Origin: Helicobacteraceae bacterium
GTDB taxonomy: Bacteria > Campylobacterota > Campylobacteria > Campylobacterales > Sulfurimonadaceae
Assembly (NCBI GenBank): GCA_015488775.1
Contig: WFNF01000081.1
Span: 1 to 63,029, forward strand
Reading direction: 5' to 3'
Length of the DNA: 63,029 nucleotides
The position numbers and the translations under genes were made by a program. Below the pieces are notes generated by a model. The model was not told the origin of the DNA. It saw only the letters and a program-made list of their open reading frames with translations, and searched no databases. Within the stretch, counting starts at the first letter, position 1; each line of letters begins with the position of its first letter. This document shows, piece after piece, positions 1 through 63,029 of the stretch.

Positions 1-78
1 ATACATATATATGTAGTTGTAAAACATTAATTGACTTTAACCTGATATACACTCAATCCGAGTTATACCTAACCAACA

Positions 79-108
79 GAAGTAAACACATCTAGGTGTC
101 TTTACTTC
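79..108 (+). other. Hairpin in the rRNA spacer just before 5S
   Basis: Arms GAAGTAAA (79-86) and TTTACTTC (101-108) are perfectly complementary, with a further short inner pairing. It lies immediately before the 5S gene, so it is probably a pre-rRNA processing structure. Bases 1-78 show no recognisable 23S 3' end and are read as 23S-5S spacer. Confidence 0.4.
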
Positions 109-111
109 CGT

Positions 112-231
112 TGTCTAGGTGGCTATAGAGAGAGGGAAACGCCTGGTCCCATTTCGAACCCAGAAGCTAAGCCTCTCATCGCTGATGATATTGCACCTTG
201 CAGGTGTGTGAAAGTAGGTCGCTGCCTAGTT
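112..231 (+). rRNA. rrf: 5S ribosomal RNA
   Basis: The sequence has 5S layout: a terminal helix (CTAGG near 115 pairing with CCTAG near 225), the conserved loop stretch with GAACCC and AGAAGCTAAGC, and about 120 bases in total. It is presumably the last gene of an rRNA operon whose 16S and 23S genes lie before the window. A T-rich stretch follows. Ends are approximate to a few bases. Confidence 0.92.
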
Positions 232-322
232 CGGATTTCTTCTTTTTACTTACTTATTTACCCAATTCTTTTTTACTTTTTTATTACTAATTTAAACTTT
301 TTATTTAGAATGATCTGTAAAA

Positions 323-889
323 TCAATCAGATATAAAATCACCAATCACATCAAAATGATTTTCTATGTTTTCAAAAGAGTGAGAACCATTGTCTTCTAA
401 AATTATTTTAGCTTTTGGCAATAATTTTAATGCTTTTGTATAATCCAAAAGTTCATCACCTTTTTGCAACATAAGCAGATAGCTTTCTTGATCAGATACA
501 TTTTGTGTAGATATACTTTTTAAATATTCTAGATATTCAAATTTCATCTCAAAACTACTACCATCAAAATAACTTTTATTTAAGCCCTCATACTTTTTTA
601 GAGTATCAAAGGAATTAACTGCTGGATTTATTAAGATAGCTTTTAAAGAGTACTTCTGAGCTAAGCATATAGAGTAAAAGCCACCCAAAGATGAACCAAT
701 AAGTATAATTTTATAATCATCTCTAAACTCTTCAATAATATTTTCTAGTGTATCTATAGCTAGTTCTGGTATATAAGATAAACTTGGTGCAAGAAAAATA
801 CTTTTATTAAATTGTTTTTTGAGTAAATTTGATTTTTTAGCTTGTCCACTAGAAGCAAATCCATGTATATATAATAGTATAGTTTTAAT
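323..889 (-). CDS. YqiA/UPF0227-like alpha/beta-hydrolase (putative esterase), apparent ATT start
   Basis: The frame reads about 188 residues with the two signatures of the small YqiA-type esterases: LLYIHGFASSG near the N-terminus (oxyanion/HGF motif) and the nucleophile elbow IGSSLGGF near residue 66; a C-terminal SH pair (NGSHSFE) fits the catalytic His. No ATG, GTG or TTG lies in frame upstream of the TTG inside the nucleophile elbow, and a stop closes the frame at 904-902. The only plausible start is ATT at 889-887, preceded by AAAGGG as ribosome-binding site and overlapping the TAA stop of the upstream gene (ATTAA). That arrangement suggests translational coupling with the HTH gene. Function as a carboxylesterase is inferred from the family; the substrate is unknown. 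Confidence 0.75.
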   Translation of the reverse strand: MKTILLYIHGFASSGQAKKSNLLKKQFNKSIFLAPSLSYIPELAIDTLENIIEEFRDDYKIILIGSSLGGFYSICLAQKYSLKAILINPAVNSFDTLKKYEGLNKSYFDGSSFEMKFEYLEYLKSISTQNVSDQESYLLMLQKGDELLDYTKALKLLPKAKIILEDNGSHSFENIENHFDVIGDFISD

Positions 890-1556
890 GTTTACCCTTT
901 TTTAAAAGTTGAGAATAATCAAATTTTGATGGATCAATATAAATTTTACCCTTTTTGTGTATAAGCCTATCGTCATCTTTATCTAATTTTTTAAATCTAT
1001 CCTTAATTGCCACTATCCGTTTATCAGAGTAGCCTTTTAGTTTTAAAAACTTTTTTAGAGATATTAAGGTTTGTGGTTCAATGTCTATGATATCTTCATC
1101 TTGCTTATCTGAAATCAAAGTGTCAATATCATTTTCTATATTTGAGTTTAAGTCATTAGTAAAGCTTTTTGCTTCTAAAAGTTTACTTGTTACAACTTGT
1201 AAAACAGTTTTAAGTTGTTCATCTTTTTGTTTGTAGATAGATTCAATTTTTTGTTTTTCTAATATTAATTGCTCTTCTCTTTTATCTCTGAGTGATTTTG
1301 TTTCAAGTTCTAAGCTAATTATTTTATCTTTTAACTCTTTATTTTGTTCAAGTAAAAAATCATTAATTTGATTAGAGTCTTTAGTTTCATTTACAGCTTT
1401 TACAGTTTTACTTTTGATTTTAATCTTGCTTACATCTACCATTTTAATATTATCAACAACAACGCACTCTAATGTGCCTCTTCTTATTCTGTTATGTATA
1501 GCTTCTTTTGAGATACCTAGTTTTTGTGATGCTTCTGATACACTAACTAAACCCAT
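885..1556 (-). CDS. HTH protein with coiled coil (unknown function)
   Basis: About 223 residues. The first 50 residues form a MerR/excisionase-like helix-turn-helix (VSVSEASQKLGISKEAIHNR then a short wing), followed by a long charged, Lys/Glu-rich segment (roughly residues 65-145) predicted by eye to be coiled coil, and a basic C-terminal region. ATG at 1556 is preferred over the TTG two codons upstream because AAGGA sits six bases before the ATG but directly abuts the TTG. The gene lies 10 bases downstream of yajQ and overlaps the esterase, so these are probably one transcript. It could be a DNA-binding or nucleoid protein; I do not recognise a named family. Confidence 0.75.
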   Translation of the reverse strand: MGLVSVSEASQKLGISKEAIHNRIRRGTLECVVVDNIKMVDVSKIKIKSKTVKAVNETKDSNQINDFLLEQNKELKDKIISLELETKSLRDKREEQLILEKQKIESIYKQKDEQLKTVLQVVTSKLLEAKSFTNDLNSNIENDIDTLISDKQDEDIIDIEPQTLISLKKFLKLKGYSDKRIVAIKDRFKKLDKDDDRLIHKKGKIYIDPSKFDYSQLLKKGKH

Positions 1557-1565
1557 AATCAATCC

Positions 1566-2063
1566 TTATCTAAAGTTTTCAAATACCAGTGGTGCATCCC
1601 ACTCCATAGATTTTATCTCTTTAATTACAATTTGTAAATCATCAAGTTGTTTCCCTTTTAATCTAATAGCATCGCCTTCAATCTGTGCAGTAACTTTTCT
1701 TTTAAGTTTTTTAATCTCAGCAACAATTTTTTTAGCCTCTTTAGATTCTATATAATCAACTATTTTATATACCATTCTAACACTACCCATAGAAGCTTCT
1801 TCTTTTTTACCCTCTTCTAAAACTTTAGAACTTAATGAGTGTTTCAAAAGTTTGGCTACAACTATGTCATATAAAGCTTCTAGTTTATTGTCGCTAGATG
1901 CTAGTAAGGTTAAAGTTTTACCTTTTTCATTATACTTTACTTCATAATTTGTACCTTTAAAATCGTACCTATTACTTACTTCTCTTTCAACTTGATTGAT
2001 TGCATCTTTAAAGTCTTGCATAGATATTTTTGCTGATATATCTAGTGAATGTTCTTTTGCCAT
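1566..2063 (-). CDS. yajQ: YajQ-family nucleotide-binding protein
   Basis: 165 residues, the normal length of the YajQ/UPF0234 family. Family features are clear: the N-terminal AKEHSLDISAKI stretch, the VEREVSNRYDFKG motif, the central IRLKGKQLDDLQ segment and the C-terminal NFR ending. Members are cytoplasmic ferredoxin-like-fold proteins, and some bind cyclic di-GMP. That is of interest here because a cyclase/HD-GYP operon lies about 1.4 kb away, but a link is only inference. GGAAACA precedes the ATG. It sits between the thioredoxin-like and HTH genes, all on the minus strand with short gaps. Confidence 0.92.
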   Translation of the reverse strand: MAKEHSLDISAKISMQDFKDAINQVEREVSNRYDFKGTNYEVKYNEKGKTLTLLASSDNKLEALYDIVVAKLLKHSLSSKVLEEGKKEEASMGSVRMVYKIVDYIESKEAKKIVAEIKKLKRKVTAQIEGDAIRLKGKQLDDLQIVIKEIKSMEWDAPLVFENFR

Positions 2064-2073
2064 GTTGTTTCCT

Positions 2074-2394
2074 TTATGAATTCATTATTTGATAAGGTCT
2101 TTTAATCTCATCTATTAGTGCATCTACACTCATATGTCTGCTTTTTCTTACAAACTCTTTGCCATCTAAAAATACCAATACAGTTGGTATAGCAAAAACA
2201 CTAAAATGTGCTGCTACTTCTTGATCAACACTTGTATCTATACTGATTATATCCATCTTATCAAACTCTTTTTCTATTGCTTGAGTAAGTTTTGGCTTTA
2301 GTGCATGACATACATTACAAGTTGGAGCACTAAAATATAGCATCACGCTAAGATTATTTTTTATTATTTCATTGATTGTATCAATATTCTGCAT
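2074..2394 (-). CDS. Thioredoxin-like protein (CxxC)
   Basis: 106 residues with a thioredoxin fold signature: the active-site motif SAPTCNVCHALKP (CNVC) around residue 29 and the cis-Pro segment FAIPTVLVF. Thioredoxins normally carry CGPC, so the redox potential or partner is probably different. An upstream ATG at 2421 is in frame, but AGGTGG lies just before the ATG at 2394, which is therefore chosen. No signal peptide, so cytoplasmic. It heads the minus-strand cluster that includes yajQ. Confidence 0.85.
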   Translation of the reverse strand: MQNIDTINEIIKNNLSVMLYFSAPTCNVCHALKPKLTQAIEKEFDKMDIISIDTSVDQEVAAHFSVFAIPTVLVFLDGKEFVRKSRHMSVDALIDEIKRPYQIMNS

Positions 2395-2458
2395 TTTACC
2401 ACCTACATTTTTTATACACATTTATCTGTAATAATAACCAAAAATTAAGGATATTAAG

Positions 2459-2593
2459 ATGAAAAACATAAATTATAAAGATTTAATTCAAGATTTTAAA
2501 GAATTAGTGAGTATTTCACCATATATAAGTTTGCTTACAATACTTAAAGTTGTTTTAGTCCCATCAAAGTATATTATAAGGACTAAAATCTAA
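2459..2593 (+). CDS. Small unknown protein (44 aa)
   Basis: An ATG preceded by AAGGA at good spacing opens a 44-residue frame beginning MKNINYKDLIQDFKELVS, with a hydrophobic middle (YISLLTILKVVLV) and a basic end. It is divergent from the thioredoxin-like gene and convergent with yaaA. The ribosome-binding site and amphipathic composition support a real small protein, possibly membrane-associated, but nothing identifies a family. Confidence 0.45.
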   Translation: MKNINYKDLIQDFKELVSISPYISLLTILKVVLVPSKYIIRTKI

Positions 2594-2604
2594 AGTAGTC
2601 TAGT

Positions 2605-3336
2605 CTACTCTAGTATTGTATAGACTAATTCTGTTTTATTTTTGTTTTTATTTACATCTAAAAGTTCTAATCCATCATATGTATGGTGAATAATACTTGA
2701 AAGTGAGTCTATTTTATTTATTGCAATCTCTCTTAACACCTTTCCTCTATATGCTTTAGCATAATGGGAAACAGTTTTTCCATTTTTGAGGAACTTCATA
2801 GAATAATAGTTACTTTTTACCTTGTAAAATTTTTCATAATAGCCAGCTCTTAAATCCAAAATATCAAAATTACTAAGATCTTGATCAATATCTTCTGTAA
2901 ATTTATCTTTATAAAATTTTGCTGGATCCATTTGTGCGATTTTATTACCCTGTTTAACTTTATAGTTAGGTATTAAGTCACTTGCCTTAACTGGTCCAAA
3001 TAGATTTGAAAAGATGATAACTCTATTTAGTAAAAACTCTTTTTGCGATACACTAAGTGTTTCATAGTCTAAATACTCGTAAGCTACTCCACTATATCTT
3101 TGTATAGCTCTAAGTGTCTTACTTTTATATATATCTTTCATATAAGGTAATACATCTTGCTCTTTTTTAATTCCAAATAGATTTAAGATTTTATCTATAT
3201 CGTAAGAGTCAATTACGCTTTTATACGCATCTATCAACTCTATTCTTGGCTCTAAACCTAAATATATATCTTTTATTTGAGTATCACTGTGTTCTGTACT
3301 TTTTGCTTCTGATGGGGAGAATAATATTTTTAACAT
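2605..3336 (-). CDS. yaaA: YaaA-family peroxide-response protein (UPF0246/DUF328)
   Basis: 243 residues, matching the usual ~250. It begins MLKILFSPSEAK, the diagnostic N-terminal (SPA/SPSEAK) motif. Further family segments are the AIQRYSGVAYEYLDY region, the PxYxxKxG-like LIPNYKVKQG and YAKAYRGKVLREIAINK near the C-terminus. In E. coli YaaA lowers intracellular iron and protects DNA during hydrogen peroxide stress. The protein is cytoplasmic. It is divergent from the FecR operon; bases 3337-3448 hold the promoter region. Confidence 0.92.
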   Translation of the reverse strand: MLKILFSPSEAKSTEHSDTQIKDIYLGLEPRIELIDAYKSVIDSYDIDKILNLFGIKKEQDVLPYMKDIYKSKTLRAIQRYSGVAYEYLDYETLSVSQKEFLLNRVIIFSNLFGPVKASDLIPNYKVKQGNKIAQMDPAKFYKDKFTEDIDQDLSNFDILDLRAGYYEKFYKVKSNYYSMKFLKNGKTVSHYAKAYRGKVLREIAINKIDSLSSIIHHTYDGLELLDVNKNKNKTELVYTILE

Positions 3337-3412
3337 AGTTCTATTTTACTACAATATTATAAAAAAAATATCACACGAAAGTGCAATATTTGTAGTTGAT
3401 ATAAAAAAATGG

Positions 3413-3418
3413 TATAAT
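3413..3418 (+). promoter_or_regulatory. -10 box (TATAAT) for the FecR/cyclase operon
   Basis: TATAAT sits about 30 bases before the fecR-like ATG, with T/A-rich sequence upstream and no clear -35, the usual Campylobacterota sigma-70 pattern. Confidence 0.55.
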
Positions 3419-3448
3419 TTAGAAAATTTTAGTTTGATTGGATGTTAT

Positions 3449-4156
3449 ATGCGTTTATTTTTGTTGGTAGTACTTGTTTTTACTTCACTTTATTCTTCGG
3501 AAAAAGTTAAAAAACATTATTTAGGTTTTGTGAATAATACTAAGGGTATCGTTAAAGTATTGCCAGATAAGTCTATTAGAAAGAAGAAAATCTCTAAGGG
3601 TTATGAAATTTCTGCTGGTGATATGATTTTAACATATTCAAATGCCAATGCGATTATTACATTAAATGATGGCTCAAAGATTGTATTGGATAAAGGTTCA
3701 CAAGCAAGATTTACATCTTTAAATGAGATTCAACATGGTGGTGGTTCTATATACTATCATATATCTAAAAGAGGTTCAAATAATTCTCTTAAAATTAAAA
3801 CACAATTTGCGATTATTGGTATTAAAGGTACTACATTTATAGTTAATGATTCCAATGATTCTAAAAGTGTTTCTTTAAAAGAGGGTTTGATTGGTGTTGC
3901 TAGTATAAAAGAGGAGTTTGAACTACATAGAAAAAAAGTTCTTGAGGAGTATGAGCGTTATAAATTGCAACAAGAACTTGGTTTTGAAGCATATAAAAAA
4001 GCTATAGAGGAAGATATCGTTACTAATGTAAATGAGTTTGAATTATCTAAGGGGAAAAAGATAGATTTTTCTGGTAAGCGTGTTGATGAAAATCAGTTTG
4101 AAGCTGATGATTCTAAAAAATTTGATAAGTTTGAAAATATTTTAGATGCGCTTTAG
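3449..4156 (+). CDS. Secreted FecR-domain protein
   Basis: About 235 residues. The start has a hydrophobic signal peptide (RLFLLVVLVFTSLYS), so the protein is probably periplasmic. Residues ~25-130 match a FecR-type beta-rich domain (LTYSNANAIITLNDGSKIVLD, then FAIIGIKGTTFIV). The C-terminal part is charged and helical. In proteobacteria such domains often sit beside CHASE2-cyclase genes as periplasmic partners. ATG 3449 is chosen over the in-frame TTG at 3434 because the signal peptide starts there. The 3' end overlaps the next gene by 11 bases, indicating coupling. It presumably presents a periplasmic signal to the CHASE2 domain; that is inference. Confidence 0.82.
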   Translation: MRLFLLVVLVFTSLYSSEKVKKHYLGFVNNTKGIVKVLPDKSIRKKKISKGYEISAGDMILTYSNANAIITLNDGSKIVLDKGSQARFTSLNEIQHGGGSIYYHISKRGSNNSLKIKTQFAIIGIKGTTFIVNDSNDSKSVSLKEGLIGVASIKEEFELHRKKVLEEYERYKLQQELGFEAYKKAIEEDIVTNVNEFELSKGKKIDFSGKRVDENQFEADDSKKFDKFENILDAL

Positions 4157-6221
4157 AAATCTTTATTTATTTTTAGGAAGTGTAGCTGTACTTCTTATAG
4201 GCATCTATTTATACTATTCAAAAGCTGAACCATTTAAGTCTTACTCTTTAAGGTTTAGTGATTCTTTTTACTCTTTGCAAGATAAAAAGCCATCTAAAGA
4301 TATCGTCTTTATCGCAGTTGATGAGCCAAGCGTAAATATGTTTGGTAGATGGCCTTGGAATAGAGATATTATTGCTAAGGGTTTAGATCAATTAGTTGAA
4401 AGTGATGTTGTTTTAATGGATATGATATTTTCTGAGGAGACAAACTCTTTTTCTGATCAGAAACTTGCTAGCTCTTTGAGCTCTCTTCCAGCTAGTGTAT
4501 GTGGATTTTTTCTTAGAAAAAAGGCTACTCAAAATATCTCTGTTTATCAAGAGGAGATGTTAGTTGATTCTGCTTTAGATAGACTTCTTTCACAAAAAAG
4601 TGAACACAATGATAAACAAATTTTTGCTGAAGCCAAATACACAGAGATGAATATTGAGCCTATTTTAGAAGCTTGTAGTATGTCTGGAGCTTTTTCTACT
4701 ATAAGAGATTCTGATCAGCTTTTAAGATCTTACCCTGTTGCATACTTTATAGAAGAATCTAACTCTGCAGAAAAAAGGGAATTACTTTACCCATCTCTTG
4801 CAGTTCAAGCTTTAAGGTTAAAACTAAATGCTGATGTTGAGCGTGTAAGTGATACTCAAGTGAAAATAGATAAATATCTACTAGATCTTGATGAAAAAGG
4901 GTTCGTAAAACTTAACTTTTATAAAAGGGGTGATTATAATCAAATATCATTTGCTGATGTAATAACTAAGAGATATGATAAAAATTATTTTAAAAATAAG
5001 ATAGTAATTTTAGGTATTACAGATATAGGTGCTGGTGATATGAGAGCTACACCTATAGGTGAATTACCTGGGCCATTGTTGCATTATACATTTTTATCTA
5101 ATGTACTTAATGGGCATCTTTTGGTTGAAAGAAGTGATTTAAATATAGTAGCAATTGCATTTTTTGCATTTTTGCCATTTGTTTTGTTGCTTGTATTTAA
5201 ACCATTGTTTATAAGGGCTGTTGTATATTTTATTTCATATTTAGGATTTTATTATCTTATTGAACATCTTTTTATAGATAAATATATCTTGATAGATGGT
5301 TTTCTTCCTTTGCTTAGTTTAATATTAAGTGTTCTTATTTTAGAAGGTTTAGAGTTTATTTATCAAGAGAAAAATTCTAAATTTATTAAAGGAGCTTTTT
5401 CAAATTATCTCAGTAAAGATCTTTTAAATCAACTAGTTAAAGATCCAGATGCCTTAAAGTTAGGTGGTGATAAAAAAGAGTTAAGCATATTGTTTTCAGA
5501 TATACGAGGTTTTACAACTATATCTGAAAAATTAGAGCCTGATGAATTGATTAGATTACTTAACCGTTATTTTACCCCTATGACCGATGCAGTTCTTGAT
5601 AATTATGGAATGTTGGATAAATATATTGGAGATGCGGTAATGGCATTTTTTAATGCCCCAATTAATGTTAAAGATCATGCTGATGCCTCATGTAGGTCTG
5701 CTTTAGTGATGATTGATGCTTTAAATAAACTAAATATTGAGTTAAAAGTGGATGGAATTGATCCAATTTATATAGGTATAGGTATAAATACAGCAGAAGT
5801 TATTGTTGGAAATATGGGATCAAAAAATAGATTTAACTATACAATAGTTGGAGATGGTGTTAACCTTGCATCAAGAGTTGAGGGTTTAACAAAAAATTAT
5901 GGTGTAAATATACTAATAACAGAGTTTACCAAAAATGCTTTAAACTCCACTTTTTTAGTAAGAGAGGTGGAACAGGTTGTTGTTAAGGGTAAGGCTGAAG
6001 CTGTCTTATTGTATGAGTTGTTAGAAAATACAAAAGAAAACAAAAAAATAGTAAAAAGTTTTACTGAAGCTTTAAATGTATATAAAAATGGGGATTTAAA
6101 AAATGCCTTATATCTTTTTAATGTTTTAGTAGATGAATATAATGATAGTGTAAGTTCGTATTTTATTACTTTGATCAATGATGGTAAAAAGTATGGAATT
6201 CATACTATGAAAACAAAGTGA
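4146..6221 (+). CDS. CHASE2-domain class III adenylate cyclase
   Basis: 691 residues: an N-terminal membrane segment (~5-25), an extracytoplasmic CHASE2 sensor (~30-325, with DIVFIAVDEPSVNMFGRWPW and the MIFSEE segment), then three hydrophobic segments (~331-400) and a cytoplasmic class III cyclase domain (~440-620). Metal-binding Asp residues are in FSDIRGFT (~451) and GDAVMAFF (~495). The substrate-specifying Lys in DKYIGD and the Thr in NYTIVGDGVN point to ATP rather than GTP. A TPR-like tail follows. Product: cAMP in response to a periplasmic signal. It overlaps the FecR-domain gene and is followed after seven bases by the HD-GYP gene. Confidence 0.9.
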   Translation: MRFRNLYLFLGSVAVLLIGIYLYYSKAEPFKSYSLRFSDSFYSLQDKKPSKDIVFIAVDEPSVNMFGRWPWNRDIIAKGLDQLVESDVVLMDMIFSEETNSFSDQKLASSLSSLPASVCGFFLRKKATQNISVYQEEMLVDSALDRLLSQKSEHNDKQIFAEAKYTEMNIEPILEACSMSGAFSTIRDSDQLLRSYPVAYFIEESNSAEKRELLYPSLAVQALRLKLNADVERVSDTQVKIDKYLLDLDEKGFVKLNFYKRGDYNQISFADVITKRYDKNYFKNKIVILGITDIGAGDMRATPIGELPGPLLHYTFLSNVLNGHLLVERSDLNIVAIAFFAFLPFVLLLVFKPLFIRAVVYFISYLGFYYLIEHLFIDKYILIDGFLPLLSLILSVLILEGLEFIYQEKNSKFIKGAFSNYLSKDLLNQLVKDPDALKLGGDKKELSILFSDIRGFTTISEKLEPDELIRLLNRYFTPMTDAVLDNYGMLDKYIGDAVMAFFNAPINVKDHADASCRSALVMIDALNKLNIELKVDGIDPIYIGIGINTAEVIVGNMGSKNRFNYTIVGDGVNLASRVEGLTKNYGVNILITEFTKNALNSTFLVREVEQVVVKGKAEAVLLYELLENTKENKKIVKSFTEALNVYKNGDLKNALYLFNVLVDEYNDSVSSYFITLINDGKKYGIHTMKTK

Positions 6222-6228
6222 GTTTATA

Positions 6229-7344
6229 ATGGGTGAAACTTTAAATGCTAGTGAACTTTTAAATCTTATATTTTCTTATATAACAAAAATTTCAGCAACT
6301 AGAAATCATGATGAGATTATTGATATATTAGCAAATATGTCAAGAGAGTTAACGGGGGCTGATAGATGTACTATATGGCTGGTATCTGATGATAAAAAAA
6401 GTTTATGGTCAAAAGTTGCTCATGGCATTGACAATATTGTTATCCCAATTGATACTGGAATAGTTGGCTGTTCAATTGCCCAGAGAGAAAAAATTATAAT
6501 AGATGATGCTTATGATGATGATAGGTTTAATAAAAGCGTAGATTTAAAAACTGGCTATAGAACAAAAAGTATTATGGTTGTTCCTATGCATAATGAAGAT
6601 AATGTGATTATAGGTGCAATTCAAGTTATAAATAAAAATAACGATGGTGTTTTTGATGAAAGAGATTTAGAAAGATTGCTTTTAGCATCAACTTACGCTG
6701 CTGAGTCTATAGAGAGTGCTTTACTTTTGAAAGAGATTGAACAAACTCAAAGTGAACTTATCTTTACTGTGGGTTCTATTGGTGAGTCAAGATCAAAAGA
6801 AACAGGTAATCATGTAAAGCGTGTTGCTGAGTATAGTTACTTACTTGCCATAAAATATGGTTTAAGCAAAGAGGAAGCACTGCTGCTTAAAGAGGCATCT
6901 CCAATGCATGATATTGGTAAAATAGGAATTCCAGATGCTATTATCAATAAACCAGGTAGATTTAATGATGAGGAGAGAAAGATAATGGATACCCATGCTT
7001 TTATTGGGTATAAGATACTAAAAGATTCAACTAGAAGAATTTTAAGATCTGCTGCTATTGTAGCGTATGAACATCATGAAAAATGGGATGGTTCAGGCTA
7101 CCCAAGAGGTCTTAAAGGTGATGAGATACATATATACGGAAGAATAACTGCCTTAGCTGATGTGTTTGATGCTTTAGGTAGCGATAGGGTATATAAGAAG
7201 GCTTGGGAAGATGAAAAAATATTTCAACTGTTTAAAGATGAAAGAGGTAAACACTTTGATCCAAAACTAATAGATATATTTTTTGAGAACCTAGATGACT
7301 TTTTAAATATAAGAAAAAAACATAAAGATGGATACAATGGATAA
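6229..7344 (+). CDS. GAF-HD-GYP protein (putative cyclic di-GMP phosphodiesterase)
   Basis: 371 residues. An N-terminal GAF domain (~20-165; contains ADRCTIWLV and MVVPMHNEDN) is joined to an HD-GYP domain: metal-binding HDIGKIGIP at ~227, MDTHAFIGYKIL, and HHEKWDGSGYPRGL at ~282, with ITALADVFDAL following. The HD and GYP residues are intact, so hydrolysis of cyclic di-GMP is expected. GAF domains of this kind can bind cyclic nucleotides, so crosstalk with the upstream cAMP cyclase is plausible but unproven. Cytoplasmic; no transmembrane segment. Its 3' end overlaps the phosphodiesterase gene by 17 bases. Confidence 0.92.
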   Translation: MGETLNASELLNLIFSYITKISATRNHDEIIDILANMSRELTGADRCTIWLVSDDKKSLWSKVAHGIDNIVIPIDTGIVGCSIAQREKIIIDDAYDDDRFNKSVDLKTGYRTKSIMVVPMHNEDNVIIGAIQVINKNNDGVFDERDLERLLLASTYAAESIESALLLKEIEQTQSELIFTVGSIGESRSKETGNHVKRVAEYSYLLAIKYGLSKEEALLLKEASPMHDIGKIGIPDAIINKPGRFNDEERKIMDTHAFIGYKILKDSTRRILRSAAIVAYEHHEKWDGSGYPRGLKGDEIHIYGRITALADVFDALGSDRVYKKAWEDEKIFQLFKDERGKHFDPKLIDIFFENLDDFLNIRKKHKDGYNG

Positions 7345-8113
7345 TATAAAAATACTTGGTGCATACGGAACTAAAGGTCAGAAAAATGAAACTACTTCGT
7401 TTTTAATATCAAAACATAATGTAATAGATGCAGGAAACCTTTTGAGGTCTTTAGGTGACTTTGCTGGCGAAATAGATGGTATATGGATAACTCATCCACA
7501 TCTTGATCATATAATGGATATAGCATATATTTTAGATAGTTATTTTGCCATAAGACGTAAACCTTTAAAGTTAATGGGTTCAAAGAAAACTTTAGATGCA
7601 GTTAAACAACATTTTTTAAATAATGTAATTTGGCCAGATTTTTCAATGATTAAACTTTTACATACAGATGAGATGAGTGTAGTTTATCAAGAGATTGAAG
7701 CTGGTGTGTTTTATGATTTGGAAGATAACACGCAAATAAAAGCATTTTTAAGTGATCATACTCCAGATTCTTATGGCTATATTGTAAAGAAAAATGATAA
7801 AGCAATCATAATTTCATCAGATACTTACTCTTTAGATAACTTAATTGAAGAGGTAAAAAAAGATGATTGTATAAAATCTATGGTTATAGAATGCTCATTT
7901 CCATCATCAATGGATGAACTTGCACTTGTTTCTAAACACTTAACACCTAAATTAATGTTCGAAAAGTTAAAACCACTAAAAAATAAAGGTATAAAATTGA
8001 ACATAAATCATCTAAAACCACTTTATGAGGAGATTATTGTAAAAGAAATTGATAGCCTCAAAGCCCCTTGGGCGTGCAAAGTACTAAAAGATTTAGAAGA
8101 AATTTCATATTAA
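7328..8113 (+). CDS. Class II cyclic-nucleotide phosphodiesterase-like metallo-hydrolase
   Basis: 261 residues with metallo-beta-lactamase fold features. The zinc motif THPHLDHIMD at ~55 matches the class II cAMP phosphodiesterase signature (HxHLDH) better than the generic MBL HxHxDH. Supporting residues are SDHTPDSYGY, ISSDTYS, and a C-terminal NINHLKP His. A second in-frame ATG lies at 7337 and the exact start is uncertain. Position as last gene of the cyclase operon supports a role in degrading the cAMP made by the cyclase two genes upstream. A generic MBL hydrolase remains possible. No terminator is seen before the tRNA promoter at 8126. Confidence 0.8.
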   Translation: MDTMDNIKILGAYGTKGQKNETTSFLISKHNVIDAGNLLRSLGDFAGEIDGIWITHPHLDHIMDIAYILDSYFAIRRKPLKLMGSKKTLDAVKQHFLNNVIWPDFSMIKLLHTDEMSVVYQEIEAGVFYDLEDNTQIKAFLSDHTPDSYGYIVKKNDKAIIISSDTYSLDNLIEEVKKDDCIKSMVIECSFPSSMDELALVSKHLTPKLMFEKLKPLKNKGIKLNINHLKPLYEEIIVKEIDSLKAPWACKVLKDLEEISY

Positions 8114-8125
8114 TGCAAAAAACCC

Positions 8126-8154
8126 TTGACATTGAAACCGAATTCTATTATAAT
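8126..8154 (+). promoter_or_regulatory. Consensus sigma-70 promoter of the tRNA-tuf operon
   Basis: TTGACA (8126-8131), exactly 17 bases, then TATAAT (8149-8154): a perfect consensus, unlike the -35-less promoters elsewhere in the window. A GC-rich discriminator (TCGGGC) follows, typical of stable-RNA promoters under stringent control. Confidence 0.85.
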
Positions 8155-8171
8155 TCGGGCTCAATTTCGTT

Positions 8172-8248
8172 GCTGGCATAGCTCAGTTGGCTAGAGCAGC
8201 TGATTTGTAATCAGCAGGCCCGGGGTTCAAATCCTCGTGCCAGCACCA
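8172..8248 (+). tRNA. tRNA-Thr(TGT)
   Basis: Full cloverleaf with acceptor GCTGGCA/TGCCAGC, encoded CCA, T-loop TTCAAAT and anticodon loop TTTGTAA giving TGT. First gene of the tRNA-tuf operon. Confidence 0.96.
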
Positions 8249-8291
8249 TTTTGAAAAAGTATTAGAAACAGTGTTAGACCAGAAATCTTGG

Positions 8292-8376
8292 GGTGGGATA
8301 CTCAAGTGGCCAACGAGGGCGGATTGTAAATCCGCTGACTACGTCTTCGAAGGTTCGAATCCTTCTCCCACCACCA
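8292..8376 (+). tRNA. tRNA-Tyr(GTA)
   Basis: Acceptor GGTGGGA/TCCCACC, a long class II variable arm, encoded CCA and anticodon GTA flanked by the GGATT/AATCC stem. Second gene of the cluster. Confidence 0.96.
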
Positions 8377-8391
8377 CTTTTGATGATTGAT

Positions 8392-8467
<76 letters not shown>

Positions 8468-8615
8468 TTTAATCAAATTCTGGAAGCTGAAGTACAGTAA
8501 TTTAATTTTTATTTCCTTCAACAAATTTTATTTATTTAAGATTGCTTTCACAAAACTAATACACAGAATTAACCATATGATTTTTCAATTATTGTTTACT
8601 AACTAAAATAACCTT

Positions 8616-8691
8616 GCTTCTATAGCTCAGTTGTTAGAGCACTTTCTTGGTAGGGAAGAGGTCATCGGTTAGACTCCGATTAGGAGCACCA
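8616..8691 (+). tRNA. tRNA-Thr(GGT) with U19:A56 instead of G19:C56
   Basis: All four arms pair: acceptor GCTTCTA/TAGGAGC (one G-U), D stem GCTC/GAGC, anticodon stem CTTTC/GGAAG (one G-U), T stem ATCGG/CCGAT; encoded CCA; anticodon GGT. It occupies the conserved place directly before tuf. Unusual points: the D-loop reads G18-T19 where G18-G19 is nearly universal, and the T-loop reads TTAGACT, so position 56 is A instead of C. Together they replace the G19:C56 elbow pair by U19:A56. Position 38 in the anticodon loop is G. The paired change suggests a functional, covarying tRNA rather than random decay. Confidence 0.9.
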
Positions 8692-8758
8692 TTTAGTACG
8701 AATTTTACAAAATTTGTAGTAATTTTAAAAAATAAGCAATAATTGAACAATTATTTGG

Positions 8759-8764
8759 TATAAT
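8759..8764 (+). promoter_or_regulatory. -10 box upstream of tuf
   Basis: TATAAT with TTGAAC about 16 bases upstream, 35 bases before the tuf ATG. It may add tuf transcription to read-through from the tRNA promoter. Confidence 0.5.
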
Positions 8765-8798
8765 TCCATTTATATTTAAAAAAAGTCAGGAGAACACA

Positions 8799-9998
8799 AT
8801 GGCAAAAGAAAAATTTGAACGTAATAAACCACATGTTAATATTGGAACTATAGGTCACGTTGACCATGGTAAAACTACACTAACTGCAGCAATTACAGCT
8901 GTACTTGCAGTAAAAAATGACGCACAGTTCATGGATTACGATATGATTGATAACGCTCCTGAAGAAAGAGAACGTGGTATCACTATTGCAACTTCACACG
9001 TAGAGTACGAAACTGATACTCGTCACTACGCTCATGTTGATTGTCCAGGTCACGCGGATTATGTTAAAAACATGATTACAGGTGCTGCTCAAATGGATGG
9101 TGCTATTCTTGTTGTTTCAGCAGCTGATGGTCCAATGCCACAAACTCGTGAGCATATTCTTCTTTCTAAGCAAGTTGGTGTACCATACATCGTTGTTTTC
9201 ATGAACAAAGAAGATCTTGTTGATGATGAAGAATTACTTGAACTAGTAGAGATGGAAATCCGTGAACTACTTGACATGTATGAATTTCCAGGTGATGATA
9301 CTCCAATTACAACTGGTTCAGCTGTTAAAGCTCTTGATGAAGCTAAAAGTGGAACTCTTGGTGAATGGTCAGATAAGATTATTGCACTTATGGCTACTGT
9401 TGATGAGTATATCCCAGAACCAGAGCGTGAAACTGATAAAGAATTCTTAATGCCAGTTGAAGATGTATTTTCAATCTCTGGTCGTGGTACTGTTGTTACT
9501 GGTAGAATTGAGCGTGGTACTATCAAAGTTGGTGAGCCAGTTGAAATCGTTGGTATCAAGGACACTCAATCAACTACTGTTACAGGTGTTGAGATGTTCC
9601 GTAAAGAGATGGAGCAAGGTGAAGCAGGAGATAACTGTGGTATCTTAATTCGTGGTATTGATAAAGACAATGTTGAGCGTGGACAAGTTCTATGTAAGCC
9701 AGGTACTATCAATCCTCATACAACTTTTGAAGCTGAAATTTATGTACTTTCAAAAGATGAGGGTGGACGTCATACTCCATTCTTCTCAAACTACCGTCCT
9801 CAGTTCTACGTTCGTACAACTGACGTAACTGGTGCTATTACTTTACCAGAAGGTACTGAAATGGTTATGCCTGGTGATAATGTTAAAATTACTGCTGAGC
9901 TAATCGCGCCGATTGCAATGGAAGAGGGAACTCGTTTCGCTATCCGTGAAGGTGGACGTACTGTTGGTGCTGGTGTTGTTGCTAAAATTATTAAGTAA
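8799..9998 (+). CDS. tuf: Elongation factor Tu
   Basis: 399 residues, full length. GTPase motifs are intact: GHVDHGKT (G1), the switch I region [16 protein letters not shown] (G3) and NKED (G4), followed by beta-barrel domains 2 and 3 ending VAKIIK. It delivers aminoacyl-tRNA to the ribosomal A site in a GTP-dependent manner. AGGAGA precedes the ATG. The position after a tRNA-Thr and before rpmG/secE/nusG matches the widespread bacterial tufB arrangement. Codon choice is more GC-rich at third positions than neighbours, as expected for a highly expressed gene. Confidence 0.99.
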
Positions 9999-10031
9999 TT
10001 AAAACTTTAGTATCAAGTCCTTTTTTAGGAT

Positions 10032-10050
10032 GCAAGCACTTTGTGCTTGC
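10032..10050 (+). other. Hairpin between tuf and rpmG
   Basis: GCAAGCAC, loop TTT, GTGCTTGC: a perfect 8-bp stem without a T run, so more likely a processing or attenuating structure than a terminator. Confidence 0.55.
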
Positions 10051-10093
10051 CACTCATAAAGAGGACAAAATAAAAAATTAGAAAGGGATTAAT

Positions 10094-10246
10094 ATGAGAG
10101 AAAATATTCACTTAGGTTGTGAGAAATGTACTAGACGTAATTATCATACAACTAAAAATAAGAAGACTCACGCTGAAAAATTTTCAGTAAAGAAATATTG
10201 TAGATGGTGTCGTGAACATACTACACATAAAGAGATGAAACTGTAA
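10094..10246 (+). CDS. rpmG: 50S ribosomal protein L33
   Basis: A 50-residue protein beginning MRENIHLGCEKC. Two cysteine pairs (CEKC near residue 9 and CRWC near 36) make this the zinc-binding form of L33. AAGGG precedes the ATG. It lies between tuf and tRNA-Trp in the standard order. Confidence 0.96.
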   Translation: MRENIHLGCEKCTRRNYHTTKNKKTHAEKFSVKKYCRWCREHTTHKEMKL

Positions 10247-10270
10247 GTTTCACCCCTTTATAAAACTTGT

Positions 10271-10346
10271 AGGCGAATAGCTCCAATGGTAGAGCGCCGG
10301 ATTCCAAATCCGATGGCTGTGGGTTCGAATCCCTCTTCGCCTGCCA
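10271..10346 (+). tRNA. tRNA-Trp(CCA)
   Basis: Acceptor AGGCGAA/TTCGCCT, discriminator G, encoded CCA, T-loop TTCGAAT and anticodon CCA in loop TTCCAAA. Placed between rpmG and secE as in many bacteria. Confidence 0.95.
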
Positions 10347-10422
10347 CTCATAAACAATTAGTAAAGTGTTAGCACTCTAGTTATTGTAGATGATGCAAAA
10401 AAATCATAATAAAAGAAGATAA

Positions 10423-10608
10423 ATGAAAACTGGTATATCAACACATTTAAGAGATGCAAAAAGTGAACTTCTAAAAGTAATCTTTCCAACCAAACCTCAA
10501 GTTAAACAAGCTTTTTTTTCTGTTTTCTTGGTAGTTACTTTTATATCTTTATTTTTAGCATTAGTTGATTTTATTATGTCTTCACTTCTTAGCGTAATTT
10601 TAGGTTAA
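10423..10608 (+). CDS. secE: Preprotein translocase subunit SecE
   Basis: 61 residues, the short single-helix form of SecE. A cytoplasmic amphipathic segment (RDAKSELLKVIFPTKPQ) precedes one transmembrane helix (~residues 31-56). It is the essential SecYEG clamp subunit in the inner membrane. Position directly before nusG is diagnostic. Confidence 0.95.
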   Translation: MKTGISTHLRDAKSELLKVIFPTKPQVKQAFFSVFLVVTFISLFLALVDFIMSSLLSVILG

Positions 10609-10617
10609 GGGGAAAGC

Positions 10618-11145
10618 ATGGCACACGAATGGTACTCAATTCAAACTTACGGTAGTGAAAGACAAGTTAAACTTGCAATAGAAAACTTAGTTCATGAACA
10701 CTCTTTACAAGATGCAGTAAAAGATATTATTGTCCCAACTGAAGATTTAATTGAAGTTAAAGATGGCAAAAAGAAAATATCTGAAAGAAGTTTATACTCT
10801 GGATATGTTTTTATAAATGTTGATTTAACTACTGAAATTCAACATATGATTCAGGGTGTACCAAAAGTTTCTGGCTTTATTGGTGAATCAAATAGACCAA
10901 CTGCTTTAAGTGAAAAAGATATTAATACTATTCTTGATCGTGTTCAAAATAGAGCTGCTCCAAAACCAAAAGTATTTTATGAGTTGGGTGAAATGGTTCG
11001 TGTTATTGAAGGTCCATTTGCTAACTTTACTGGTGTTGTTGATGATTACGATTTAGAACACCAGACATTGAAGTTAAATGTTTCAATCTTTGGAAGAGCA
11101 ACTCCTGTTGATATCTCTTTCACTCAAGTTGAAAAAATAATATAG
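10618..11145 (+). CDS. nusG: Transcription antitermination factor NusG
   Basis: 175 residues. The N-terminal NGN domain is recognised by WYSIQTYGSERQVK and LYSGYVFINVD; the C-terminal KOW motif by MVRVIEGPFANFTGVV. NusG binds RNA polymerase, suppresses pausing and couples it to ribosome or Rho. AGGGGAAAGC precedes the ATG. It lies nine bases after secE. Confidence 0.98.
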   Translation: MAHEWYSIQTYGSERQVKLAIENLVHEHSLQDAVKDIIVPTEDLIEVKDGKKKISERSLYSGYVFINVDLTTEIQHMIQGVPKVSGFIGESNRPTALSEKDINTILDRVQNRAAPKPKVFYELGEMVRVIEGPFANFTGVVDDYDLEHQTLKLNVSIFGRATPVDISFTQVEKII

Positions 11146-11169
11146 TTAAATCAAAAAAAGGAAGAACAC

Positions 11170-11595
11170 ATGGCAAAAAAAGTTATGGATTATATCAAGC
11201 TTCAAATTGAAGCTGGTAAAGCAAACCCGGCACCTCCAGTAGGTCCAGCATTAGGTCAACGTGGTGTTAACATCATGGAATTCACTAAGGCATTCAATGA
11301 AAAAACAAAAGACAAAATGGGATTCAAAATTCCTGTTGTTATAACTGTTTATTCAGATAGAAGTTTTACTTTTATCACTAAGCAACCACCAGCATCTGCA
11401 TTATTAATGAAGGCTGCAGGACTTAAAAAGGGTACTGATAATCCTCTTAAAAACAAAGTAGGTAAGATCACTAAAGATCAACTTATGGAAGTTGTTAAGA
11501 TGAAAATTGCTGACCTTAATACAGACAATGAAGATCAAGCTGCAAAGATTATTGCTGGTTCTGCTCGTTCAATGGGTATTGAAATTACTGAATAG
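11170..11595 (+). CDS. rplK: 50S ribosomal protein L11
   Basis: 141 residues, full length. It begins [20 protein letters not shown] and contains [17 protein letters not shown], the L11 signature, and the C-terminal RNA-binding segment [11 protein letters not shown]11 forms the GTPase-associated centre with 23S rRNA. An AAGGAAG ribosome-binding site precedes the ATG. Confidence 0.98.
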
Positions 11596-11656
11596 TCTAA
11601 CTAGACGTTAAGCCTTTACCACTAGGCTAAAAGTGGAAATTATATGGAGACACATA

Positions 11657-12352
11657 ATGGCAAGTAAAAGATATAAATCTTTAGAAGAAAAAATTGATAA
11701 AACAAAAAAATATAGTGTAGCTGAAGCTGCATCTGCTATGGCTGAATTAAAAAGCGCAAAGTTTGATGAAACAGTTGAAATAGCTATGAATCTAAATGTA
11801 GACCCTCGTCACGCTGATCAAATGGTTCGTGGTGCTGTTGTTCTTCCTCATGGTACTGGTAAAACTGTACGTGTAGCTGTTTTTGCTAAAGGCGTTAAAG
11901 CTGATGAAGCAAAAGCTGCTGGTGCAGATATCGTTGGAACTGATGATTTAGTTGATCAAATAAAAGAGGGTATATTTAATTTTGATGTAGTTGTTGCTGC
12001 ACCAGATTGTATGGGTCTTGTTGGAAAAGTTGGTCGTATTTTAGGGCCAAAAGGTTTAATGCCTAATCCTAAGACTGGTACTGTTACTCCAGATGTTGCT
12101 AAAGCTGTTAACAATGTTAAGGGTGGTCAAGTTGCATTTAGAGTTGATAAAAAAGGTAATATCCATGCTGGTATCGGTAAAGCAAGTTTTGCTACTGATA
12201 AAATCAAGGAAAATATTGAAGCATTTATGGTTGCTATTAATAAACAAAAACCTGCATCTGCTAAGGGTAAATACATCAAAAATGCTGTATTATCGTTAAC
12301 AATGTCTCCAGCTGTACATTTTGATACTGCTGAACTAATGGATGTTAAATAA
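11657..12352 (+). CDS. rplA: 50S ribosomal protein L1
   Basis: 231 residues, full length, with the signature [20 protein letters not shown] region (central segment) and [17 protein letters not shown]. An in-frame GTG at 11633 would add eight residues, but the ATG at 11657 has GGAG eight bases upstream and gives the conserved MASKRYKSL start. L1 forms the stalk beside the E site and represses the L11 operon by binding its mRNA in other bacteria. Confidence 0.98.
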
Positions 12353-12451
12353 TCCATTATATCTAGGTGAAAACCTAGGTACTTTTTAACACTCTCTCCC
12401 AATAATTCTAATTACTTTTTTTACTAAAGAAAACTCTAAACTATATTTAGT

Positions 12452-12457
12452 TATAAT
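12452..12457 (+). promoter_or_regulatory. -10 box for the rplJL-rpoBC unit
   Basis: TATAAT in an AT-rich context, about 160 bases before rplJ. It gives a long 5' leader consistent with autogenous control. Confidence 0.5.
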
Positions 12458-12463
12458 TCCACT

Positions 12464-12614
12464 CCTTATTCAAATTTTTTGTAGGCAATCTAACCAGATT
12501 CCCGATTTTAGGTTTGCATAAGCAAATATTTTATGGACTAATGACAGTTAGAGGCGAAAGCTTAATTGATTTTATAATCTCTCAACTTAAGTGTGTGTCT
12601 GGAAAGGAGATATT
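12464..12614 (+). promoter_or_regulatory. Putative L10 autoregulatory leader of rplJ
   Basis: About 150 transcribed, non-coding bases before rplJ with a purine-rich, potentially kinked segment (AGTTAGAGGCGAAAGC near 12548) and a strong AAGGAG site close to the ATG. In many bacteria the L10(L12)4 complex binds such a leader and represses translation. I infer this from place and length; the structure was not folded. Confidence 0.45.
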
Positions 12615-13100
12615 ATGACAAAGATTGAAAAAAATGAACTTATTGATTCTTTAAGTGCTGAATTTAAAGAATCATCATCAGTAGTTATCTGTGATTATAA
12701 AGGACTTTCAGTTGTTGAACTAGAAGAACTTAGAAACATGGCTCGTGCTAAAGATGCTAGAGTTCAAGTAATTAAAAATACTCTTGCAACTATCGCTTTA
12801 TCTAAAGCTGATATGACTGGTATTGAGATTACTGATACAAATATTTTTATTTGGGCTAGTGATTCTATTAGTGCTGCTAAAGCAGTTTCTGATTTTGCTA
12901 AGAAAAATGAAAAGCTTGTAGTTAGATCAGCTTACATTGATGGAGAAGCTAGTGATGCTGCTAAAGTTGAAGCATTTGCTAAACTTCCTGGACGTGAAGA
13001 ACTTCTTGGTATGCTTGCTGCTACTTGGATGGCTCCTGTTGCTAACTTTACAATTGGACTTGAGGCACTACGTGCTAAAAAAGAAGAAGAAGCAGCATAA
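12615..13100 (+). CDS. rplJ: 50S ribosomal protein L10
   Basis: 161 residues. It begins TKIEKNELIDSLSAEFKES with the VVICDYKGLSVVELEELR signature segment and ends in the basic helix that anchors L7/L12 dimers (EALRAKKEEEAA). ATG 12615 follows AAGGAGATATT; an in-frame GTG at 12591 lies before that site and is rejected. L10 forms the base of the ribosomal stalk. Confidence 0.98.
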   Translation: MTKIEKNELIDSLSAEFKESSSVVICDYKGLSVVELEELRNMARAKDARVQVIKNTLATIALSKADMTGIEITDTNIFIWASDSISAAKAVSDFAKKNEKLVVRSAYIDGEASDAAKVEAFAKLPGREELLGMLAATWMAPVANFTIGLEALRAKKEEEAA

Positions 13101-13173
13101 TTTGCGCTTCATAAACACTTTGTGTTAAAAGAACATTTGTTCTAAAAAATATATAATATATAAGGAGCCTAAC

Positions 13174-13542
13174 ATGGCTGTAACTAAAGAAGACGTATTA
13201 GAATTTATCTCAGGACTTTCTGTTTTAGAACTTTCTGAGCTTGTAAAAGAATTTGAAGAAAAATTTGGTGTATCTGCACAACCTGTAGCTGTTGCTGGTG
13301 GAGCTGTTGCTGGTGAAGCTGCTGCTGAAAAAACTGAGTTTGATGTTATCTTAACTGACATTGGTGCTAAGAAAATCAATGTAATTAAAGCTGTTCGTGC
13401 TATTACTGGTCTTGGACTAAAAGAAGCAAAAGAAGCTGTTGATAATGCTCCTGCAACACTTAAAGAGGGTGTTGATAAAGAGACTGCTGAAGAAACTAAA
13501 AAAGCACTTGAAGAAGCTGGTGCAACTGCAGAAATTAAATAA
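13174..13542 (+). CDS. rplL: 50S ribosomal protein L7/L12
   Basis: 122 residues. N-terminal dimerisation region ([18 protein letters not shown]), an Ala/Val/Gly-rich hinge (~35-50), and the C-terminal factor-binding domain with the conserved [15 protein letters not shown]. It recruits translational GTPases to the ribosome. An AAGGAG site precedes the ATG. Confidence 0.99.
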
Positions 13543-13557
13543 TTTCTCGCACTCAAA

Positions 13558-22363
<8,806 letters not shown>

Positions 22364-22373
22364 TTTATGTTAC

Positions 22374-22424
22374 GCGCTAAAATGAGCTAAGCTCATTTTA
22401 GTGCTAGGGACATAAAATTCCCTA
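22374..22424 (+). terminator. Tandem hairpins after rpoC
   Basis: A strong stem (22374-22404; GCTAAAATGAGC with GCTCATTTTAGTGC, loop TAA) is followed by a second (TAGGGA/TCCCTA, 22405-22424). No long T run follows, so this may be a processing structure or a Rho-assisted end. It lies between rpoC and a convergent gene. Confidence 0.5.
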
Positions 22425-22508
22425 CAACCCCTAAAGCTAAAAAAGCAAGTAATGTTAGTAAGTACTAAAACTTCAAAAAATTCACTTATATTTAAGATAT
22501 CAAAAAAT

Positions 22509-23006
22509 TTATATCTCTATAAAATTTTTTCTCAATCCTTCTAAATTTTCTACTCGATTAGTTTGTGCCATTATGTTTTGAACCATTATCTGATTTTTTT
22601 TCATTGCTATAGATTTTGATGTACGATAAAAAACATTTTTGATAGTTTCTATATTTATAGGTTTTAGTAGTACATTAACATAATTTATTTTTATAATCTC
22701 TAAAAATATATCTAATTCATTGTGTGCACTAACAAAGATAAGCTCTTGATCAGGATTTATATCTAGCACTGTCTTTGCTAAATCTATGCCATTCATTTTA
22801 GGCATATTTATATCACTTATTATAAGATCATAAGTTTTATTTTTATACTTTTCTAAGGCGTCTTGTCCATCTATAGAAGTTTCTACAGTATTGAAAAAGT
22901 TTCCAAATAGTGCTGCTGTGGTTATACGAAGGTCATCATTATCTTCTACATACAAAACATCTATTTTTTTGCATATTTTTATAATCTCTTTTAAATCTAA
23001 TTCCAT
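22509..23006 (-). CDS. Response-regulator receiver protein
   Basis: 165 residues: a CheY-like receiver domain (~12-130) with the acidic pair in LYVEDNDD, phospho-acceptor Asp in IISDINMPKMNG, the Ser/Thr switch in FVSAHN and conserved Lys in LLKPI. About 35 residues of helix follow but no recognisable output domain, so it is a stand-alone receiver or has a very short effector. No histidine kinase is adjacent. It is convergent with rpoC. Confidence 0.9.
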   Translation of the reverse strand: MELDLKEIIKICKKIDVLYVEDNDDLRITTAALFGNFFNTVETSIDGQDALEKYKNKTYDLIISDINMPKMNGIDLAKTVLDINPDQELIFVSAHNELDIFLEIIKINYVNVLLKPINIETIKNVFYRTSKSIAMKKNQIMVQNIMAQTNRVENLEGLRKNFIEI

Positions 23007-23100
23007 AAACTCTCTTTATCATTACAATTAACGCATTATAACTTAAGTATATATATCTAAAGTTATAAATAACTATAAAAGTTATTTTTATGTAATTTTT

Positions 23101-24207
23101 TTACGATTCTAGGACAAAGCTTAGGGCTTGAGAAAATGTATATGAGCCATTTTTAAGTGACATTATCTTTTCATACTGTTTTGGCTTTCTAAGTTTGAGC
23201 CTTGTGAACCTGTTGTTGTCTTTATCTTCAAGATGTGCACCAAACGCACAGTAAGCACATCCTGTACGTGTTTCAGCGTTTACAATAGTACCATTAACTT
23301 CTATGTCATCATATATGCTTGAGTAGTCTAGTTTATGTTGTTTAATATATTGCCATATATCTTGATCAGACCATATACTTAGAGGTCTGCTTTTTGGTTT
23401 ATCCCCAAATATATTGCACCCATACTTTATATAATTCTTTTCCCTAAAACTTGATTCACTTGCATTTGTTCCTATAAAAGGCTTTTTATTGCTTTGCTTT
23501 TCATAAATACTAAAAGGGTCTTTTTTAAGTATGTCACAGCATTTCGAAGTTAGATTAAATGGTGCATCTATAAGTTTATACCATTTTTTAGATAGTTTGT
23601 ATGAACTTAGGTTTTGACCTTTACTGCCAACACCCTCAAGATACATTCTCCTAGAGTTAGCGTTGTTTGGAGTAGGGTTCTTTAAATCATGAATAGTTCT
23701 TGCTACTTTTTTACTTACCAAGGGAAAGCCATAATTTTGTACTATCTGCATAAAATTAATTTTTGGTTTGAGTGTTTTTACATTAGGTGTTTTTCTAACA
23801 AATTCAAGTATCTCTTTGTATTCATTGGTAGTGTCACAAAACACTGCTTCAACGTCTTTGTACATACTCCTAACAAGATGTAAAAGTACAGTTGAGTCTT
23901 TACCCCCAGAAAATGAAACATACACCTTAGAGTCCATCTTTTCATAAAACTCTTTAATACGTTTTTTTGTATGAACAACTTTCTCTTCTAAAGAGTAGGA
24001 CTGTTTAATTTGAAGTGCCTCTTTTGTAGTTTTTTCACCACTTCTATCTTTTAGCCTTTTTAAGTAACAGGCTAAACCCTGTTTTGAACCATAAAGGAGT
24101 TTAGTAACAATCTTTTGATAACTAAGACCAAGATCTAAAAACTCAAATATACGCTTTTTATCTTTTTCATAAATAGAAACAGAGTAACTTCCAAGAACTC
24201 TAGCCAT
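23101..24207 (-). CDS. PAPS-reductase-like PP-loop protein with HTH-like N-terminus
   Basis: 368 residues. A helical N-terminus (~residues 12-55) resembles an HTH. The PP-loop SFSGGKDSTVLLHL at ~98-111 marks the adenine-nucleotide alpha-hydrolase/PAPS reductase family. Cysteines in SKCCDILKKDP and TRTGCAYCAFGAH could bind an Fe-S cluster. Such stand-alone PAPS-reductase-like proteins occur in phages and in DNA-modification (DndC-like) or assimilatory contexts. Here no sulphate-assimilation genes are adjacent, so the substrate is uncertain. ATG 24207 has GGAG eight bases upstream and is preferred to the TTG at 24219. It is divergent from the PNPOx-like gene. Confidence 0.8.
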   Translation of the reverse strand: MARVLGSYSVSIYEKDKKRIFEFLDLGLSYQKIVTKLLYGSKQGLACYLKRLKDRSGEKTTKEALQIKQSYSLEEKVVHTKKRIKEFYEKMDSKVYVSFSGGKDSTVLLHLVRSMYKDVEAVFCDTTNEYKEILEFVRKTPNVKTLKPKINFMQIVQNYGFPLVSKKVARTIHDLKNPTPNNANSRRMYLEGVGSKGQNLSSYKLSKKWYKLIDAPFNLTSKCCDILKKDPFSIYEKQSNKKPFIGTNASESSFREKNYIKYGCNIFGDKPKSRPLSIWSDQDIWQYIKQHKLDYSSIYDDIEVNGTIVNAETRTGCAYCAFGAHLEDKDNNRFTRLKLRKPKQYEKIMSLKNGSYTFSQALSFVLES

Positions 24208-24220
24208 AAAACACTCCAAA

Positions 24221-24251
24221 AATTAAAACAGTCATTTTGTCTGTTTTAATT
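24221..24251. promoter_or_regulatory. 11-bp perfect inverted repeat between divergent genes
   Basis: AATTAAAACAG (24221-24231), nine bases, CTGTTTTAATT (24241-24251). It sits in the 94-base gap between the PAPS-reductase-like and PNPOx-like genes and runs up to the minus-strand start region. A symmetric site here could be an operator for a dimeric regulator; none is identified. Confidence 0.55.
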
Positions 24252-24301
24252 ATAGCTCCATGTTTCTTTAGTTTTGATACAATCTACAAAAAGATATAAA
24301 C

Positions 24302-24826
24302 ATGGGTAAACAATACAAACAACTTACACAAAAAGATATAGAGTTTATAAAAGAGCAAAAACTTTTTTATATAGCTAGTAACTCCATTGCAGAAACAAAC
24401 CTATCTCCAAAAGGTCACGACAGCATAAAAGTACTTGATCAAGATACTTTGATATTTTTAGATTACATTGGTAGCGGTAACAGAACAGCAAGAGATATAA
24501 AAAACAATGGTGAGATATGTATAGTTTTTAATGAGTTTAAAAACCAAGCCAAAATACTAAGACTATTTTGTAAAGGTAAAATCATAAACAAATATGACAA
24601 TAAGTTTAGTGAACTTTTTAATATGTTTGATGAGGATAAGGCAATCATTAGAGATATCTTTGTATTTTCAATATATGCAGTTGAAACAAGTTGTGGAATG
24701 TCAATACCAAAAATGGACTACATAGAGGAACGCAATGAGTTAAAAGAGTGGCTAATAGAGAATAAAAACAGCCTAAAAAGCTACATAGAGTCACACGAAA
24801 ATCCAGTTAATTTAAAGAATATATAG
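24302..24826 (+). CDS. Pyridoxamine 5'-phosphate oxidase-like flavoprotein
   Basis: 174 residues. The N-terminal two thirds match the split-barrel PNPOx-like fold: FYIASNSIAETNLSPKGHDS, LIFLDYIGSGNRTARDIKNN (typical of this subfamily), then an ICIVFNEF strand. Members bind FMN or F420 and catalyse varied redox steps; true vitamin B6 synthesis is not implied. Cytoplasmic. The promoter is in the 94-base divergent gap with an 11-bp inverted repeat. Confidence 0.85.
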   Translation: MGKQYKQLTQKDIEFIKEQKLFYIASNSIAETNLSPKGHDSIKVLDQDTLIFLDYIGSGNRTARDIKNNGEICIVFNEFKNQAKILRLFCKGKIINKYDNKFSELFNMFDEDKAIIRDIFVFSIYAVETSCGMSIPKMDYIEERNELKEWLIENKNSLKSYIESHENPVNLKNI

Positions 24827-24853
24827 CTTCAACTTATATTAAGTTTATTGAGC

Positions 24854-24859
24854 TATAAT
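24854..24859 (+). promoter_or_regulatory. -10 box for tRNA-Arg(GCG)
   Basis: TATAAT 28 bases before the tRNA, in a T-rich context without a clear -35. Confidence 0.5.
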
Positions 24860-24886
24860 TTCAACCTCTCAAAACAGAGATGGTGT

Positions 24887-24963
24887 GCGCTCGTAGCTCA
24901 GCTGGATAGAGCACTGGTTTGCGGTACCAGCGGTCACACGTTCGAATCGTGTCGGGCGCACCA
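24887..24963 (+). tRNA. tRNA-Arg(GCG), border of an accessory island
   Basis: Acceptor GCGCTCG/CGGGCGC, encoded CCA, T-loop TTCGAAT; anticodon stem CTGGT/ACCAG encloses TTGCGGT, so the anticodon is GCG. The island starting downstream ends at ~34.1 kb in a degenerate copy of part of this tRNA, so the gene probably served as an integration site. Confidence 0.93.
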
Positions 24964-25416
24964 TACTTAACTTCCTCAACAACAAACTTTCAAGCACTTA
25001 AGATCAAAACAGAAAAATCACTATTTTTATCAGTCTCACCTAACGCATTTGAAGCACCGTATATATCCATAGAACGATTTATCTTCTTAGATTTACCTTC
25101 GCCAATTCAAGAAATAAGTGCAATTTCGACTCATAATTAAGCAGTCTTTTACGACTAAATCCTGTCATAAAAACTCAGTGGGAAGATTTTGCTAAGAGGT
25201 TTCATGAGTTTTTAAGTGGCAGAATATCCTAGTATTTGACCTATTAACAGCTTTTGTATTTACCAATACCACTATCTCTGCTAATAAAATTTGCAGCTGC
25301 TAATCTGGCTTCCTCTCCCATGCACATTGTACCTTCTATAGAATTTTCACATTATACATTACTTTTATATAACATATATAAGATATAATTAATCATATTA
25401 TTTCAAGGATACTCTT
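24964..25416. other. Decayed non-coding stretch between tRNA-Arg and the methyltransferase operon
   Basis: No intact gene. The stretch holds short coding-like remnants: a minus-strand 38-residue frame (24990-25106), a short minus-strand frame ending in GIGKYKSC near 25238 that contains MGEEARLAAANFI, and a plus-strand fragment (WEDFAKRFHEFLSGRI near 25170). The last ~90 bases are very AT-rich and probably hold the operon promoter. I read this as scarred DNA at an integration border. Confidence 0.5.
24990..25106 (-). pseudogene. 3' remnant of an unknown gene
   Basis: A 38-residue frame closed by a stop upstream and lacking a suitable start codon at its 5' end; it reads RSMDIYGASNALGETDKN then DFSVLILSA. 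The protein-like composition suggests the C-terminal end of a lost gene, cut when the island inserted beside the tRNA. Family not recognised. Confidence 0.3.
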
Positions 25417-28089
25417 ATGGCAACTACATCACAGATAGAGAAGAGTGTAAAGAAAGTTATAGATAACCTCTCTAGTGATGAGTTCATATTTGACCTACTA
25501 TCTGCTTATGATGTGGCTGACTCTCGTATTAAACGACTGAGAACTGGTGATAGAAACAAGCTTGATACTATTGGGGAACTCGATGCTTCTACCCTCAAGC
25601 TTTTTTTCAAAGTCGCTCCTACTAATGAACTCCATGCTATCATAGATGAGCTAAGCACTAAATATAAAACTGAAAAGAAGCCACCTCGCTTTGCAATCGT
25701 TACAGACTACAAAACAATTCTCGCTGTTGATACAAAAACTGAAGACACACTTGATGTAGCTATAACTGAACTTGCTAAATACTACGACTTTTTTCTTCCA
25801 CTTGCAGGAATGGAAAAAGCTCAGATAGTCAATGAAAATCCAGCGGATGTAAAAGCTGCCCAGAAGATGGCGAAACTCTATGATGAGATTGCTAAAGATA
25901 ATGAGATTAAGAGTGAAGAGGAGGTTCATGCTCTCAATGTATTTCTTATCAGGCTACTGTTTTGTTACTTCGCTGAAGATAGTAATATATTTACTGACAA
26001 TCAATTTACCAATGCCATTGAACAACACACACAAGAGGATGGTTCAGATTTGGATGAGTATATTATTCGTCTCTTTGAACTGCTCGATATTGAGAAACGA
26101 CCTGCTGACCTGAGCGAACATCTCAAAGCCTTTCCTTATGTAAATGGTGGACTTTTTAGAACCAGGTGCAATGTGCCAAAGTTTACAGCAAAGTCTCGCC
26201 GTATCATGGTAGAAGTTGGGACACTAGACTGGTCTGACATCAATCCTGATATATTTGGTTCGATGATACAAGCTGTTATAACAGATGAACATCGTGGTGG
26301 AATGGGGATGCACTATACCTCTGTTCCTAACATCATGAAAGTTATAGAACCTCTCTTCTTAGACTCACTCTATGAGGAGTTTGAAGCTTCTAAAACAAGT
26401 AAAGCAAAACTACAAAAGCTCCAAGAACGACTAGCAAGTCTTAAAATATTTGATCCTGCTTGTGGTAGTGGTAACTTTCTTATCATTGCATACAAAGAGT
26501 TAAGAGTATTAGAGATAAAGATACTCAAACAAATAGATGCACTCTCAGGAAAGCAACAAAGTTTTTTGTCACTATCTTCAACGATTGAGCTTACACAGTT
26601 CTATGGCATAGAACTAGATGATTTTGCACATGAGGTAGCTATACTCTCTCTTTGGCTTACAGAGCATCAGATGAATGTAGCTTTTTTCAAAGAGTTTGGT
26701 CAGACTGCACCACCACTTCCACTTCCAGAGGGTGGGCATATTGTTCATGGTAATGCTACTAGGTTAGACTGGGAAGAAGTGTGTCCTAAAGAGGATGGGG
26801 ATGAGATTTATATACTTGGGAATCCTCCTTATCTCGGTTCCAGAAATCAAGAAAAAAGTCATAAAGAAGACATGGAACTTATTTTAGGACATATCAAAGA
26901 CTATAAAAAATTAGATTATATAGCTTGTTGGTTTTATACAGGTGCTAGATATATCGATAATATTAATGCTAAATTGGCATTTGTTACTACTAACTCTATT
27001 TCTCAGGGAGAACAAGTGGTTGCGATATGGCCTTCTGTTCTCAATGATAATCTTGAAATTAACTTTGCACATCAATCATTCAAATGGACAAATAATGCAA
27101 AAGGAAATGCTGGTGTAACAGTGGCTATCATAGGAATATCAAATAAAAGCAAAGAGGATAGAATTCTTATAAACAAATCTATTGCTCAAAATGTAAAAGA
27201 AATAAATCCTTATTTAGTTGCAGGAAAAACAGCATATATTAAGAAAAGAACAAAAACATTATCCTCCATTCCAAAGATGACATATGGTAACTACACGGGA
27301 GGATGCAATGCACTTTTGCTTACTCCAAGTGAGGCAAATGAATTAATATCTTCGAATAAAGATGCAGAACAATTTATTAGAAAATTAAGTGGAGCAGCTG
27401 AATTTATTCAAGGAAAAGATAGGTTTTGCTTGTGGATTTCAAATGAAACTAAAGATATAGCCCTTACAATTCCAAGTATAATGGAGAGAGTTGAAAAGGT
27501 TAGACTCAATAGACTTGCAAGTAAAGATTCTAATTTGAATAAACTAGCAGCAAGACCACATCAATTTAGAGATTTAAGTGAAGCAAAAATATCTTCTATT
27601 ATTATCCCAAATGTATCATCTGAACGGAGGGAATATATACCAATAGGCTTTTTAGATGCAGATACGATTATCGCTAATTCAGCAAGTGCCATATATGATG
27701 CAGAACCATGGATATTTGCATTAGTAACATCAAAAATGCACATGACATGGATGAGAACTGTTGCTGGAAGGTTAGAAGAGCGTTACCGCTACTCATCAGC
27801 TCTCGTTTACAATACCTTCCCTTTCCCAGATATCAGTGAAAAACAAAAAGAAGAACTAAGCGAACATGTCTTCAATATCCTAGATGAAAGAGAACAACAT
27901 TCAGAAAAAACACTAGCTCAACTCTATGATCCAGATAAAATGCCAGAGGGACTTAGAGAAGCCCACCATCAACTAGACCTAGCCATAGAGAGATGCTACC
28001 GCAAAAAACCATTCACCAGCGATGAAGAACGACTTGAGTATCTGTTTAAACTGTATGAAGAGATGGTTAAACAGGAGGCTCGTAGATAA
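25417..28089 (+). CDS. DNA methyltransferase (MmeI-like class, apparently without nuclease domain)
   Basis: 890 residues. The SAM-binding motif FDPACGSGNF (~345) and the catalytic gamma-class adenine-N6 motif GNPPYLGSRN (~468) are intact, with MGMHYTSVPNIMKVIEPLF before them and a target-recognition-like C-terminal region (AGRLEERYRYSSALVYNTFP). The N-terminal ~150 residues (RFAIVTDYKTILAVDT, FFLPLAGMEKAQ) resemble the spacer of MmeI-like enzymes, but I see no PD-(D/E)xK nuclease motif. Expected activity is m6A modification of a specific site. AAGGATACTCTT precedes the ATG. It overlaps the next gene (TAATG), and cleavage may be supplied by the downstream helicase and GIY-YIG proteins. Confidence 0.88.
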   Translation: MATTSQIEKSVKKVIDNLSSDEFIFDLLSAYDVADSRIKRLRTGDRNKLDTIGELDASTLKLFFKVAPTNELHAIIDELSTKYKTEKKPPRFAIVTDYKTILAVDTKTEDTLDVAITELAKYYDFFLPLAGMEKAQIVNENPADVKAAQKMAKLYDEIAKDNEIKSEEEVHALNVFLIRLLFCYFAEDSNIFTDNQFTNAIEQHTQEDGSDLDEYIIRLFELLDIEKRPADLSEHLKAFPYVNGGLFRTRCNVPKFTAKSRRIMVEVGTLDWSDINPDIFGSMIQAVITDEHRGGMGMHYTSVPNIMKVIEPLFLDSLYEEFEASKTSKAKLQKLQERLASLKIFDPACGSGNFLIIAYKELRVLEIKILKQIDALSGKQQSFLSLSSTIELTQFYGIELDDFAHEVAILSLWLTEHQMNVAFFKEFGQTAPPLPLPEGGHIVHGNATRLDWEEVCPKEDGDEIYILGNPPYLGSRNQEKSHKEDMELILGHIKDYKKLDYIACWFYTGARYIDNINAKLAFVTTNSISQGEQVVAIWPSVLNDNLEINFAHQSFKWTNNAKGNAGVTVAIIGISNKSKEDRILINKSIAQNVKEINPYLVAGKTAYIKKRTKTLSSIPKMTYGNYTGGCNALLLTPSEANELISSNKDAEQFIRKLSGAAEFIQGKDRFCLWISNETKDIALTIPSIMERVEKVRLNRLASKDSNLNKLAARPHQFRDLSEAKISSIIIPNVSSERREYIPIGFLDADTIIANSASAIYDAEPWIFALVTSKMHMTWMRTVAGRLEERYRYSSALVYNTFPFPDISEKQKEELSEHVFNILDEREQHSEKTLAQLYDPDKMPEGLREAHHQLDLAIERCYRKKPFTSDEERLEYLFKLYEEMVKQEARR

Positions 28090-29873
28090 TGACTCAGTCT
28101 TGGTTTGAGATGAATGACATTCGCACTAAAAAGTTTGCTAAAACTATATGGGTACCTATCAGAGCACTTCAGACATTGAGTGAATCAGGGAAGTATGCTT
28201 ACCATGGATATGTTGAAGAATTCTTTGGATGTGGTAGTATTGCAGTAAAAATAGAAAACAAAGATAAAGCACTAAAACTTAGTTGGTCGGATGTAGGTAG
28301 CAGCAGTGATAACAGAGGTTACTATGATAGTGGCGAATATACTCCAGCAGATGTATTTACATCTTTTAGTGATATATCAGCTATTCACTTGGTACTCGAT
28401 CAGCATATCAATAGTATTGATAAGAGAGAATGGCATCTCAGTCAAGATTTTGTAACTACATTAGGTCTATTAAGAGAAGGGGATATATGGATTTCTCCAA
28501 ATGAAGGCTATATTGAAGTAGCGAAACTAACTAGAAATAAAGATGGTGAACCATGTTTGATGGAAGTAAGAGCTGAACATTTAAAAGATTACTTATGTGC
28601 TAGGAATATGGGACTATATATATCCGCATACTATAGTCGAGCTGCGGTTGTAGATAATGATTCTTTCTTAACTTGGACAAATAACGATATAGAAGAAGTC
28701 AAGGATGCTGTTCGTTGGTCTGGAAGAAAAATGGAAATTCATGAAGGAAACGGAAAACATTTTGGGAGTCATGCATCAGTGATGCATGTAGGTAGAACAA
28801 GTGCTGATGGAAGTGATGATATACCTGATATTTCAGAGCTTCCTACGAATGAGAACAGTGTAACTTCAACTTGGGAAAAAACATTTGATGGTCGTAAACT
28901 CTTTCGTATTGATGGAGAAGTCTGGGCAGATGAATGGATTAACCCTGCGAAATTAAGTCCAAGAATTAAATATGACAAGCCAACTCCCACTATATTTTTT
29001 ATTGTAGATGAAGAAGGAACTAAGGAAAATAGAGAGACATTGAAGCATGGTGGTAAATGGCTGTGGTTTAAGCCTGATGTTATTATGGCTTTGTCTCATA
29101 GAAGAGGTGGTTCATTAGGATGGTATACAGCACATACTGGTACGGTAGGATGCTCTCCAGATAATAGAGTCCACTTTGGAATTAATAGTATTGGTCTAGT
29201 AAATGTTTATGCAAAAGATATAGCTCTACTACCTGAATGGCAACAACAAATATGGTCTGGTTACAATATTAGTCCTGAAGGTGGCGTGTCTGATGAATTA
29301 TCGGCATCTCAAGTACATGCTGTTCCTGCAAGTACACAAGCTCCTGAAGCTTATTTGTTTCAAGGTATAGAGCAATTAAATCAACTTGCAAAAAAGAATC
29401 TTGGTATTACTTTGTTTAGAGAGCATGAGTATATTACAGAATTAAAAAGTAAAATACATAGATTTAGAGCTATCGATGATGCTGGGTTGTATGCTTTAGC
29501 TAAAGACATAGCTAGGATAACTGCTGATAGTTTGAATGTATCAGATATACAAAGTGTAGTTCCAGAAGCAAAAAAATCTAAACTTGGCTCTTTGAAGTCA
29601 TTAGAAAAGTTACTAGCTTCAAAAATAGATAAAGATGTTGCCCGGGCTATGATGTCATCACTTATAGGTGTTTATGAACTTAGACTTGCTGATGCACACT
29701 TACCTAAATCAACAATTGATGATGCTTTTGAATTACTTAAAATAGATAGAGGCAAGCCTATAGCTTTTCAGGGCTATCAAATGCTATCCGCATGTGTATC
29801 AAGTATTTATGGAGTTATCCAAGTGATTAAGCATTGGAACTCAATTGTTAGTACAGGAGATAATAATGAGTAG
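28089..29873 (+). CDS. Unknown protein in the methyltransferase operon
   Basis: 594 residues. I do not recognise a family. Visible features are an aromatic- and Gly-rich N-terminal half (FFGCGSIAVKIENKDKALKL, WISPNEGYIEVAKL), a histidine-rich segment HEGNGKHFGSHASVMHVGR near residue 220, and a helical C-terminal quarter. No membrane segments or signal peptide. Its start overlaps the methyltransferase stop (TAATG) and its end overlaps the Fic start (ATGAGTAG), so it is translated as part of the operon. A role in target recognition or as a system effector is inference from context only. Confidence 0.7.
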   Translation: MTQSWFEMNDIRTKKFAKTIWVPIRALQTLSESGKYAYHGYVEEFFGCGSIAVKIENKDKALKLSWSDVGSSSDNRGYYDSGEYTPADVFTSFSDISAIHLVLDQHINSIDKREWHLSQDFVTTLGLLREGDIWISPNEGYIEVAKLTRNKDGEPCLMEVRAEHLKDYLCARNMGLYISAYYSRAAVVDNDSFLTWTNNDIEEVKDAVRWSGRKMEIHEGNGKHFGSHASVMHVGRTSADGSDDIPDISELPTNENSVTSTWEKTFDGRKLFRIDGEVWADEWINPAKLSPRIKYDKPTPTIFFIVDEEGTKENRETLKHGGKWLWFKPDVIMALSHRRGGSLGWYTAHTGTVGCSPDNRVHFGINSIGLVNVYAKDIALLPEWQQQIWSGYNISPEGGVSDELSASQVHAVPASTQAPEAYLFQGIEQLNQLAKKNLGITLFREHEYITELKSKIHRFRAIDDAGLYALAKDIARITADSLNVSDIQSVVPEAKKSKLGSLKSLEKLLASKIDKDVARAMMSSLIGVYELRLADAHLPKSTIDDAFELLKIDRGKPIAFQGYQMLSACVSSIYGVIQVIKHWNSIVSTGDNNE

Positions 29874-30816
29874 CTATCAACCCCCGTACACCATAACATC
29901 AAAGATACTAAACCTCACAAGTAAGATTACTGAGAGCATGTCAGAACTCAAACATAACGCTGGTCAAAACATCACTCCTATGCTAAGAAAAAAGAACCGT
30001 ATAAAAACACTAGCTGGGACACTAGAGATTGAAGGGAACTTCTTAGGGGAAGAGAAGATTACAGCTCTGCTAGATGGTAAAAGAGTTCTTGGAACCATAC
30101 CAGAGATAGCAGAGGTTGAGGGAGCTATACGAGCCTACCAAGAGTTAGAGAATTATCGTTTTGATGATATAAATGATCTGCTACATGCACACAAAATACT
30201 GATGAGTGAGATATTAACAACAGTGGGGGCATTTAGAAGTTCAAATGTAAGGGTTGGCGAGCATATAGCACCACAGGCTCATTTAGTTCCAGAGCTAATG
30301 ACACAGCTTTTTGATTGGCTAAAAGAGAGTGAAGAGCATATGCTTCTCAAATCATGTGTCTTTCACTACGAGTTCGAGTTTATACACCCCTTTTCAGATG
30401 GAAATGGTCGTATGGGAAGGCTATGGCAAAGTGTTATGTTACATTACTATAATCCTCTTTTTTCCAGTTTGCCTACAGAGAGTATTGTAAGAGATTACCA
30501 AGAAGAGTATTACAAAGCACTTGAGGATGCAACTAAAATGGGTGAAAGCACCCCGTTTATAGAGTTTATGTTAGAGATGATACTACAGGCGATTTTAAAG
30601 GTCGGTAATGAAGTCGGTAATAAGGTCGGTAATCTTACAGAAAATCAGATGATGATAGTACAAATGATGAAAGAGAACTCCAAAATATCTGCAAAGCTTT
30701 TATCTGAAGCAGTAGGTATATCGGTAAGAAAGATAGAAGAGAATGTAGCTAAATTAAAGAAGCTAGGTATCATAGAACGAGTTGGTGGCACTCGTGGACA
30801 TTGGGAAGTAAAGTAA
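29866..30816 (+). CDS. Fic-family protein with N-terminal autoinhibition and C-terminal HTH
   Basis: 316 residues. The Fic core motif HPFSDGNGRMGR (~174-185) is complete, so AMP transfer to a target hydroxyl is expected. An N-terminal inhibitory helix motif TLEIEGN (TxxxEG, ~52-57) places it in the class II, self-inhibited group. After a VGNEVGNKVGN repeat linker there is a winged-helix-like C-terminus (ISAKLLSEAVGISVRKIEEN). ATG 29866 with AGGAGA upstream is chosen over the TTG at 29845. Its insertion between methyltransferase and helicase genes is unusual; it may regulate the system or act as a toxin. Confidence 0.9.
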   Translation: MSSYQPPYTITSKILNLTSKITESMSELKHNAGQNITPMLRKKNRIKTLAGTLEIEGNFLGEEKITALLDGKRVLGTIPEIAEVEGAIRAYQELENYRFDDINDLLHAHKILMSEILTTVGAFRSSNVRVGEHIAPQAHLVPELMTQLFDWLKESEEHMLLKSCVFHYEFEFIHPFSDGNGRMGRLWQSVMLHYYNPLFSSLPTESIVRDYQEEYYKALEDATKMGESTPFIEFMLEMILQAILKVGNEVGNKVGNLTENQMMIVQMMKENSKISAKLLSEAVGISVRKIEENVAKLKKLGIIERVGGTRGHWEVK

Positions 30817-30908
30817 TAAAAATAGAAACTGGATACCGTCTAAGCAGATAAATCACAGACAAGTTTAGACACTTTTTAGCCAATTGAAACAAACCTTAAA
30901 GGAAAAGT

Positions 30909-32831
30909 ATGACTAATATTGTAAATGTAGAGTATGCACAAACTGGAGAGAGTAAATCAACTAACGAGTATGGTATGAGAGACATGCAAGCTAAAGCTTA
31001 TGAGGCTAGAGACTCTCAGTATCTTTTGCTCAAAGCTCCTCCTGCTTCTGGTAAATCACGAGCTTTAATGTTTATAGCCTTAGACAAACTCATAAATCAA
31101 GGCATAAAAAAAGTCATTGTTGCTGTTCCTGAACGCTCAATTGGTGGTTCATTTGCTACTACAAAACTAAGTGAACATGGATTTTATACTGATTGGGAAG
31201 TAGATGATAAAAATAATCTTTGTACTTCAGGTTCAGATAAGAGTAAGGTGCAAGCATTTATCAACTTCCTAGAAGGAGATGAAAAGGTACTTATCTGTAC
31301 TCATGCCACACTTCGCTTTGCATTTGAAAAACTAGATGAAAAAAAGTTTGATAACACTCTTTTAGCGATAGATGAGTTTCATCATGTATCAGCTGATGGA
31401 GACAATCGCTTAGGTGAGCTCATAAGATTAGTGATGCAAAAGTCTACAGTCAACATTGTTGCCATGACAGGTTCTTTTTTCCGAGGAGATAGTGTACCGA
31501 TTTTACTTCCTGAAGATGAAGCTAAGTTTTCTAAAGTTACTTACAACTACTACGAACAGCTCAATGGATATGAGCACCTAAAATCACTAGGAATTGGTTA
31601 CCATTTCTACCAAGGTCGATACACTTCTGCAATAGGCGAGATACTAGATACTGACAAAAAAACAATACTCCATATTCCAAATGTGAATTCAGCAGAATCA
31701 ACAAGAGATAAATATAAAGAAGTTGATACAATTATTGACATTATTGGTAAAGTAGTAAAAGAAGATGACAATAAAATTATTCATGTAAAACGGCATAGTG
31801 ATGGAAAAATCATCAAAGTTGCTGATTTAGTAGAAGATGATGCAAAGTCCAGAGCGACAATAGATGCATATCTTAGTGTTCATCGGAATATTGATGATTT
31901 AGACTTGATTATTGCATTAGGTAAAGCAAAAGAGGGATTTGATTGGCCGTACTGTGAGCATGCTCTTACTGTTGGGTATAGAAGTTCACTGACTGAAATC
32001 ATACAGATAATTGGTCGTGCAACTCGTGATAGTGACAATAAAACCCATGCCCAGTTTACGAATCTTATTGCTCAGCCAGATGCACAAGATAGTGAAGTGA
32101 AAATATCAGTGAACAATATGCTCAAAGCTATAACAGCATCATTGCTTATGGAACAAGTTTTAGCTCCAAATTTTAAATTTAAGCCACGATTTGATAATGA
32201 CAAAGAGAAAGCTAAGCCTGGGGAGATGAAGATAAGAGGGTTTAAAAAACCAAGCACTAAAAGAGTTGAACAGATTATAGAATCAGACTTAAATGATCTC
32301 AAAGCAGCAATACTTCAAGATGATAAGATGCTCAAAGCTATGCCAGGGAATATTGACCCCGAAGTGATGAATAAGGTACTTATTCCAAAGATTATTCAAG
32401 TGAAGTATCCTGATTTGAATGATGATGAAGTTGAAGAGTTAAGACAACATGTAGTGGTTGATTCTGTTGTCAAAAATGGAGAAATTAAAGAGAGTGGTGG
32501 GAAGCAGTTTATTTCAATGGCAGGTAAATTTGTCAATATTGATGAGCTCAACATTGACCTTATAGATAGTGTAAATCCATTTCAAAGAGCCTTTGAAATA
32601 CTCTCGAAGTCTGTAACAACGAAAGTGCTACATTTAATTCAGGAGTCCATAGCTTCCACAAGAATCACTATGGATTTTGAGGAAGCAAAGATACTATGGC
32701 CAAAGATTCAGAAGTTCATTAAAGAAAATGGAGCTGAACCAAGTTTAAACTCCAATGACCCGCAAGAGTTACGAATGGCTGAGTGTATAGTATATCTCAA
32801 AGAAGAGAAGAGAAAACGAAATGCTGGATAA
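30909..32831 (+). CDS. SF2 DEAD/DEAH-type helicase
   Basis: 640 residues. Helicase motif I is APPASGKSRA (K49), motif II is LLAIDEFHHV (~155), motif III-like MTGSFF, and motif VI is QIIGRATRDSDNK. The acidic and repetitive C-terminal third is unassigned. Similarity is to the translocase subunits found beside T5orf172/GIY-YIG proteins in restriction-like operons. AAAGGAAAAGT precedes the ATG, 92 bases after fic. The last 11 bases overlap the nuclease-like gene, so the two are coupled and probably work together. Confidence 0.88.
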   Translation: MTNIVNVEYAQTGESKSTNEYGMRDMQAKAYEARDSQYLLLKAPPASGKSRALMFIALDKLINQGIKKVIVAVPERSIGGSFATTKLSEHGFYTDWEVDDKNNLCTSGSDKSKVQAFINFLEGDEKVLICTHATLRFAFEKLDEKKFDNTLLAIDEFHHVSADGDNRLGELIRLVMQKSTVNIVAMTGSFFRGDSVPILLPEDEAKFSKVTYNYYEQLNGYEHLKSLGIGYHFYQGRYTSAIGEILDTDKKTILHIPNVNSAESTRDKYKEVDTIIDIIGKVVKEDDNKIIHVKRHSDGKIIKVADLVEDDAKSRATIDAYLSVHRNIDDLDLIIALGKAKEGFDWPYCEHALTVGYRSSLTEIIQIIGRATRDSDNKTHAQFTNLIAQPDAQDSEVKISVNNMLKAITASLLMEQVLAPNFKFKPRFDNDKEKAKPGEMKIRGFKKPSTKRVEQIIESDLNDLKAAILQDDKMLKAMPGNIDPEVMNKVLIPKIIQVKYPDLNDDEVEELRQHVVVDSVVKNGEIKESGGKQFISMAGKFVNIDELNIDLIDSVNPFQRAFEILSKSVTTKVLHLIQESIASTRITMDFEEAKILWPKIQKFIKENGAEPSLNSNDPQELRMAECIVYLKEEKRKRNAG

Positions 32832-33993
32832 AGATAGTGTACTAGATGAGATATTTTCTAGTGATGCTGATGGAATATTAGATACAAAACCAAAAGCAAC
32901 ACCAGCTCAAAATGAAGACCAGAGGCTTGTATCCACCTTTGAAGAGATAAATATATTTGTTGATGAGCATGGGAAAGAACCAATTAGAAATATGGCAGAT
33001 ATGCATGAAGCCAAGTTGTTTTCTAGACTAAAAGGTCTTAGAGAGCAAGAGGATAAAATTGAACAGTTAAGAGAACATGATAGGCATGGGCTTTTTGAGG
33101 CTGAAGAAGAGATAGAAATTAACTCTATAGATGATATTTTTGGTGGAGATGATTTTGGCTTACTTGAAGATGAGGAAGATATTTTTACACTCACTCATGT
33201 AGAAAAATATGATGCAAATAAAGCTAAAGCAGATTTTGTGGCAACTCGAGATAAGTGTGAAGAGTTTGAGAAGTATGAAGATTTGTTTAAAGAGTGTCAA
33301 GCAGACTTAAGAGAAAATAGACGAAAATTAGTACCATCCATCGAGAGACAGTTACATGTAGGAACTTTTTGTGTGTTAGATGGTGTCTTGCTTTACATAA
33401 CTGAAATAAAACATGCCCAAAGAGGAAACAGCAACAAGCTAAATAGAAGAACCTTACTGATATTTGAAAATGGAACTCAATCAAGAATGCTCCTCAGATC
33501 ACTAGGAAAGAGACTTAAAGATAGTGGGAAAATGGTAACAGCTCGTGAAGGTGAAGAGCTTGCAAATTTAAATCAAATATCAGCCGATGATGAATCTACA
33601 GGATATATTTATGTGCTGAAATCAAAAAGTGAAGATGATAGAATCAAGTCCAAAGCTAATTTATTCAAGATAGGTTTTTCATCTACTGCGATAAAAGAGA
33701 GAATTAAAAATGCAGAAAATGAACCAACATATTTGATGGCACCTGTTTCACTTGTAAGTGCTTACGAAACATATAATATGAATCCCCATAAGCTAGAGCA
33801 GTTAATGCACAGATTTTTTGGGAACTCTTGTCTGGATATTGATATTCAAGGAAATGATGGAAAGATACATAGACCTAGAGAGTGGTTTATAGCACCGATT
33901 GATGTTATAGAGAGTGCTATTGAGCTTATTATTTCTGGTTCCATCGTAGGTTATAGGTATGATACAGAGATAGAAAAGATAGTGCAAAACTAA
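32821..33993 (+). CDS. GIY-YIG (T5orf172-like) putative nuclease
   Basis: 390 residues. The C-terminal domain (~260-385) shows the GIY-like strand GYIYVLKS, the YIG-like LFKIGFS (~281), AENEPTYLMAPV, HRFFGNSCLDIDI and PREWFIAPIDVIE, which is the T5orf172 arrangement. The N-terminal ~150 residues are very acidic and probably a partner-binding region. Coupled by overlap to the helicase, it is the likely DNA-cleaving component of the operon. The catalytic residues beyond the GIY/YIG strands are not verified. Confidence 0.85.
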   Translation: MLDKDSVLDEIFSSDADGILDTKPKATPAQNEDQRLVSTFEEINIFVDEHGKEPIRNMADMHEAKLFSRLKGLREQEDKIEQLREHDRHGLFEAEEEIEINSIDDIFGGDDFGLLEDEEDIFTLTHVEKYDANKAKADFVATRDKCEEFEKYEDLFKECQADLRENRRKLVPSIERQLHVGTFCVLDGVLLYITEIKHAQRGNSNKLNRRTLLIFENGTQSRMLLRSLGKRLKDSGKMVTAREGEELANLNQISADDESTGYIYVLKSKSEDDRIKSKANLFKIGFSSTAIKERIKNAENEPTYLMAPVSLVSAYETYNMNPHKLEQLMHRFFGNSCLDIDIQGNDGKIHRPREWFIAPIDVIESAIELIISGSIVGYRYDTEIEKIVQN

Positions 33994-34035
33994 TGACAGC
34001 TACAAAGAATGAAGAACTAACATTTTACAAAAATT

Positions 34036-34100
34036 GTTCAGCAGAGAGTGTCATCGCGGCACCAGCGCTCACACGTTCAAGTCCTATTTTAGCAAGCAAA
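34036..34100 (+). pseudogene. Chimeric tRNA scar (tRNA-Arg(GCG) 5' part, tRNA-fMet 3' part)
   Basis: Bases 34056-34078 match the anticodon-to-T-arm part of tRNA-Arg(GCG) (GCGG.ACCAGCG.TCACACGTTC). From TTCAA at 34076 onward the sequence instead follows the 3' end of tRNA-fMet and its downstream flank (TTCAA.TCCT.TTT..GCAA.CAAATAATTTTTA). No cloverleaf forms. It marks the right end of the methyltransferase island and looks like a recombination junction at the conserved T-loop. Confidence 0.6.
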
Positions 34101-34124
34101 TAATTTTTATTTAGTTTACTTATA

Positions 34125-34150
34125 AATATTTCTTAACCTTTTTTATAATA
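34125..34150 (+). repeat. Copy 1 of a 26-bp promoter repeat
   Basis: Identical to 39143-39168 (AATATTTCTTAACCTTTTTT then ATAATA). In the second copy it precedes the intact tRNA-Arg(CCT), so it is probably that gene's promoter region, duplicated here. Confidence 0.75.
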
Positions 34151-34178
34151 CGCTAATAAGTCGTTATTGCTCTTACAA

Positions 34179-34237
34179 CTCCTTATCGCTCAACTGGATA
34201 AAGCAGTTCCATCCTGAGGGATAGCTCATGGTTCTAG
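34179..34237 (+). pseudogene. Truncated duplicate of tRNA-Arg(CCT)
   Basis: The first ~59 bases of the tRNA-Arg(CCT) at 39220 are present (acceptor 5' strand, D arm, anticodon loop ATCCTGA, start of the T arm), then homology stops inside the T-loop and the 3' acceptor strand is missing. It cannot fold as a tRNA. It retains a copy of the tRNA promoter region upstream. Confidence 0.8.
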
Positions 34238-34348
34238 TGTTTTAAGTATCCATTTTTTTTAATCTCAGTAAAAACTAAGATTCTATAAGCCTTAACTTAG
34301 ATAAAATACCACACTTATAAAATTTCAATGTCAAAAGGTTTAATTATA

Positions 34349-36592
34349 ATGAGTGAGAGAAAAGATTTTTTACGTACAATCGTTGCTGATGACTTAAAAG
34401 CAGGTAAGTATGATGAGGTTGTTACTAGGTTTCCTCCTGAACCTAATGGTTTTCCACATATTGGTCATGCAAAGTCTATTGCTATAAACTTTGGTATTGC
34501 TCGTGATTATGATGGTCATTGTAACCTTAGAATGGACGACACAAATCCAACGACTGAAGACACTAAGTATGTTGAAGCACTTAAAGATGCAGTTGAGTGG
34601 TTGGGGTTTGACTGGGGAGATTCTGTTTATTTTACCTCTGATTATTTTCCTAAAATTTATGATTATGCTATAGAATTGATCAAGATGGGTAAGGCTTATG
34701 TTGATAGCTTGAATGAAGAGGAGATTCGTGAGTACCGTGGTACTGTGAACGAAGTAGGTAAGCGTAGTAAGTATGCACAACGTAGTGTTGAAGAGAACTT
34801 GGATCTTTTTGAGCGTATGAAAAATGGTGAGTTTAAAGAGGGTGAACATATCCTTCGTGCAAAGATAGATATGACAGCTGCTAACATGAAGATGCGTGAT
34901 CCATTGATGTATCGTATTAGACATGTACACCATTTTAGAACAGGTGATGAGTGGGCAGTTTATCCTATGTATGACTTTGCACACTGCCTTTCTGATTATA
35001 TAGAGGGTGTTTCTCACTCTATCTGTACCTTAGAGTTTGAAAACAATCGTGATGTTTATAACTGGGTACTTGATACACTTGGACTTGAACCACCACGCCC
35101 CTATCAGCATGAGTTTGCACGCTTAGGTATAAATTATACTATGATGAGTAAAAGAAAACTTCTTGAATTAGTTCAAAGTGGTGTTGTAAATGGTTGGGAT
35201 GATCCACGTCTTCCAACTATTGCTGGATATAAGAGAAAAGGGTACACTCCTGAGTCTATCTTAAACTTTTGTGATCAGATAGGTATTGCAAAGGCAAACT
35301 CTATGGTGGATGTCTCACAGCTTGAGTTTTGTATTAGAGATGACTTAAACACTAAAGTACCTCGTGTTATGTGTGTGATCAACCCACTTAAAGTTAGTAT
35401 CATAAACTATGAAGGTTCTGAAGAGCTGGATGCTTCATATTATCCAGAAGATGTTCCTAAAGAGGGTTCAAGAAAACTACCTTTTTCTAAGGAGATTTAT
35501 ATAGACCGTGATGACTTTATGGAAAATCCATCTAAGGGTTATTTTCGTCTCACTCCTGATCAACCTGTACGACTTAAACATGCTTATATCATAGAGTGTA
35601 AAGAGATTATAAAAGATGCTGATGGAGATATAGTAGAAATTAAAGCACACTATTATCCTAAATCTAAAAGTGGTGCAGATACTAGTGGGATTAAGGTGAA
35701 AAGTGCCATACAATGGGTGGATGCTGCAACAGCTAAAGAGGTTGAAGTGAGACTTTATGACAGACTCTTCTCTTGTGAATCACCTGAAGGAATAGAGGAT
35801 ATTAATCCAGATTCACTTAAAGTGATAAAGTCTGCGCTAATCGAGCCAGTAGTGATTACAGAAAAACCAGATGAGAGATTTCAGTTTGAGAGGGAAGGGT
35901 ACTTTTATGCAGATCCAGTTGATTATAGTGATGAAAAGCCTGTTTTTAATAAAATAGTTGGTCTTAAAGATTCATGGGCTAAAAAGAGTAAAGAGAATAA
36001 ACCTAAGTCTCAAGCTAAAAAGGTACAAATTGATGGTGAAGTGATACCTATGAGTGAAGCAGAACAGGTACTGTTTGAGAAGTATCAAAATGAATTAGGG
36101 CTTAACAGTGAAGTAGCAAACACTTTAGCACGTGACGAACAACTTTCATCTTTCTATGAAGCAGCTCTGTCTATACATAACACACCTATAACACTTGCTA
36201 ACATAATCAGTAATGAGGTGGCAAGAGAGCTTAAAGAAAAGACGTTATCTTCACTAAAATTTACGGCAGTACAAGTAGCTGAACTTGTCAAGATGCTTGA
36301 TGATACCACTATCTCAAACAAAATAGCAAAATTGGTTTTTGAAGAGATGGTAAAGTCTGGAGACAATCCAACTCAAATTGTAGAGGCCAAGGGTCTTATA
36401 CAGATTAGTGATCCTTCTAAAATTGCACCGATTATTGATGAGATTATTGAAAAAAACTCTGAGAATGTTGCAAAGTTTAAAGCGGGTAATACTAAGCTAC
36501 TAGGCTTTTTTGTTGGACAGGTTCTTAAAGCCACTGGTGGAAAGGCAAACCCTAAAGTGGTTAATGCGCTTGTAGCTGAAAAATTACAATAA
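34349..36592 (+). CDS. glnS: Glutaminyl-tRNA synthetase with C-terminal YqeY/GatB-like tail
   Basis: 747 residues. The class I GlnRS core (~1-555) has RFPPEPNGF then HIGH (~37), the DTNPTTED segment, and MMSKRKL (~265), the GlnRS form of KMSKS; ESPEG and the beta-barrel anticodon domain follow. Residues ~575-747 form a helical YqeY-like extension (KYQNELGL at its start, a GNTKLLGFFVGQVLKATGGK segment and NPKVVNALV at its end), as described for Deinococcus GlnRS. ATG 34349 matches the E. coli start (MSE..) better than the ATG at 34328. Many Campylobacterota make Gln-tRNA by GatCAB; whether both routes coexist here cannot be seen. Confidence 0.93.
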   Translation: MSERKDFLRTIVADDLKAGKYDEVVTRFPPEPNGFPHIGHAKSIAINFGIARDYDGHCNLRMDDTNPTTEDTKYVEALKDAVEWLGFDWGDSVYFTSDYFPKIYDYAIELIKMGKAYVDSLNEEEIREYRGTVNEVGKRSKYAQRSVEENLDLFERMKNGEFKEGEHILRAKIDMTAANMKMRDPLMYRIRHVHHFRTGDEWAVYPMYDFAHCLSDYIEGVSHSICTLEFENNRDVYNWVLDTLGLEPPRPYQHEFARLGINYTMMSKRKLLELVQSGVVNGWDDPRLPTIAGYKRKGYTPESILNFCDQIGIAKANSMVDVSQLEFCIRDDLNTKVPRVMCVINPLKVSIINYEGSEELDASYYPEDVPKEGSRKLPFSKEIYIDRDDFMENPSKGYFRLTPDQPVRLKHAYIIECKEIIKDADGDIVEIKAHYYPKSKSGADTSGIKVKSAIQWVDAATAKEVEVRLYDRLFSCESPEGIEDINPDSLKVIKSALIEPVVITEKPDERFQFEREGYFYADPVDYSDEKPVFNKIVGLKDSWAKKSKENKPKSQAKKVQIDGEVIPMSEAEQVLFEKYQNELGLNSEVANTLARDEQLSSFYEAALSIHNTPITLANIISNEVARELKEKTLSSLKFTAVQVAELVKMLDDTTISNKIAKLVFEEMVKSGDNPTQIVEAKGLIQISDPSKIAPIIDEIIEKNSENVAKFKAGNTKLLGFFVGQVLKATGGKANPKVVNALVAEKLQ

Positions 36593-36701
36593 TTAAGTAT
36601 AAGGTTAATGTTCAAAGGAACATTAGCCACATAAAAACCTAATCTACACTAAATATCTTTCCTATTCATCATATATTACCAAAATATGCTAGACTTTCAT
36701 C

Positions 36702-36995
36702 ATGGCAACACAACTTGAAAATCAGTCCGTACTTTTGACATATGAACCTAAACAATTTGTAGTATTTATGCTTAATGATGACTATACTACATGGGAATTT
36801 TGTATTCGTATCATTACCACAGTGTTTCACAAAAATGTTCAAGAAGCAGACTCTATTACTAACGATATTCACACCAAAGGCAAAGGCTTATGTGGTGTTT
36901 ATAACTATGAGCTTGCTGAAACTAAGGCTTATATTGTAAAGCAACAAGCTCGTAAAGAGGGATTTCCTATGTGCTGTTCAATTGAAGAAGTGTAA
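36702..36995 (+). CDS. clpS: ATP-dependent Clp protease adaptor ClpS
   Basis: 97 residues. Signature segments are FVVFMLNDDYTTWEF, the ITTVFHKN helix and the C-terminal CGVYNYELAETKAYIV, giving the N-degron pocket and ClpA-contact surface. ClpS delivers N-end-rule substrates to ClpAP. The stop is five bases before truA. No clpA lies next to it in this window. Confidence 0.95.
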   Translation: MATQLENQSVLLTYEPKQFVVFMLNDDYTTWEFCIRIITTVFHKNVQEADSITNDIHTKGKGLCGVYNYELAETKAYIVKQQARKEGFPMCCSIEEV

Positions 36996-36999
36996 ACAT

Positions 37000-37779
37000 A
37001 TGTATTATCATCGTCTTGTGCTTTCATATAGAGGTATTAACTACTTTGGTTGGCAGGATTTGGGTACAAGTCAAGAAAAAATTAGTGTGGAGTCAAGCAT
37101 ACGCAAAGTACTCACAAAAATCTGTAAAGATAAGCCTTATAGTTTGTCTGCTGCAAGTAGAACTGACGCAGGCGTTCATGCTCAAGGGCAAGTGATAAAA
37201 ATTACTATGAGTTTATTAATAGATTCTAAAAAACTTATGCTTGGTATGAACTCACTACTTCCCAATGATATTCGTGTTTTAAAAAGTGAACTGTGTAGCT
37301 CAGAACTTAATGTAAACAAAGACAGTATAAACAAAGAGTATCATTATTATTTTTGTACGGACACCATCCATAATCCAGTTTTTAATGACATTATGGCGCA
37401 TGTACCCTCTACTAGTAAGGCTGGGACACTTGACATAGAAAGTATGCAAGAGGTTTGTAAACTGTTTGTTGGGGAACATGACTTTTATAGCTTCGCCAAA
37501 CGAGATAAAAACATGAATTCAACTTTTCGTACTGTTTTGAGCTGTGAAATAGTGCAGACTCAGGCTTTAATGTTTGGCAACAATGTTTATTATATTAAGA
37601 TTGTTGGTACAGGTTTTTTGAGGTATATGGTTCGGTACATTGCTGGGGCGTTGTTTGCACTTGGTAGAAAACTGATCAGTATGAATGATATTAGTGAAGC
37701 ATTACTTCATCATAAAGAAGAAAAGCTAAGTCCAAGGGCTAAGTCGCGAGGACTTCATTTAATTAATATCTCCTATTAG
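37000..37779 (+). CDS. truA: tRNA pseudouridine synthase TruA
   Basis: 259 residues. The catalytic motif SRTDAGVHAQGQV holds the nucleophile Asp at ~56; further conserved parts are YRGINYFGWQ near the start, the HHPVFN-like HNPVFNDIMAHV segment and GTGFLRYMVRYIAGAL. It makes pseudouridine at positions 38-40 of tRNA anticodon arms. ATG 37000 lies just after the clpS stop; an in-frame TTG at 36982 would overlap clpS and is not needed. Confidence 0.95.
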   Translation: MYYHRLVLSYRGINYFGWQDLGTSQEKISVESSIRKVLTKICKDKPYSLSAASRTDAGVHAQGQVIKITMSLLIDSKKLMLGMNSLLPNDIRVLKSELCSSELNVNKDSINKEYHYYFCTDTIHNPVFNDIMAHVPSTSKAGTLDIESMQEVCKLFVGEHDFYSFAKRDKNMNSTFRTVLSCEIVQTQALMFGNNVYYIKIVGTGFLRYMVRYIAGALFALGRKLISMNDISEALLHHKEEKLSPRAKSRGLHLINISY

Positions 37780-37858
37780 GTACGTTATATATTAAGCTAA
37801 AAAATACAATCACTATAATACTGCTATACTTCCACTATATTAATGTATAGGATAAATA

Positions 37859-38512
37859 ATGATAGACTCATATGAACTACTACTTTCAGATTACATCTCC
37901 AAAGAGGACTTTTTTAGTTTTGGTCTTGAGAAGAGTATTTACATTCCAGATGCTAAAGTGGAAGCACAATGGCAAAGCCTAAAAAAGGACATTGCAAATA
38001 ACAAAACTGTTTTTATGCGTGGATTTAAAAGCAGCACTAGTATGCACATGTCATCTGACTTTTACAGTAAGCTTTTTGAAAATAAACATGTAAAAAAAGA
38101 CCCTTCTAACACACAAAACCCATCAAAAATCATAGAAAAACTGACAGCTTACAAAAAAGGTAAAGATCTTAAAAATTATCAATTGAGCTCGATTTTTGGT
38201 CGTAGTAGAAACATCTTAGCTTTTTGTGCACCATGGAACATTGTTTACATCCCAAGTATCTTAGACCCATTACTTTCAGTAGATGCTAACACTGACTTAG
38301 CCAACGAGTTTAAAAGACGCTTTATGCAACATAGTTACGAGAAGTTTAAGCCTTACATAGATGAGTTCAACCAGACCTTAAGTAATCATCAGTTTCAAAA
38401 GTCTATGGATGAGTATTTTCAAAAACTGTTTGATGATGGTCATTTTGACAAAGATGAAATGATTGTTTTTGAAAACACTATGAGAGAAGATTTTACACCT
38501 ATAAAGATTTAG
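37859..38512 (+). CDS. Unknown protein (217 aa)
   Basis: No family recognised. The protein is soluble, mixed alpha/beta by eye, with Lys/Asp-rich helices, the segment TVFMRGFKSSTSMHMSSDFY and a central hydrophobic strand pair (NILAFCAPWNIVYIPSILDP). No signal peptide or membrane helix. A TATAG-type -10 and GATAAAT lie just upstream of the ATG. It stands alone between truA and the cold-shock gene. Codon use resembles the core genes, so it is probably native. Confidence 0.7.
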   Translation: MIDSYELLLSDYISKEDFFSFGLEKSIYIPDAKVEAQWQSLKKDIANNKTVFMRGFKSSTSMHMSSDFYSKLFENKHVKKDPSNTQNPSKIIEKLTAYKKGKDLKNYQLSSIFGRSRNILAFCAPWNIVYIPSILDPLLSVDANTDLANEFKRRFMQHSYEKFKPYIDEFNQTLSNHQFQKSMDEYFQKLFDDGHFDKDEMIVFENTMREDFTPIKI

Positions 38513-38563
38513 AATAAAATATATGTAAAAAAGTAGCATGTGAGGTGTCTAATTTTTAATTAA

Positions 38564-38608
38564 ATCTAAATTTCATAATCTTATGTAAGTTTTCAGATAA
38601 ATTTAGAT
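38564..38608 (+). promoter_or_regulatory. Inverted repeat in the long cold-shock gene upstream region
   Basis: ATCTAAATTT (38564-38573) and AAATTTAGAT (38599-38608) are perfectly complementary across 25 bases. It lies in the 242-base gap before cspA, which otherwise shows TTGACA near 38674 and an AAGGAAAT ribosome-binding site. It may be an operator or, if transcribed, an RNA thermosensor element. Confidence 0.35.
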
Positions 38609-38754
38609 ATACTTCCATCAATAAAAGATGATTCAAGTTACATCTTTAGTCTGCTTTATATTGATAACTTCTTGTTGACAGTACATTCACCTAAATGAAA
38701 CTTTTTATTAGATTTTTAAACTTGGGTTTTATACTCACATTATAAGGAAATACA

Positions 38755-38973
38755 ATGGCAACATTAGTAAATGGTACAGTTAAATGGTTCAACAGTGAAA
38801 AAGGTTTCGGATTTATCGAACAAGAAAATGGTGGAAAAGATGTATTTGTACACTTCCGTCAAATCAATAACGAAGGTCATGGTCGTGTATCACTAGACGA
38901 AGGTCAAAAAGTAACTTTCGAAGTTGGTGAAGGCGAAAAAGGTCCACAAGCAGAAAACGTTACAGGTCTGTAA
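38755..38973 (+). CDS. Cold-shock protein (CspA family)
   Basis: 72 residues, a single cold-shock domain: [19 protein letters not shown] with RNP1 (KGFGFI) and DVFVHFRQI with RNP2 (VFVHF). It binds single-stranded nucleic acid as an RNA chaperone. AAGGAAAT precedes the ATG, and a short stem (CAGC/GCTG, 38984-38996) follows the stop. Third-base choice is richer in C than neighbours, in line with high expression. Confidence 0.97.
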
Positions 38974-39027
38974 GTTTTTTTCAAGCAGCTTTTTGCTGTT
39001 TGGCTTTAAGATTTTATCTACAAATAT

Positions 39028-39104
<77 letters not shown>

Positions 39105-39142
39105 AATAATTTTTAGTTTAATTAGAAATTTTCCCCAATCAA

Positions 39143-39168
39143 AATATTTCTTAACCTTTTTTATAATA
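39143..39168 (+). repeat. Copy 2 of the 26-bp promoter repeat
   Basis: Identical to 34125-34150 and placed ~52 bases before tRNA-Arg(CCT). It contains TATAAT preceded by a T run, so it is the likely tRNA promoter. Confidence 0.75.
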
Positions 39169-39219
39169 TCATACACTAATGAGTAGTTATGACTCTTATA
39201 AACTTTAACACCCTCACAA

Positions 39220-39295
39220 CTCCTTATCGCTTAACTGGATAAAGCAGTCCCCTCCTAAGGGATAGCTCATGGTTCGAGTCCATGTAGGGAGACCA
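39220..39295 (+). tRNA. tRNA-Arg(CCT)
   Basis: Acceptor CTCCTTA/TAGGGAG (one G-U), D stem GCTT/AAGC, anticodon loop CTCCTAA giving CCT, T-loop TTCGAGT and encoded CCA. The intact parent or sister of the truncated copy at 34179. Confidence 0.93.
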
Positions 39296-39431
39296 ATCTT
39301 TTTTTTGATTTTTACAAATTTAATAAATATATACTCCAATTATTTAAAACATACATAACAGTTATTGTCTGTTTTATTAGCACATAAGAGAGATTTAGTT
39401 AATATCAATAAATTTTATAAAAGTGGTGCAG

Positions 39432-42182
39432 ATGTTAGATATATTTAAACATAACAAAAGTTTTTTAACAAGGGCAAAAGAGAAGGGCTCTTTACGCTAT
39501 GTTTTAATGTTTGATCAATATGGTGCTTATATAGAGGTTTGTGATGCAAAGATGAAGCCTCTTGGAGATATAGACTTTAGAGTTTATAACTCACTTGAGA
39601 GAGAGATTTTACAATTTATTCAAGAGAGTAAAGAGGAGGAGTTTTTTCAGATAAACTGGGATGATGAAGGCTCAAATATCTATCTGAAAAAACATCCTAG
39701 ACTTTTAGAACTTCTAAGACAACATAACAAACTCTTTGATCAAAATAACACTCCCATAACTTTTAGCTCTTCACTTACATCAGTAAATCTTAAAGTGATA
39801 AAAAAAGAGGATAAACTACTAGTATCAACTCAAGTCAAAGGTTTAGATACATTTCAGTTTTTAACACCTAGCTATGTTCTAATCAATAATGAGATTGTAC
39901 AAGTACATAATGTTGGCGATAACTTTGAGAAACTTAAAGGTTTTGATACCCTTATAGGTGAAGATAAATTAGAAGAGTTGTTAAGTATCTTAATGACCTA
40001 TTTTGAAAATATAAATATAGAGTATAAAAATTATTTGCTAGAGTTAAAAGATGAAAAAAGGCTTATTAAGCCTGCTGTTATTTTTGAGAAGATAACTCCT
40101 GAAAATGAACTTGTTTTGCGAACATCAGCTACTGTAGGCAATCTCTCCCCTGAATTTTTTAACGATTTTAATATCTCTAAAATTGTCCTGATCAATGAGA
40201 TAGAATCGACAATTAGCATCTATGAGTGTGATTTTAGTGATGTTTTTGAGATATACAGCACCATATTTAGTAAGCTTACTTCTTTAAAACGAGCAATAAA
40301 ATCAGCAACTTTTAGTGAAGAGGATGGACTTTTTGTTATAGATGAGGAGTTAAGCCGTGAGTTTATACTTAAAAACCTACAGTCTATTCTTACCAAAGCA
40401 GAACTCTTTGGAAGTGAGAAACTAAAATCATACAAATACAACACTACAAAACCAACACTTCAAGTTTCTTTTAAAGATAAGATAGATTTTCTTGATAGTG
40501 GAGATGTTACACTTAAGATAGGTGAAGATAGTTTTAATGTTTTTGATATGATAAACCTTTACAAAAAAAATGCCTATATACCTTTAAGTAATGGTGATAA
40601 AGCTATAGTTGATAAGTCTTATATCTCAAAACTAGAGAGGATTTTCAAAAAAGATGGTAAAAAAATAAAGGTCTCATTTTTTGATTTGCCTGAGATTGAA
40701 GAGCTTATCCACCAAAAAGAGCAAAAAGTTTTCAAAGACTCAAAAGAGTTTTACAACGGTTTTAATAAACTCAAATCATCAAAAGCAAGAATGCCAAAGC
40801 TTCAAGATGTGCAGATGCGTGATTATCAAAAAGATGGATTTAAGTGGTTAAAATACCTTTATGAGAACAATTTTGGTGGATGTTTAGCTGATGATATGGG
40901 GCTTGGTAAGACACTACAAAGTATCTCTTTACTCTCCTATATCTATCCTAAAAGCAAATCCCCATCTATGATAGTGATGCCAAAATCACTTCTTAGCAAC
41001 TGGAAAAATGAGTTAGAAAGTTTCAATCCAAACCTCACCTTTTATACATATTATGGCAGCTCAAGAGATAGTGAAGATTTTAAAAAGTACAATATTATCT
41101 TAACCACTTATGCCCTTGTTAGAAATGACATAGAAAAGCTTAAAAGCATAAAATTTGACACTATCATCTTAGATGAATCCCAAAATATAAAAAATGTTGA
41201 ATCTAAAATCTCAAGAGCTGTTATGCTACTTGAAGCAAAACATAGATTTGCACTTAGTGGAACACCAATACAGAACTCCCTTTTTGAACTCTACTCACTT
41301 TTTCGCTTTATAAATCCTGGTCTGTTTGCTACTATAGCTGACTTCAAAAGAGACTATGCTACTCCAATTCAAGCAGATGCAAATGAAGAGGTTGCAAAGA
41401 TATTAAAAGCAAAAATATCACCATTTTTATTGCGCCGTCTCAAACAAGATGTACTAAAAGATCTTCCAGCCAAGCAGGAACAAGTTGTTTATGTAGATAT
41501 GGATGAGACACATAAAAAGTTTTATGATCAAAAAAGGGATTACTATAAACAACTTTTAGATCAACAAATAGATGCTAATGGTATAGAAAAGTCAAAATTT
41601 TTAATCCTACAAGCATTTAATGATTTACGTCAAATCGCTTCTGCACCTGAGCTTAAAAGCGAAAACCAGATACTCTCCTCTAAGATAGAACACCTTTTTG
41701 AGATGTTAGAGGATATAGTTCTAAATAACCATAAAGTTCTTATATTTGCTAACTTTTTAGGTTCACTTGATCTTATTAGTGAAAAGGCAAACGAGTTGGG
41801 TTATGAGCATCTTCTTATGACAGGTAGTACCAAAAATCGTCAAGAGTTAGTTGATAAATTTCAAAATGATAAAGATATAAAACTATTTTTAATGACACTT
41901 AAAGTTGGAGGTGTTGGGCTTAATCTTACTGAGGCAGATTATGTCTTTATCTTTGATCCATGGTGGAACAAATCAGCTGAAAACCAAGCAGTTGACAGAA
42001 CACATAGAATGGGGCAAAAAAATAAAGTGTTTTCTTATAAGATGATTACAAAAGGGACAATTGAGGAGAAAATTTTAGAACTCCAATCTCAAAAACAAGA
42101 TATGACAGATATGATAATCAGTGGTGATGAGGGTGGCTTAAAACAGCTTAGTAGTGCAGATTTAGATTATATTTTAGGTTAA
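39432..42182 (+). CDS. SNF2-family DNA-dependent ATPase
   Basis: 916 residues. The C-terminal half is a Swi2/Snf2 motor: motif I DDMGLGKT (K493), motif II ILDESQNIKN (~580), motif III LSGTPIQNS, and in the second lobe LMTLKVGGVGLNLTEADYVF, then FDPWWNKSAENQAVDRTHR and MGQ. The N-terminal ~430 residues are an unassigned helical/beta region. No nuclease or HNH domain is visible. ATG 39432 is chosen over GTG codons just upstream. It is followed after four bases by two mutually homologous genes, so the ATPase probably works with them, remodelling protein-DNA complexes. Confidence 0.92.
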   Translation: MLDIFKHNKSFLTRAKEKGSLRYVLMFDQYGAYIEVCDAKMKPLGDIDFRVYNSLEREILQFIQESKEEEFFQINWDDEGSNIYLKKHPRLLELLRQHNKLFDQNNTPITFSSSLTSVNLKVIKKEDKLLVSTQVKGLDTFQFLTPSYVLINNEIVQVHNVGDNFEKLKGFDTLIGEDKLEELLSILMTYFENINIEYKNYLLELKDEKRLIKPAVIFEKITPENELVLRTSATVGNLSPEFFNDFNISKIVLINEIESTISIYECDFSDVFEIYSTIFSKLTSLKRAIKSATFSEEDGLFVIDEELSREFILKNLQSILTKAELFGSEKLKSYKYNTTKPTLQVSFKDKIDFLDSGDVTLKIGEDSFNVFDMINLYKKNAYIPLSNGDKAIVDKSYISKLERIFKKDGKKIKVSFFDLPEIEELIHQKEQKVFKDSKEFYNGFNKLKSSKARMPKLQDVQMRDYQKDGFKWLKYLYENNFGGCLADDMGLGKTLQSISLLSYIYPKSKSPSMIVMPKSLLSNWKNELESFNPNLTFYTYYGSSRDSEDFKKYNIILTTYALVRNDIEKLKSIKFDTIILDESQNIKNVESKISRAVMLLEAKHRFALSGTPIQNSLFELYSLFRFINPGLFATIADFKRDYATPIQADANEEVAKILKAKISPFLLRRLKQDVLKDLPAKQEQVVYVDMDETHKKFYDQKRDYYKQLLDQQIDANGIEKSKFLILQAFNDLRQIASAPELKSENQILSSKIEHLFEMLEDIVLNNHKVLIFANFLGSLDLISEKANELGYEHLLMTGSTKNRQELVDKFQNDKDIKLFLMTLKVGGVGLNLTEADYVFIFDPWWNKSAENQAVDRTHRMGQKNKVFSYKMITKGTIEEKILELQSQKQDMTDMIISGDEGGLKQLSSADLDYILG

Positions 42183-42186
42183 TAGT

Positions 42187-43497
42187 ATGGTTGATATGAT
42201 TGTTAATGCTAAAGAGCTTAAGGATATAGTTGTTAATAAATATAACCTTTCTTATGAGCAATATGAGCAAAACCTAGAAAAAATAGAAGCTGAAGATACT
42301 CTTCTTGCTATAAAAATTTTATACTCTATAGCAAGTGATTCAAAGTTGAAAGTAACACAAAAAAGAGCACTTGCAGTACGAAGTAAAAAGTTACTAGATC
42401 AACAGATGCCAGAAAATTATGATGCCACTTGGTTGATAAATATGTTAGTTGCGCATAATTATTTGGAAAATAATAAATTAATTTTACCAACAAGCAAGTT
42501 TCATAAACTTCTAAAAAAAAGTGATGGTGATGTGGTGAAAGATATTTTCAACACTATTCTTAGCTCAAAATATAATCATGAGATAAGAAATGCTCTTTTT
42601 CATACATCAATGGCAAGGGGTGATGGTGTTAAAAAATTTAGAGAACTTATAGTAAGGTTGATCAAAAAACAAGATCAGTATCTTTGGATAAATATTGATT
42701 ATTTGGTAAATCAGATTAAGTTAGATGCAAAAACTCTTAAAAACATCACTAATAATTATAAATATTGTTATAATTTTTATGGTTCTGCTCAACGAAATCA
42801 ATACAATAATATAAAGCATCTAAAAGTGATTGTGCGCTACTTTTTAAAAACTTTTTTTGGAATTATGTCTCAAACAGGCTTGTGGGACTTAGGTGTAACA
42901 AAGTTTCAAGCGTACAATAAAGAAGATTTAGGTGTATTAAGTAGGATTACTGAAGTTGGGGCAAGTTTTGCTAATATTGAATTTTATAAACTTACAGACC
43001 TTGGCTCTTATGTACTTGGATTTGATACTAATTTTAATAGTAAAAATGATTATAATTTAGTCCTTAATGATTATAATTATGAGTTTAAAGTAGAAAACAG
43101 CAACAATCTTTCAGATGTTTACTTGGAAAAAATTGCTATAAAAAAAGATGATGGAAAGTATAAAGTAGATATAAAGTCTTTTATGAAAAATATTGATACC
43201 AAAGAGGTATATCAACATACAAAAGAGACTTTTAAAAATAAAGTGGATTATCTTCCAGAAAACTGGAAACAATTTTTTACGGTTTTGGATGATAGAGTAA
43301 ATAACATCTCAGTTGTTTCAAAATCGGTAGTTCTTATGAAAGTTCAAAATAACAAAGATATTTTAGGGCTTATCTCCTCCACTAAAAAATTACAAGAGAA
43401 AATTTTAAAAGCAGATAAATTTCATATAGTGGTGATGCAAAAAGATTTTACATCAGTAAAAAATATATTAAAAGATTATGGAATAGTGGTGTCATGA
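42187..43497 (+). CDS. SNF2-associated unknown protein A
   Basis: 436 residues; no known family recognised. The C-terminal ~280 residues are alignable by eye with the next gene: a helical block, a KLTDLGSYVLGF motif (KLSKLGEYIFGL in the partner), then a strand-rich domain and a final helix-strand ending in KADKFHIVVMQKDF and KNILKDYGIVV (partner: KAQGYRVIVLKENI, KIVKENGFFI). The final ~80 residues loosely resemble the helicase-associated XPB/Ssl2-type N-terminal domain, but this is only an impression. AGGTT lies before the ATG, and its stop overlaps the next start (ATGA). Confidence 0.75.
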   Translation: MVDMIVNAKELKDIVVNKYNLSYEQYEQNLEKIEAEDTLLAIKILYSIASDSKLKVTQKRALAVRSKKLLDQQMPENYDATWLINMLVAHNYLENNKLILPTSKFHKLLKKSDGDVVKDIFNTILSSKYNHEIRNALFHTSMARGDGVKKFRELIVRLIKKQDQYLWINIDYLVNQIKLDAKTLKNITNNYKYCYNFYGSAQRNQYNNIKHLKVIVRYFLKTFFGIMSQTGLWDLGVTKFQAYNKEDLGVLSRITEVGASFANIEFYKLTDLGSYVLGFDTNFNSKNDYNLVLNDYNYEFKVENSNNLSDVYLEKIAIKKDDGKYKVDIKSFMKNIDTKEVYQHTKETFKNKVDYLPENWKQFFTVLDDRVNNISVVSKSVVLMKVQNNKDILGLISSTKKLQEKILKADKFHIVVMQKDFTSVKNILKDYGIVVS

Positions 43498-45281
43498 GAT
43501 TTTTAAAATTAAATAAAAGCAAGATTGAGGCAAACCTAAGTCAATGTAGTTACAATGAGCTCAAAGAGTTTGCAAGATTTATTGATGATATTTCAGGGAC
43601 AAAAGTTGATTTTAAAAAAGTCCATTCAATGCGTAAAACTCTTCTTATTGAAAAACTTAGTACTGTTTTATTTATCTCACCATTTGTTGAAAAGATTTAT
43701 GCTAAATTGTCACTTACTAAGGCTTCAAAATTTGTTTACGAAAACCTTATTTGGGAGAATGATAGCTTAAACACAAAAGATATTATGACAAAATTTAATA
43801 TTGATTTTTTGTCAGATGGCTCTAGTTGGGGAGATAATTGTACAAATCAAAAAGATGAGTTTTTATTTGTTCAAAGGATAGAAAATCACTATGCTAATGA
43901 CTTAAATGATAGATTATGTCTACGTGATAATTTTAAATTTATTTTAAAAATGGTATTTCCTGTATCTGATGAAGTGGAACTTTTAGTGTTAGATAACACA
44001 AAATATTTTGAAAATTTACCTATATACTCCAACGAAGAACATATTTTACATTTTATAAATATTATCTCAGAGATGTTAAAAAATGATCTTGTAGAGTTTG
44101 GTAAAAGCAATGAAAAACCATTAAACAAAACGCTTAACATACTCAAAAACTCAACTCAAATAGAGGAGTTTTATAATGATAAAAAGTTATCTCTTATAGC
44201 TACCGATATGCTCACAAGAAGTTTCTTTTACTATTACAAGGAAACAAAAAAGTTTGAACTACAAGAGATTGATACACTTAAAAACTTTTTAAAAATCCAA
44301 TTTGAAGATAAACTTGATTATTTTATCACAAGGACTTTTCTTCCCCACCTTAAAAAGGTACGCTACGATAAATGGTACACAAAGCAAACATCATTGTTTG
44401 AAGCATTAAAATTGATCATATCCAATATGCAAAAAGATTCATGGGTTACGATGGATAATATTGTGAAGTTTTGTAAATACAGAGATATAAGAATAGATTT
44501 AGATCAAGCCTATAAAACAAATGATTACTATATGGATTGTGATATTGCCATAAACGGTGGGTTGTCTCAGGAGAGGATTTATATTGATAATTTTAACTAT
44601 AATATTCTATTTTTAGAGCCAATCTTAAAGGCATCATTTTTTTATCTTGGTGCTTTGGGCCTTTTTGAACTGCACTATGATGAGCCTTATTCTTCATACA
44701 CTGTAAGTGAAAAAGGTAAGAGTTATATATCACCATTTGATAGTATTGAATTTATAAAACTAAGTAAACTAGGGGAGTATATCTTTGGGCTTAGTGATAC
44801 TTATGATCAAAAAACCATTATAAAAAAAGAAACAACACTTAAGTTTGATGAGTATAAACCCATTATAAGTATAGATTCACAAGACACCCTCTCTTTTGTA
44901 AAACTAGAGCCATATTGTGACAAGTATGATACAAATAAATATATTTTAAGTTATGTGAAAATATTTAAAGATTGTAAAAACACTAAAGCTTTAGAGTTAA
45001 AAATAGATAATTTTTATAAAAACATAGAACCAAACCCACCAAAAGTCTTTAAAAACTTTTTTGATCAGATAAAACAAAACACAAATGCACTTCAACGAGA
45101 ACTAAAACAAGTGGTTATAAAACTAGACAAAAACGAAAAACTTCTTGAACTTTTTAAGCAGAATAAAAAACTGCAAGAGCTTATTGTAAAAGCACAGGGT
45201 TACAGAGTGATAGTACTAAAAGAAAACATATCAAAACTGACTAAAATAGTCAAAGAAAATGGTTTTTTTATTGAATTTTAA
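43494..45281 (+). CDS. SNF2-associated unknown protein B (paralogue of A)
   Basis: 595 residues; not recognised. It begins with a helical N-terminal domain not seen in protein A (LSQCSYNELKEFARFIDD), then shares the A-type core: WVTMDNIVKF, KLSKLGEYIFGL and the C-terminal KAQGYRVIVLKENISKL block. The ATG overlaps the stop of protein A, so the three genes (SNF2, A, B) form one translationally coupled unit. No catalytic motif is visible in A or B, so they may be DNA- or ATPase-binding partners formed by duplication. Confidence 0.75.
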   Translation: MRFLKLNKSKIEANLSQCSYNELKEFARFIDDISGTKVDFKKVHSMRKTLLIEKLSTVLFISPFVEKIYAKLSLTKASKFVYENLIWENDSLNTKDIMTKFNIDFLSDGSSWGDNCTNQKDEFLFVQRIENHYANDLNDRLCLRDNFKFILKMVFPVSDEVELLVLDNTKYFENLPIYSNEEHILHFINIISEMLKNDLVEFGKSNEKPLNKTLNILKNSTQIEEFYNDKKLSLIATDMLTRSFFYYYKETKKFELQEIDTLKNFLKIQFEDKLDYFITRTFLPHLKKVRYDKWYTKQTSLFEALKLIISNMQKDSWVTMDNIVKFCKYRDIRIDLDQAYKTNDYYMDCDIAINGGLSQERIYIDNFNYNILFLEPILKASFFYLGALGLFELHYDEPYSSYTVSEKGKSYISPFDSIEFIKLSKLGEYIFGLSDTYDQKTIIKKETTLKFDEYKPIISIDSQDTLSFVKLEPYCDKYDTNKYILSYVKIFKDCKNTKALELKIDNFYKNIEPNPPKVFKNFFDQIKQNTNALQRELKQVVIKLDKNEKLLELFKQNKKLQELIVKAQGYRVIVLKENISKLTKIVKENGFFIEF

Positions 45282-45328
45282 GATTTTTAGAACTGCTCAT
45301 AATTAAAAAGAATTGCTAGGAATATTTA

Positions 45329-47293
45329 ATGAAACTTTTTTCTCTTCTTCTTTTTCTATATTTTTCAATTGCAAATGCAAATGAACTTTCAAAAGAGACT
45401 TCACCTTATCTACTTCAGCACGCAACAAATCCAGTAGAGTGGATGCCATGGTCTAAACTAGCATTTACAAAGGCAAAACAGGAACATAAAATGGTTTTTA
45501 TCTCTATTGGCTACTCAACTTGTCATTGGTGTCATGTTATGGAAAGAGAATCCTTCACAAACAAAAAAATAGCTAATATACTAAATAAATATTTCATAAG
45601 TATAAAAGTTGATAAAGAGGAACTTCCTCAAATTGATACACTTTACCAAAATATATATAAATCATACAAAAAACATTCTGGTGGCTGGCCTTTAAGTGTT
45701 TTTATGACAGAAGATAAAGAAGTTTTTTATATCTCCACATATATTCCACCAACTAAAAGAAGTTATAGTGAAGGTTTTGATACTCTTTTGCCAAAACTGC
45801 ATAAAATTTATACAAATAAAAGTGTTCTAAAAAAAGAAATAAAATCAATATCACATCCAAGTTTTGAAAACCACATCAATTCAAAACATAGCTATTCACC
45901 ACTTACTATTGCTAAGTTTATAAACTCAATGAAACAGCTTTACAATAAAGATTATCCTGGTTTTGGTCACTCAAAACAATTTCCTGAAGCTTCTAAAATC
46001 GCTTTAATGCTTGAACTTGCAGAATTAGATGATGATATTACACTTAAAAAAGAGTATTTTACTTTACTTGATACTATGGCATTAGGTGGATTGTATGATC
46101 AGATAGATGGTGGATTTTTTCGATATAGTGTTGATTTAGACTGGGAAGTTCCACACTTTGAGAAGATGCTTTACACACAAGCAGAACTTTTACCTTTATA
46201 TATAGAAGCTTATATACTCACAAAAAACAAACTTTATAAAAATGTTGTACAAGAGTCTATAGCAATGATTGAAGAACATTTTACCTATAAAAACTTCTAT
46301 TTTAGTGCAAGCGATGCTGATTCAGATGGAAAAGAGGGTGGGTATTTTATCTTTACTAAAGAGGAGATACAAAAAGCTCTACAAGGAAACTCTCATTCAC
46401 AAGAGATAGAAGATGCACTCTCTTTTAGTCTTGTTGGAAATGTTCATGGCAAAGTACATCTAGCTTTTAGTACAGATAAACGACCAAAAGGGTTTTCTAT
46501 ATTTCAAAAAAAGCTCAAACAAATACGAAAAAAAAGAAACTACCCTTTTATAGATAAGAAAATCAATACAGCATGGAATGCTATGATGATTGAAGCCATA
46601 TATAATGCTTCATACATAGATAAAAAATATACAAAAAAAGCAAATATACATCTAAAAGCACTTCAAAATCTAATGTTAAAAAACCAAGAACTATATCATC
46701 AAACAGTGCCAAATCATGAACCCACACAAAAAGGTTTACTTGAGGATTATGCTTTTTTCATAGGTGCACTCATTGCTTCATACGAAAGCAACTATGATAG
46801 AAATAAACTCTCTCTTGCTGAGAATCTACTAGCTAAGGCTCAAAATAAGTTTTATAAAAATGGTACATGGTATATGAGTGAAGCAAAACTAGTGCCTGTA
46901 GACCTTAATGACAAATACTACACATCTGCACTTTCAAAAATTATAGAAGACATTATAAAACTATCCGCTTTAAAAGAATCATTTGAGTATGAAAAACTAG
47001 CACAAAAGAGTATACAAGCAAATGAAATAACATTAAAGAGGGAACTTGCTAATACTCCTAAACTTGCACACGATTATCTGATGCAAAAAAATGGTGTATT
47101 TGTAGTAAAAAGTAATAAAAGAAATTTTCTTAACAATATGCAAACGATTAGAGAAATAAAATATCCTTATATTATGAGTTTAAAAGAGGATTATAACTAT
47201 TACTTACTATGTACACTAAGGCAATGTTATATGAAAAATACAAACCTAAATCTACTCATTAATAAAATATATAAAAATACTAATGGTTTATAA
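45329..47293 (+). CDS. Secreted DUF255/YyaL-type thioredoxin-domain protein
   Basis: 654 residues. The N-terminal DUF255 thioredoxin-like domain has the family's [18 protein letters not shown] motif and [13 protein letters not shown], with NPVEWMPW near the start; the rest is the (alpha/alpha)6-type helical part ([30 protein letters not shown]). A signal peptide ([16 protein letters not shown]) suggests a periplasmic protein, whereas many family members lack one. The enzymatic role of this family is not settled. A start with weak ribosome-binding sequence follows 47 bases after protein B. Confidence 0.9.
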
Positions 47294-47445
47294 GCTAAAT
47301 GGTAATTCTCAAAGTCTAGATATATCTTAAGCTGTAATAAAGATGATGATATAATGATACTACTTAAATATGCTTATGTAAAGTAAGTTTTTAGATTGGT
47401 CTAGGACTGTAGTGTATAAAATTATTATATTGCAAGGTGGAAATA

Positions 47446-47805
47446 TTGACAAGAGATATCTTAGTTGGAATTGTTTTTGTAGTATTGTCTTTGATATCAA
47501 TATTTTCTAGTGGTGCACAGTTTATAGTGCATTTTATTAATATATTGTCCTTATTTATTGCATTAGTAATACCAAGTTTCATCATAAATCTACAAAAGAT
47601 TAAAAAACCTTTTTTAATTTGGATTTTTTCAGCTATTGTAGGTATATTATTTTGGGATATATTTTACTCTTTAATTATTGTAAAAAAAGAACTATTTATG
47701 TATTGGTATATTATTTACCCTGTAGGAATAATTAGTTTAGTGATACTACAAATATTTATACAATATATTAGTGATAAAATAATAGTCCTTTATAATAAAT
47801 ATTGA
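47446..47805 (+). CDS. Small membrane protein, unknown
   Basis: 119 residues with four hydrophobic stretches spanning most of the protein (ILVGIVFVVLSLISIFSS and so on), so it is an integral inner-membrane protein. TTG at 47446 is preferred because AAGGTGG lies about six bases upstream; a GTG at 47437 is inside that site. No family recognised. It stands alone between the DUF255 gene and the small secreted protein. Confidence 0.6.
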   Translation: MTRDILVGIVFVVLSLISIFSSGAQFIVHFINILSLFIALVIPSFIINLQKIKKPFLIWIFSAIVGILFWDIFYSLIIVKKELFMYWYIIYPVGIISLVILQIFIQYISDKIIVLYNKY

Positions 47806-47961
47806 AATCATGCTGTTTAATATCTGTTTAATTAGTGTTAAATCTATATTTACTATATGGTTATATAATTTTTTTCATAAGTACTTATAAATAACTAATA
47901 TCAAACTCATAGTATGTAAAAAAATACTCTTTATTACATACTGTGCAATAAAGGATCTATT

Positions 47962-48435
47962 ATGAAAAAGTCACTATTTTTTATTCCTATTGTTGCTACA
48001 ATACTAAGTAGCTCACTTTACGCATTTCCCTTTTATACACCTGATATCTCTACACAGATTGAAGATAATAAAAGGTTAATTAAACAGTATGAAGCAACAA
48101 TTAAAAAGCTTAAAGCAGATAATAAACATATGCTTGAAGAGAAGAAAAAACATCCTGAGCTTTATGTGAAAAAACCACTTTTTGAAGAGACTAAAAAGGC
48201 TTATATATATCGTATAAAATTAAATGGTTCAAAAGCTGAATCACTAAAATTTGAGATTAAAGATAGCCGTGTAAATGTAAGTATGGACATGAAACAAGAG
48301 CAAAAAAGTGATGATGGATACTATTATAGTTCACAATATTTTTCAACACAATATAAAATACCAGATGATGTAATTCAGGATAAAATTACACACTTTACTG
48401 ATGGGGATTACTTTACTATAAAGATGCCTAAGTAG
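47962..48435 (+). CDS. Small secreted protein with Hsp20-like domain
   Basis: 157 residues. A signal peptide (FFIPIVATILSSSLYA) is followed by a coiled-coil helix (~35-65) and a strand-rich C-terminal domain (YIYRIKLNG, LKFEIKDSRVNVSMDMK, a YKIPDDV strand, FTIKMPK) arranged like an alpha-crystallin domain. This would be a periplasmic small heat-shock-like protein. AAAGGATC precedes the ATG. The match is by pattern only and moderately sure. Confidence 0.65.
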   Translation: MKKSLFFIPIVATILSSSLYAFPFYTPDISTQIEDNKRLIKQYEATIKKLKADNKHMLEEKKKHPELYVKKPLFEETKKAYIYRIKLNGSKAESLKFEIKDSRVNVSMDMKQEQKSDDGYYYSSQYFSTQYKIPDDVIQDKITHFTDGDYFTIKMPK

Positions 48436-48437
48436 AG

Positions 48438-48863
48438 CTATGGGGCAGCCCATGCTCCAAAAAGTTCCAAATCCTCTTCATTTATATAGTAAGCGATGTT
48501 AAATTGTCCAAGATTTACATTAGCATATCTATTGTCTTTATCATAAAATGCAAACACTAAACTAGAAGCTTTATCTAAATTTTTACTGTTACGCTTATGT
48601 GAATAGGTACGAGTATTTGCCCCTTTAGATAGCCATGTATAAGCATCATAATTGTAAGTATTTGGTACGATGTATTTTGCATCAAACTCACCAAAATCTG
48701 CCATATAAATCTCTTGATTTGCCAATGAAGCATCGTTTATACTTATCCCTATAGATGAGACTCCTGGTGGGATAAAAAACTGTACAGAAGCACTTTCACC
48801 AATTACTAAATTCCAATCACGGATTTCACTTATAACATTTATAACATATTTATTGTGACAAAA
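48438..48863 (-). pseudogene. C-terminal remnant of an unknown gene
   Basis: The minus-strand frame stays open for ~141 codons and reads like protein (ESASVQFFIPPGVSSIGISI, then LSKGANTRTY and FAFYDKDNRYANVNLGQFNI), but no start codon exists until a TTG and an ATG within the fragment, and a stop closes it upstream at 48866-48864. The 5' end is probably lost. The beta-rich sequence suggests an extracellular or surface-protein domain. Convergent with the preceding gene. Confidence 0.45.
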
Positions 48864-49138
48864 TTATGATGATTTGGGAAGGTATAATGAAAGTATGACG
48901 GGATAGATACTATGTTTTGAGTATTGTAGTTACATAATAAAATATTATATTTGTGCTTTGATATGTTCCAATATTTATAGTTTGATTATGTGTTTTTAGT
49001 TGTGCTGTTCTCTTTTACTAGTTTAGTGATTTCTTAAATTAATTTTTTTTCAAATACATGAACCAATAAATTATATACATATTTTAAAATTCTGACTTAA
49101 TTAAAAAGTGAAGAGTGTTTGAGAAGTTAAAGCAAACT

Positions 49139-49417
49139 CTATGCGCTAGCTTGCAGTTTAACACCAAAACTGTTTAATACTTTCATTATAGTCTCAAATC
49201 TTGGTTTTGCATCAGGGCTAAATGTTTTGTAAAGGCTTTCTCTACCTAAGCCTGTATCTTTAGCTATCTGACTCATCCCTTTAGCTTTTGCAATATTTCC
49301 CATAGCTACAAGTAACTCATTGGTATCACCATCAGCTAGTACTTGAGATAAGTACTCTGCTATCATCTCTTTTGAATCTAAATATTGTGCGATATCAAAT
49401 GTTGTTAAGTTTTTCAT
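49139..49417 (-). CDS. Antitoxin of the HI1420/TIGR02684 type (HTH)
   Basis: 92 residues. TFDIAQYLDSKEMIAEYLSQ, a GNIAKAKGMSQIAKDTGLGR helix-turn-helix and SLYKTFSPDAKPRF are the family features of the putative addiction-module antidote that pairs with a RelE-type toxin. The ATG overlaps the stop of a toxin remnant upstream, the normal toxin-antitoxin order for this family, but the toxin is truncated. It is therefore an orphan antitoxin, probably still DNA-binding. Confidence 0.9.
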   Translation of the reverse strand: MKNLTTFDIAQYLDSKEMIAEYLSQVLADGDTNELLVAMGNIAKAKGMSQIAKDTGLGRESLYKTFSPDAKPRFETIMKVLNSFGVKLQASA

Positions 49418-49560
49418 AGTTGCAACTTCTTACATAATTTTTTAGCTTTTTCTATATCTTTGCTTTGGGAAGATTTGTCACCACCAACAAGCAATATAAC
49501 AATATCCTCTCCATTTTTTGTATAATAAACTCTATTTGGTAAAGATGTCAGTCTGTTTAA
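49414..49560 (-). pseudogene. Truncated RelE/HI1419-like toxin
   Basis: A 48-residue C-terminal fragment (PNRVYYTKNGEDIVILLVGG, then DKSSQSKDIEKAKKL) matches the conserved end of the RelE-type partner of this antitoxin family. An in-frame stop closes the frame just upstream, and the N-terminal half is missing, apparently deleted or replaced by the sequence leading to the TPR gene. Its stop overlaps the antitoxin start (ATGA). Confidence 0.75.
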
Positions 49561-49637
49561 TTAAGTACATAAGATATTGTATCTTTTTAGATACTAATTT
49601 GTCAATTATGAGTTTTTTTATGGTAAAATTACTCAAA

Positions 49638-50369
49638 ATGAAAAATATTTTACTAATAACAATTTTTATTAGCACTTTATTGGCAAACAACTCAAGCGTT
49701 GTTACTAAAAAGATCGATATGGGCAATGACAATTATGTCTATGTTGATCAAGATAAAGAGTGGGACTATGAGGGGACACTGTTTTTTAGTAGAAATTTGC
49801 AGTGTTACACCTTGTCATCTTCAAACATGAGTTGTATGGATGGCAATTATGATCAGGAGCTTCTTAGTCTTAAAAAGATTATCTTTTTAGATGTTGATTA
49901 TATGATTGGTTCTAGAAAAACATTGAGTAATGAGAGTTTACAAAACTATAAAGATATATATGAAAATTTTAGTTTTAAAGATAGCTCTTACGAGGTGCTT
50001 TTTGCTTACTTGTTCATAGTTGCAGATTATTATAGTAAAAATCCAAAAAAAGTTATTGAACTAGATGTAAGTAAAATTTTCTCCACTAATCCTTTTTTTC
50101 TTAGTTCAAAAAATGATGTAAAAAATTATAACAATATGGCTTTTTTCCTTCAAAAATATGGAGCAAATAAAGAAGCGGTATTTATACTTAATCAAATTTT
50201 GAAAAAGTACCCACAAAGAACAGTCGCCTACATAAACTTAGCTGACGCATACTGGGAGTTAGGCAAGAAAAAACAAGCTAAAATGGCATACAAAAGCTAC
50301 ATAAAACAGATGAAATCTAAAGAAAAAAAGATTCCTATGCGTGTGTTTGATAGGCTTAAAATATTATAA
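49638..50369 (+). CDS. Secreted TPR-like protein
   Basis: About 243 residues. A signal peptide starts at MKNILLITIFISTLLANNSS, so ATG 49638 is preferred although the frame is open further upstream. The middle is unassigned (GTLFFSRNLQCYTLSSSNMS). The last ~80 residues form tetratricopeptide-like helices (NNMAFFLQKYGANKEAVFIL, PQRTVAYINLADAYWELGKK) and probably bind a partner in the periplasm. Thirteen bases separate it from the LRR gene, so they may be co-transcribed. Confidence 0.7.
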   Translation: MKNILLITIFISTLLANNSSVVTKKIDMGNDNYVYVDQDKEWDYEGTLFFSRNLQCYTLSSSNMSCMDGNYDQELLSLKKIIFLDVDYMIGSRKTLSNESLQNYKDIYENFSFKDSSYEVLFAYLFIVADYYSKNPKKVIELDVSKIFSTNPFFLSSKNDVKNYNNMAFFLQKYGANKEAVFILNQILKKYPQRTVAYINLADAYWELGKKKQAKMAYKSYIKQMKSKEKKIPMRVFDRLKIL

Positions 50370-50381
50370 AATGGAATTAAA

Positions 50382-51557
50382 ATGCTAGACAATAAAGATA
50401 TAAATACTATGAGTGAAGATGAGGTACTTGAGGTGCTTAAGGTAAATGGGTTTCAAATAGAGTATATAAAAAACCAAACATTACAGATGCAATTGACTGC
50501 TGTTAGACAGTGGGGTATGACTATAGGGATGATTAAAAATCCATCAGAAGAGGTTCAACTAGCAGCTATAGAAAATGATCCAACATCTATAGAAAAAATA
50601 AAAAATCCAACTGAGGCGGTAAAACTTGCAGCAGTAAAAGGAAATGGCTCTTTATTGGAGTTGATCAAAGAGCCTTCTTTAGAGATGCAGATAGAAGCAC
50701 TTAAAACCTACGGTAAGAGCATAAAATATATTGAAAATCCTACTTATGAGATGAAGATGATGGCTCTAAAACAAGATGGATTTGCTATTTTACTTATATC
50801 TGGTGTAAATGAGGAGTTAATTATAACTGCTTTAAAGCAAAACCCTAATGTTATTAAATACATCACAAGACCAACCTTCGAGATGAAAAAAATTGCAGTT
50901 GAGAAAGATGGTGAAACCATAGAATACATTAAAGAAGAGGATGAGCTTATACAAAAACTTGCAGTAGCTCAGAACTATAATGCTCTTAGGTATATTAAAA
51001 ACCCTATAAAAGAGTTTTATCCTTCTACTTGGGGTAAAGAACTTATGAGTGAATCTGAGTTAAGTGAATTATATGAGTGGGCAGATAAGTATAAGATAGA
51101 TGAAACATTATTTCCTAGAGATAAAGATAAACTTTTTTCTTTGATTAACATGGATTTAGAAAGTTGTAAGCTCAAAGAGATTCACCCATATATAGCTAAA
51201 TTGACCAATATACGCATCTTAAATCTATGGGGCAATAAATTTAAAGATTTACCTCAAGATATAGGTGACTTAACAGATTTGATGGAATTAAATCTATCTT
51301 ACACACAAGTAAAAGAGTTTCCAGAAAGTTTTGAAAAGCTACAAGAGCTAAAAATATTATGGTGTGTAGATACAAAACATCTTAAAAAGTTTCCTATGCC
51401 TTTATGTAAGATAAAAAATATAGAGTTTATCTCTTTTTTAGATAGCAATTTAAAAAACCTTCCTGAGGAACTTTTAAATCTGAAAAATTTAAAACAATTT
51501 ATAGCTAGAGGTACAGATGTTACTAAGATACCAGATGAACTCCGTAAACTAGGTTGA
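50382..51557 (+). CDS. Leucine-rich repeat protein with N-terminal DUF4116-like repeats
   Basis: 391 residues. Residues ~25-215 are repeats of about 24 residues built on QLAAIENDPTSIEKIKNPT (DUF4116-like). Residues ~255-390 are bacterial leucine-rich repeats (LTNIRILNLWGNKFKDLPQD, LMELNLSYTQVKEFPESF, then further repeats to the end). No signal peptide, so cytoplasmic. LRR proteins of this kind mediate protein binding; no enzymatic domain is seen. The last 72 bases of the locus are duplicated exactly at 52500, behind the Fic module. Confidence 0.8.
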   Translation: MLDNKDINTMSEDEVLEVLKVNGFQIEYIKNQTLQMQLTAVRQWGMTIGMIKNPSEEVQLAAIENDPTSIEKIKNPTEAVKLAAVKGNGSLLELIKEPSLEMQIEALKTYGKSIKYIENPTYEMKMMALKQDGFAILLISGVNEELIITALKQNPNVIKYITRPTFEMKKIAVEKDGETIEYIKEEDELIQKLAVAQNYNALRYIKNPIKEFYPSTWGKELMSESELSELYEWADKYKIDETLFPRDKDKLFSLINMDLESCKLKEIHPYIAKLTNIRILNLWGNKFKDLPQDIGDLTDLMELNLSYTQVKEFPESFEKLQELKILWCVDTKHLKKFPMPLCKIKNIEFISFLDSNLKNLPEELLNLKNLKQFIARGTDVTKIPDELRKLG

Positions 51558-51560
51558 GTT
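51489..51560 (+). repeat. 72-bp direct repeat, left copy
   Basis: Identical to 52500-52571. It covers the LRR 3' end and stop. Sequence just after both copies is also partly alike (a TATAATAA box and CTTATGGCT before the next start), so the original duplication was longer. The pair encloses the antitoxin-Fic module. Confidence 0.95.
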
Positions 51561-51727
51561 GAATTATTTTTATTATATTTTGTTGTGATATAATAATGCC
51601 ATTAGATAACTTATGGCTATAACAGACGTAAGTGCACTATGGTTTTTAGAGGTCTCTTAATATATATCAAAAGAAAATTTGAACAATTATTTTGGTATAG
51701 TTAAGGATAAAGAGAAGGAACTACAAT

Positions 51728-51862
51728 ATGAGTAAACCACCATTTTCGTATAAAGAAGCTGTAAAATCAGCAACTATCTCTAATCAAATAGAGGGTTATC
51801 AACCTACAAAAGATAAAGAAGTTCTAAAAAAAGTTAAAGAGTATCTTTCTGCATTGAAATAG
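51728..51862 (+). CDS. VbhA-like Fic antitoxin (44 aa)
   Basis: A 44-residue protein, MSKPPFSYKEAVKSATISN followed by QIEGYQPTKD. It carries the Fic-inhibitory helix motif SxxxEG (SNQIEG), which in class I Fic modules is supplied in trans by the antitoxin and blocks ATP positioning in the toxin. AAGGA precedes the ATG, TTGAAC and TATAGT form a promoter at ~51,675-51,700, and the Fic gene begins on the base after the stop. Assignment rests on the motif and the gene order. Confidence 0.8.
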   Translation: MSKPPFSYKEAVKSATISNQIEGYQPTKDKEVLKKVKEYLSALK

Positions 51863-52503
51863 ATGAAATACTATCCTCCTTCGAATCACATTTATTATGA
51901 AAATAGTCATGTTGCTATCAATAAACTAAATATCAAAGATTTAAAAATTATAACTGAGCTTGAAAAAGAGTTAGTTATAAAATCATATGAAACTCTACAT
52001 ACAGAGTTGGATGAAAATACAATTTTTGATGAAGAATATCTTTGTAAAATTCATGAAATAATTTTTGCTTCACTTTACGAGTGGGGGGGGGTGGAAAATA
52101 TAGAAGTGTAAATATATCTAAGGGTGAGAGTATGTTCTGTCCTTATATGAATTTAGAAAGTTTTTCTAATGATATTTTTAACAAGTTGAAAAATAATAAC
52201 TATCTTAAAAATTATGAAAATATTGCACTCAAAAACGAATTTATAGAAAAACTTTCATATTATATGTGTGAATTGATTGTTCTGCACCCATTTAGTGAGG
52301 GCAATGGAAGATGTATAAGATTATTTTTCGATATGATAGTTACTTTTAACGGATACGAGTATATCGACTACAATTCTACTTTAGAAAGCAGTGACTATAT
52401 CTCAGCTTCTATCGACTGTATGGAAACAGACTGTGAAAGAATGAAAAAAATAATAGAAAATGGATTAACTAAAGCTACTTCTTTAGTAAAAGATAAAACT
52501 TAA
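51863..52503 (+). pseudogene. Fic toxin, frame broken at a G9 tract (phase-variable, now OFF)
   Basis: The first frame (51863-52111) encodes the N-terminal Fic helices, ends at LYEWGG and reaches a stop soon after the tract. The second frame (to 52503) continues GKYRSVNISKGESMF and contains the intact catalytic motif HPFSEGNGRCIR (~52284). Fic proteins normally read YEWAGKYR at the junction, so both parts are one gene separated by one frameshift exactly at nine consecutive G. With 10 or 7 G the frame is restored. Product when ON: an AMP-transferase toxin held in check by the adjacent antitoxin. Simple pseudogene is the alternative. Confidence 0.85.
52083..52091 (+). repeat. Poly-G tract (G9) inside fic
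   Basis: Nine consecutive G in an AT-rich genome, within codons for the conserved W-A/G-G-K-Y segment. Homopolymeric G tracts are the standard phase-variation element of Campylobacterota. Confidence 0.9.
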
Positions 52504-52571
52504 AACAATTTATAGCTAGAGGTACAGATGTTACTAAGATACCAGATGAACTCCGTAAACTAGGTTGAGTT
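52500..52571 (+). repeat. 72-bp direct repeat, right copy
   Basis: Identical to 51489-51560. The fic stop codon (52501-52503) lies inside this copy. Confidence 0.95.
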
Positions 52572-52640
52572 ATAGCAAATATGACATATTTGTAACATAT
52601 TATTATGTTATAATAACATCATTAAACAATAAGGTATCTT

Positions 52641-53432
52641 ATGGCTAAAACATTTTATTTTGTAGATATAGAAGCAACAGGGCTAAACTTGGAAGATGAT
52701 AGGATTATTCAACTATCTTTTTTAAAGCTAGAAAACTCAAAGTTAGAATCTTTTAATGACCTTTGTTACACTGATATTGAGATGAGTGAAGAGGCTATAG
52801 CAGTTCACAATATACATCCATCTATGCTTGAAGATAAGTACTGGCCAGATGAAACAGATAGCTTTATAGAACTTGAAAAAGGAAATATTGAGGGTAATTA
52901 CTTTATCTCTCATGGAAATGAACTTGATGTTGCCATGCTTAAAAATGAGGGGATGGAACTTGAGATGTCATGTATAGATACCGACAAATGTTCCCGTAAT
53001 CTTTTAAGTGATGCAAGTAGCTACAAACTAGAAGAGTTGATCAAGAAGTATGAACTTGAGGTTAAAGCTCAAGAGGTTGCTAAAGAGATAGGCTTAGAAA
53101 ACATTGTTGCACATGATGCCTTAAGTGATGCTCTTTGGCACTATGTTTTGTATGAGTTTTTACTTGAAAAGGTTGATGGAGATGCTGACACTTTAGTAAA
53201 GATAACACAAACACCCATAATGCTTGAAACAATCTCTTTTGGTAGATACAAAAATAAAACTTTTGAAGATGTTTGGAAAAGTGATCCACATGATTTTGTT
53301 TGGATGTATGCTAATGTAGCAAAAGATTGGGAAGATTTAGACTTTACACTAATGCACTGGCTTAAAACCAAAGACTACTTTTGGAAAAAGGCACAAAAAG
53401 AGCGAGAGCAAGTAGATAAAACTTCATACTAA
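52641..53432 (+). CDS. DEDDh-type 3'-5' exonuclease domain protein with DUF3820-like tail
   Basis: 263 residues. The RNase T/DnaQ exonuclease fold shows ExoI (FVDIEATGLN, D9 and E11), ExoII-like (FISHGNELDVAML) and the ExoIII HDALSDALWHY (His and Asp). The C-terminal ~70 residues (ISFGRYKNKTFEDVWKSDPH) fit a DUF3820-like domain. Expected activity is 3'-5' removal of nucleotides. An AAGG site and TATAAT lie upstream; a decayed duplicate of this start region follows the left 72-bp repeat. Confidence 0.87.
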   Translation: MAKTFYFVDIEATGLNLEDDRIIQLSFLKLENSKLESFNDLCYTDIEMSEEAIAVHNIHPSMLEDKYWPDETDSFIELEKGNIEGNYFISHGNELDVAMLKNEGMELEMSCIDTDKCSRNLLSDASSYKLEELIKKYELEVKAQEVAKEIGLENIVAHDALSDALWHYVLYEFLLEKVDGDADTLVKITQTPIMLETISFGRYKNKTFEDVWKSDPHDFVWMYANVAKDWEDLDFTLMHWLKTKDYFWKKAQKEREQVDKTSY

Positions 53433-53507
53433 AAAATAATTTAGGTTATATAAACTACCTTTTAATACTGCTAAAGCTGGTCTTGATGTATCTTTAGCCT
53501 CACTTGC

Positions 53508-53532
53508 TAAAGCCTGAATTATTCAGGCTTTA
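53508..53532. terminator. Perfect 12-bp inverted repeat (possible bidirectional terminator)
   Basis: TAAAGCCTGAAT, one base, ATTCAGGCTTTA. Located after the exonuclease gene and after the minus-strand remnant's 3' end. A/T richness outside the stem gives a weak U run only. Confidence 0.45.
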
Positions 53533-53543
53533 AACAAGAACTG

Positions 53544-53777
53544 TTAGAAATTTCCCTTCTCTGCTTTATAGCTTAAGCGCAATTTTTCAAATAAATAGCT
53601 CATGCTTTCATTTATAAATTCTTGCTCAGTGTAATTGTTATTTTTTCTTGTCATAAAGAATTCATGTATTATTGAGTCAATTTCTTCAAAACCTACACAT
53701 ATCAATGTAGATAGTTTTAAGTGAGAGTTTAACAAGCTATTTGCTAAGCTAAATCTCAACTTATCTTTAGGTGCCCT
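53544..53777 (-). pseudogene. Possible gene remnant
   Basis: A minus-strand frame (RFSLANSLLNSHLKLSTLIC, then EIDSIIHEFF) is open for 77 codons with only an internal TTG as start and a stop directly upstream. The protein-like helical C-terminus (INESMSYLFEKLRLSYKAEK) suggests the end of a lost gene. Not recognised. Confidence 0.3.
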
Positions 53778-53980
53778 TTATGTAGATGGTGAGTTTACAG
53801 AAATGTTGAAGAGTTAGAAAATCCTCTTCCTTTAATTCAGTATGAGATGGAAATATCATCTCGTGCTAGTGTATATGAGTGTATACAGTTTATCGATTAG
53901 TAATATCGCATAATTTATCAGACATAAAGGTGTCATAACTTGTTGATATAATATTCAAAATAAAAGAAAAAGGCTTGTTA

Positions 53981-54383
53981 ATGAAAAATCTGTTGCAAAT
54001 AGTGTTCTTAGTATCTTTTAGTATTTGGTACCTCTAATATGATGAAACTCTCAAGTGAAGATTTACGCAGGGTGAAAGTTGATTTTAATTATGCAATCTA
54101 TAAACAAAAACAGGCATATAAATATAAAAACTATCAAAATTATAATCCACTCTTTCGTCCATTAATATCTGTGATAAATCAAACAAGTAGAGATTTTACC
54201 CCAATAAGGCACAATGTTGGAGGATGGTCTCCTGCTAGAGGAGAATCTATGGCATCACACTCTAGTCTGGTTCATAAAATGTATGACCAACAGCAGATAA
54301 ACTACTTAATGAGTGGGGATTTTTCAGTTTTTGTATTTGAAAAATATGATAAAACTATATACTTACTAAAGGATAAACAATAA
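53981..54383 (+). pseudogene. Small secreted protein, apparently frameshifted in its signal peptide
   Basis: ATG 53981 opens a typical signal peptide (MKNLLQIVFLVSFSI) but stops after 18 residues. The sequence continues in another frame with TSNMMKLSSEDLRRV and an intact ~110-residue body (MYDQQQINYLMSGDFSVFVF near its end). Removing one T from the TTT at ~54025 would join the two as SIGTSNMMKL. Alternatively the body starts at ATG 54039 as a cytoplasmic protein. Body family not recognised; an HNVGGWSPARGES segment is notable. It ends two bases before the next gene. Confidence 0.5.
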
Positions 54384-54385
54384 TC

Positions 54386-55300
54386 ATGATAAATATTTTA
54401 CAAAGAGTTACAGCAGAGTATGATGATCATGATAGTTATGATATGCGTAAAGGAATGTTAGTGCTCAAAAATGGTAAGGCTGGGTTTATAGACAAAAATT
54501 TTACTGTTATTATACCTCTTGTGTACGAATCGCTTTATATGGTTGATGAAAAGAGTAATCGTTTTGTAGCACAACGAGACAAAAAATGGTTACTTATAGA
54601 TAGAGACAACCATATACTTTTTGAATCTAGTAAAAACTATGATGATTCACCTCTTTGGAAGATAAATAGCTTCGATAGTTCATACTGCTACATACCTTAT
54701 CTTGATGGCTACTTTGAACATTTTGCAAATAAAATAATAGTCTATACTAAAAGTACAAAAAAAGAGTTTTTGTTCTACTCTGATATGGCTATCTGTGTAG
54801 ATGACACTAAGTATATATATTTTTTTGACGGAGAGGTTAAGGGGTTTGTCAACTTAGAAAATGGTCATATTCAAAGGGATGTGCTCTTTGATGCTCGGAA
54901 AAAAGGCTTTAGGCTATTAGATGCTTATGAAGTTGATGAAATACTTTGTGTAGGTGCACAACCTTATGGACTCTTTGATCAAGAGGATATAGTACAAGAA
55001 CTTAGAGATAATGGTATAACAGCGATTATAAATCTTATGCAAGAGAGTGAAATGAAGTATAATAGAGAACACTTTGCAGAGAACTTTGAACTTATAGATA
55101 TGCCACTACCACAAGATAAAGAGATAGATGACTTTACCTTGTACAAGATACGACACTCTATAGGTAAAAATGAAAAAACATACTTACACTCAAAGAACGG
55201 ACTAGGAAGGGTGGAACAATTCCTCACTTTTTATCTGCATAATCAGTATTCGTTTGAGGGGAAAGCTATATCTCAAAAAATAAGGAGTTTAAAAAGATGA
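54386..55300 (+). CDS. WG-repeat protein with phosphatase-like domain lacking the catalytic Cys
   Basis: 304 residues. The N-terminal ~170 residues contain WG-type beta repeats (LKNGKAGFIDKNFTVIIPLV, KKWLLIDRDNHILFE). Residues ~185-290 resemble a dual-specificity phosphatase: DNGITAIINLMQESE, then IDMPLPQD, then the P-loop position YLHSKNGLGRV. The usual HCxxGxGR signature has Ser (residue 269) instead of the nucleophilic Cys, with Arg 275 and the glycines kept. It is therefore probably a pseudophosphatase that binds phospho-ligands. It overlaps the next gene (ATGA). Confidence 0.7.
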   Translation: MINILQRVTAEYDDHDSYDMRKGMLVLKNGKAGFIDKNFTVIIPLVYESLYMVDEKSNRFVAQRDKKWLLIDRDNHILFESSKNYDDSPLWKINSFDSSYCYIPYLDGYFEHFANKIIVYTKSTKKEFLFYSDMAICVDDTKYIYFFDGEVKGFVNLENGHIQRDVLFDARKKGFRLLDAYEVDEILCVGAQPYGLFDQEDIVQELRDNGITAIINLMQESEMKYNREHFAENFELIDMPLPQDKEIDDFTLYKIRHSIGKNEKTYLHSKNGLGRVEQFLTFYLHNQYSFEGKAISQKIRSLKR

Positions 55301-55593
55301 ATATTGGAAAACTTGAAATAAATGGAATAAAATGTGATAATCCTGTCTGCAACTATGTAGAGGAAGGTGTTTCAGTGGATGACTACAGTAAATGGCTCAA
55401 CAGACCTTGCCTTTGTTGCGGAGATAACCTACTTACTGAGGCTGATTTTATAGCTATACAAGATCTAATGGCAGTAGTAGAAGATTTGAATAAAAATGCA
55501 CCTACAAATAATATAGATGAGCAGAGACTCTCTACAAAGTTACTTATGAATGGAAAAGGCTCATTTAAAATTAAAAATATCACACTTTTATAA
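55297..55593 (+). CDS. Small zinc-ribbon-like protein
   Basis: 98 residues. Two cysteine pairs, CDNPVC near residue 13 and CLCC near 38, suggest a zinc ribbon; similar small proteins occur in phage genomes. The C-terminal half is helical then basic. Its ATG overlaps the pseudophosphatase stop, so the two are coupled. Function unknown. Confidence 0.6.
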   Translation: MNIGKLEINGIKCDNPVCNYVEEGVSVDDYSKWLNRPCLCCGDNLLTEADFIAIQDLMAVVEDLNKNAPTNNIDEQRLSTKLLMNGKGSFKIKNITLL

Positions 55594-55645
55594 AAAGTAT
55601 TATTATTTATAGTAAAATAGTGTTTAAATTATGCAAAGGCTTCAG

Positions 55646-56560
55646 ATGGCAAAAAAAGATTATGACAAGATATTATATAGATTGACATCTATCCTTACAA
55701 AGTTATCAAATGTAGAGATGCCAACACTCAATGAACTTGCCCAAGAGTATAATGTGAGCAGAAGGACTATTCAAAGAGATATATATGAACGCTTAAGTCA
55801 TTTTCCTATCATAGTAAATGAAAATAAAAAAGTTTTATTTATGGAGGGGTTTTCTCTCAACAGAACAAAGTTATCTATGGAAGAGATAACGACACTGACA
55901 CTTTCTCTGGATATGATTAAAAACGCAGGGACGAATTTTTTTGAGAGTTCTGAATTACTTCTGAAAAAGCTTCTTTATAAAGATTTTTCTACTCCCTACT
56001 ATATCAAACCTCGTGAGTTTGAAACTATTAATATCAATTCAACTTTATTAAATGACTTGGAATTTGCAATAAGCACTCAAAATGAAGTTGAGATAGTAAA
56101 TGATAAGAGTATCGTGGTGCAACCGATAAAGGTGATAAATCTAGATGGTTTTTGGTACCTTTTAGCTCTTGATAAAGAGAGTAAAAAAGTACACAACTAT
56201 TTTATCTCTAAGATCAGAAGTCTAAAAGTACTTGGAACAAAATTTAAACTTAATGAATATCTAGAAAATTTACCAAACAAGATACTCTCCCCTTTCTTTG
56301 ATGATGAGGATTATTTTGATGTTGTTGTAGAGGTAGATAAAAGCATTGCTGATTATTTTAAACTCAAAAAGCAACTCTCCTCTCAAAAAATCACAGAAGA
56401 ACATGATAATGGCAATCTCACAATAAGCTTTACAGTAACTCATGAAGAGGACATAGATAACATCATAAAATCATGGTTGCCACACATAAAAGTCATATCT
56501 CCTGAGAGTTTTAGACAAAAAATAAAAAAAGAGTTAGAAGAGTATGTTCGTGGCTTATAG
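55646..56560 (+). CDS. WYL-domain transcriptional regulator
   Basis: 304 residues. The N-terminal HTH (PTLNELAQEYNVSRRTIQRD) is DeoR-like; the central WYL domain (~130-220) contains PIKVINLDGFWYLLALD and ISKIRSLKVL, and the C-terminal WCX-like part follows (VVEVDKSIADYF). ATG 55646 is preceded by AAAGG at six bases; the ATG at 55631 is not. WYL regulators often sense nucleic-acid ligands and repress defence operons (BrxR and CapW are examples). It lies 24 bases before the WD40 gene and probably controls that operon. Confidence 0.92.
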   Translation: MAKKDYDKILYRLTSILTKLSNVEMPTLNELAQEYNVSRRTIQRDIYERLSHFPIIVNENKKVLFMEGFSLNRTKLSMEEITTLTLSLDMIKNAGTNFFESSELLLKKLLYKDFSTPYYIKPREFETININSTLLNDLEFAISTQNEVEIVNDKSIVVQPIKVINLDGFWYLLALDKESKKVHNYFISKIRSLKVLGTKFKLNEYLENLPNKILSPFFDDEDYFDVVVEVDKSIADYFKLKKQLSSQKITEEHDNGNLTISFTVTHEEDIDNIIKSWLPHIKVISPESFRQKIKKELEEYVRGL

Positions 56561-56584
56561 AATAATGACAGAAGGATAGATAAA

Positions 56585-59290
56585 TTGAAAGAACAAATAG
56601 ATTTGCAAGAGAAATTTTATATATTTGATAGTTTTTTAACTTCAAATGAGAATATCCTTCAAAGAGGTGATGAAGAGTGGGATAGCTCTAAGATATTCTT
56701 TCAATTAAGCATAGAACATGCAGATAAATCTCCTTTAAGTATCGATGCTGAAAAATATGAAGATGATGGTAAAATTGATTTTGATTATGTTCGAGATGTG
56801 AATAGGGATGAGGAGATTTATATAAGTCCTTTGGTTGCTATTTTGGAACATAATCATGAGCCTATAAACGGAATAGAGATATTAGCAAATAAAAACATTC
56901 TATCTTATTCAAATAATAATATAAAAATATGGGATAAAAATAGTTATGAATGTATAACTATTTTAGAAGAGGGTACTAGGCTAATACAAATATTGCAAAA
57001 TCAGAATATACTATCTCTCTCATACGATTTCAAAATAAAAATATGGGATAAAAATAGTTATGCATGTATAGCTATTCTTGAGGGGCATGATGATTTGATT
57101 AGAGGTGTGAAAATATTAGTAAATCAAAACATTCTCTCTTATTCTCAAGATAACACAATTAAGATATGGGATAAAGATAACTATGAATGTTTAGCTAATC
57201 TAAAAGGGCATAAAGATTGGGTTACAGATATAAAAATATTGTCAAATCAAGATATTCTTTCATATTCATACTATGATAAAACAATAAGGGTATGGGATAA
57301 AGATACTTATGAATGTATAGCTATAATGAAAGGGCATGAAGATAAAATTAATGGTGTGAAAATATTAGAAAATGAGAATATATGCTCGTATTCAGATGAT
57401 GAAACCATAAGAGTATGGAAGAAAGATAGTTATAAATGTATAGCTGTTCTTGCCGAACATTATTATCCAGTTGCAGGTATAGAAGAATTGTTAAATCAAA
57501 ATATACTTTCCTATTCAGAATATGAGATAATAATATGGGATAAAGATAGTTATGAACCTTTAACTGAGTTTGAAGCAGATGGAAACAAAGTTTGTGGCAT
57601 AAAAATATTACCAAATCAAAATATACTATCTTATTCATATCAAAGTATAAGAATATGGGATAAAGAAAGTTATAAATGTATAGCTGTTATAAATGAAGAA
57701 AATCATATTATAGGTATCGAAATATTACCAAATCAAGATATCCTTGCATATTTTGATGATAGCAAAATAAAAATATGGGATAAAAATAGTTATGAATGTT
57801 TAAGTGTTCTTGAAGATGGTGTCGAGAATCTAAAAATACTACCAAATCAAAATATTCTTTCTTTTAGTAGCGGTAAAATAAGACATGATAGTGAGATGAA
57901 AATATGGGATAAAGATAGTTATGAATGTCTAAGTGTTTTGGAAGGACATGAAAATTATATTGATGGTATAGAAATTTTATCTAATCAGAAGATATTATCC
58001 TGGTCATCTGACAATACAGTTAGAATATGGAATGTTTCAGATTTAAATTTTTCTAAGAAAAGATCAAAGTATATTAGTTTTAGAAATGAGCTATCCTCTA
58101 CTTACTATATATATTCTGTATCTGATAATTATGTAATTAATATTTATGATAAAAGGCATTATCACCCGGTCGGTTTATTAAAAGGACATCAAAATGGTAT
58201 TTTTGGAATTATTATATTGGCAAATGAAAATATTCTTTCTTATTCAAGTGATAGAACTTTACGAATATGGGATAAAGATAGTTTTAAGTGTTTAGCTGTT
58301 CTTAAAGGACATGAAGATTGGGTTCTAGGTGCTAAAATATTGCCAAATAAAAATATTCTTTCTTTTTCTAAAGATAAAATTTTAAGAATATGGGATAAAG
58401 ATAGTTATGAATGCATAGTTGCTCTTGAAGGGCATAAAGAATATATAAATAGTGTAGAAATATTATCAAATCAAAATATACTTTCCTATTCAAAATTTGA
58501 GATAAGAATATGGGATAAAGATAGCTTTAATTGTTTGGCTATTTTTGATGGAGGTCAAAATTCAATTCAGTATAACATATTGCCAAGTCAAAATATTCTT
58601 TCCTTTTCTTTTGAAGATATAAAAATATGGGATAAAGATAGTTATGAATGCATAGCTACTCTTGAAGGGTGCGAATGTGGTATTAGAGGTGTAGAAGTAC
58701 TATCTAATGAGAATATCCTAGCATATTCTTATGATGATACAATAAGGATATGGGATAAAAATAGTTATGAATGCATAGCTACTCTTGAAGGTCATAAAGA
58801 TAGTATTCTAGGTATTAAAATATTAAAAAATCTAAATATTCTATCTTATTCTGATGATGAAACTATAAGAATATGGGATCAAGATACTTTCGAATGTATA
58901 GTTATTCTTAAAGGGTGTGAAGATAATATAGAAGATATAAAAATCTTACCAAATCAAAATATACTTTCATATTCAGAAGATAGTATAAAGATATGGGATA
59001 AAGATAGTTATAAATGTCTAACTACAATAAACAAAGATAATTATGATAAATACTATGATGATTTAATAATACTTGACGACATAATTGATAACAAAAACTT
59101 CATCTATGAAAACTACTTTGAAAATGCCTATCTAACAGTTTTCAGCAAAAACACAAATCAAAAACTCCAATGGCACTCAAACTATCATCCAAAAGTTAAT
59201 GCACTTTTAGGCGAAGCAATCACTATCAATGATGGAGACAATGGTCGCATCTTAAAAGTAATCAAACACAACAATAGAGAATCAAAATGA
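56585..59290 (+). CDS. WD40 repeat protein (18 repeats) with novel N-terminal domain
   Basis: 901 residues, TTG start with AAGGA eight bases upstream and no alternative ATG. Residues 1-85 form a domain (FDSFLTSNENIL, then SKIFFQLSIEHADKSPLSID) shared with the gene at 62447. After it come 18 WD40-like repeats based on KIWDKDSYECIAVLEGHED, then a ~75-residue tail. Most repeats keep a Cys in SYECIA, and DNA-level repeats are very similar (ATATGGGATAAAGATAG recurs). This builds two or more beta-propellers, a ligand- or protein-sensing surface. The gene overlaps the M50-like gene by four bases. Confidence 0.9.
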   Translation: MKEQIDLQEKFYIFDSFLTSNENILQRGDEEWDSSKIFFQLSIEHADKSPLSIDAEKYEDDGKIDFDYVRDVNRDEEIYISPLVAILEHNHEPINGIEILANKNILSYSNNNIKIWDKNSYECITILEEGTRLIQILQNQNILSLSYDFKIKIWDKNSYACIAILEGHDDLIRGVKILVNQNILSYSQDNTIKIWDKDNYECLANLKGHKDWVTDIKILSNQDILSYSYYDKTIRVWDKDTYECIAIMKGHEDKINGVKILENENICSYSDDETIRVWKKDSYKCIAVLAEHYYPVAGIEELLNQNILSYSEYEIIIWDKDSYEPLTEFEADGNKVCGIKILPNQNILSYSYQSIRIWDKESYKCIAVINEENHIIGIEILPNQDILAYFDDSKIKIWDKNSYECLSVLEDGVENLKILPNQNILSFSSGKIRHDSEMKIWDKDSYECLSVLEGHENYIDGIEILSNQKILSWSSDNTVRIWNVSDLNFSKKRSKYISFRNELSSTYYIYSVSDNYVINIYDKRHYHPVGLLKGHQNGIFGIIILANENILSYSSDRTLRIWDKDSFKCLAVLKGHEDWVLGAKILPNKNILSFSKDKILRIWDKDSYECIVALEGHKEYINSVEILSNQNILSYSKFEIRIWDKDSFNCLAIFDGGQNSIQYNILPSQNILSFSFEDIKIWDKDSYECIATLEGCECGIRGVEVLSNENILAYSYDDTIRIWDKNSYECIATLEGHKDSILGIKILKNLNILSYSDDETIRIWDQDTFECIVILKGCEDNIEDIKILPNQNILSYSEDSIKIWDKDSYKCLTTINKDNYDKYYDDLIILDDIIDNKNFIYENYFENAYLTVFSKNTNQKLQWHSNYHPKVNALLGEAITINDGDNGRILKVIKHNNRESK

Positions 59291-59940
59291 CACTAGAATT
59301 TTATCAACTGGTTATAGTAGCTGTAGTTGTACGATTTGTACCAATCATCAAAATACCATTTCGAATGTTAAGTACATATTTTCACGAGTTAGGTCATGGG
59401 CTTATGGCAATTGTTACACTTGGTAGTATAGATAAGATTATACTTAATGTAAATGGTTCTGGTTTATGTCACTTTCGTTATAGAAATGAGTTTTTTCACT
59501 TCTTGATTGCTCTTGCTGGCTATATAGCTACTTCTCTTTTTGGATACTATATCTATAAAATAGCAACATTAAACAGCAATATTATTACAAATCAGAATCT
59601 ATATATTTTACTAGGTGCTATAGGAATTTCTATCTTGCTTTGGGTGAGAGATACTAAAACATTTCTATTGGTTCTGAGTATTGCTATTTTATTCGCTATT
59701 CCTGTTCTTGATCAATTCATAGATACCATTACTGTAGCACCATATACGGTTTTGTATATGCAGTTTATCGGAGTGAGTGTAATGCTTGATGGATTTATAT
59801 CTCCTTTTCATCTTATAGATGGCAAAGATGATGGCGATGGCGGTGATCTTGAGAAGATGACAAGGATACCTGAGGGATTTTGGATCGCATTATGGGTCGG
59901 TGTAGCTGGGTATTTTCTCTATCTAGCATATCAATTATAA
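59287..59940 (+). CDS. M50-family membrane metalloprotease-like protein
   Basis: 217 residues, mostly hydrophobic with about five transmembrane segments. HELGH (residues 33-37, in STYFHELGHGLMAI) is the zinc-binding HExxH motif in the M50B arrangement, near the first membrane segment. A second zinc ligand could be in the DGFISPFHLIDG region, but this is uncertain. It is expected to cut proteins at or in the membrane. Its ATG overlaps the WD40 stop (ATGA), and it is 21 bases before the STAND gene. A membrane protease coupled to a STAND NTPase suggests it as an effector or anchor; that is inference. Confidence 0.8.
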   Translation: MTLEFYQLVIVAVVVRFVPIIKIPFRMLSTYFHELGHGLMAIVTLGSIDKIILNVNGSGLCHFRYRNEFFHFLIALAGYIATSLFGYYIYKIATLNSNIITNQNLYILLGAIGISILLWVRDTKTFLLVLSIAILFAIPVLDQFIDTITVAPYTVLYMQFIGVSVMLDGFISPFHLIDGKDDGDGGDLEKMTRIPEGFWIALWVGVAGYFLYLAYQL

Positions 59941-59961
59941 GAATAAAAGGAAAAGAAAACT

Positions 59962-62454
59962 ATGAAAACAAATTCAAAAACATTTAGACTATTTTTAAGC
60001 TCGACATTTAACGATATGAGAGCAGAAAGAGATGAACTACAAAAAAAAGTATTTCCACGACTTAGAGAGTATTGTGATAAGCATGGGTTTTCTTTTCAGC
60101 CTATTGATCTTAGATGGGGTGTGAGCAGTGAAGCAGGAAACGATCAAAAAACTATGCAGATATGTATAGATGAAGTGCAAAGATGTAAAAATGCACTTAC
60201 TCCTCATTTTGCTATTATACTAGGTGAGAGATATGGTTGGATTCCTCTGCCTGCACAGGTTGAGGCAAAAGAGTTTGAGCTTGTAAAAGAGGCAGTTATA
60301 AAGAGATACTCTGATAAAACTATAGTCATTGATATGCTAAACAGGTGGTATAGGTTAGATACAAACGCAACTAAATATCAGTATATACTTCAAGTGAGAA
60401 CAGGTGAGTTTGAAAAATGGGATAAGTGGGGTGAGGTTGAAAACACTTTAAGAGATGTATTTATGAAAGTTGTTACATCTGATTTACAAGATGTACTAGA
60501 TGAAAAACAAAAAGCAAAATACTTAAAAAGTGCAACAGAGCAAGAGATAGTGGAAGGTCTTTTTAAAAATGTTGAAAACAAAGATAATATCTACTTTTAT
60601 AATAGAGACTTTGAAAATATTGATGAGATAAATGCTAAAACTCCCCATCTATTTGATGAGCTAGAAAAAAAGGATAAAGAGTATAAAAAAATAGATTCTA
60701 CATATCAAGTAACTGTGAAGCAATTTAGTGATTTTGAAAACTTTACTGGAACTAAACTTGATAGTGAGATACGACCATATCATAAAAACCTCATAGAGCA
60801 TATAAAGTCTGAACTACCTCAAGAGAACACAACAGAGTATAAACTTCAGTTAGGCACATCACTAGAGCGAACTCAAGATAGTATAACTCAAAAATATTTG
60901 GATAAATTTTGTGAGGATTTTTATAAGAATATTTTCGTTTCTATGGAGAAAGAGATAGAAAGTTTTGAAGAGCAAGATAAACAGACAAGAGAACTTCAAG
61001 AACAAGAAGATTTTATGAAAAAGAAATCTAAAATCTTTGTTGGACGAGAAGAGTTTTTGAAGAAAATAGACAACTATATAAAAGTAGATGAGACAAATGC
61101 TCCTTTGGTAATATACGCTGACTCAGGAAGTGGAAAATCAGCACTAATGGCTAAAACGGTAGCAAATAGTTTAGATAATACTAAAGATAACAATGACACA
61201 AGAGTGATATATAGATTTGTAGGGACTTCTGAACTTTCTAACAATCCATCAAATCTTTACCAGTCAATATATACACAGTTTATAGAAGATGAAGCACTTG
61301 AAACCATATGTGATGAATACCTAGAAGAGAAAGAGTTAGAGAAAGAAAAAGTACTTTCAGATATAAAAGAACTCTCTAAAATGATAGCTAACCTACTAGA
61401 AAACTATCCCGAAGAGAAAAAGCTAGTGCTTTTTGTGGATGCTCTTGATCAGTTTATGTTAAATGATAGCTTACAATGGCTCCCTAGAATTTTAAATGTA
61501 AATACAAAGGTTATCATCTCAACACTGCCAGATACATATCAAGGTGTACCCTATCTACCAAAGCTTAAACAGAAGTATAAAAATAGTGAAGAGAACTTTT
61601 TGTATTTAGAAGCTTTTAAAAGTGATGAAGCTGATGCTATGATAGATGAGTATCTAGCATCTTATCATAGAACTTTGACTGCAAAACAAAAAGAAAAAGT
61701 TTTAGATTCATTTCTACAGTCTGGCTCTCCACTCTACTTGAAAATCCTACTTGAAGAGGCTATCGAGTGGCATTCCTATTCAATTATTGAAGGAGAGGAG
61801 TATAACTACCCTAAAGAGTTGGATGATTTAGTAACGAGACTTTTTACAAGACTTCATACTCATTCTCATCATAGTTTACCTCTAGTACACTATGCCTTTG
61901 CATATATAGCATGTTCTAAAGATGGACTCTCTGAACCTGAACTTTTTGACATTCTCTCTTTAGAAGCAGATATCATGGAAGATGTCTCAAATGAGTTTTA
62001 TCCAAAACCACAGCGACTACCAACAGCTGTATGGGCTAGACTCTACTCACAAATGCAAAATTACCTCTCTATAAAAGAGATAGACGGTATGGATCAAATC
62101 AGTTTCTTTCATAGAAAATTTGATGAAGGTGCATACAAACTCAATCTTAACTTTCTAAAAGAGAAAGATAAGTATAAAGTAGATGATGCAAAAGAGACAA
62201 CAAAAGAAGATATACATAGTAAACTAGCAGACTTTTATACAAAAATATATGAAAAAAGACTGGATATCCAAACAACAGAAGAATCAGCACTTACAGAACT
62301 GCCATATCAGTTAATAATGTCAAAACAGAAAGAGAAATCTTTAGAACTACTAACAAACTTTGAGTTTCTTATGAAAAAGTTTAAACTCAATAGAACTTCT
62401 GAGGTAATGGAAGATTATGCTCTTGCTAAGGCTGAGGGGATGAATGATGAGTAA
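59962..62454 (+). CDS. DUF4062-STAND NTPase
   Basis: 830 residues. The N-terminal DUF4062 domain (~8-110) has FRLFLSSTFNDMRAERDEL and DLRWGVSSEAG, as in TEP1/NPHP3-type proteins. A coiled, charged linker follows. The NACHT/STAND core has Walker A YADSGSGKSALM (K392) and Walker B KKLVLFVDALDQF (~D493), with SPLYLKILLEEAIEW further on. The C-terminal helical part (~600-830) may receive signals. No WD40 repeats follow in this protein; they are separate genes. AAAGGAAAAG precedes the ATG. The stop overlaps the next gene. Confidence 0.88.
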   Translation: MKTNSKTFRLFLSSTFNDMRAERDELQKKVFPRLREYCDKHGFSFQPIDLRWGVSSEAGNDQKTMQICIDEVQRCKNALTPHFAIILGERYGWIPLPAQVEAKEFELVKEAVIKRYSDKTIVIDMLNRWYRLDTNATKYQYILQVRTGEFEKWDKWGEVENTLRDVFMKVVTSDLQDVLDEKQKAKYLKSATEQEIVEGLFKNVENKDNIYFYNRDFENIDEINAKTPHLFDELEKKDKEYKKIDSTYQVTVKQFSDFENFTGTKLDSEIRPYHKNLIEHIKSELPQENTTEYKLQLGTSLERTQDSITQKYLDKFCEDFYKNIFVSMEKEIESFEEQDKQTRELQEQEDFMKKKSKIFVGREEFLKKIDNYIKVDETNAPLVIYADSGSGKSALMAKTVANSLDNTKDNNDTRVIYRFVGTSELSNNPSNLYQSIYTQFIEDEALETICDEYLEEKELEKEKVLSDIKELSKMIANLLENYPEEKKLVLFVDALDQFMLNDSLQWLPRILNVNTKVIISTLPDTYQGVPYLPKLKQKYKNSEENFLYLEAFKSDEADAMIDEYLASYHRTLTAKQKEKVLDSFLQSGSPLYLKILLEEAIEWHSYSIIEGEEYNYPKELDDLVTRLFTRLHTHSHHSLPLVHYAFAYIACSKDGLSEPELFDILSLEADIMEDVSNEFYPKPQRLPTAVWARLYSQMQNYLSIKEIDGMDQISFFHRKFDEGAYKLNLNFLKEKDKYKVDDAKETTKEDIHSKLADFYTKIYEKRLDIQTTEESALTELPYQLIMSKQKEKSLELLTNFEFLMKKFKLNRTSEVMEDYALAKAEGMNDE

Positions 62455-63029
62455 AATAACATTAACCGAAAGATTTGACATAGTTGATAGTTTTTTAAAT
62501 TCTAATGAGTATCTTTTAAAAGAGAAATATAGAGATTGGAATAGTGCAAAAACTTTTTTTCAACTAGCAGTTGAACATGCAAGTAACTCTCCTTTAACTT
62601 TGGATGCTAAAAAATATGAAAAAGAGGGGAAATGTGATTGGACATATTTAAAGAGCATTGATATTCCAGATAATTATATAAAATCAACTATTTTTAATAG
62701 ATTGGAAATAGAAATAGAAATATTGAAGATTATAAATGAGAATGAAATAGTTGTATTTGACGGAGTGAATACATTATATATAATTAATGAAAAATTAGAA
62801 ATACTAAATCAATATTCCTCAGATAATGATCTTAATGATGTAGATAGAAGTAATATATTAGATTTGCTAATCGTGAAAGATGGCTATGTAATAGTTTATA
62901 AATCTGAAGAAGAGGATTCAATAAATCCTACTGATTTTGAGTATTTTCATACTTATGGAAATAGTAAGTATTTTGATTGTGATATTTTATTTAAAAATAA
63001 AGATGAAACTATAGAAAGTATAAAATATG
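62447..63029 (+). CDS. Partial gene sharing the WD40 protein's N-terminal domain
   Basis: At least 194 residues, running off the window. Its start (ITLTERFDIVDSFLNSNEYL) and SAKTFFQLAVEHASNSPLTL align with the first ~60 residues of the WD40 protein at 56585. The rest so far has a weak beta-repeat look (VVFDGVNTLYIINEKLEILN), perhaps degenerate propeller blades. ATG 62447 (or 62444) overlaps the STAND stop. It is probably a second sensor for the same NTPase. Confidence 0.75.
   Translation, partial: MSKITLTERFDIVDSFLNSNEYLLKEKYRDWNSAKTFFQLAVEHASNSPLTLDAKKYEKEGKCDWTYLKSIDIPDNYIKSTIFNRLEIEIEILKIINENEIVVFDGVNTLYIINEKLEILNQYSSDNDLNDVDRSNILDLLIVKDGYVIVYKSEEEDSINPTDFEYFHTYGNSKYFDCDILFKNKDETIESIKY

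Follow-up and report, generated by a model that had tools for sequence, protein, structure and literature searches.

A tRNA-Thr(GGT) gene with a U19:A56 elbow pair and a possible phage-type origin beside tuf in a Helicobacteraceae bacterium

The 19:56 pair of the tRNA elbow is usually treated as nearly invariant, G:C being nearly universal at these positions, yet the tRNA-Thr(GGT) gene that precedes tuf in this Helicobacteraceae bacterium (Sulfurimonadaceae) carries U19:A56. We favour, with moderate confidence, the reading that it specifies a functional elongator tRNA-Thr(GGU), the sole decoder of ACC and ACU detected, whose allele came from a phage-type tRNA and replaced the host allele in place. 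The gene lies in the window, the whole stretch of 63,029 nucleotides analysed here, which corresponds to contig C81 in a draft assembly of 2.70 Mb (170 contigs, 95% complete, 2.3% contaminated). The features of the locus are collected in Table 1.

Table 1. Features at the tRNA-Thr(GGT) locus, in window positions
Feature	Position	Strand	Source
Upstream tRNA cluster Thr(TGT), Tyr(GTA), Gly(TCC), conserved	8172..8467	+	
tRNA-Thr(GGT) gene, 76 nt, CCA encoded, U19:A56 elbow, G38, A73	8616..8691	+	ARAGORN, Rfam
D-loop AGTTGTTA, 8 nt; G18 = 8633, U19 = 8634	8629..8636	+	sequence parse
Anticodon loop TTGGTAG; anticodon GGT; G38 = 8654	8648..8654	+	sequence parse
T-loop TTAGACT; A56 = 8671	8669..8675	+	sequence parse
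tuf (EF-Tu), downstream neighbour, conserved	8799..9998	+	

Results

ARAGORN calls tRNA-Thr(ggt) over the full length of the gene, whose segments read GCTTCTA, TA, GCTC, AGTTGTTA, GAGC, A, CTTTC, TTGGTAG and GGAAG in the 5' part, followed by AGGTC, ATCGG, TTAGACT, CCGAT, TAGGAGC, A and CCA. In canonical numbering this parse bears out the complementary swap of G19:C56 for U19:A56 that the earlier note had described, as well as the G at position 38; the elbow has lost its G:C pair but is still Watson-Crick. The helices, said there to be intact, align to Rfam RF00005 with no non-standard stem pair marked, and the covariance check proposed in the same place gives 62.1 bits against a gathering score of 29 for a model that does not require G19:C56, that is, the paired cloverleaf above threshold by which an elongator tRNA is recognised. 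Around the swapped pair G18, U54, U55 and A58 are retained and position 57 is G, which preserves G18:U55, U54:A58 and R57. The elbow observation is thus confirmed as real. We consider the pair to be beyond chance or a sequencing slip, because the two changes are complementary, because further departures from the relatives' sequences accompany them and because the same set is present in independent phage contigs.

The gene order Thr-Tyr-Gly-Thr-tuf is kept across the family, which upholds the conserved place before tuf that had been claimed for this gene. The spacers on either side can be aligned with those of relatives, the difference being confined to the gene body, and since both spacers align the locus is native. 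The window gene is therefore like the canonical tRNA-Thr(GGT) of this cluster in the family and order in its locus, anticodon, gene order, flanks and anticodon-arm core, whereas the canonical genes differ from it in their D-loop, elbow, position 38 and usually position 73. When the same positions were compared across the family and order, each of the 30 distinct host Thr(GGT) sequences proved canonical, with a 7-nt D-loop, G18 G19, C56 and A38; the 8-nt D-loop and G38 occur in none of them. U73 is present in 29 of the 30 and A73 in one, and the family member L085 combines A73 with a CTTTC stem. It is conceivable that a phage tRNA was joined to a host contig during assembly or binning, as the fragmented and slightly contaminated draft would allow. 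However, both flanks agree with what the family has here and such a chimera would require two joins, each falling precisely on an edge of the gene, making an artefact the least credible of the explanations considered.

The spacers themselves contain conserved elements. A near-perfect 15-nt inverted repeat, TTCAATTATTGTTTA / TAAGCAATAATTGAA, lies on either side of the tRNA-Thr gene (8584-8598 and 8733-8747), is kept in many relatives and has a similar form in several of the loci L032-L060; as it brackets the gene, base pairing between the precursor's leader and trailer is possible. Directly 3' of tRNA-Gly, at 8480-8495, an element CTGGAAGCTGAAGTAC, often CTGGGAGCTG, is conserved across the family and order (spacers L032-L080).

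The draft genome yields 37 matches to the tRNA model, of which just two are Thr tRNAs, Thr(TGT) at 8172 and Thr(GGT) at 8616. With a relative's normal Thr(GGT) as query, one copy is found in each complete genome of the same family tested, and the query's single match in the bacterium's own draft genome is a tRNA-Val; the second tRNA-Thr(GGT) that the earlier note had wanted sought was thus not found in this 95%-complete assembly. A hidden copy outside the assembly is unlikely, if still conceivable, since some expected tRNAs, including those for Cys and Ala, are absent from it. ACT is the commonest Thr codon (407 of 840 in window ORFs, 29 of 36 in tuf), and the gene should therefore be needed; we infer that it is expressed and decodes ACU and ACC. 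The genome also holds a second, divergent tRNA-Glu(TTC) (G000 contig C115:47255-47327, locus L066), which has its lowest tRNA score, 42.5 bits. The cell-wall tRNA-Gly of staphylococci has altered D- and T-loops, and the window gene might likewise be decaying or specialised and no longer work in general translation. Its elbow and position 38 are indeed off consensus, but every stem pairs, the elbow changes compensate one another, the gene encodes its CCA end, synteny is preserved and the assembly offers no other Thr(GGT) for so common a codon, all of which makes such a loss of function very improbable.

Three viral contigs (L234, L239 and L242) encode a tRNA-Thr(GGT) with the same D-loop, U19, A56, G57, G38 and A73. 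The combination of an 8-nt D-loop with U19, A56, G38 and A73, which defines phage-type tRNA-Thr(GGT), is found in the window gene. Like it, the three phage tRNAs are 76 nt long and have a T-loop TTAGANT; unlike it are their acceptor and T-stem, overall identity being 62-64 of 76 bases. The T-stem ATCGG of the window gene matches viral and not host Thr(GGT) sequences. G38 with a normal elbow is seen in two viral Thr(GGT), L265 and L266, and one jumbo-phage contig is among the cases of this kind. By these features the window gene resembles phage tRNA-Thr(GGT) more than the Thr(GGT) of the host family, a resemblance that was absent from the earlier reading. In a full-length tree the window gene and the three phage tRNAs are joined at 99/94. 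With the loops and position 38 removed this grouping is not recovered and the nearest sequence is the viral L273; outside the loops and acceptor, L273 is identical at 42 of 43 positions, L266 and L289 at 41 and the best host at 39.

The phage of L239, which encodes a tail-fibre protein, probably infects the host family, because its tRNA-Asn, together with a few flanking bases, is 100% identical to tRNA-Asn genes in several genera of that family. A host for L242 and L239 was sought through their proteins in a phage collection and was not found, and the best-matching sequenced phage and plasmid records that were opened have Thr tRNAs with a normal elbow. On L242, positions 5668-8787 encode the large subunit of a phage ribonucleotide reductase (1039 aa), apparently split by insertions that resemble inteins.

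Within the phylum, the U19:A56 pattern with a GCTC/GAGC D-stem was found in one of 397 genomes, the bacterium's own. In a broad collection of genome contigs a stricter first pattern gave zero matches and a slightly wider one at least 117 stretches; among the matches listed, most are Saccharibacteria tRNA-Gly(GCC/CCC), with DPANN tRNA-Met, one Deianiraea tRNA-Thr(TGT) and a small number of others. The loci L109-L225 include many such Saccharibacteria tRNA-Gly(GCC) and (CCC) genes and DPANN tRNA-Met genes, and in a sample of the Saccharibacteria class the pattern is present in 42 of 147 genomes. The tRNA-Gly genes share with the window gene the elbow swap and the loop sequences TTGTTA and TTAGA, but they are another isoacceptor, lack G38 and belong to an unrelated phylum, and their U19:A56 is probably independent of that in the window. 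Viral contigs gave 39 matches to the pattern. In the ARAGORN-checked viral set the 19/56 combinations number 35 for U-A, 34 for U-C (some of which may be D-loops in another register), 6 for G-A and at least 137 for G-C. The two positions covary in this viral set, with an odds ratio of at least about 23 (23.5, a lower bound), although the sequences are related and a p-value is not to be taken literally. Across the genes surveyed, U19:A56 is a recurrent, covarying alternative to G19:C56 of which the window gene is one of many natural cases; its recurrence in Saccharibacteria tRNA-Gly, DPANN tRNA-Met and phage tRNAs suggests that a Watson-Crick U:A elbow pair is tolerated. A literature search for the exact term 'U19-A56' returned no paper.

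Discussion

How the native locus came to hold this allele can be approached from its resemblances. In the favoured scenario of a phage-type origin, the donor would be a phage-type tRNA-Thr(GGT) of phages infecting the host bacterial family, and recombination within the gene or at its edges would have exchanged the host allele for it at the native locus. A common origin of the elbow swap in the window and in the three phage tRNAs is plausible. It is not proven, because its support comes from loop positions while stem positions alone give none, and the swap could be convergent, since Saccharibacteria tRNA-Gly acquired these loop sequences independently. Nor is the direction of transfer, from phage to host, fixed by the comparison. 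It is possible, though we think it doubtful, that the host gene changed in its own lineage, by D-loop expansion, G19U with C56A, A38G and U73A, and that phages of the family later acquired it from this lineage or a sister one, or arrived at it on their own. The native locus and flanks, the repeated emergence of TTGTTA and TTAGA, the A73 and CTTTC stem already present in L085 and the failure of stem positions to tie the window gene to the three phage tRNAs are all consistent with such a history. However, G38 and the 8-nt D-loop are found in 0/30 hosts but in several diverse viral Thr(GGT), one of them with a normal elbow, and the ATCGG T-stem again points to viral sequences. A phage-type origin therefore remains the reading that we favour.

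Known tRNA structures place the 19:56 pair beside R57, where it closes the elbow stack (PMC7912444). A Watson-Crick U:A pair should keep this stack, and partners that depend on it, such as RNase P and the ribosome, should still work, while enzymes for which C56 itself is a recognition base may be less efficient. TrmA and TruB are both encoded in the genome. TrmA prefers C56, and m5U54 could therefore be reduced in tRNA-Thr(GGU). Perhaps U32 and G38 pair, narrowing the anticodon loop, which might tune decoding. Judged from its sequence, a tRNA-Thr(GGU) with this compensated elbow probably works.

Phage tRNAs with an altered anticodon loop have been proposed to escape a tRNA-cleaving nuclease (PMC10264068), in a paper that makes no mention of the D-loop, T-loop or elbow. 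By analogy, a similar escape of tRNA-Thr(GGU) is conceivable. One tRNase family, PF13166 (PrrC/RloC type), was searched for in the genome, and the only match stayed below threshold (20.3 bits against a cut-off of 36). A further possibility, which we consider unlikely, is that an essential host tRNA gave way to a phage-borne tRNA-Thr(GGU) whose rewired elbow and G38 protect Thr decoding from a tRNA-cleaving defence or toxin; if this were true, host and phage would have a nuclease-resistant tRNA in common.

Among the genomes searched, a tRNA-Thr(GGT) with U19:A56 is new to its lineage. With it as the sole detected tRNA for ACU and ACC, the genome is a natural experiment for telling those partners, among RNase P, TrmA, TruB and the ribosome, that read the elbow bases from those that need only the stack. 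A phage-type tRNA may also have taken over the place of a host tRNA here, and it is as such a possible replacement, rather than as the change in decoding suggested earlier, that the gene holds the greater interest.
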